Shown here one piece after another: positions 1 through 64,000 of a DNA stretch of 64,000 nt. This DNA comes from Hydractinia symbiolongicarpus (taxonomy: Eukaryota > Cnidaria > Hydrozoa > Anthoathecata > Hydractiniidae). A model generated the notes under the pieces. The model made no database searches. It saw only the letters and a list, made by a program, of their open reading frames with translations, and was not told where the DNA came from. A program made the position numbers and the translations under genes. The stretch's first letter is position 1. The number at the start of each line of letters is the position of its first letter. The stretch lies in assembly GCF_029227915.1 (NCBI RefSeq), contig NC_079884.1, forward strand, positions 1,116,001 through 1,180,000, given 5' to 3'.

Positions 1-640
1 CCCCTTCTCCGTTTGGAAAAGTTTGAACAGGGAAAAACTTTATAAAGATCAAAGCTGGATGTGTGTCATACAAAAGCACAGAGCGAATAAATTTTTCCAC
101 TCCTTTTCCATAATCTTCGCTATCAGGATCGTTAATAAAAAATTCCCATAGTAGAATATCAATTGTCTCTTTTGCTGTGACTATGTATTCCTCCCAGCAA
201 TGGCCAAAAAATGTAGAGCCCACTCCCCCTACGGCTATTACTTTACGTTTCATGTAACTTCCAGTAGCTGGTCCAATAACTTTATTCCACCAAGTTAGCA
301 AAGCATAATGGAAAGTGCTCTGTCGATTGTTACAACCAAGATCTGCACCTTTGGTGCTTGACCCACCGAAAACATACATAGTAATGCTCTCTCCTTTCAT
401 CACTTTTGTTAAAAGTCTTTGCAGTGCTTCGCTGTTACGGTCACCATCTTGAATTATACCAGCTTGTATACTCGCTTTGTCTAATTTCAATGTTTCAAAA
501 CTACCAAATTTTGATTTAAACGTCCACGCATCAAAAACTGACGAATTTAAAGCGTTTCTTAATCTCTCTAACTTTCCACCATTTGCAACAGAATTGATTG
601 ATAAAAATATATAAATAAACAGAAATATGAACCTTCTCAT
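1..640 (-). CDS. Secreted SGNH/GDSL-hydrolase-like protein, 5' part (cut by window edge)
   Basis: An open frame runs on the minus strand from ATG 640-638 to the window edge: 213 residues, no intron seen. Residues 1-20 are a basic start plus a hydrophobic stretch (RRFIFLFIYIFLS), a likely signal peptide. Around residues 91-99 is FGGSSTKGA, which resembles the block I nucleophile loop (GDS/GxS) of SGNH hydrolases. Near residues 138-145 is GGVGSTFF, and near 167-172 FFINDP, resembling the block III N-D motif. The block V Asp-x-x-His would lie outside the window. The known family role is ester or acetyl-ester hydrolysis; the substrate cannot be told. The start was chosen because it begins the signal peptide and the frame is open throughout. 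The family assignment rests on short motifs only. Confidence 0.7.
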   Translation of the reverse strand, partial: MRRFIFLFIYIFLSINSVANGGKLERLRNALNSSVFDAWTFKSKFGSFETLKLDKASIQAGIIQDGDRNSEALQRLLTKVMKGESITMYVFGGSSTKGADLGCNNRQSTFHYALLTWWNKVIGPATGSYMKRKVIAVGGVGSTFFGHCWEEYIVTAKETIDILLWEFFINDPDSEDYGKGVEKFIRSVLLYDTHPALIFIKFFPVQTFPNGEG

Positions 641-1008
641 TATAATTTTTAACACGAAATAATGGTCTTTTGAGCACATTTTAATTTTCAGTATGAATGC
701 ACCGAAGCATGAAAAAATGTACTGCGAGGAAAGATGTTTTAAAAGAGCCAACCAACGCACACCACGCAGCGTGTGTAAGAAGGCGCAGTTGTGTACAACG
801 AACGGTATGTGTGACACTGAGAAGTTACAGACAGACGGTGGAGTGCGTAAATGTTTGAAAAAGTAGACACTATTCTGTTTTTTTTCTAAGAATAATTGTG
901 ATAAACATTAATTTTTGTTCCTTTTCAATTTAGTTAAATTAAATGTAGTCTCTCCTCATGTTTCTTTACATTTTTGAGGACTGGGGTCTAAACTGTTTAC
1001 ATTACGAT

Positions 1009-1078
1009 CAACCTCGTCCCCGGCGCGACGGGCGTCCCCATTATAAAAAAGCGAAAAGGGTTCCTAGGGACGAGGTTG
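1009..1078. repeat. 70-bp palindromic mini-MITE with CAACCTCGTCCC ends
   Basis: The left end reads CAACCTCGTCCCC and the right end GGGACGAGGTTG, so the two ends are inverted repeats around a short centre. Related CCTAGGGACGAGG text occurs at 4147-4160, so this is a family rather than a chance palindrome. Confidence 0.55.
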
Positions 1079-1867
1079 CAATAAGATCTAAGATCTCACA
1101 CTTGATCGGTGCAGTTATTCTCTCGTCTGAAATAAATACCACTATAAAATTTATACATTTAAACATTATTTCTTCTTCCAAAAATAAAGCATAAAGATTT
1201 TTCAAACTAAGAAAAGTAGTTAAAGAGAAAACTTTCTTCTTTCACTATGCTTCGGTAAGTCCAATTCTATTACTTTCGCACCAAACTTCTATTTAACGAG
1301 GAGGTATTCTGTTTTTTACTCCAATTGGATTAAAAGCAACCCCACGATTGGGCAATTCATTGAGATAGATTTGTAGAAATAACTTAAGGAAATTAATTCT
1401 CGCGAAAATTATAAGGAAATTCGTTACTATTCGCAAAATTCGCTAAAATAATTTTTTGCGAAATTTGGTATTTTTTTTCAACTTGAAAAACGATTTAGAC
1501 TATTTTTAATATAAATGTGAATATCAAGTTTAGTAGTCTCTATTTAACATAACATCCGGTATAGACGGTATAGATTGAGAAACAAAATGTCATCAAACTC
1601 TTTTTTTTCGCAAAATTCGCCAACATCGCGGAAATTAGTTCTCGCAAAAATTAAATTTTATATTCAAAAAAGCAAACACGCCCCAGCGCCTTTTGTCTCT
1701 TCTTTTTAGAGGCTGGGGACCAGTTTGTCAGAAATGTTGATTAATTTTTTTAGGGTAGAACAACACAAAAAGCAGCTGAAATTAACTCAGCTTACAAACC
1801 GCAACAACAAACTGATGTCAACACGATACACTTTGGAGGGAAGAATTTTGACTAACTAAGGTGGTTT

Positions 1868-1985
1868 CACTTTGAAGCATGTTTTTCGATTGGGTGTCCC
1901 TACTCTCCAGTGGAGGATTCGAAGTATCGTATGTAGAGAAAAAATGCTGTGTGGGTAAAGGGATGACCTAAGAAACAAGGGCTTG
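1868..1985 (+). repeat. Dispersed repeat, copy 1 (second copy inverted at ~53614-53735)
   Basis: Contains GATTGGGTGTCCCTA, GGAGGATTCGAAGTATCG and GGGTAAAGGGATGACC. The reverse complement of 53614-53735 carries the same blocks in the same order with few differences over about 115 bp. Its class is not known; no coding frame is seen. Confidence 0.7.
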
Positions 1986-2639
1986 CTAAAGTCACGTGAT
2001 TTTATGGGTAAATATAATTGGTAGGTGAGATTTAATTGGTTGAGAGCACCAATGCGCGTCGGTTAAGTGACGTAATGTACAGTTTTTGAGTAGCAAATAT
2101 AAAGCCAGGCAGAGGGACCGTGCCGGAGACGTGAAACACGTGCACCTAGGGGTAATCTGGATGAATAGAAAACTAGGCTAACGACTGAGTTAGCGTGTAT
2201 GTACAGTGCAAACAGTCGTTAAAATGTGAACAAGGGTAAAGTCTTCACTATAAAGGGGTAAAGGAAATGGCGAGGGTGCTCATACACCCTTCCCTCTCGT
2301 GTATCAGGACTCTCGAAACGCGGGTACACCGCAGAGCTGGCTGTATTTGCTGCAGTAAAAAATTTTTGCAAACGCAAACTCAGGTGGTTACTATACTTAG
2401 AGAAAAACATTCTTTGATTTGATTCTACGTGAGCATTGCTATAAAAGAAGATCAGTTGTAAAACCTCTTATTTCGTGATGGCGTATTATCATAAACAAAC
2501 ATTTGTGATATGTTAGGGCATGCTTAACAGTAAACGGTTCGTTGCACACACATCGCACTAGTAAATATCTGAGCACGTATCGTAAATAAAAAAACGGAAA
2601 GCCTTTTTATTTAACGTAAATTTAGCTGTAATTTGCAGC

Positions 2640-3520
2640 GTCGATGACCTCCTTTCTCCAAGGATCTTCAAAACTGTGAGTCGAATGGCATCATATTTAA
2701 GCTCTTCTTTTACTTCATCCAGTCCTTTGAAGTAGCGTTAACTTCTGTTTTCCTCAATGTGCAGTCTTATTGCATATCGTTCAACCTGGATGCAAACTTT
2801 GTCTACCATGTCAAGAATGAATTAATGAGCCTTTTCATACTCGAGTAAGCAGAGTTCTGCTGGAATAAGAACCCATTCCTCTCAATCTTTCTTGAAGTGA
2901 AAACAATTTACGCTCCAAGTCATTGCAATTCAACGTTTAAACGAAGCTGGCAGGTAATAATTGTCCATAGTGTGCTCAAGAGGTTTAAAGACATGACATG
3001 TTGCCAATTGTTCTCATGATGTAGGTAAACTTATGTTGTAAACTATGGATAAGACTGCATTTGTAAATTCAGGATAGACTTTCGCAATTTTGGACAAAAA
3101 ACGTATTTCTTGGGCTTTAGGCAACGTTATTTCTTTTCTGTCCAGTTCCGGAAGACGTGACAGTTTGTCATAACAGGAACGAATGTTGCAGGCTGTAGAC
3201 ATAGTATTTGCATGCACATTGGAAAAACAACTTTTCTGTTGATAGAGTTGAATGCGCTGTTTACATCGATCTGTAAGATGCCATGAGTTATCTCTGCTAT
3301 GTCGATCGCGTGAATGACAATTTTGCAACCTGCCTTATGTTCAGCATAGTTGTAGATTACTAGATGTGCCAAGGATATCTTCTCACAATATGGACATAAT
3401 GGCTTTACCTATAATTCGTCTAAGAACTTTCCCTATTCCTATAGAACGAACGCCTGGCTTTTTTTCGCTAAGCGTATCAATCGGCATCTTATAGGTGGTG
3501 CAGTACTGTCGAAGTCGTCA
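2640..3520 (-). pseudogene. Reverse transcriptase relic (decayed retroelement)
   Basis: Reading the minus strand from about 3480 down gives KKPGVRSIGIGKVLRRIIGK and then, after a stop, HKAGCKIVIHAIDIAE (about 3330-3290), then GILQIDVNSAFNSINRKV (about 3270-3220). This is the order of conserved blocks in a known family of animal RT-like polymerases: a PGVRPIGIGEVLRRIIGK block, then QKAGCEAAIHAM, then the catalytic Asp block with NAFNSxNR. The frame is broken by stops and shifts, and no intact YxDD block was found. The lower part (2640-3000) still shows short readable stretches (DLERKLFSLQERLRGMG; VDKVCIQVERYAIRLHIEEN). It is a dead fragment; the boundaries are approximate. Confidence 0.7.
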
Positions 3521-3659
3521 AGGCATGTCGAAGTCATGCTTAGAAACATTAGCAATTGATTTACAAAGATCAACAGCAACATTATCATAGATGTTACTTC
3601 ATCGCAATCCGGCTTTCTTTGACAATAATAAAAACTTTATTCGTTCTTCCATTTATCGC

Positions 3660-4890
3660 TTTTATTTTACGTACGCCATCTTTAACGCTTAAGGCAGGTT
3701 TCAACTCAAGCAATATTTTCCTTGAGAATTAATTTACAAACGGAGACTAGCGCAAATATTTAGTGATCTTGAAAGATACACCAATAAAAAAAGTTTACAT
3801 TTTGCTGCAACCTTCATCACATTTATTCTTTATCGAAATTTGTTAAATTTCAATTTTTGCTTGCCTATTTTTTTTCTTTGATACTTTTCAAAATCGGAAC
3901 AATACTATTTGCAAAACTTTGATAAACGTCTACTTCAACTTCTGTTTTATCAAGGTCTGTAATATGAGATACATTTATATACCGGCGAAATATACCTATA
4001 ACCTAAAAAAAAAAGAATTCGACCGCCAGGTCGACGGCGATTGGCGAAGATTATGCAATTTTTCCATTTTTAGTTCGGTTCTATTTACGTCGATCGATTC
4101 GACCGCATTCGTTGGAGTGGAAACCTGCTGCCTTTATACAAGATACCCTAGGGACGAGGCTTTGCTGCGCCGTAATAACGGCTCAGGGGCCAAGAGACCC
4201 TGAGGACGAGGATGCTCCCATCAAGACGCCTCAAACGCCCAAAATATGATAAACTCATACGCGCCATGGCGCAAGAAACAGAGGAAATACGAAAAATCGA
4301 ATGTCACACACACAGAACGTGCAAACTGAGGAAAAGATGGCTAAAAGTGAAAGCAAAACCTTAATGGCAGCATTAGAAACTCTAATGGATAAACAGAAAG
4401 AAAGCCCAAGAAATACATTAGAAGATGAAGGTAATAAATGTGGCTCAGACAACGCTCTCCACGAACTTTACCCAGCAATAAATGGGGAGTCTAATTTGAT
4501 AACATTTTCAACAGTTTTTAACATCTGTGGCAGGCACAAAGTTGCAGATGCTAGGTTAAACAAGGTATTTTTAGTGGCCCCAGTGGAAACAATCCACTAT
4601 AAGTATGGTTTTTTTTTAACTTTCTGGCCTAGCCACTTAAAATATTTATTATTATTATTATTATTATTTATTTTATTTTCATGAATATTATTGTATATAG
4701 CTAGCTAGTTTTTTTCTCAGTTTGTGCCCTGGACCATCCTGTCCAGCTTGTTAGAAAATTAAGAAATTTTACCAATCAATTTTGCTGTTCCTGTATTCCT
4801 AAAATGTTGCTTTCATCCTTAAAATTAGTCAAAATAAAACATCTGGCATTCTAGGGGCCCCACTCTCGCAACCAAACCATGGTTTTGAAC
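3660..4890. other. Intergenic, nothing convincing
   Basis: Two open frames (3919-4203 and 4301-4684) have no recognisable domain, no splice continuity and low-complexity ends: an ATT run near 4646-4680 gives a poly-Leu tail. CCTAGGGACGAGG-type repeat text is at 4147-4215. Confidence 0.5.
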
Positions 4891-5234
4891 GAGGGTTCGG
4901 ATAAGCCGCATACGCCGTAAAAAGTGCGGGCGTTTTCGGGCGAGTTCAGCGTTTTGAAAAAAATTTAAGGATTCGCCCGAAAAAACCCGCATAGGCCCGA
5001 ATAATGCCCGAAAAAGAAAAAAACCAGACACTAATGTGATTCAAAAAAACTATAAAAATTAAAATAAACTTACTATGTGGTATGGTTTGTTACAAGGAAT
5101 TGCATTTCGGGAATGTTCCGGGCGATTTCGGGAAAGTGCGGGCGATTTTGGGGGGCAAACGCCAATTTTATTCGAAAAGTCGCCCGAACTCGCCCGTATA
5201 TATGCGGGCGTTTGCGGCTTATCGGCACCCTCTT
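4891..5234. mobile_element. MITE, ~344 bp, inverted ends AGGGTKCSGATAAGCCGC
   Basis: The left end (4892 on) reads AGGGTTCGGATAAGCCGCA. The right end, reverse-complemented, reads AGGGTGCCGATAAGCCGCA. Both ends are followed by CGGGCG-rich sub-terminal text. No coding capacity is seen. A second family member, interrupted by the Kolobok-like element, lies at 25792-30403. Confidence 0.7.
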
Positions 5235-5379
5235 GTTTTTGATTATATACCATCACTTCTGGCAACTTGGCAAAAATAACAAGGAAATTATTTACCCTGA
5301 TCATCTTTAGAACTAGCTAACTGGGTGTAGATAAGATTTACTCTTTCAATTTTTCAAACTAATTCTGTTCTGAACTCCA

Positions 5380-5942
5380 TCAAGAAAAAAGCACAGCACC
5401 TTGATATACACCAGCATGAATTGTTAATGCTAACACAACTCCTACCATTGCTATACATATAGACGGGAACATCTTAACTATCCACTCATTCACACTTAAT
5501 TTCTCATTGCCCACAAAACTAACTTTATGTGGCTCTCTGATGAAAGCTTACTCCAAATATATAAAGGCAAAATAGAGATTCTTTCTCTTTACTAAATACT
5601 TTTCCTTAAGCTGTCCAAATAAATTACATCTGTAGTGCCACACTTTAAAAAAAAACAGTTGTCAAATAAAGGTTGGGCTTGCACAAATTGCAATTAACGT
5701 GCAATGACGTGCAATTAAGACAAGAAAACAACACCCAATTATTTCTTAGGCGTGTGTGGAGGTGTGCAAGTGTGTTCGCATGCGCTATAAAGACAAACCT
5801 GCACAATTCTCTTAGTATATATCTCATCAATCACTTTTGAACACTCTATAATTATACCTCTTTCTAGGGCATCACCCTTGCCCTTAAAACAATTGACTGT
5901 TACACTTGGTTGCCAGTCACTTATGATAACACAACAGGCCAT
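5380..5942 (-). CDS. Predicted small C-terminally membrane-anchored protein, 3 exons, unknown family
   Basis: Proposed exons on the minus strand are 5942-5799, 5644-5602 and 5546-5380. They total 354 nt (117 residues plus stop) with phases 0 and 1 matching across the introns. The first exon starts at AAGATGG and reads MACCVIISDWQPSVTVNCFK, ending at CAG|gtttgt. The middle exon is only 43 nt (CGTTDVIYLDSLRK). The last exon reads FIREPHKVSFVGNEKLSVNE, then a hydrophobic segment (about residues 88-110) close to the C-terminus. I recognise no family. A tail-anchored or single-pass membrane protein is the simplest reading. The acceptors of exons 2 and 3 are weak in pyrimidines, so exact borders are uncertain. 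The absence of stops in the last exon over about 55 codons of AT-rich DNA supports coding. Confidence 0.5.
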
Positions 5943-6384
5943 CTTAGACTTCTTTAAAAGTGTGTTTTTCAGCAATTAACTTTCTATAGGTTAATGTACA
6001 TTTAAATTGTGCTTTTTCCATATAAGTATATTAATTGAAAAGCTGAATTTGAGAACCCTACTAAAATTCTTGGGTGTGTATTCACTCTGGAACTCACTCT
6101 GAAAAAGTCTTTTTATTTTGCTCTATTTTATATGCAAACTAACTCATTAAGTCAGATAGAAGTCAACTTATCATTAACTTAATTGCTTTGGGTTCCAGAA
6201 TAATTACACAAATTGATAGAAACAATGTACTTCTGTTGGAATGAGTAGATACAACACATTCAGTATGCATATACTATTTATGGAAATTTTTGGGGAATGG
6301 GTAGGAATGAAGGTGCCTCCTTTGAGCTTCGTCATATGCACAAATATATAATGCATAACCTAAGCGTCATGATATGCGTTATAG

Positions 6385-6475
6385 GCGTTTTCATGCACTG
6401 AGCGTCAGGTGCATGAGACAGATGAGATGCCCTGAGCGTCAGGCGCATCGACATGTCCTGAGCGTCAGGCACATG
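6385..6475. repeat. Short imperfect tandem repeat with CTGAGCGTCAGG core
   Basis: CACTGAGCGTCAGGTGCATG, CCTGAGCGTCAGGCGCAT and CCTGAGCGTCAGGCACATG follow each other with about 30-bp spacing. A looser unit (CCTAAGCGTCATG) precedes them at about 6359. Confidence 0.7.
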
Positions 6476-7754
6476 CTAATTACTGGTGTTCTTATTCTAC
6501 AATGATTTTTATCAACACATTACTTGCCTAAACGGCTGACGAAGGAGGCCCAACACACCCACCAATTAAATTAATGGCTCCCTACAGACTTGTTCTTTCT
6601 AAAACCCTGACATAACATGAGCCAAAAGAAATGTCAGGGAAACCTTGAGGCAGAAGCAATTTGTCTGGTTATGTTGTGCTGCGTGCTCACATAAAAGTTG
6701 TGATGCGGTTGTCTTTAGTTGCATTGGAGACGTTTATGATATTTCGATTTCGACTAGAGTCCATTGCACCACGATGATCAATTAAATTGGTATCTCATCC
6801 ACCATTAGTGGTCATGTTGATGACATAAAATAAAAAAGAAATAGGTGAAGAAAATCAATTTATAAAAGGGTGGGAGGGTGGGTAACTGTAAGCTGTAAGG
6901 TACATCTGAAGAACTTGTTCAGTGTGGGATGTTGGGTTCTTATATGTAACCATTAATAATCAAGACCTGGGTAGGGTCTAGTTCCTTTACAGGCAAGTGA
7001 GACTAATAACCCTGGCAATCTTTAAGATTAGGTCTATAGGTAGAAACCACCCCCACTGTGCCAGGCTCTACATGACATGTTCAATTAACCACGATACTAA
7101 AGAACTGTAATTCTGTCACCACAATTAACATGAGCAAAACTTGCAGTTTAGCTTCATTATACTAAATTGACTTCTATCTGATTCTAGCACAAATTAGTTA
7201 AACCCAGTCGTTAAGCTTTTCCACCTTGGTGAAAGAACGACTGAAAAATCATGTAATTAGAATTTTGTTAACTTCATCAATGACTCGTCAATACACCAAA
7301 AATTGCACCTATTGGAAAGATCTTGAAACCGACCAAAATAATGTATCTCCTATACATTATTTTGATCGTTTTTTAGGATCATTCAACCATGTGCTTTCAA
7401 CCAACAGTTAAGGAGATAATCAGGCCTGAAAAATTGGCAAAAACGATTGTTTTCACGAAGCAATAAAGACAGTAACGATAAATCGTTTCCCTTGGACAAG
7501 TTTTCAAAATGTATATAATAATTTTACTTACAATCTTATTTTATCTTTGCCTCATTTATTAGGCAAGAATTTTCAATAATAGTTTCACTTTTCTGTGTAA
7601 TATGTAAGGTCTGCCATTATGAATTAATATACATGAAATCTCAAAACAACCGTGGTACAAAAACCTTTAATATGGGTTATATCTCTTTTGTATTTTTATT
7701 TATAGAGTAAAATTGTGGCTCATTAACCATTGATTTTTTATCAGTTTCTAAGTC

Positions 7755-7925
7755 ATTTAGCCTCTTACATAAAAGTGCAATGCAGTGGCTTTGCTAATTT
7801 AAAAAAAGTTATTGACATCAGTTTATGTGCATTGACGTACTGCCGTAACGTCTGGATAATTAACCAATGAACACGTCTACTTTGCCTGTTACGGACAGAG
7901 ACAGTCTCCTTATTATTATAAGAGA
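7755..7925 (+). repeat. Dispersed repeat family 'GACAGACAG', copy 1
   Basis: Blocks in order: ACATAAAAGTGCAATGCAG, TGGCTTTGCTAATTT, ATTGACATCAGT, TGCATTGACGT, CACTTTGCCTGTTACRGACAG-like text, then a TATTATTATA-type end. The same blocks in the same order recur at 49341-49500 and, for the 3' half, at 31436-31578. Class unknown. Confidence 0.6.
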
Positions 7926-8014
7926 TGCTACTAATGTAGTTAATTGCATACTTTCATTAGTTTTTCATTAACTATAAGTTTTTTTGTACAAATGGTAAAT
8001 TTTTTATTTTATAG

Positions 8015-11000
8015 ATGGATTTGTCCTATTAGCTAAGGAATCGATTTGGCCTCAACTTTATGGAACATTTTACATGGACATTATTCAAGATGAAGAGAAT
8101 CTCACTGAAAAAACTAATTCTAAATCACATCAGGAAGATGATGATATGTTGTTTTACGTTCAAAATAAACCTGGAGAACAGGGGCAAGAAGTAAGTGGTT
8201 ATTACAGAATATGTCAGTTAGTTTGAGATTTTGTGGCACCTTGATGCTGATTCAGTATAGGCGAGTAAATTTTACCATAGCCCTGGGTTAACCAAAGCAA
8301 TGTTAGGGAAATTGGATGGAACACTGTTTAGGATGTTAAGTGTTGCAGGGAGTTTTCTGGTAGCGAGTGGGCCCTAATGGGGTATGCATAGCCTAAAATG
8401 AGCATTAAAGACTCTGGAACTCCCAATCTAAACCATGGCTCCGCAAAAAAAGCAAACATTCTACAGATATATAGCTCTGTAGTGGCTCTTGACTTCAGTG
8501 AGAAAATAAAAAAATTTGATTGACTCTTCTTTGTATGCAAAAGTTTTAATTTTTTTGCTATACCTTATTTTTAGGTGAAGGTCTTTAGAAAAACAAGCAA
8601 GTCTCTTCCTGGGTAGGTGCTCTGAGTTCTTGGCAGACTTCCTAAAACTTTATTTTATCCACACATACTCAATTACATATTGTGAGAGTGAGTCCATTTT
8701 CTTTTCATTATCTCGTACAGTCTTGGTGATCCACACATCAACTGGGAAGAAAGTGTTTATTTGAACATGATAATGCATGATCTTGACTACAAATTAACTT
8801 GTGCAATTTGTGCTCGGTTACACAATCAAGATTTAAAAGTTTTAAGCAAGAAAACACTGGTTGGTGATTAGTTTATTTAAGATCATGTGTTACAATTTTG
8901 TCATTCTACCATGTGTGGTCACACTTGCCTTAGAAAGAATTAGATGTGCTATTTTAAAGTCTTAATTGCACGCGTAATAACAATAGAACATGGCTACATT
9001 TTTTGTAGGAAAACTAATTGAAGAATTGAAAATCACTTGACACCGCATTTTGTTCAATGCGTAGTCTTTCTGTCATTGACAAGACTGGTCAAAGGGTAAC
9101 GGATTGTTGAAAATTTATATTGGACTGTCACAAAAACGAACTGTCAAATGTTCCCCTTTTAAGTGAAAAGACGCTCCTAAAATTTAAGCAACAATAAAAA
9201 ACTATTTATCAAGAGCGTGGCTGTACAGTAGCGTTTGGATACCAAAAACTCTTAACATAACCAATCAATATGGAAATATGAAGCTTCACTGAGATATAGT
9301 ATAAAACAGTTTCACATCTCTTGTTGGTTGTTTTCTTGCCAGTGGTTAAATTAACCATTTCTATTTTTTATTATTTATTTTAAAACAAAAGTTTTTTATG
9401 AAGTATATACATAATTTTCAGCGTTCAAATCAACAGATCGCGAATGCAAACAATGCTGTATTTTGATCTACAACCATCACACGTGATTATATAGAGCTTA
9501 AAAAATGCTGTATTTTGTTCTAAAATTATCAAAACACGATCGTATATAAACAATGACTGTGTTTTGTTCTAAAGTCATCAAAACGTGATCATATGGAGCT
9601 TAGACAACATCGTTTTTTGTTCAACTCAAACCTTGAGGGCAAAAAAGTCTAGAAAAAATCTAAATTTTTCATTTATTACAAATCCCTGATAAAAAATTTC
9701 ATGTATACATTCTTCTTAGTAGTGCAGTTCTAGTGACAACAATACTCTGAATTATCTTAAGAGAATTCAATTTCATCACTTTCACAGATTTTTCTGCGAA
9801 ATTCCTGAAAAATATGGAAATAAGTTCCAGTCAAGATTAATTTCCAGAACATGGCATAACATTTGTCAATACATTTTTAGAATGTCCACGCTTCACATCA
9901 TATGAGAAGGTTGGTTGTTTCAATCAAAAAATAATTTTACTTGAAATGCTATTTTGATGCCAAAGATGCTATAATGCTACATGCTATTCTTTATGATGTT
10001 TCTACCATCAACAACATCTATATTTATATTTGTTTTAGAATGGACAGTAAGGGTGAAAGTTCAGACTTATCATACCCAAACATATTTTTTATCATAGACA
10101 GTTATGACGAGGTAAATTTATTTATCACATATTCTATTTATATCTATTATTTTATGTTTTAAATTTAGGTTTTTATGTACTTGCATTCATGCCTTATTCC
10201 CTTATAAGAACAAGAAGACTAATACTTGACTTTTCCTTTCTTTCTTTAATAACTATTCTGTGTACTTTGTCAATGCTTCCATATGTCAAAGAATTGCCTG
10301 AAAGAAATTAGCAAATTTTTTGTTTCAATACCATTATTACATGACTTTTTAGAAATTTGAAATTTTTTTCTTGGCAACCGTTATAGCATATACATTCCTT
10401 TCTTTGAAACTTTTATAAATGAGTAAGTTTTAAGTACAAGGCCACTTCTTGCTTGAATTGTACTTGAATTTTTTCCCCTATGGTATTTATGGTAATTTTT
10501 TGAATTTTATTGTTAGGTGTTTGAGTCGTTGTCTGTTCAAGAGAATGAAATAGTCTGTGTTGAGTTAACAGCTAGATACAAGGTTAGCAGAACATTGTTT
10601 CTATCATTATTTATACACTTGAAAACCATCCAAGATACAGTTCCATGTAATTTTACTTATATTTTAGGGAAACAAAGGCCATGCTGTGGTTTTCTTGGGT
10701 TCGGTTAAACATGAAGCTCTTCTGACAGTATACGATGCTAAGGTATAGGTTTAAAAACTGGTGTTGTTTTAAACACTGTGCTGGAGAGTTTTCATAAGCT
10801 ATTGTAAAAAGCTAAATCGTGTTTATTAAATTCTTTTTTTTAAGTTGTTATAGGCAATAACCTATTATTCTCCTTTATGTTAATATCATGATAGTTAATT
10901 TTGTACCCAGGTAATTTCCTGGAATAAGATAGTTACTTTAGAAACCAAAGCAAGAAGTTACTTCAAAAGCTGTAGCGGATAGTTCTTCAGTCAATTATAG

Positions 11001-12786
11001 TGGAGAGTTTGTTTGTATTTAATTCTTTTTTAGACATCTCTAGGGACTAAGATTTCACAAAAAATGTCTCTCAGTTGGATGACGGGTGTTAATGAACATT
11101 TTGAGTATATACGCATGCGTGGACCACATGGCAAGGGTTATGCAGAAATGAGAGTTGGTCTTTGTAGGGATGACTTAGTTGAACACAATACTATTAATAG
11201 ACATCGTTCTCTCTCTGAGAATAAAGCAAGGTAATTATACATTTGTTTTTTCTCTTTCCACAGTGAATGTTCACATACTAGTGCTGTCAGACTGTTCCCC
11301 AAGTCAAGAGAGAATAAAACAAATTACCGAATTTGCAAAACGTTACAAAAGACGGTCAAAATGTGATCTTGTCAATTAAAAGAAATTGAAATTTCAACAC
11401 AATTTTAAAGACAACCTGAATCTTCACTTTAAAAACAATCCAAAGCAACCCTTGTATAAATGTTAGTACGTGTTTTTTATCACCCTAAGAGTGGCCAGAC
11501 AGGATTCTGACATAGTGGATATTATAACCTGCACTTTTTCAGGAGTATTTGCATTTGAAAACTGCCCTATATTGTTTCGGAAGTTTAGCAAAATCAATTC
11601 TTCTTACTGCTGTTCTGTTCTAGCTCATGTAATTGTCAAATCGAAGAAAATGCTCAAATTTACGTTCCAACAACTACTCACCCAGATAGATGTCCGAAGT
11701 GTGATAGAAATTCCCCAAATGAAGGTAAGGTGATTAAGTGTGTCGGTTACATCTTCTTTTATAAACAATGCCAAACTTAAACATTTGCTTTATAAATTTC
11801 CAAAATTTTAAACAATTGTTAAACAATTAACCCAGGGTGAATGAGTGATAAACAATTTACCCAGGGCGAATGAGTGATAAAGGATATTATATGAACTTAC
11901 CCGAATAAACAATTATAAATCAATTTTTAGAGGGTGATGTTTGAGACGATGTGCAAAAAAATCAATTATTAATAAAAAAAAGAGTAGTTGATGTGGCAAG
12001 ATGGATCAAAGTTTCTTACTAATGCCCATAATTTTTTTTCAGGCGCAGCAAAACTATGGTCAAACACAGTGAAATGGTTTCAACAAAAGTAAGATCTATT
12101 CATTCTATGTATGCCAAATTAGGTACTGTCTAGCTATATGAGATAGCTGAGATTTACACGTTTGAGAATATTGTAATTAAGTTGAGAAGCAAAGAAAATT
12201 TGACTTAGGTATAAATAGATCGATTTTCCCCTCCATTTTTTTGTTTGAAATTATTTTCTTAGTATTGATTTCTGCATCAGTAACATATCTTTCAACTTCG
12301 TCAATGTTAGCAAAAAAAATAGGTATTTTCTACACATTTTAAAAACCCTAAACTAAAGTGTGTGGAACATATTTCTCTGGATCTAATGCTTATGATTCAC
12401 GTCCATATGTTTTTTTAATATAGAAAAAAATCTAGTATTCCAACCTTAAGTCCTCATTTGACTTACGTCACGTTACCGTGGAGTCGCATTATGAAGGGTA
12501 AGCTTTTTGTGTTTTCTTATACAGACAGTAAATTTTTGAAGTAGAATGTAGGTAGGGAATCTGAAGCAAGTATTGTTTGTCTAAAAATGTGTATGCTTGT
12601 TTACAATCAGGCATTGGAATCACACACCTAAATTTTGCTTGTTTACGATCAAGCATTGGACTCACACACCAGAATTTATTTCTAAACTTCCCGCAACTAC
12701 AATAAAAAAATCTGGCTTTTTTTTATTTAGATGTTATACAGGTGAAACAAAAGCCTGTTTTTTTAAAAGAATCGAGACATCGATAG
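8015..12786 (+). CDS. KIAA0930: KIAA0930 (C22orf9) homologue, 13 exons found, 5' end missing
   Basis: Exons: 8015-8190, 8575-8612, 8721-8859, 9881-9909, 10039-10111, 10517-10582, 10668-10742, 11034-11230, 11264-11362, 11624-11724, 12043-12088, 12424-12497, 12731-12786 (TAG stop). They sum to 1,169 nt. Adding the one base needed from an unseen upstream exon gives 390 codons. The protein matches the vertebrate family block by block: DDMLFYV, KSLPGLGDPHINWEESVYLN, MDSKGESSDLSYPNIFFIID, EIVCVELTA, YIRMRGPHGKGYAEM, HLTYVTLPWSRIMKDVIQVK and a short QKP tail. The family is conserved in animals and its function is unsettled. The region between the GKGYAEM block and the C-terminal block (exons 9-10) is divergent but in frame; exon 9 uses the weaker donor AT|gtgatc. 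The first in-frame Met in the window (8074) would truncate the conserved N-terminus, so a 5' exon upstream is likely. Confidence 0.92.
8279..8455 (+). mobile_element. tRNA-derived SINE, 5'-truncated copy in KIAA0930 intron
   Basis: Aligns by eye to the body of the full SINE at 25396-25703: CAGGGAGTTTTCTGG, GAGCATTAAAGACTCTGGAAC, TCCCAATCTAAACCATGGC. It lacks the tRNA-like head. Confidence 0.7.
9447..9620 (+). repeat. Imperfect ~60-bp tandem repeat, about 3 units, KIAA0930 intron
   Basis: The unit contains AATGCTGTATTTTGTTCTAA, then ATCAAAACRTGATCATAT, then AGAGCTTA. Variants of it follow each other three times. Confidence 0.65.
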
Positions 12787-13879
12787 ATCAATTATTATAA
12801 TATTATATTTTTAGAGATTTGTATATTTTTAAAAACTATTTCGTGGATCAAAATATCAGACATTGTAAATACATTGTTTAGTAAATATCAGTAATATTTG
12901 CGTATTTACGTTTTTTTATAAGAACACCAAACTTCGAAAAAGCCTTGTCACGTTCTTATTATTTTGCACCTATTGTCCTAATATTTCTTGAGAGTTTGTT
13001 GGATTTCTTGATCAATGTTCTTCGATGTAAGATACGTGTAGGCCGAACATGTTCCTAAGTTGTTCTTAATTTCTAACAAATGAAATCCTTATGTTGTTAT
13101 AAAAAAACCACGTATCACATCAAATAGAACTGTGATACAGTGCGTAGGTGAGATTTTACTCTTTGAGCGCACCAACTTAAATTTTCTGTGCAGTAACAAG
13201 CAACTGTTTCTTTCAGGAAACATATTTTTGCAGTTTGGTTAATTATAAATTTGTAATGATTATTTTAATTTACATGTGGATTTTATTTTTGATAGAATTT
13301 TCAGTAATTTTAGGTTTTTTAGTATTAACTAGTTTTTGATCTATCATTTTCATCTAGAGTTTCTGTTGTGAAAAGATATAAACATCTTAATATTCACATA
13401 ATCCAACCTTATACGCCGCAACTTTATTTAAACAGAATTGTACGTATTACTCAATCTTATATTAGAATTACAACAAATTAAAAGCATATTGTTCTCTGTA
13501 GATTTTGCGACACTTGAAGGGGTTTACTCTCGTAAAACACTCGCAGATTCATAAAAGCTGTGCCGTAACAAAGAAGACAATTAGTCAGTCAAATTCGCAA
13601 ATTTGACTTGCACTTCTTTTGCTCGAGTCGAAAAATTGGCGATACATCTTCGCCAAAGTTGGCGAAAATATGTTTGAACTTTGCCTGCTGATAGCTAAAA
13701 TAAATTCTATAAGATGAGTGAAAAAAAATTTCATTGTCTCCCGAATTTTCGAAAATTTAACATATTTTTGTAGAAAATAAAGGGGACTCTATTCTCGTTT
13801 TTTATGTGAGGAGGTGATTCTGCAACTTGTGAGAAAAATACAGCAGCCACCGGTTCCGTGCTTTTTCTGCGACGGCGCA

Positions 13880-14075
13880 AAAGTGACGCGTAACTTAGTG
13901 CTAGTGTAGTCTGGTAGAGCGCGGAACCTAAATCGGTCTGCGTAGCTCAAAACGAGCATTAAATACTCTAGTATTCCCCATCTAAGCACGGCCTCTCCTG
14001 AAAATAATAGACAGGGTAATCCTTCGATATTTGTAAGGATAGTCAAGTAAAGTACGGACATCTATATCTTAGCTC
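13880..14075 (+). mobile_element. tRNA-derived SINE, 5'-truncated copy
   Basis: Shares GAGCATTAAATACTCTAGTA, CCCCATCTAAGCACGGCC, CCTGAAAATAATAGACAGGG, then a GATATTTGTAAGGATAGTCA-like end with the 3' two thirds of the full copy at 25396-25703. It ends in an ATCTATATCT-type tail. Confidence 0.75.
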
Positions 14076-15179
14076 AAGAGTTTTTTTTTTTTTTTAGCGC
14101 GTGTGAACTTTGATATAAAAATTAAATTAAAGATTAAAGTGCACCAACAAAAAAGCTCGAGATGAGCTATTTGCGCTTAGCATAATATGGACAAAGTGCA
14201 TTAAGTTTTTAGGTTTTATTAGGCTTCGTTGCAGGATTTTGTGCTTTGTGTTGGACAGGGAGTATATAACTCGATAAAGAATAAATAGATAGAGGATGAT
14301 TTTTCTCGTCCTGTAAAACAAGTATGATGTTAACACAATTTGTGATTTCTACTCGCTCCGGCCTATGTAATTTTATCTTTTAGCAGCATTTTACTTGTAA
14401 TATTCACAATTTAACAGCGAAATATTACTTATATTTTATCTTAGAAAACAACAACACCTTGTCTGTGCACCCTTGTGTCTGTCCTGCGGAGAAAATAGTT
14501 GCTTCTTAACTTTATTCGAGACCCTCGCAGAGCAATGTTATTACTTGAACAGGCGAACACAGATCCACGAAATACCGATGCCTAAAATATGTACCTAAAA
14601 TATGTAAGACGGGCGCATTCCCATGGATTTTTTACACCAGTTTATGGCTAATTTTTACCGCGCGCGCCGAGGGCTGAGACACCAGGGGGACAGATTTTCA
14701 TGAAAACGTGGGTGGACGAATGCAGGTCATTTTTATATGTTGCTTTACCCACATTGATAAAAGTAAAATAGACTGGCCACAAACTTTTTTTTATTTTGTT
14801 TTAAAACATTTTAACCTTTTTAAGTATAGTAAGGAAACTAAATAGATAACATTCTGCCTATTAAATTTCTTATGGGGATTGTTTATATGAGCAAGTAAGT
14901 ATTTTTTTCTTTTCTTCTAGCCAGCTATAGCAGGCTATTTTTTAGGCAGCACTGTATGACTCAATGGCTTAGCTAGATGTAACAAAGACGATTTTTCATT
15001 AAAATTAACAGGACTCAACCCTTCAGCAAACTAAAAACATATATACAACAGGAAAAACGGCTAAACGTTCAGGATCTTGCAATCACGGTATAGCTAGCTA
15101 GCTATATGTACCACTTGACGTGAGAGATCAGAAACTTGGTCTTTGGTTGGCAGTCTACATCGTGTAGAACAATGAGTTT

Positions 15180-15500
15180 AATTCTGTAAATTACTGTAAA
15201 TTATTCCTTGCAAAACATATCCATATCCAAGACATTCTCCAGTCAGAATGTCACGTGGTACCACTTTTGGTTGAGGGAAAACACAGACTTTTCATGGTTA
15301 AACTCTCACAGAAAAAGAAGAACTACAAGTATCTGAATTAAATTAAAGCTAAATTAACAAAAAATCACCTAAAACTACATGAAAAATCCGTCCCCTATTT
15401 ATAAAACCCTAGCCGTCTAAATGTCATGTTTTCCCTCTAATCATTATGGCCACCCTTAAAAATGTGGACCTGTAGTTGGTTTAAAAGTATCATACCAACC
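15180..15500 (+). repeat. Dispersed repeat, uninterrupted copy (split copy at 53345-55935)
   Basis: Blocks: AATGTCACGTGGTACCAC, AACTACAAGTATCTGAATT, AAGCTAAATTAACAAAAAAT, CACCTAAAACTACAT, CCCCTATTTATAAAA, then TTGGTTTAAAAG. The same blocks occur at 53345-53474 (first half) and 55740-55935 (second half), separated there by about 2.27 kb. Confidence 0.7.
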
Positions 15501-15987
15501 TCAACATGAATTTCGAAATTAGGACACCATCTCCAATTTCCCAGTAAGGCAAGTTGGACTTTGAACCCTCTATTCTCGGTAGTGAAAAATACAAAGGGTG
15601 CTAAAAAAGAGAGGCTATTTTTGAGATATTTATCACCTATCCTGGTACGTTTTCATTTACACACATAACAAAATAGGGCGATATTTAAGCTTCAAAGTGA
15701 CTTGTTCTTTTTAATCTAGAACGAAATACTGCGACATTAAAATTTCATATATAACATCATGTTTCCAAAATTATATAACCAAAATACGGTGATATTTAAG
15801 CTTAGAAAGAACATGTTCTTGTCATTTTAAAACGAAATATGGCCAGTTTTACGAAAAAATTTTTTATGTTTAAAAAGTATAATTGGTTTTTAATTGGTTC
15901 ACAATCATTTCAAAATTCCTTTTTATAATACATCATTAACACCTGTACATTGTATCACAAATGATATTTTGACAATTGTATTAAAGG

Positions 15988-16394
15988 TTAACTCCCTTGA
16001 AAAATCAAGTTGAGCTCATATGAAAGAGCTTAAAAGGTTGTCTAGGAATTTAAATATTTTTTTTTAAAATTCTTTAGAATTTGGACTAAGAAGATTTACT
16101 AATTATGCATGAGTATGCTCGGCAAGGGTGTTAATTTAACATTTTTGAAAAGCCATATAGAGTTAAAAATGTTTTCTGGCCGTTCACTTTGACGAGTTTT
16201 GAACATTTTACATAATTTTTTTTATTTAGTTACCATAATTATGCTCAACGACATCACAATTTCACGTAATTAGCGCTACTTTTAAGACAAATATCTCAAG
16301 AACGGACAAAGATTTTTCCAAAAAATAAAAAAAATTTTAGACAACTTTCAAAGATCTTTTATATGAGCTCAACTTGATTTTTAGCGAGAGACAA
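15988..16394. mobile_element. MITE, ~400 bp, with AAATCAAGTTGAGCTCATAT inverted ends
   Basis: The left arm reads AAATCAAGTTGAGCTCATAT (about 16002-16021) and continues AAAGGTTGTCTAGG. The reverse complement of the right arm (about 16320-16385) reads AAATCAAGTTGAGCTCATAT and then AAAGTTGTCTAAAA. No coding capacity; no clear target duplication read. Confidence 0.7.
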
Positions 16395-17508
16395 CATTTA
16401 AATTTTCATTAGTTTTTCTAAATCGTTTCAAAATCGTTTCACAATAGTTTCAAAATTGTTTCATTTTTCTTAGTCTGTTATAAAATCGTTTTGTGAACAA
16501 ATATGAAACATTTAATTTGTTTCATAATACGATTATGAAATGATGTAAAGAAAATATTGAAACGATTTCCATACGATGAAAATCCTATCAGTTCGTATCA
16601 AAAATGAAACTGTCTTGGAGACGATCCCATAATGGATTTTTCTATCATGTAGCATTTTGACAAATATCTACTGTGATTGCGGGATCCTGCATTTAGTGGT
16701 TTTTTCTTACATTTTTGATGTTTGAAAGTCAGATATAAAATCTGAGCAATTTTGTTACTGAAGAACTAAACTGCTTCGCTAAAACACACTAAAAGGATTA
16801 TATAATACATTTTTTATATCTACTCACTTGCATATCATATCCATTTCTGTGTTAACATTTATAAAATATTAATATAATCATTTGACAGAGGAATGAAACT
16901 TGTTCTAAAAAATAGTATGGTTTTCTATTTTCTGATTTGTAGCTAAGGAGATATTGCATAGGAGACTTCTGTCACCTGGATGTAACAACATCGAAAACGG
17001 TAAAGTAACAAGTAAGTAAGCATTACAAAATTTTGACTCCTTGCCATTCACATATCTAGCACATCATGTACATATTTCTCTTTGAAGCTAAAAAATGATC
17101 ATAATGAACTAAGCAACTTCTTACATCAGAATCCCTGTTTTTTGTAATTGTTTAATTGGGAAGGAGAATATAAGTTCTTTTTAGCAAATGTTATAATTTT
17201 ATGTCATTTCATAACAACTCTCCCAAATCCTCATGTTGTAACTATAAACCTATAAATACAGTTGATTTTCTTATCACTTCGAATCATCTTTGCTAATACT
17301 ATGAAAGCTAAAAAAGATTTTTACAAAAACTAAAAGATTCCTATACAACTACAAGTGAAAAATTTTTTTAAATCGAAATTGTTGCTTGACATTTTGAGGT
17401 CTTATTGAGGTTAAATGTTACCTGGAAGTTTTCCTTTTCAAATCTACTTTTGTGAGTGTTGACTTTACACAATATCCTCGAATACTATAATATTTATTTT
17501 TTTACTTT

Positions 17509-17514
17509 AGTCTG
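17509..17514 (+). promoter_or_regulatory. Splice acceptor 4 nt before GCC1 start: candidate trans-splice site
   Basis: A pyrimidine-rich tract (TTTTTTTACTTTAG) ends at 17510, and the start ATG is at 17515. Either a 5'UTR intron ends here or a spliced leader is joined here. The sequence alone cannot decide. Confidence 0.5.
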
Positions 17515-20500
17515 ATGGATAAATATACTTATGAAGAATTGTTACACCATTGTGAAAAATTAACCAGAAAACTCTCTCGCTATGAAACACGTTTTTCAGG
17601 TAAATATGTCCTTAAAATCTACTTAACACTTTTGTGAAGGATTTTTGAATTTTGGCCATCTGTCACATCAACATTAATGGATCTGAACATATTGGAAAAG
17701 TAAATTAAAATTGAAGAAAAGTAAATTTTCTCTCCAATCTGGAGAGAAATACTTCTCTTTTGAATGGGTCTTCATTTCAATGTGGTCACTAACTAATGGC
17801 TAAAAATTTGCTTTCCTTATTGTAACCTTACTTTCTACATACTGTGAATGACGGAACAAGCACCCCCTGCTGAATAACTGCCCCCTGCTAGAATAACCCT
17901 CCCCCCTAAGAGGCATTTTTTCAATAAGCGCCCCTGATTGAATAACCAACCCCCCCCCCCCTCCTATAGCCAGAGGGGGTCCTTATTTCAACATACCGGG
18001 GCGCTTATTTGGAACAAGGCATAGAAAGTAAAGATTCAGACCAGGAAGACAAATACGAAAACATTAAGATAGATTTACGGTATAAATGCTGTTTAGAGTA
18101 AAGGGTTAAGTAATTCTTTGCGCTCATATGACAGTGTTTCCATATACCTTAAATTATGTGTTGTGTTTGTTTCCAGCACTGGTTGAAGCCTATAAAAATT
18201 TACTTGAAGAGAAGCAAGTTCTTGAAACAACTTTAAAAACTTTATCATCAAAACCTCAAAAGAAAACTGCTGTTAGTCAAAACAAAGAAACATCTGAAAG
18301 CAGTAAAGTTAAAAGTGATCCACTAGGTGCATTACAAGAAAATTTTGACACCTCTACTGAAAGTATATCAAAGTGAGTAAACATTTTTTTAGCATCTTAA
18401 ATAAGCGAATTTTTGAAGTAAAGTTTTCCTAGGTAAAATTTGTGAAGTAAAATTTAGCTACCGTTATAAATAATAACAATAATTTGATTAATTTATCAGT
18501 GTTTACAACGTGGAACTAACCAAAACATTGAACCAACCAAAACATTGAACCAACAAAACATTGAACCAAGAAATTGTTTTTTTTTTGTAACCATATTTAA
18601 CTGTCTTCATTTTGTTAGTGAGACTCAAGAAACTGATAAAGACACTGAATGCTCCCAGGATGAATTAATAAAGTCGTTAGAAGAAAAAGTCACTGCCCTA
18701 AGTACAGCATTGCAATCTATGGCGGAAGGAAAAAATAAAATGGAAATTGTATATCAAGCTGACAAGAAGGCTATGCTAGTAAGAGCTCAAAAATAGTCCA
18801 TGTATTTTATTGACGTGCAACAGTAAAACTTTTATAAATCTTTGATTTTTATTAAGGCGGAGCATAAAGCACAAATTGCAAAACTAGAAGAGGAGAACAC
18901 ACATGCAGTGAAGTTACAAAATGAAGTAAGTCTGTGTATGCGATATCTTTCGTAGAAGAAATATGTTGAGTCAACTTAACGTATTAAACCTACAAGAGTC
19001 TACAAAATATATTGAGACAGGGCGGCAAGTTTTTCCCCCCAAGTAGTTATTTTTCTTTACTAGGTTCACACAATTTAAACTTGTCAATGTTCACAGCGGA
19101 TTTAGGATTTAGGATCTTATCTGATCTCAACTATGAAAATGTGGTAATTGTTGATTAGCATCAATGTGGCTGTTTTTCTCCATTTCCAGGCTTGCTTGAC
19201 CCTTATGGGCATGGACGGATTATTCCGTAAAGCAGACATACTATGAAGTGCGACTTGTGCAATTTAAATGCTGCTTATCAAACTGGGCATCTGAAAAAGT
19301 AGCAAACTTCACGAGTTGATGCCTTTTGACAACTTTTGTTCAAAAGAGTGCCATTGTCTCAATACTTTTGTAAAAAGTTGTAGAAGTTTGGCAACAATGA
19401 TTGTCATTGTTTCTGCAAACCTTAAGCGATCAGAACAATGATTCGTTTTCCATAACATTAGGTATTTCCAGCCCTGATAGTCCTTAAATTTCTTTTGTCT
19501 CAGCTACATCAATATCTTATTCCATTTAGATAAGAGGGAAGTTGTGTCAAGAACAAAGTGATCGAGAAAGTGAAGAGAAAAACTATGCATCCATGATGAA
19601 AGAATTACAAGAGTTGGTAGCAGCAGAAAGATTGGAAAAGAATGAGTTAAAAACCCAACTGACGGAAGTAAGATAAAGGTTTTATTAGTGAACTGTCGAT
19701 GTTTGACATTAACATTAGAATAGAACTCACTCTTCCGACACGATAAATAGAACAAAGCTACGTATCCTGGGTACTTTTACTATTTAAGTTTTTTTTGATC
19801 TTCTGTTTAAAAGGATGATTTTGCGCATTTTTACCAGCTTTATTGCTCTTTAAAAGCAACATCACAAGCAACACTCGTTTAGTTGCCCATCAACGAAATC
19901 TGAAACAGTTAATTGAATTTGAAAAGGAATTGACAACATTAAGCGGAATTGTTACTGAGAAACATTTGAAGACGTTTTTATCTTTATCATGAAAATCTTG
20001 TTATTACGCATTCCACATTTGGTTGGCATGCGAAGCAGAATAGTTACTTTTTTTCGTGTTTAAGTGTTGATGTAATTCTAAATGTTTTATATCAATCTGC
20101 GATAGATATTTCTGGCAACTTTATATCTGTACCTTTGCTTGATTAGGAAGTATTCTTCCATATGCAGTATTAAACGGTTCAGTAATGATTACTTTTAGAG
20201 GGAATTGATAATATCAAACTTATCTGAGAAGCAACATCAAGATTATCAGGATTCGATTCAACAACTTACCGACGAGCTAGATCTCTTAAAACTTAAACAT
20301 TCAGAAGAAGATGAGAAGAGGCCTGAGAATATCATCAAAGGTCTCGCTGACCAAGTGGAACAGATAAAAATCGGACATGTTAGTAACCTTGAAATTGAAC
20401 AAACGCGGGCAAAGCATGCTGAAGAAATTTTAAAGTCGACTCAAGAACACGAAGAACAAAGGATTGCCGAGCTCGGTAGGTTGAGAGTAGTTGTGTTGTG

Positions 20501-23431
20501 ATACGTTAAGTGGTGGCTAAACAACTAACGTGTTCAACTTTCACGACTGCCTCCCCTGAGCTGTGAAGTCGAAACCTATACAAGCCTATACTTGTTGATG
20601 GGGTGGGAAGTCCTATAACGGGTTTAATAGGTATATTAGTATTTGGCAGAAAGAAGGAATATCCAGAAATAATATGATAATATATTAATCTCTAAGGGAC
20701 CTTTCGTTGTACCTTAATGTTTCCGGTTTTAAGGCCGTAGGGAGATTCATCCTCGGCACAAGTCACTCATATTAACCATAATCAAAAAATTTTATGCAAT
20801 GCTGTTACGGCCCTGGAGTGAACAAATTTTCAATTACTAGCAAGTTTACATATAGGTATCTCAATTAATTAACACTTATAGCTGACAAATTTTGTGACTT
20901 GTGAAATTAGGGCCGTCGTATAAAGGGCAGACGCGACCAGTATTTGCTCAATGAAGGTTATTTTTAATTGAATCCAATGAGTTGTTACAGGTGTATCACC
21001 GTAATAGTTGAAAACAAAAATTGAATAATTGCATTGTGTTTATGTTAGAGTCCAGACTGTCAGAATTATCAGTGATTGTTGGAAGTTACGACAAACAGAG
21101 ACAGGAGGATCAAGCTGTTATAAGAAGGCTTCGTGAACGGTTGGAAAACCTAGAGGATGAAAACTCTGCTCTGTCGAGTACACAAAACTCCCTTTCGAAC
21201 AACGAGAGTAAAATTGAAGAACTACAGGACCAAGTGACAAAGTTAAGGAATTTATTAAAAATGGCGTGGAAAAAAGCTGATCGTCATTTAGGTAAGTTTT
21301 AAGATTTTGTTGTTTTTGATATTTTTTTGCTATTTTGTCGTCTGTCTGTAATTGAAATCCTATCCGTGTGTGTGGGCTTTCGGTTACAGACGGGGCCTTC
21401 TTTAGTTAAACTCTATGTTATGCTATCTAGTTATTTAAGCCAAACGAAGCATGTAAACTAATCTTGCAGTCAGTTTTTGTTAAAGTAGCCCGCAGGTTTT
21501 TGTTAAAACGGCGCGTGTAACAATAAATAACTGAACGTGTGACATTGTTTGTTTTAGACCTTCAGATTTTATCCAACTCAGAAATCGACGATATTTTAAA
21601 AAACGATCCAACACATCACGCATGCCGTGCTGAATATAAACAACTCAAGGACGAGTTTGAAGGTTATAAACGTAAGCTGCGCAACAACAAGGTTTCAAAA
21701 GATGACCATGTGTCAGAAGATATAAACGATTACAAAACGAAAATTGAGAAACTGCAGACAGATATGAAAAATATGGAGGAACATTTTGAAGAAAAAGAAA
21801 AGGAGAGCATAAGTCTGATAACAAAACTTCAAATCGATATAACATGCACAAAAGAGAATTATGAGCTACAACTGGAAAGCTTGCGTGAAGATCATAAGAA
21901 AAACATTGAACAGTTAGATACTGAAATACATAAACAACGAATTAGAACAGTAGATTTGTTGCAAGAAAAAGATACTGAGTTGGAGCGACTGCAGAAGATA
22001 GTGTTCGACCGAGAAGATTTGGTTCAAACGCAGAGCATCAAACAAAGATGTTCAGTTAATGACTCGTTTTTAACCTCCGATCTTTCTTTTATTCAGGACG
22101 AACCATGCAGTGTAGAGGAAATGTTGGTTCAATCTCCCACAGTAAGTTCTGGTCACTTAATCGTTTAAAAACCGAAAAGTCTATTCGAGATTACACGAGT
22201 TTGTTATATTTTGGGTACCGAGTATTCTAAATGCCGAGTATTTGGGTACTGAGTATTTGATATACCGCGTATTTGGGTACCAAGTATTCAATATGCGAGT
22301 ATTTGGGTACCAAGTATTCGATATGCCAAATATTTGGGTACCGAGATGGATATGCCGCGTATTTGGGTACTAAGAATTCGAAATACCGAGTATTTGAGTA
22401 CTACCGTAATTCTTCTAATTTGGTGTTCTTTCTAATTAGCGCTGATAGCCTTTTTTTCCAAAAAGTGAACAATTTTTCCCCTCTGATTGTTAGTGCGGTT
22501 AAGTTTTAAGAGTTCAAAATTTCCTGTAATTAAAGTGACTGTACTAAATGTACACTAAATTAAAAGAAATACGGTAGTCGATGTATTTAAAATAGCAGGT
22601 ATTCGGGATGCCGAATACCCAGAATATCGGGAGTAGGGATTTACCAGATATAGAGTTCGTTAGCTACTGATATTTTTAGAGCCCAACTGGTCATAATTTA
22701 TTCCACTATACGGAGCAAATATCCCATTATGAATCTGAACTTTCATTATGTCGATCCCAACTTATCGATCTTCAATCTGACGTCAGAGACGCAGAGCATA
22801 GGTTAGTTGCCACCTAGGCTACCATTATTGGATAAAATTTGCACTATTCTAACATGAAGTCACGTGATGCATATATGTTTCTTATTAGGGAGGAGCAATC
22901 CATTAATCAAATGCAAGCATTAAAAGAAGAAATACGAAATTTAGAAAGAGGAAGGTATCGTCTTGTCGTATCGTTTTTTCGTGTGATGGTCACACAAACG
23001 GAGTTTAACTTAACTAGCTAACTTAAATTAAACCTTTGAATTTAACCCAGGTGTGTGCATGTTTTTATATTTTCATTTTCTCTAGATCACGTGAATCAGC
23101 TAATTTGGAGTACTTGAAAAATGTTTGTCTGCAATTTATGTTGACTGATTCTCCTTCTGTCAAAAAACAAATGTCACACGCTATATCAACGATTTTAACA
23201 TTTAGCCCGGCTGAGGTAAGATTTTGTTTTTCTCTCATCTGTCATAGAACTTTATATATTAAAATGCTGAGTTGGTAAATAGAACCATTTTAAAGAAGCC
23301 GTTATTCAACTCTTCCTTTTTTTAAATTTCAGCCTACAGTTAGGACACTTTCAAATTATTCTAATTTTGTAATAAAAAGCGACAAAATATACCCTTTTGG
23401 ACAAAAAACAGCACCACAAAAGAATGTGTAA
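17515..23431 (+). CDS. GCC1: GRIP and coiled-coil domain-containing protein 1 (GCC88), golgin
   Basis: Exons: 17515-17599, 18177-18372, 18619-18778, 18857-18925, 19530-19667, 20199-20475, 21049-21291, 21558-22141, 22680-22801, 22889-22954, 23086-23215, 23333-23431 (TAA). They total 2,169 nt, 722 residues; the human protein is about 775. The N-terminus (YEELLHHCEKLTRKLSRYE; LVEAYKNLLEEKQVLE) matches the GCC1 family, as do KNKMEIVYQADKKAM, the LSVIVGSYDKQRQEDQAVI block and HHACRAEYKQLKDEFEGYK. The middle is long coiled coil. The C-terminal GRIP domain starts near residue 648 (SRESANLEYLKNVCLQFM), with the conserved Tyr at about 656 that binds Arl1-GTP in this family. Known role: a trans-Golgi golgin that tethers vesicles from endosomes. 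All intron phases agree, and the gene looks intact. Confidence 0.94.
17845..18025. repeat. C-rich MITE-like inverted repeat in GCC1 intron 1
   Basis: The left end reads GGAACAAGCACCCCCTGC. The right end, reverse-complemented, reads TTGTTCCAAATAAGCGCCCC, with several AATAAGCGCCCC-like units between, and CCAGAGGGGG internally. The base composition (long C runs) is unlike the surrounding intron. Confidence 0.45.
22200..22400 (+). repeat. ~22-bp tandem repeat (GTATTTGGGTACCGA unit), GCC1 intron 8
   Basis: GAGTATTTGGGTACYRAGTA units alternate with TTCRATATGCC-like spacers about nine times. A related remnant with ATTCGGGATGCCGA is at 22600-22625. Confidence 0.75.
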
Positions 23432-25395
23432 CATAATGCTGACATCAACATAATAATTTTCTGTCACCTTAATAGGGCATTTCAGGCCTAAATTGATCCA
23501 AAAGATTTGTCATTCTATAATCAATATTAGCACAAGCAACAATTTGCATTGCATTTCGTGTGTACGAAGCACAATTATAAAATCGTGTTGACAACGAGTA
23601 TTAATATACAAAGAAAAATAAGGCGTTTATATTAAGTAGACGTTCTGCTAGTAATCTGAAATCTTTTAGCCTGTTAATAGTCGAACTGGATTTTCTTCGG
23701 ATCAGCAATAATGCATTCTGCTTATTGATAATTTGAGATCACAATTGTTTTCATGCAAAATCTTTGAAGTTTAATAGCTTTTAGGTATTTTGGGTATTTA
23801 GATGGTGCAAGTGCAGAAGAAGCAAAATTTGGGATGGTGGTAGCAGGCTCGATGATGGTACAAGTTCAGGAAAAATAAAGCTTGGGGTAGTGGTAACAGC
23901 CTCAATGAAGGTGCATGTGAAATTCGTGGCGTACTAAATTTTTAACATTAAATTTTATATCTAGTTTATTTTTTGTATATATATTATATTTAGTTTTTAG
24001 GATGAATTGTATTTTACAGGTGAAATTGGAAGATATTTATATACTATTCATATACCATCTAGTATTGTCCTTTCTTAAAACGTTTCTCAGTTATTTTGCT
24101 TTTAAAAAATTAACATAGTGTCCAACTTCCCCGATGTTTCGGTCACGGCTAAAAACTCATTGTTCTGAATGTATACCAACTAATCATTTATGAGACTCTT
24201 ATTTTTATGTTCAAACGTGAAAAAGAATCTGATACTAAGAGTGTTTAAAACCGTGTTTCGGAAGATGTAACGATACCCTTCTAGTTTTTTTAGTCTAGAA
24301 TTAATCACTAACAGAGGACCTAAACTATGGAACAAATTCCTTGCCATGACGTAACACTTGACCGATTTAAACGGAAGCTAAAACATAAACTAATGATTAA
24401 TCTCGAGGTCAAAAAATGAATGAATTTTCGCGAATCAGTTATGTCGAGATATTTCGCGAACCATTTTAAGGTCTTTCCGAATAATTAGTATGAATGAATA
24501 ATAAATTTAGTATTTTTTTGCAATTTGAAGTTATTTCGCCTTTTATTTGAACTTTCGCTCACAAAAAATAAAATTCTTCGAGAAAATCTAGAGAAGAAAA
24601 AGCAACATGTTTTCTTCAAAAAGTTTCGCGAAACTAATTTTAACTTTTGAAGGTGTAGAGGCTTGGTGACAGACTACATAGTCTTTTCCTTGCTCCTCTC
24701 ACTTTAGCTAACCCGCAATCACACCTTTCTGGATTCTATGATTTTAGAATAGCTATAGATTTGTATTTATTTTCAACGGGGAAATAACATGAAAAGTAAT
24801 TATGTATTTTCAATTCGTTTGTGTATTGTACGAATGCACATCACAGAAATTCTCAGCATTTACTTCCAGGTTTCGTGTAAAATCTAAGAAGCCCTGGGTT
24901 TTTTTTGGCAGAAAAGGTAAACAGTCAGGCTTCATTTGCCTAAAAATCTTTCGCAATATTATTCTTGCGCTTTAAACTGCAATAATAAAGCTCTGGTATT
25001 TCCATTCTGTAAACAAGTGAGAAATAAATGGAAAAGGTTTTATTTTTGGTAAAGTTTTCTGAGAAACTTATTCAAACGGTTTCGGACAGGCAGGGAAAAC
25101 CCTGGGGACGATACTGTCCTCGACCCTTAGCCCTAAAAATCGTGTCCATTTTACACGGACTTATCAGTACACGTGGAAAAATTGTAACAAAAACAACGAT
25201 CAGAAAATGAAGGAGAAGTATAGCTAAACATTTCAGCAAGTAAGTATATGTTAACTATATATACCAGTGTCTACAGTACCTCTTTGTTGTAATAAAATAT
25301 TGCAATAAAGTGCATGGCCATTTTCTTTCTTCAGTCCTAGCTATGACCGCGCTATGACATAAAAGGGATGCATGAAACTGTTCCATTGAATTGAG
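23432..25395. other. Intergenic downstream of GCC1
   Basis: No gene seen. It contains the LINE remnant listed at 24130-24400. The frame at 25028-25210 has no recognisable domain. Confidence 0.5.
24130..24400 (+). pseudogene. Degraded non-LTR retrotransposon RT C-terminal fragment
   Basis: Readable pieces are LIVLNVYQLIIYETLIFMFK and, after frame breaks, LITNRGPKLWNKFL. These match in order the C-terminal part of animal non-LTR reverse transcriptases, where a VYQL..YE...FM block is followed by an S.RGPKLWN block. It is heavily decayed, with no flanking structure seen. Confidence 0.55.
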
Positions 25396-25703
25396 CCGGG
25401 CCATAGTTTAGTGGTTATCACTCTCGTACTCTGTGCGGGAGACTAGGTTTCGATTCCCGGGGGTAAACCCAAGCCATGTGAGGAAAACTGGGTAGATGGC
25501 ACACTATGTGGGTCATTGGATGTGCCCAGGGAGTTGTCTGGCAGAGCGCTGATTCTAATTAAGTTTGTGTAGGTCAGAGTGAGCATTAAATACTCCAGGA
25601 CTCCCCATGAAAGTCATGGGCCCCTCCTGGAAATAATAGACAGGGTATATCCCTTGATATTTGTGAGGCTAGCCATGTAAAATATGCACATCTATCTATC
25701 TAG
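25396..25703 (+). mobile_element. tRNA-derived SINE, near full length
   Basis: The head is tRNA-like. TAGTTTAGTGGTTATCAC at about 25404 fits an RNA polymerase III A box, and GGTTTCGATTCCCGG at about 25447 fits a B box, followed by GGGTAAACCC. The body contains CAGGGAGTTGTCTGGCAGAG, GAGCATTAAATACTCCAGGA and AATAATAGACAGGGTATATC. The 3' end is a short ATCTATCTATCTA tail. Two truncated copies are at 8279-8455 and 13880-14075, all in plus orientation. Confidence 0.85.
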
Positions 25704-26088
25704 AATGAATTGTATACCCATTATTCCATATGTAAACAACTTGAAAAAAGGCTTTCCCCATGCAAGCAAATCTTCTGGTTATAATAACCACGAGGGTGCC
25801 GACTTGCGGGCGTTTTTTCAGGGTTATTTTTAGGGTTTTCGTCTGCAACCGCTCGGAAAAGCCTGGACCGTCCAGAAGCTCAGGGCGGGCTCATTGTTCT
25901 CATTTAAATTTTGTCAAGAAGAAGGAAGGTGCATTTTTGTCGTTGTACTTACGGTTTATTATTTGTGGGATTTTATTACAGCTATTTATTGAATAAGCAC
26001 TACCAATGCTCAACATTAAAAGAATAAGTTAAACATGGAAATATATGTTTAAAAAAATGTTGTTTCAGGGGTGAAATTTTAATTTTTT

Positions 26089-26092
26089 TTAA
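26089..26092. repeat. TTAA target-site duplication, left
   Basis: TTAA directly precedes the left terminal inverted repeat AGTGACTGTCCGGT (26093-26106). Confidence 0.85.
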
Positions 26093-26454
26093 AGTGACTG
26101 TCCGGTGAAAAATTATTTTAAAATATTATTTGTAATTTAAAATTATGACATAGAAAATACCTCTCTTTTTTGATATTATTCACTTAATCACATATATAAA
26201 CAAACCTTTTTATCGTAGATGTTGTTAAAGCATGGCTTCGTCTCGTTGCTGCAAATGCGCGCAAAACGGCCTGGGTTAAAAATTTAATATGCGTAATTAT
26301 GCATGTGACGTAGAACAGTGGTGAAAAACAGACTATGTAGCGAAAGTGTGTAGCGTTTTCAGTACAAAATATGAACCCCCCTAGAAGTTAACTTATTTAA
26401 AAAAACTTTTAATTTTAAACTCTTTTCTACAAATTATGAAATACGATTATTAAT

Positions 26455-26924
26455 ATGTCTTCGTCGAACAAAAATTTCACGGTATTAGGATTTCAGTATG
26501 AACCAGAAAGATCAGATTCCGAAATAGCTTCACAGCCTAGGCGGGTTTTTAATGATGCTTTTGATGATCAGGCAGACTTCGATCCTCAGCAAAATCCTAG
26601 ATTGTGTAAGCCTGTTACTGATTGGTGTCGTTGTGGTACATGTGAGAGGATGCCGACAGAGAAAGAGTGTGTTTGCTGTGTTGAAATCGATGCCATAAAA
26701 TACTTCAATCTTAATGGTAGCGATTTATTTTTATATATTTCCAAAAATAATAAGGGGAGTTTATATTTCCAGACTTTTTTCTAACTTCATGATAATTATT
26801 TTAAGATCAGGAATGCATCACACAGCATCCACATTTTAACTACATCGTGTTGTTGAAAGATGTGTTATGGACAGCGTTAGTCGCGCTATATGACCGGGAA
26901 AGTCGCGGTTTATCAAAAACATAA
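26455..26924 (+). CDS. Transposon-borne protein with P2X7 C-terminal (ballast) zinc-binding signature
   Basis: Exons are 26455-26716 and 26806-26924, joined in phase 1 (AATG|gtagcg ... ttaag|ATCAG). The total is 381 nt: 126 residues plus TAA. After an acidic N-terminus (about 55 residues with DSE, DDQ, DPQ) comes WCRCGTCERMPTEKECVCC (about residues 59-77), then E, and DQECITQHPHF after the intron, then a helix-like end VLWTALVALYD. The W-C-x-C-G-x-C ... P-T-x-x-E-C-x-C-C-x-E ... C-I-T-x-H-P pattern is that of the P2X7 receptor intracellular ballast domain, also found in many stand-alone invertebrate proteins. Known ballast domains continue with a further Cys-containing half (YRQ...IPSC...IR..FP), which is absent here; the frame stops inside the transposase tail. 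No membrane segment. It is intact in a copy whose transposase is broken. Role unknown; nucleic-acid or zinc binding would be a guess. Confidence 0.8.
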
Positions 26925-29765
26925 AATTTGCAATGTTTTATATACCTGTTCTCTGTTGATGTTGTGGTTGTGATCTAAAATAGCGAGTTGGGTACCAGCG
27001 AGCATCTTTTCCATTTTAAAAAAGGTTGACTTTGGCAAGTACCTAATTTTCAGTGAATGAAAAACTTCCAAGAGGGTAGTGTTGATTTGCTCCGTAAGCT
27101 TTTCAAGATCTTTTACAAGGCAAGGCTGTGTCACAATTTTAACCAATTTGTTGTGAGCTTCAGAACCCATCACAAGCCACTTTTTTCTTTCTGTCTCTTC
27201 CTCATTTAATCTTGGATGGTCGCAAGCTTTGTATGTCTTGTTGTGGGTAAAGGTATGTCTGTTGACAGAGTGGTGAATTATCGACGTAAATATTTCAACT
27301 AACTCTTTTCCACTACCATTACAATTATGGATTGACCATTACAGGTGGTTGACCACTGCAGGTGCCCAGCTTGCAAGTATGTTTAAGTCTATGAAGAAAT
27401 AATTTAATAAAATCCGCACATTGAGATCTTAATCACTCTACAACCAAAGTAACATACCTTTCTTTTTTGAAGCCTTTATTAACTTTTTAACGAGTCCCTT
27501 TCCAATGTGCCAAGGATCGAACTGATGAATAATTTTTGTAAATCTTGGGTCGGTCCTCATTAGCTTCTTTATGGAGGGATGCCTATCAGTGGAAGTCACA
27601 CGTATTGGAAGTTCCATGTCTTCTTGAAGTTCTTGGATACATCTGATAAAGCCTTCTTTTTTCATTGCTTGTGAGCTGGTTACCTCCTAAATGTAAGAAG
27701 AAGTTAAAAGCCGATGAGATAGAAATATATATTTAGGAACACTCAAACGTAAACAAATTTACCTTCACGTGTACTATGCTGAAATTTAATATTTTGTTTG
27801 TCTGGCAGTCCATCGCCGATACGGTACTGTAGGTGGCGTTGTGACCAGGTGTATCACATTGACCGTCAACGGCAAGTTCTAGCTGCCGATTTTCATTTGT
27901 AATTTCACGTGACAGTATCTGTTTTTCTTTTCGCCAAGCATGATCTACCTCTGGGTAAACAAAGTTGCCACGATGCTCGTAGTACATGGTTTTGGAAATG
28001 AATTGCAAGTTTAACATGTTTGCAAATTTTAGCATTTTGTTAAATGTTATTCCAGCTAGTTCAATAGCAGCGGTTAAGTGTAAATTACCAGCTCCTTTGG
28101 TGCAATTTAGTTTCGGTTGACCAGACCAGTTGTAGTTACAACCTAAAATTCAACAATTAAATTAGAACCTAGGAGGGAGCTACAGGCTATTTTTCAGAAT
28201 CGAACAATAAATGTTTTACTTAACCTTTTACACACTGTATCTTGTACGTTAGCTGACTGCCAGTATTCTTAACTTCGCTGATGCTTCCACTGTCTATGAT
28301 GGAACCACACTTTATGCAATACTTAATCAGCTCTTTGATACATGTTTCGTACACCAAGTAAGTTTTTTGCTTGCATGGCTCCATGTTTCGATGTTCAATA
28401 CGTTCTTGTTCTTGTTCTTCGTCTTCTACTTCATCCATCTCTTGACTAATTGAATAATTAGGGTCACTTTTATCAGCCCTGAAATAAGGAATATGCAAAA
28501 AATAGATTCATAAATACGACTTTAAGGAAGTGGTTGGAAATTTATTTTTGTTTTGTTACCTCTCAAGAGATTTGACTAGCCATTCATCATCCTCACTCTC
28601 ATTGTCGCCATCGGAAATTACGTCCTCGTCCAAATCGTGTCCCTCGTGTGAAAATTCAGAAGTTGGTGGTTCAATTAAATTCGACAATCCCAGCATTTCC
28701 AATGTGTTGCTTATATTACCTGAAGTATTAAATGAAGAAAAACGATATAAACAGTTCCTTCATTAATAATTTTTTCATTGTAAATTCGTGCACGTATAAG
28801 AAAATATTTACCTTTGTGTAGGATATTGAATGTACTGTTCAGAGCTGCTGCTGCGCTTTGTAGGTTCACGTCATCCAAATCGGAATTAAATGAGGAATCA
28901 GTACAATTTGAATCTGAAAACATATACATTCTTAAAAATTACAAAATAATTTGCCACTTCGGTTAAGCATTAAAATGAAATAAAGTCGAAAGCCATACCG
29001 TTATCTGTGTCCGTTTCATTTTCAGTTTGACAAGAAGCATGTACAACAGCTACTTGGGTTTGCGTTTGCGCATCTGCTACAGAACACGACGTTTGTGTAC
29101 ATGTACTTCGTACTGACGTATCTTTATACTGGGTTGCACTCGTTTGTGTTTTTGGTATGGCCTGTATTCCAATTGATAATTTGGATTCAACTTCAAATTC
29201 AACTTCATTATCGATTAAACATAATTGCTCAGAATCTTCAACCAAGGCTGACTTCACCAACTAATAACGATCGAACGAAGTAATAAAAAGGAATGGGAAC
29301 GAAAATGATATACTCGAGAAATGTTAAGAACATTCAAGGCTTTGTCAATACCAATAGCAAAATACGAGGAAATTAAGAATAATTTTTAAGATTAACATTC
29401 TTATAAAAAAAACGGATTTGCTTACGTCTTTAGATTGACTTCGTTTGGCTCGCGATGTGGAGGATGTACGTTCCTTAGGGGCAGTCTTTCTTATGACAAA
29501 AAATTGTCGGCACAGAATTTGGAATCAACCGCCGTTTGCAAGGACGATCTTTATAAAATAATTCATTCTGAAGTTTCCAGCTTGGGTCAAAGCAGGTTTC
29601 TTCAAAACGGTCAGAGCATAGAAATACTTTAGCCGGCAGCTTTGTTCTGTTAATTGCGGCAATCCAGGATTTGCTAACTCCAGGATTCTTAGGCATTAGG
29701 AAGAAGCTTTTATCTTTGTTTGACTTAATGTTGTTTTTACAACCGTACGCCGAACAGTAGGCCAT
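26913..29765 (-). pseudogene. THAP-domain Kolobok-like transposase, 8 exons, inactivated
   Basis: Exons (minus): 29765-29426, 29260-28999, 28913-28812, 28719-28560, 28478-28225, 28142-27763, 27686-27458, 27388-26913. They total 2,203 nt, one base more than 734 codons. The N-terminus is a THAP domain (C4, C9, W34, C50, then SVPTIF), but the fourth zinc ligand, normally His in CSDHF, is Arg53 (codon at 29609-29607). A six-T run on the minus strand (29503-29498) shifts the frame; five would keep it open into KERTSSTSRAKRSQSKD. The middle is acidic. The catalytic part has KTMYYEHRGNFVYP, LAVDGQCDTPGHNATYST (first Asp), TSTDRHPSIKKL (second Asp), IHQFDPWHIGKGL and LLEVFHSLKIRYLPK (candidate acidic third residue), then TQLAILDHN. 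In exon 8 a TAA (27341-27339) replaces the first Trp of the family's usual NHLWWS block. These lesions make it a pseudogene in this copy. Confidence 0.85.
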
Positions 29766-30334
29766 ACTAGCAGCAAGTTTTTCGACCTTTCTCTGTTCAG
29801 AGTTGTTTCACAAAAAGAAACAAAAATGTTATTTAGTTTGCTTTCGAGGGGAAATTGCGTGATGTCGCGCTGAAGCGGCCTCTTTTACATTTTGATCTTT
29901 AAATTTTATCTTCAGCGAAGCGCCTTTAGCGAATAATAACAGAACCTGTGAAATCTGATAAATTATTTATAACACATTTCCGAATATATGCTACACGGGG
30001 GTATTAACTGACTTAAAAAATAATAAACGAAAATAAAATAAGTCAATAAGATTTTTTGTTCCGGTCTATCCTTTAATGGGCTAGCGCGTTATGTTTTGAT
30101 TTTCTCACCATTGTGCTACGTCAGGGGAAACATGTGTGTTTAGCCTCTCATTCATGCTGAATTATTCAAACAAAATGGCGATCCAAAGGTGATGCTTCAC
30201 AAGGGAATTGAAAAAAAGAAAACAACTTACATAAGCGTATTAATATATTATGTTTTAAAAGATGCAGATATTCTTTAGTAATAAGTACATATTAGTTGAT
30301 ATAATAAAACTTATTTTTTTACCGGACAGTCCCT

Positions 30335-30338
30335 TTAA
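30335..30338. repeat. TTAA target-site duplication, right
   Basis: TTAA directly follows the right terminal repeat (ACCGGACAGTCCCT, 30321-30334). Confidence 0.85.
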
Positions 30339-30403
30339 AAACGCAGGAAGTTGTCCGACAGCCCCCATGGTTTTTGCGGCGTTTCTGGCAAGTCAGCACC
30401 CTT

Positions 30404-33159
30404 ATTATTAAACATAATAGCATGGAAACAAGGGTAGAAATTATTTATAATGTATATAACTTAGGATAGGGGCTTTTTCCTAAGAAAGGCTCTTGTGTTA
30501 AGTTTTCTCCTTATGAAGTTGTCTTTATACAATGATCAAATAACATGGAAACGAGGCTATAGCTTTGTAAGATTTTTATTACACCACATACAGTGAAACC
30601 TTGCTATGAAAGATTGTTTGCATTATGTATAAATGTGGCAACCATCTGTTAGGAACTGCACTGTTACACGACATTGCCGATCTTATCGTAAAGGCGGGTT
30701 CACTGTCATTTGTTGTAGTTAAATAAGAAGAATACAACATATCTATTCATTGTGAACGAAAGAATGCAGTGCAATAGTGCAAAAAATAGAACTGCACATA
30801 ACAAATATATAAGACATTTATTTTAAGTTAGTTACCACTAGTTACTTTACTCTATTTCACCACTTTTTGATATAATACTAGTCGATACGACCCATGTAAT
30901 AATCCACTAAGGCGAATTTTGATGACATCTGCAAGAACCCGTCAATAAACAAAAAATAATTTTTCAGACATTTATTTATCTGTTGCCTCTATTCTTTAGA
31001 GTCTGATCAAAACAATGTATAGAATCTTGTCCTTTGATGAACAGTTACGGATAAAGGTTTAAAATTTTGTTGACATCAGCAAGGGCCTGTCAAAATAAGA
31101 AAATTATATATTTTTAAATTTGTTTACACATTGCCTTCATCATACAGACCTTAAAACGCTGATCAAGGAAATGTATAGAATCATTTATCTTTAACAAATG
31201 GTTACAGAGATATTGGGGTTTGGAGGTTTTTTTATGACAGCATCAACCCGTTCATTTCGAAACCGATTCGCAGACCCAGGAAACATACCCAAATTGGTCT
31301 CAGGTGATCCCTAGTTACCCACGCGGTGAAAAATAGTTGAGTTACCACCTCTTTTTCAAGTTATTTGACCTGAAAGTTTTAAATGCATTGTAACAGCTTT
31401 AGTAATTTAAAGTAAGATAATGACTTTAAAGTAGTGATATTACGTTGTGCCATAGCGTCAGAAAATTTAACATTTGAGTCAAGTTTTTCGGCTACATCAA
31501 AGAAAAATAAACACATATCCACTTTGCCTGTTACAGACAGACAGACAGATGACCACTCTCTGTATTATTATAGAGATTATAAATATAAGGTCTTCAATGT
31601 TTACATTAAATATTGCACGCAAAAAGGTTAACTTTTCTTTCTCATCAACTTTATTTTCATTTCGAAATTTTAATGTTATTTTAAAATTGTATTTCGAAAT
31701 ATCATTGGTTGATAAATTTGCATTCATCACGGCAGTTGTACCTATTCCAACTTCTGCAACGTATACTAGGGAATTAGATAAAGTTATGCAGTATGCTTAA
31801 GTGGTCTATTATTCGTATACGACTATGGCGGATGAAGTGTGAACCCCCTGAGTGGCCCACTTCACACAGCGGCTCAGTCATTTAATTTTTTTAATTCTCT
31901 TTTTTTGTAATACCAATTTTTTACCACTATCCCAAAACTGGAACCAAAATTAGCATGGTTTAAGATCATAAAATTGTCAGACTTGGTGGGAGTTTATTTT
32001 CTTCTATTTACTATAGAACAAGCAATGATGGCAGTAGGATAAATCTTCATTTTAGAAGAGCAAATATTTCCAACACTGCATTTTTTATGCATACAAACTG
32101 CATAGGCTTTGTGATACATTGTTTTTTTTACCTCTTGCAAATCGACAGGCAAAACAATGCATGCGATAAGCCGTGGACCAGCCCATTACAAACTTTAATT
32201 CTAGCTGGGACATGTCACTTGCCATTGATCCCTTGATATTTATTTTTTGTTGCAGCAACTAATATAGAAATGGATGATACAAAAGATTGATGATAAGATA
32301 AAATTTATAATTTTAATTTTTTTTTTGGAAAATGATTTGCAGATAGGATTTCAATTCGCAAATTGCAAATTAGGACAAAATCTGAATCCTTGATCAATTT
32401 TTTTTGCACATGTGCGAAAATAAACATGAAAACTTATAAGGGAGGTTATAATAAGATTTTTGTTAAAAAGTGTAAAAAAATATGTTGGCGAAAATGAAAA
32501 TAGTAGAGTATTGTAGATCATGTGCATGATACCTGCTTACGTGGAGTGTCCTGCGCTGCAGCTACCATGGAAGAAAAAAAAATATTTTTAAGTTTTTTTC
32601 AAGTTGTATTTCTTGGATGAACATGATGTTCGAGTTTACGTACCAATACTGGTATATTGGTGTTCAAGTTTTGCTAGATACATACACTAATAAAGTAAAA
32701 ATGTAGGTGACAACTGTAGGTGACAACTTTAATCATGCTTTAGTAGATATTCTTTGTGCAAAAAAATTGTTGTTGTTGAGCAAATCATTTTTTTTTATAT
32801 CTATGTATTTATATCAAAAAGAAATAAAAAAACTCAGTAAATTATCCACTAATTTTATAAAAAATGTATGTTTATTTCCAGGTGGTTACCAACGTATGTT
32901 TATATTAGTACTAGGAAAATTAAAATCCCTATGACATATTTTTTACCTAATTTACCTCTAAGTGCAGTATTTTAAAGTATATACCAATAAGCTCTTTTCC
33001 ATATCCCCATGTTTACAATTAACCGTGGCGGCTCTAAATGTTAGCGCAACATGAAAACTAGGTTTATTATGAACCATTTGAAATTGTAGCAGGAAAGTGC
33101 ACAAATTACTTAAAATATATATACATTTTTCCCAATTTTTGGCTGCACTTGAGTGCAAT
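30404..33159. other. Intergenic, no gene; one dispersed repeat copy
   Basis: AT-rich with short meaningless open frames (31434-31800, 32707-32934). 31436-31578 is a copy of the GACAGACAG repeat family (TCCACTTTGCCTGTTACAGA, then GACAGACAGACAGATGACC, then TATTATTATAGAGAT). Confidence 0.6.
31436..31578 (+). repeat. Dispersed repeat family 'GACAGACAG', copy 2 (3' half)
   Basis: Shares ACATCAAAGAAAAATAAACA, CACTTTGCCTGTTACAGACA and the TATTATTATA end with copies at 7755-7925 and 49341-49500. Confidence 0.6.
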
Positions 33160-34919
33160 ATGGATCAGTTTCAGGCACTATTACCTCATAGTAAAACAGG
33201 TAATGGTTTGGAAGACTTATGATCGTTGCATGTTCCCGAATTAAAAAAGATTTTGTTTGTTTACAAGGAGAAAACATCTGGCACAAAAGCTGACCTTATC
33301 CTTCGAGTTTATGCTGTATTCTGTGGCATAACAAATGAAAGCAACAATATTAATATCACTACATGTTCTGAAGAAGATCGCAATACTTTAGTATTATTAT
33401 AGAGTGTCATAAGGTCCCATGCAGCCAAGATCTCAGTAAAACACCACCATTTACATTTATTCAACTGTACAGTTATCTTGTAATAAGAACTGTTAAATAC
33501 AAACATATTCTTCTTAAAAATACACAGTACAAAAGGCTTAAGTCATTTCAATTCTTTCAAGAAAGATTTGTAAAAAATATTGAAACTGCCTCAACAAATA
33601 CACATTTTTATTTTGATGTTAAAATGAAGGCGTTCATGAGAAATAAATTGTACATTTTCATTGTAAAACTATGTTCCACTACTGGTGATGTTGCAGCTGC
33701 TGCTTGCACCTGTTCGACTGGTACTGGTCTTTGCAGGTTTGGCCATTGTAATCATGTAAGTGGTTTGCTCTTTGGATTAGAGAATTACAATCGTGAAGGC
33801 TTGAGAGAGATGCCATCTTCTTCTTGTACATCCAGACTTTCTTCTTGAAATGTACCACATAACTTGTCCAATGCTGTACCGATGGAGGAGGTATTGGTAG
33901 CTAAGATAAAGTTTGGTAGTAATCTAAAACTTTAAAGCCAAAAACAAACTTGTATGACCCACGCGCTGAAGACGACAGACAGATTAATGATAGCCACTTG
34001 AATCAACTTAAGCAAGACCTTTCTGCTTGTTTAGAGCAAAGTTGCTTTTTTTTGTTCCATGAAATGAACCCATATCTATCTCAAGGAGCTGTTTAAAAAG
34101 AGGAAGTGGTTAGTTTCGACACCAATCCTGACCATGTTGTGACATCTGAGCCTGTAATGACTTCAAAAGAAACACCTTGCTCTTTCAATAATCACTATGA
34201 TATCACTAAAAGAACATTCAAGGATATGAGGGATCATTATGCTTCATCCCTTTCTATTTCTCAATCAGAAATATACAAAATGGAGAAAAGCACAAGGGAC
34301 AAAGTTCATTGAGTCAATGGCATAAACATCGTTTGTTCAAAATAACAGCATCAAACTTCTACATGGCATGCAGGAACACTGTCGAACCATCATTCATATT
34401 GAAAGCAATGTTTTATTGTTCCTTCAACACAAATGCAGCAAGGCATGGTAATCAATACAAAAATCGTGCTGCGGTTATAAAAATCATCGTGCTGCGGTTA
34501 TAAAAATCATCGTTTCAGGATAAAAACATTCATGTTGACAGGGTTGGATTGCTTCTCTCCAAAATTAATCCATATTTAGGAACATCTCTCGATGATATCG
34601 GGGTTAACACCCACTCTGGTCAAAAGTATAGAGTTGTAATAAAATGCCCATTTTCGGAATATAACATGACCATGGAGCAAGCTCTAAAAGATAACAGGTT
34701 TTTCTGAAGAGATAAAAATGGCAAGTTGTTGTTATCAACTTCCCACAAATATTACTATCAGGTACAGGGTCAACTATTATGCTCTCAACTAAACCACATT
34801 GACTTCGTTGTATGGCTTAAGGAGCCCTTATATGTGGAGGAAATATTTTTTGATGAAGTGTTTACTGGTCTTCTAAAAAGTTACCTTATACATGGTGGTT
34901 GGACCAACAATCCTTAATG
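33160..34919 (+). pseudogene. Decayed SAP-SWIM-YqaJ (lambda-exonuclease-like) gene
   Basis: ATG 33160 opens MDQFQALLPHSKTGNGLEDL, stopped by TGA at 33220-33222. The frame then continues with LHVPELKKILFVYKEKTSGT KADLI, a SAP-type DNA-binding helix pair. Near 33690-33790 is ACTCSTGTGLCRFGHCNHVS, a SWIM zinc finger (C-x-C ... C-x-H type), followed by GLLFGLENYNREGLREMPSS. From 34300 come SQWHKHRLFKITASNFYMAC, VGLLLSKINPYLGTSLDDI, IKCPFSEYNMTMEQAL and HKYYYQVQGQLLCSQLNHID, then FVVW. These are the conserved blocks of YqaJ-type nucleases of the lambda-exonuclease superfamily, including the P-x-LG-x-S-x-D and I-x-C/K ... QxQ positions. Frame breaks and stops occur at several points, and a 23-bp duplication lies at 34463-34512. 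No introns are needed. Such genes are multicopy in cnidarians and may be mobile. Confidence 0.75.
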
Positions 34920-35786
34920 CTAATGGTAAAAAAACAGCTTTTTTTAAAGCCACAAATTTATAAAATTCATTATTTGGCTAAACATTCTGTGCAGCTACCT
35001 CCTTGTACAGAAACTTTTTTATGCTTGAATGAAACTTTATTTTCTCATAAATTATTTGGTTCTTCCGTAAAAACTAAGTATTTTCATTGGTTGATCATAT
35101 GTAAACAAATAAGTTGATTGGTTCATATTGGTTTTAAAAGTTTATTTATTGCTATGTATACCTCCAGGGAGCATATTGTACAGATTTATATAATTTCGTA
35201 ACCTAAGGATTTTTTTTGATGAAGAGCGAAAAACTTTTCTGTCTATTTAAATAAGTTATTTAAAATGAATGTTGATATGGCATACCCAAAATCAATGTTT
35301 TTAATTTTTTGTGGCTATAAAAATAGCCGTTTTATTGTGTTTGGCGTAGTATAGTAGTAGAAATTTAAGCAATATATTTTATCTCTTATCTTTTCTCCTT
35401 TTATCTCTTATCTTTTCTCTTAGCATAGCATCAATATTTTTGGAAAACAGAATTTTATTGTTAAGATATAAAGGTCATGTAGATTTGAGATCAATTTTGT
35501 TATCAATGACATTATCAATTCACTTTTTTGTGTGCAACCAATTTTTTTGTATTCAATCTACAAGTGTTACAAGAAATCAATAATAAACAAACAAGAACAA
35601 GCAAGAATATGTTTAATGTCATTTCTGATCCCTATTTTTAATTTAAAATGTATTTGTATCAAGATATTCTCCAAGTTTTATCACTTAGCATATTAATTCT
35701 GGACATATGCCCCCTTCATGGTTATACAGGTCACAGTTGCCCAGCGTAATAGGGTGAAATAATTTGTAACTTACCTTTAGGGGAAG
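34920..35786. other. Intergenic, upstream of FAM20B
   Basis: AT-rich; nothing recognisable apart from a repeated CTTTTATCTCTTATCTTTTCT stretch at about 35380-35420. A splice acceptor lies just before FAM20B. Confidence 0.5.
35775..35786 (+). promoter_or_regulatory. Splice acceptor 6 nt before FAM20B start: candidate trans-splice site
   Basis: TTACCTTTAG ends at 35780 and the start ATG is at 35787. The arrangement matches that at GCC1 and TOP3B. Confidence 0.45.
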
Positions 35787-38700
35787 ATGAAATGGAAGGA
35801 ACGTGTTTTTCTCCTACTTATTTTATGCGCTATCACAATACTTGTGTATTACCGAGGCACACTGAAATCCAAAAGACTACCCTTAACCAAATCAGAGAAT
35901 TTAGACACATTTAAAGAAAAGCGCAACACATTTGCACTAGAATTAGATGATGACCATAACAATTGGCTGTCCATGCATCCTTGGGATGTTTGGCAAGAAA
36001 TGGTTACAGGCAGAGAAATAACAGATCGTTCTGAAAAGTTTGTACATATGATATTGAAGGCTATGTCAGAAAGTAAGATTTTAAGTGCAGATGTTGGTTA
36101 TAAGGGTACACAATTAAAAGCACGTTTATATTTGGATGGACCCGAAAAACAGGTTGTTGTGTTCAAACCAAAAAGGTAACATTTTTCTCATGCATTGCAA
36201 ACATAACAATCCTGTAATCATAACTCTGTAATCAGTATATTTTTTAAAAATATTTAAAAGCTATATCAAAAAGTGTGTGCCAAACTATTTTAGGTGTACT
36301 TTTAGGTGGCATTTTTGCTTTGGGCACATGTCTCTGAATAATTTTAATTATGTAATATAAACTTCAACGGCTTTTTGTTATGTTTTTATAGATACGAGCG
36401 TGACAAGGTATTAGGTGGAACACCCTATGAAGGCTATGATAGACATAATGCCGAAATTGCTGCTTTTCACTTGGATAGGTTGATATTTCGTATAAATTTT
36501 TTATATATATGTTTTGTTAACAATGTTAATTGTTCTATATCAGTTTTAAAATCTACAATCTCGGTCAAAATATGCTGAAACAAGACAGCTAATTGATATT
36601 TCGTATAAATTTTTTATATATATGTTTTGTTAACAATGTTAATTGTTCTATATCAGTTTTAAAATCTACAATCTCGGTCAAAATATGCTGAAACAAGACA
36701 GCTAATTTGAAAGATCGCCACCACAGGTGATTGTGTTGGCTATTTCCACATTAGATTCACACATTTTGATCTTGTCAAAGTTTACTTGTCATGTTCAGAC
36801 ATTTAGGATCAATGATTATTTGCTAGAGTCTATACTCTTAAAATGTGCTAAGTGTTGCTGACGTCAGCATGGCCTTTTTCTGCGAATTGTGAGGCCTTCG
36901 TTCGCCCGACATGGATTATTTTGTGATGGAAGGCATGTTAAAGAGTACAACTACCAAATTTTGAACGTTGTCTCCCAGGCCAACATGTGCTTAAAAGTAG
37001 CGACTTTGCAGCCCGTTGCTGCAGATCAATGACCGTTTAACGCTTTTGTCAATGTTTGAAAAATGACGAAAAAAATGTCCTTACTTTTGTAAATGAAGAA
37101 ATCTTTTTTTTTTTTTTGATTTTATATGCAATTTCTTTTATAATGATTTTATAAACTACGTCACGAAATTGTTGTCAGAAGACTTGACGTTGGGTTGCTC
37201 CGGCTGCCAAGTGAATTGTTTTAAAATTGGGATCATTTTCAAATGACTAATTTATTGCGGCTGTAAAGTAGGTGTAATCAAGTTTATATAGTCAGTAAGA
37301 TTTGTTATGTGTAAATTTTTAGACTCCTTGGTTTTAACAGAGCACCCCCTGCAGCTGGTAGAATCATTAATTTAAACACAGAAGTATTACCTGTGTGCAA
37401 AAATAAATTGCGCAAAACATTTTTTACTGGTGAGATTTACATTGTATATTGTGCTTGTAAAATAACATGTTATTGTTTGTATGCTCATTTTAGTTCATTT
37501 TGTGTTTTAGATGGTTCGAATATTTGTTTCTATGGTGTATGCATGTATTGCAGAAAAGAGGAGCCAGCTTGTGGGAAGGGTGAAAAAATGGAGGGCTCTC
37601 TAACACTTTGGTTGCCAGCAAAATGGAAAGTTGCAAAGATGAGACATCCTTGGCAGAGAACATATAGAGACAAAAAGGCTAGGTTCGTTTTATTTGCTTG
37701 AAACTTATTTTACAGGCTTGTTGCAATAAGTCCGCCATTTTTTAGCTAAGTATTGGAAATTGAAAACAATAACATTTTACATTTCTTTAGATGGGAGGTT
37801 GACATGAATTACTGTGACAGTGTTGTGCGGAAAGTACCATACAATGAAGGTCCTCGTCTGCTAGATATCATGGATACTTCTATATTTGACTTTTTAATCG
37901 GTATGTACCATTTCGTGCTAACGTTTTATCGTTCTTTATTTGCGAGTTTTGATTTAGGAGGTAACATTTTAGGTAATGCTGACCGGCACCATTATGAATA
38001 TCTTCAGAAAGATGGAAATCATGGAATGTTGTTACATATCGACAATGGAAAAAGGTAAATATTGATTTAGAACGGATAACATGATGAATGCAGTAAATGA
38101 AATTCTAATACTATAGAATTTCTGAAATGTAGATGAGGTGGCTTAATTTACCAGCGTGGCACTTAATCGAACCCGTCCTAAATAAAGGTGTTTCACATGA
38201 GAAAAGGGCCTAAGTGGGATTTTATTGATATAGTCTTAGGCCTCGAAATGTTACGGTAACAATCGTTTCGTTATCGTTCCAGAAGGTGTTATCAGGTAAC
38301 AGCAGTCATGACAAACAATCATTACCGGAAACTAAAGCACATAACCTATTTCGTCCCATGCGATTGTTTTGAAAGTAATAATTTAGCCACAGAAAGCACC
38401 TTATATCCTCTCTATAGTAATAGCCGTATTTTGTCTGTCTGTCTAATTTAAAGACGGACGACCCCAAAGATTTTTCAATGGGTTAATGATTAGTCTATAA
38501 ATATAATATACCTACTATATCTTTAAAAAAACACGTCATGAATTGTCGTCAAACAACTTTAATGGTTGCCGTGGTTTGCTCTAGAAATAATTACACACTA
38601 CACACAAGGCGCACACAATTTACAACCATTTAAAAGTACTTTGTGTTCTTTTACTTGGCACCAACACGTGAATAAACCAGTTTCCAGGCTTACTGAGTTG

Positions 38701-40118
38701 GATGATTTTATACAGTTACACGGTGCTTGCAGGTTCAGCGTAATAAAAAGTCACCGAGACAAATTCCATTGTTTCTGACAAAATCAGCTTGAAAATCCAG
38801 TTCATCTAATTCCAACTACTGTTTAATATCATTTTATCTTTACCATTAGCTGACACAGCATTAATTGCTTTTAGTTTTGGCAACCCACATGTAGATGAGA
38901 CGAGCATATTAGCACCCCTATATCAATGTTGTAGGTAGGTGTGTTTGTACTTCTGTAAGGCGGATTGTCAGATTACAGCTGGAAATCAGAGAAGCTGGTA
39001 ATCCAATAATTTTACGTTTTTCGTGACATACGGGTGTTTATAGAAATTATCAAGTGATAATTTGAGAATGCTATCGCCAAATGCTAATTTGAGAATGCTA
39101 TTGCCAGGGTATTTTTCCACAAAAAGTCATAAAGTTGAAAGAAATTTCTTGGGTGAAGTGGTGCATAACTTTTACCTTTTTTTTCATTTCATTTTACTGT
39201 CTTCACAAGTAAATATAAGATGCTTTGTTACTTCTTTACTGGTCAGGGAAAATTATTTGAGCTGAAAAAACGTAGGAAAGATAAGTGGGAAATTTTGCAC
39301 CTTGTGTACGAATTTGCAAGTTGAGGCGAAATAATTTAAGTAAGAACAAATACCTTAAAATGGTATTAAGTAAGAACGAATACCTTAAAAATGTATTAAT
39401 TGGATTTCAACAAGACAGGCAACACGAAACATCCGTTAAAAAAAGAAACTACTTGTAAACAACAACCCAGCCATGAGTAAGTAAATGAAAGTAGAAATAG
39501 AAGTTATACAAACAATAATAGTTCTCGAGACATTTCTTGTTCTAAAAGCTAAGGTGATCAAACAAACTTTGATTTTAATTGGCCCACTAGCTCAACTTGC
39601 AAGCAAACACATAAATTTGATCCTTTCAAGTAGGTAGTCAACAAACAACAAGTAAACAACAGGTGAGTCTTTAAAATACGAAAATTAAGCAACATTAAAT
39701 TTTACCGAGAATCTCTCGTTGTTGAACGCGATTCCAGGCCACCTGCCGCTTCCATGATCAAGTTTGGCACTACTAAAATGGTTTATATGGGCATACATTT
39801 CGATATCATAAAATCGTTCTCACGTATTATACGATGCCATCGTTAAAGTTATTCACATTTTCTATGCATTTTTTCAGGTTACGCAAATCTACTTATGCAA
39901 GACTTCAAACTTTTTCCACGGATAGTAACGACCCTTCTTCGTTAAGTGTTTTGTTGACGAGAATGTTACGCCGTGATCCGATTTACCCGATTTTGACGAA
40001 GGATCACCTTCAAGCTATTGATAGACGGTTACACAAAACGTTAGATGTTTTGAAAACTTGCTTTCAAAAGAAAGGAATCAATCATGTTTTATATGATGAA
40101 ATTTTTAAATTTTTTTAA
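35787..40118 (+). CDS. FAM20B: Glycosaminoglycan xylosylkinase FAM20B
   Basis: Exons: 35787-36175, 36392-36478, 37323-37429, 37511-37682, 37791-37900, 37973-38054, 38875-38934, 39878-40118 (TAA). They total 1,248 nt, 415 residues; human is 409. Residues 7-23 form a type II membrane anchor ([16 protein letters not shown]), so the kinase domain faces the Golgi lumen. Family blocks include [27 protein letters not shown] (nucleotide-binding Lys), [65 protein letters not shown], the catalytic DRHH (Asp292) and the metal-binding IDNGKSFGNP (Asp312), with ILAPLYQCC. Known role: phosphorylates xylose in the proteoglycan linker tetrasaccharide, promoting chain extension. All key residues are present, so it is probably active. 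Confidence 0.96.
36480..36705 (+). repeat. 113-bp perfect tandem duplication in FAM20B intron 2
   Basis: 36480-36592 and 36593-36705 appear identical (each TTGATATTTCGTATAAATTT ... AAGACAGCTAA). The first unit begins inside the intron 2 donor at 36479-36480. The duplication is either recent or an assembly artefact. Confidence 0.85.
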
Positions 40119-40145
40119 AAGTGAGTTTATTTATTAAATATATGT

Positions 40146-40382
40146 TTATAACCAGTACTTCAGCAAATCGTATGGGATGCCTTCTTCTTGTGTATACAAC
40201 GCCATTTGTCCATTGTAATGACTGATACGATTTAACGGTAACGCAGATTTTCCAGTGGCCCTTAAATAACTTTGAAAATCTTGCCGCATCTTGCTTAGGT
40301 ATTGTGCACTTTTACTTGCTAAGGGTTCAATTACACGACAAAACACATACGCTAATTCGAATGCCTTTAATTCGAGTATCTG
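40146..40382 (-). CDS. Orphan terminal exon, 78 residues, unknown family
   Basis: A frame on the minus strand follows a usable acceptor (gaaatag|CAGATAC at 40382) and ends in TAA at 40146. It reads ILELKAFELAYVFCRVIEPL, then SAQYLSKMRQDFQSYLRATG, KSALPLNRISHYNGQMALYT and QEEGIPYDLLKYWL. The amino-acid make-up and the dense hydrophobic/charged pattern look like a real protein C-terminus, but I recognise no family, and no upstream exon was found between 40383 and 41432. It lies tail to tail with FAM20B (28 nt away). It could be the end of a small unannotated gene or a captured or retrocopied fragment. Confidence 0.35.
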   Translation of the reverse strand, partial: QILELKAFELAYVFCRVIEPLASKSAQYLSKMRQDFQSYLRATGKSALPLNRISHYNGQMALYTQEEGIPYDLLKYWL

Positions 40383-41432
40383 CTATTTCGAACAAATTTC
40401 CTGATACTTGCTTTATTTATAAAACTCTTTTTTTTACTTTTTTACTTTTACCTTGTTTATATGAAGACAGCGAATTTTCTATTTATATATTACCCTTGCT
40501 AAAAGTCATACCTGGTCGTGTATTTAAATTTATTGGGATTGCCTTGCTTACAACCTCATTCCTAGAGTATGTTGCCTTTACAAATTCTTGTCACTAGAGC
40601 TGTTTGGGATAAAAGTCGAAATTACTTTCGAGATAAACATGGAGACAAAATTGGTCCAATCATTAGGTTGATTTAAAGTTTGAAAGTAGTCCTAAATATT
40701 CAGTGATTGTGCAACTACAGAAAAGCTCGATAATATGCTTACCATATGATGCTCATTTTTTTAGTAAACCTGAGCTGTATAAGCTTATAAAGAAAAGAAA
40801 TATATACCAAAGTTTTTAAATAAAGAAAATTAACTAGCCTTAGACATAATATGCAAGGCAATTGTTTACGAGTTATCGCAAACTCACTTTTTTCGAATCC
40901 TGGTTTGTTGCAACAATACCTATTTTTAAAATGCGAACATAAGAAATAAAATCCGACGTGGTTATGGTTTATCAACAGACATCCCAGTGGAAACAATTGT
41001 TCCAATAATTTTGTGGTAAATTAATAAACCTTTTTGTTCCTTTTGACCTGAAATTTTTATTCTCCATTTTGAAAATATAAAAGAATAGACACTAATATGA
41101 TGGGAAATCAAGCCTTATTTTTTTAACTGGATCAAGGTCTTTTCTTATAATACATTTTAGACTGTCATAAAACCTACTTTACTTACTGGCACATCAACTT
41201 AAAATGTAGCCCTGATTGAAAATATTTGTTGCTGTTGGATTTTTGTTGCTTAATATCGCCATTATAAATTCGAAAATACACCGGTAGACGAAAAATAGAA
41301 TTTTTGTTTCACTGAAATCACAAAAAATCAGAATCACGGCGAAACGGATGTAAACGGAGAAGTGTAACAAAATAAAAATTAACACAAGGTATATATTTAA
41401 AAATTTAGAAATAAATAAATCCAATTCATGAA
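40383..41432. other. Intergenic between FAM20B and TOP3B 3' ends
   Basis: A short plus-strand stretch at about 40597-40680 reads AVWDKSRNYFRDKHGDKIGP and then stops. It looks protein-like but has no partner exons. Nothing else was recognised. Confidence 0.4.
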
Positions 41433-62817
<21,385 letters not shown>

Positions 62818-62824
62818 TGTCTAA
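62818..62824 (-). promoter_or_regulatory. Splice acceptor 3 nt before TOP3B start: candidate trans-splice site
   Basis: On the minus strand AATATTTTAG ends at 62821, and ACA then the start ATG (62817-62815) follow. Confidence 0.45.
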
Positions 62825-64000
62825 AATATTTATATTATCTAAATAAAGCATAGTGTAGAATGTAATTAATGAATGATAGCAACATCTCAACAAAGGTTCT
62901 TTGATTATTAGGAAAAAAATATAATGCAGAATAACCATAAATTGATGTTTTTCTTATGCAATATAAAATGTATATTTTAGTCAAGCGGTACTTAATTTAA
63001 TTAAAGGAGATTTGTCATTGGATAAATCAAAAAAAGTTTTGTCATTGGATAAATCAAAAAAAAGTTTTGTCATTGGATAAATCAAAAAAAAGTTTTGTCA
63101 TTGGATAAATCAAAAAAAAGTTTTGTCATTGGATAAATCAAAAAAAAAGTTTTGTCATTGGATAAATCAAAAAAAGTTTTGTCATTGGATAAACCAAAAA
63201 AAAGTTTTGTCATTGGATAAATCAAAAACAAGTTTTGTCATTGGTTAAATCAAAAAAAAGTTTTGTCATTGGTTAAATCAAAAACAGTTTTGTCATTGGA
63301 TAAATCAAATCAAATTTGTCAATTCAACACAACATGAAATTTTCTGCACCAAAATATCTAAATTGATCATCATCATCATTTGCATCAAAATTAACAGTGT
63401 TTTTCTGTCTAGGAAGGCAAGTCCAACAGAAACTTAAAATGGCTGATTTTTACTAAACAAATTATTCCTTTTTCTAACCAATATCAGTAAAAAAAAAAGA
63501 TAAAAAAATAAAATCAAATATTTATTTTATCCAGGAGGTTCTGTTTTTGCTAATTCCTGCCTTTTTATTAGCCAGATCAGATTTTTTATCATCTGTGAAC
63601 AACCTTTTTCTTGCATATGGCTATCGGAAAATATAGAAAGAGACTCTTTTCTCATTTTCTTGATTCATTCGTTCTCATAAAAATACATGAATTCCTAATA
63701 TTTGATAAATCTTGTATAGTTTGATATCAAGTTACTTCTAGCACAACCTCTTATTTATAAACAGAAAAATACATAAAATCCTTCCTAATAAACCACTAGG
63801 AATAATCAGTGGATAATTATAGTAAGTGGATAAGTATAATATATTTGTAATATTTAAGGTCAAAATCTTCTTTATCCATCAATTATCTTTAAAATGATAC
63901 ATCGTTAAAATTAATACTATACAAAAATAAAAACAACACTAACTTATCATAAATCCTTTACATATCTCATACAGTTTTCTAATGTTTCATCTTTCTGCCA
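62825..64000. other. Upstream region of TOP3B, no gene seen
   Basis: AT-rich, with the minisatellite at 62999-63312; no coding frame recognised. Confidence 0.5.
62999..63312. repeat. ~27-bp minisatellite, about 11 units, 0.2 kb upstream of the TOP3B start
   Basis: The unit TTTTGTCATTGGATAAATCA followed by a run of five to eight A and G repeats from 63012 to about 63310. Units differ mainly in A-run length and a GGATAA/GGTTAA change. Confidence 0.95.

Follow-up and report, generated by a model that had tools for sequence, protein, structure and literature searches.

Does a gene with the signature of the P2X7 ballast domain, lying beside a transposase gene in the hydroid Hydractinia symbiolongicarpus, belong to a transposon, and is it an intact gene in the copy at hand? 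The question arises from a 64,000-nucleotide stretch of contig NC_079884.1 (hereafter the window, G000:C10:1116001-1180000 in the 481-Mb assembly that we searched). An initial annotation of the window had read here a Kolobok-type element with an intact, two-exon ballast gene, and had treated the pairing of such a gene with a transposase as undescribed. The features that we recognize are collected in Table 1. On the evidence below, the window copy is very probably a dead, internally deleted Kolobok of the kind that bears a second gene, KolX (the Kol0 group), an assignment made from its ends, motifs and gene content.

Table 1. Features of the element and its target site, in positions of the window.
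Feature	Positions	Strand	Remark
Kolobok element, whole	26093-30334		ends and TTAA
Left target-site copy, TTAA	26089..26092	.	directly outside left end
Left terminal inverted repeat, first 20 bases	26093..26112	+	begins 5'-AG; 18/20 against right end
KolX exon 1	26455..26716	+	frame open; first two cysteine clusters begin here
KolX exon 2, shortened by deletion	26806..26910	+	frame continues to a stop shortly past 26910
Deletion junction	26910..26911	.	816 alignment columns of L009-L012 missing
Transposase exon 8	26946..27388	-	in-frame stop; holds third acidic residue (E)
Transposase exon 7	27458..27686	-	holds second D and D-x-x-H motif
Transposase exon 6	27763..28142	-	holds first D
Transposase exon 5	28225..28478	-	nine-exon model
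Transposase exon 4	28560..28719	-	nine-exon model
Transposase exon 3	28812..28913	-	nine-exon model
Transposase exon 2	28999..29260	-	nine-exon model
Transposase exon 1, THAP domain, frameshifted	29426..29765	-	4 bases longer than in all four full copies
Right terminal inverted repeat	30315..30334	-	element ends CT-3'
Right target-site copy, TTAA	30335..30338	.	directly outside right end

The reading as a Kolobok-type element is borne out by (i) the TTAA target site, (ii) the terminal dinucleotides, and (iii) the D-x-x-H motif of the transposase. The inverted repeats and the TTAA duplications are present as first annotated, and by their coordinates both genes lie between the repeats. Within the window, the terminal 14-mer AGKGACTGTCCGGT has matches with zero mismatches only at 26093-26106 (+) and 30321-30334 (-). 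Allowing up to three mismatches gives 3 matches in the window against 2.78 in shuffles; because this relaxed count is about that of the shuffles, the weight rests on the exact, oppositely placed pair. The termini, AG on the left and CT on the right, agree with the rule of 5'-RR and YY-3' given for Kolobok in the main text of Kojima and Bao 2022 (PMC9587614). KolobokP differs in having long terminal direct repeats (about 450 or 660 bp); between 25900 and 30600 none of this kind was found, with repeats of at most 25 nt in the 20 of 24 repeat families listed. The TTAA target is shared with piggyBac. The element differs from piggyBac in its Kolobok-like AG...CT ends, in a THAP/DDE transposase with a D-x-x-H motif, and, in full copies, in a KolX with cysteine clusters.

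We used the element as a query against the genome and obtained at least 95 matched rows. Twenty loci (L009-L028) were fetched, one of which (L028) was the window copy again and 11 others of which had two ends; in the remaining eight (L016, L021-L027) at least one end lay outside the stretch or was not found as the exact pattern, and these were not counted for their ends. TTAA flanks both sides in 10 of the 12 two-ended copies (the window copy, L009-L015 and L017-L020) and one side only in L009 and L017. Four copies are full: L009 (5065 bp), L010 (5063 bp), L011 (5030 bp) and L012 (5074 bp). They are 98.5-99.2% alike pairwise, and the retained part of the window copy resembles them at 98.4-99.0%. 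All four hold both genes inside the same ends, and the KolX of L009, as a query, gave at least 224 exon-level matches in the genome. The initial annotation had named two outcomes that would speak against it, namely that other copies lack the ballast gene, or that the gene is a single host gene into which TIR-like sequence fell by chance. Neither came out. The copy number, the shared ends and the target-site duplications leave the single host gene with next to no probability, and the ballast gene recurs in the full copies in the same facing layout as in the window.

Is this layout general? We merged the best 150 of the at least 224 KolX rows into 116 loci, and the best 150 of 155 rows for transposase exon 8 into 144 loci. 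A transposase match lies within 5 kb at 40 of the 116 KolX loci; in 39 of these the two genes face each other, in one they are on the same strand, and in none do they point apart. The gaps of the 39 facing pairs range from 16 to 624 bases. Random placement, drawn 200 times, put a mean of 0.475 loci within 5 kb and never more than 5. Several pairs of loci have identical scores (C1:8.93 Mb with C1:11.10 Mb, and C7:22.1 Mb with C7:32.7 Mb), so the loci are not all independent and some are duplicated stretches. No exon-8 match was found within 5 kb at the other 76 KolX loci, which may be deleted copies of the sort seen among the fetched loci, neighbors of transposases too divergent for the query, or independent genes. 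Seen from the other gene, a KolX match is near only 39 of the 144 transposase loci, a count in which divergent KolX genes could be missed.

We note a group of distant transposases (about 41% identity) at C7:8580133-8580564, C13:14990294-14990725 and similar rows, which are single-piece open frames of 642-738 aa. A KolX match faces each of them at about 437 bases.

The ballast gene of the window copy is not intact, contrary to the initial annotation. An alignment with the full copies L009-L012 shows in the window copy an 816-column deletion that takes the end of KolX exon 2, all of KolX exon 3 and transposase exon 9. The KolX part of this loss includes the third cysteine cluster and the residues that correspond to R546 and R578. 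The WCRCGTCERMPTEKECVCC...CITQHPHF signature of the P2X7 C-terminal domain, named in the annotation, is present; it is read from 26455-26716 joined to 26806 onward. The resulting frame of 126 aa is open up to the deletion and stops soon after. For exon 1 alone, the match to Pfam P2RX7_C covers positions 65-100 of the 192 in the profile and reaches 19.5 bits, short of the 23.5-bit cut-off, and the second half of the domain is gone. With the truncated protein as query, no P2X7 chain was found among solved structures, the best row being an unrelated protein at E 0.12. The description as a two-exon gene likewise falls, since full copies have three KolX exons (203 codons) and the window copy is without the end of exon 2 and exon 3.

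The transposase of the window copy is also broken, by the frameshift in exon 1, the in-frame stop in exon 8 and the loss of exon 9. The deletion is shared by a second copy. L014 (G000:C12:11455893-11459546) agrees with the window copy at 299 of 300 bases spanning the junction and carries one further deletion; by comparison of short flanks, it has its own TTAA pair and different flanking letters. Among the at least 95 rows matched, the window copy and this copy alone run unbroken across the junction. Because the same junction sits at a second TTAA site, the broken form has probably moved; the deletion probably arose once, the deleted form then being carried by the proteins of other copies. One could instead take the window copy for a working two-gene element whose normal product is a C-terminally truncated ballast protein, given that its KolX frame is open to the deletion and then soon closed, and that the truncated form exists in two places. 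We consider this very improbable, as all four full copies keep the missing stretch and the window transposase carries three lesions. On the preferred reading of a dead, deleted copy, the window element, without the facing ends of both genes, could move in its present form only by way of proteins from other copies.

No full copy among the four combines an open KolX, as found in L009 and L010, with an open transposase, as found only in L011. KolX is broken in L011 and L012, the transposases of L009 and L012 are frameshifted, and that of L010 has four in-frame stops. The L011 transposase is open over all that was read, 784 residues, in a model whose end is taken from that of L010.

The nine-exon transposase model was read from the copies; exons 1-8 are in the window, and exon 9 falls inside the deleted stretch. 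The initial annotation of a minus-strand THAP/DDE-type transposase stands. In the window, a THAP domain is found at 29475-29807 (-) with E 3.5e-13, and Pfam names the catalytic part only weakly, as Mutator-like (0.00083 and 0.006, below cut-off); for the joined L011 protein, Pfam gave no name for the catalytic part. Across 18 aligned sequences, the L011 transposase and 17 relatives, no change is seen at D464, D532, D555-x-x-H558 or E682. Judging from their order and the motif, D464, D532 and E682 are the putative catalytic residues. C597, H614, H619, C630 and H632 are invariant or nearly so in the same 18 sequences; they are at most candidates for the zinc finger that the main text of PMC9587614 places, in all Kolobok but the Kolobok1 lineage, after the motif and before the last E. 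The best named relative among 31 matches is P0008 of the hydrozoan Clytia hemisphaerica, at 51% identity.

We then consider what the second gene encodes when it is complete. The KolX of L009 matches Pfam P2RX7_C at 74 bits (E 2e-20, positions 66-192) and the C-terminus of structurally known P2X7 chains, including rat P2X7 (6u9v, E 3.6e-9). It has all three of the cysteine clusters that the main text of PMC7016195 (2020, on the origin of the P2X7 C-terminal region) describes for the ballast domain: W-C-x-C-x2-C; C-V-C-C with E-C-I-T; and I-P-A-C...I-R. By these matches it is the same domain as in P2X7 and zebrafish Nanor; those are host genes, P2X7 with a channel part, whereas KolX is a gene of the element. 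A structure prediction for the related protein P0002 (see below), made from a five-row alignment, was set aside at a mean pLDDT of 48.6, and the identity of the domain rests on sequence. Five GDP contacts of rat P2X7 are named in the main text of PMC7016195. In the alignment with 6u9v, KolX keeps R546 and R578, and has Y for H547, V for R574 and S for K583. A guanine-nucleotide role of KolX is weakened because three of the five contacts differ; the same paper reports that only R546 and R578 are kept among invertebrate domains and deems binding still possible. With respect to the Kol0 group, defined by KolX beside the transposase, the full copies have both genes by sequence, and the window copy has a domain cut in half.

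The two genes also face each other in a second family (L022, L023), about 70% alike in DNA, although the KolX match in L023 is limited to exon 1. TTAA-flanked inverted ends were not found for these two loci in the stretches searched. Comparison of the two families gives pN/pS values of 0.24 and 0.28 (KolX exon 1), 0.18 (KolX exon 3), and 0.13 and 0.12 (transposase exon 8). Constraint on both genes is only roughly measured by these ratios because pS, at 0.70-0.81, is near saturation.

Some of these genes have already been annotated as hydroid proteins. P0001, an annotated protein of H. symbiolongicarpus, is read at 100% identity over exons in L022. P0002, annotated as 'P2X purinoceptor 7-like', corresponds to positions 925-1343 of L016 (G000:C1:30202279-30206400), at 100% over exons 2 and 3; L016 is a copy of the element family of the window, and its transposase exons face P0002. 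At least two of the hydroid's annotated stand-alone ballast proteins are products of transposon genes. The suggestion in the initial annotation that stand-alone ballast proteins of invertebrates are transposon proteins is borne out for these two proteins of this hydroid; for the wider claim there are, beside the literature, matches to proteins from Oculina and Branchiostoma, taken at the protein level.

The pairing of a ballast gene with a transposase, which the initial annotation had supposed to be undescribed, was published in 2022. Kojima and Bao (PMC9587614) describe in the main text a Kol0 group, found in vertebrates, annelids, cnidarians and sponges, that encodes, besides the transposase, a protein to which they gave the name KolX. 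It resembles human P2X7 over residues 476-595 and has a ballast fold and seven conserved cysteines, and they propose that the P2X7 tail and Nanor acquired the ballast domain from such elements. The central idea of our finding, including an origin of the domain from elements, is therefore in print. Our element resembles Kol0 elements with KolX (type element Kolobok-1_XT) in its TTAA target, its 5'-RR...YY-3' ends, its D-x-x-H motif and a second gene with a ballast domain; what distinguishes the present case is that the family is that of a hydroid and that the window copy has an internal deletion. By word start, none of the terms THAP, Hydra and convergent is present in the main text of PMC9587614, so that text holds no statement on layout or THAP with which to compare. 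According to the main text of PMC7016195, the domain is distributed across the animals, for the most part as short proteins, and a species has 'one or a few (<10)' ballast genes; by word start, 'transpos' and 'Kolobok' are absent from it. What is new here is a hydroid family with counts of copies and of layout, the recognition of two annotated genes as element genes, and the finding that the window copy is broken. The hydroid family is a well-populated example of the published idea, and ballast-type sequences, at 116 or more loci with fragments and dead copies included, can far outnumber the fewer than 10 genes per species of PMC7016195.

In full-length elements of the family, the gene of a THAP-DDE transposase is paired with a facing gene for KolX, a small protein rich in cysteines that carries the P2X7 ballast domain. 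THAP domains generally bind DNA, and that of this transposase would do the same. Following the rule of the superfamily, the transposase would excise the element at its inverted repeats and insert it at TTAA. We lean slightly toward KolX being a partner of the transposase, which might act, for example, in complex assembly or end recognition. Alternatively, KolX may be a passenger or modifier, acting for instance on host silencing, and dispensable for the transposase in moving the element. This reading is possible, if doubtful. It fits the scarcity of KolX matches near the transposase loci examined (39 of 144), and the fact that Kolobok lineages carry several unrelated accessory proteins while some encode the transposase alone, as stated in the main text of PMC9587614. 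There, KolobokP, D, E and H belong to the same superfamily and share the target site, and each has its own accessory protein, a nuclease or helicase, unlike KolX. Against a passenger speak the constraint on KolX between families (pN/pS 0.18-0.28) and the facing layout at 39 loci, neither of which cleanly separates the two roles. A stronger form of the partner reading would have KolX obligatory for the Kol0 transposase and kept by selection on the element, with the ballast fold first evolved for transposition and the ballast of P2X7 still carrying a binding activity from it; we regard this as rather unlikely. We found no function stated for KolX in PMC9587614, and our literature searches found no other paper on it.

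Elsewhere in the window, about 400 bases to the left of the element, positions 25395-25680 look by eye like a tRNA-derived SINE, with promoter-box-like letters and short ATCT repeats at the end; ARAGORN, for tRNAs, and Rfam, at gathering thresholds, returned nothing for the window, this stretch included. Tandem repeats are present at 56639-57111 (a six-base array of TGATGG, 78.8 copies, 98% matches) and at 63011-63309 (a 28-bp unit, 10.8 copies, 94% matches). At 36480-36707, a 113-bp unit occurs twice, a duplication that is recent because its two units are without mismatch.
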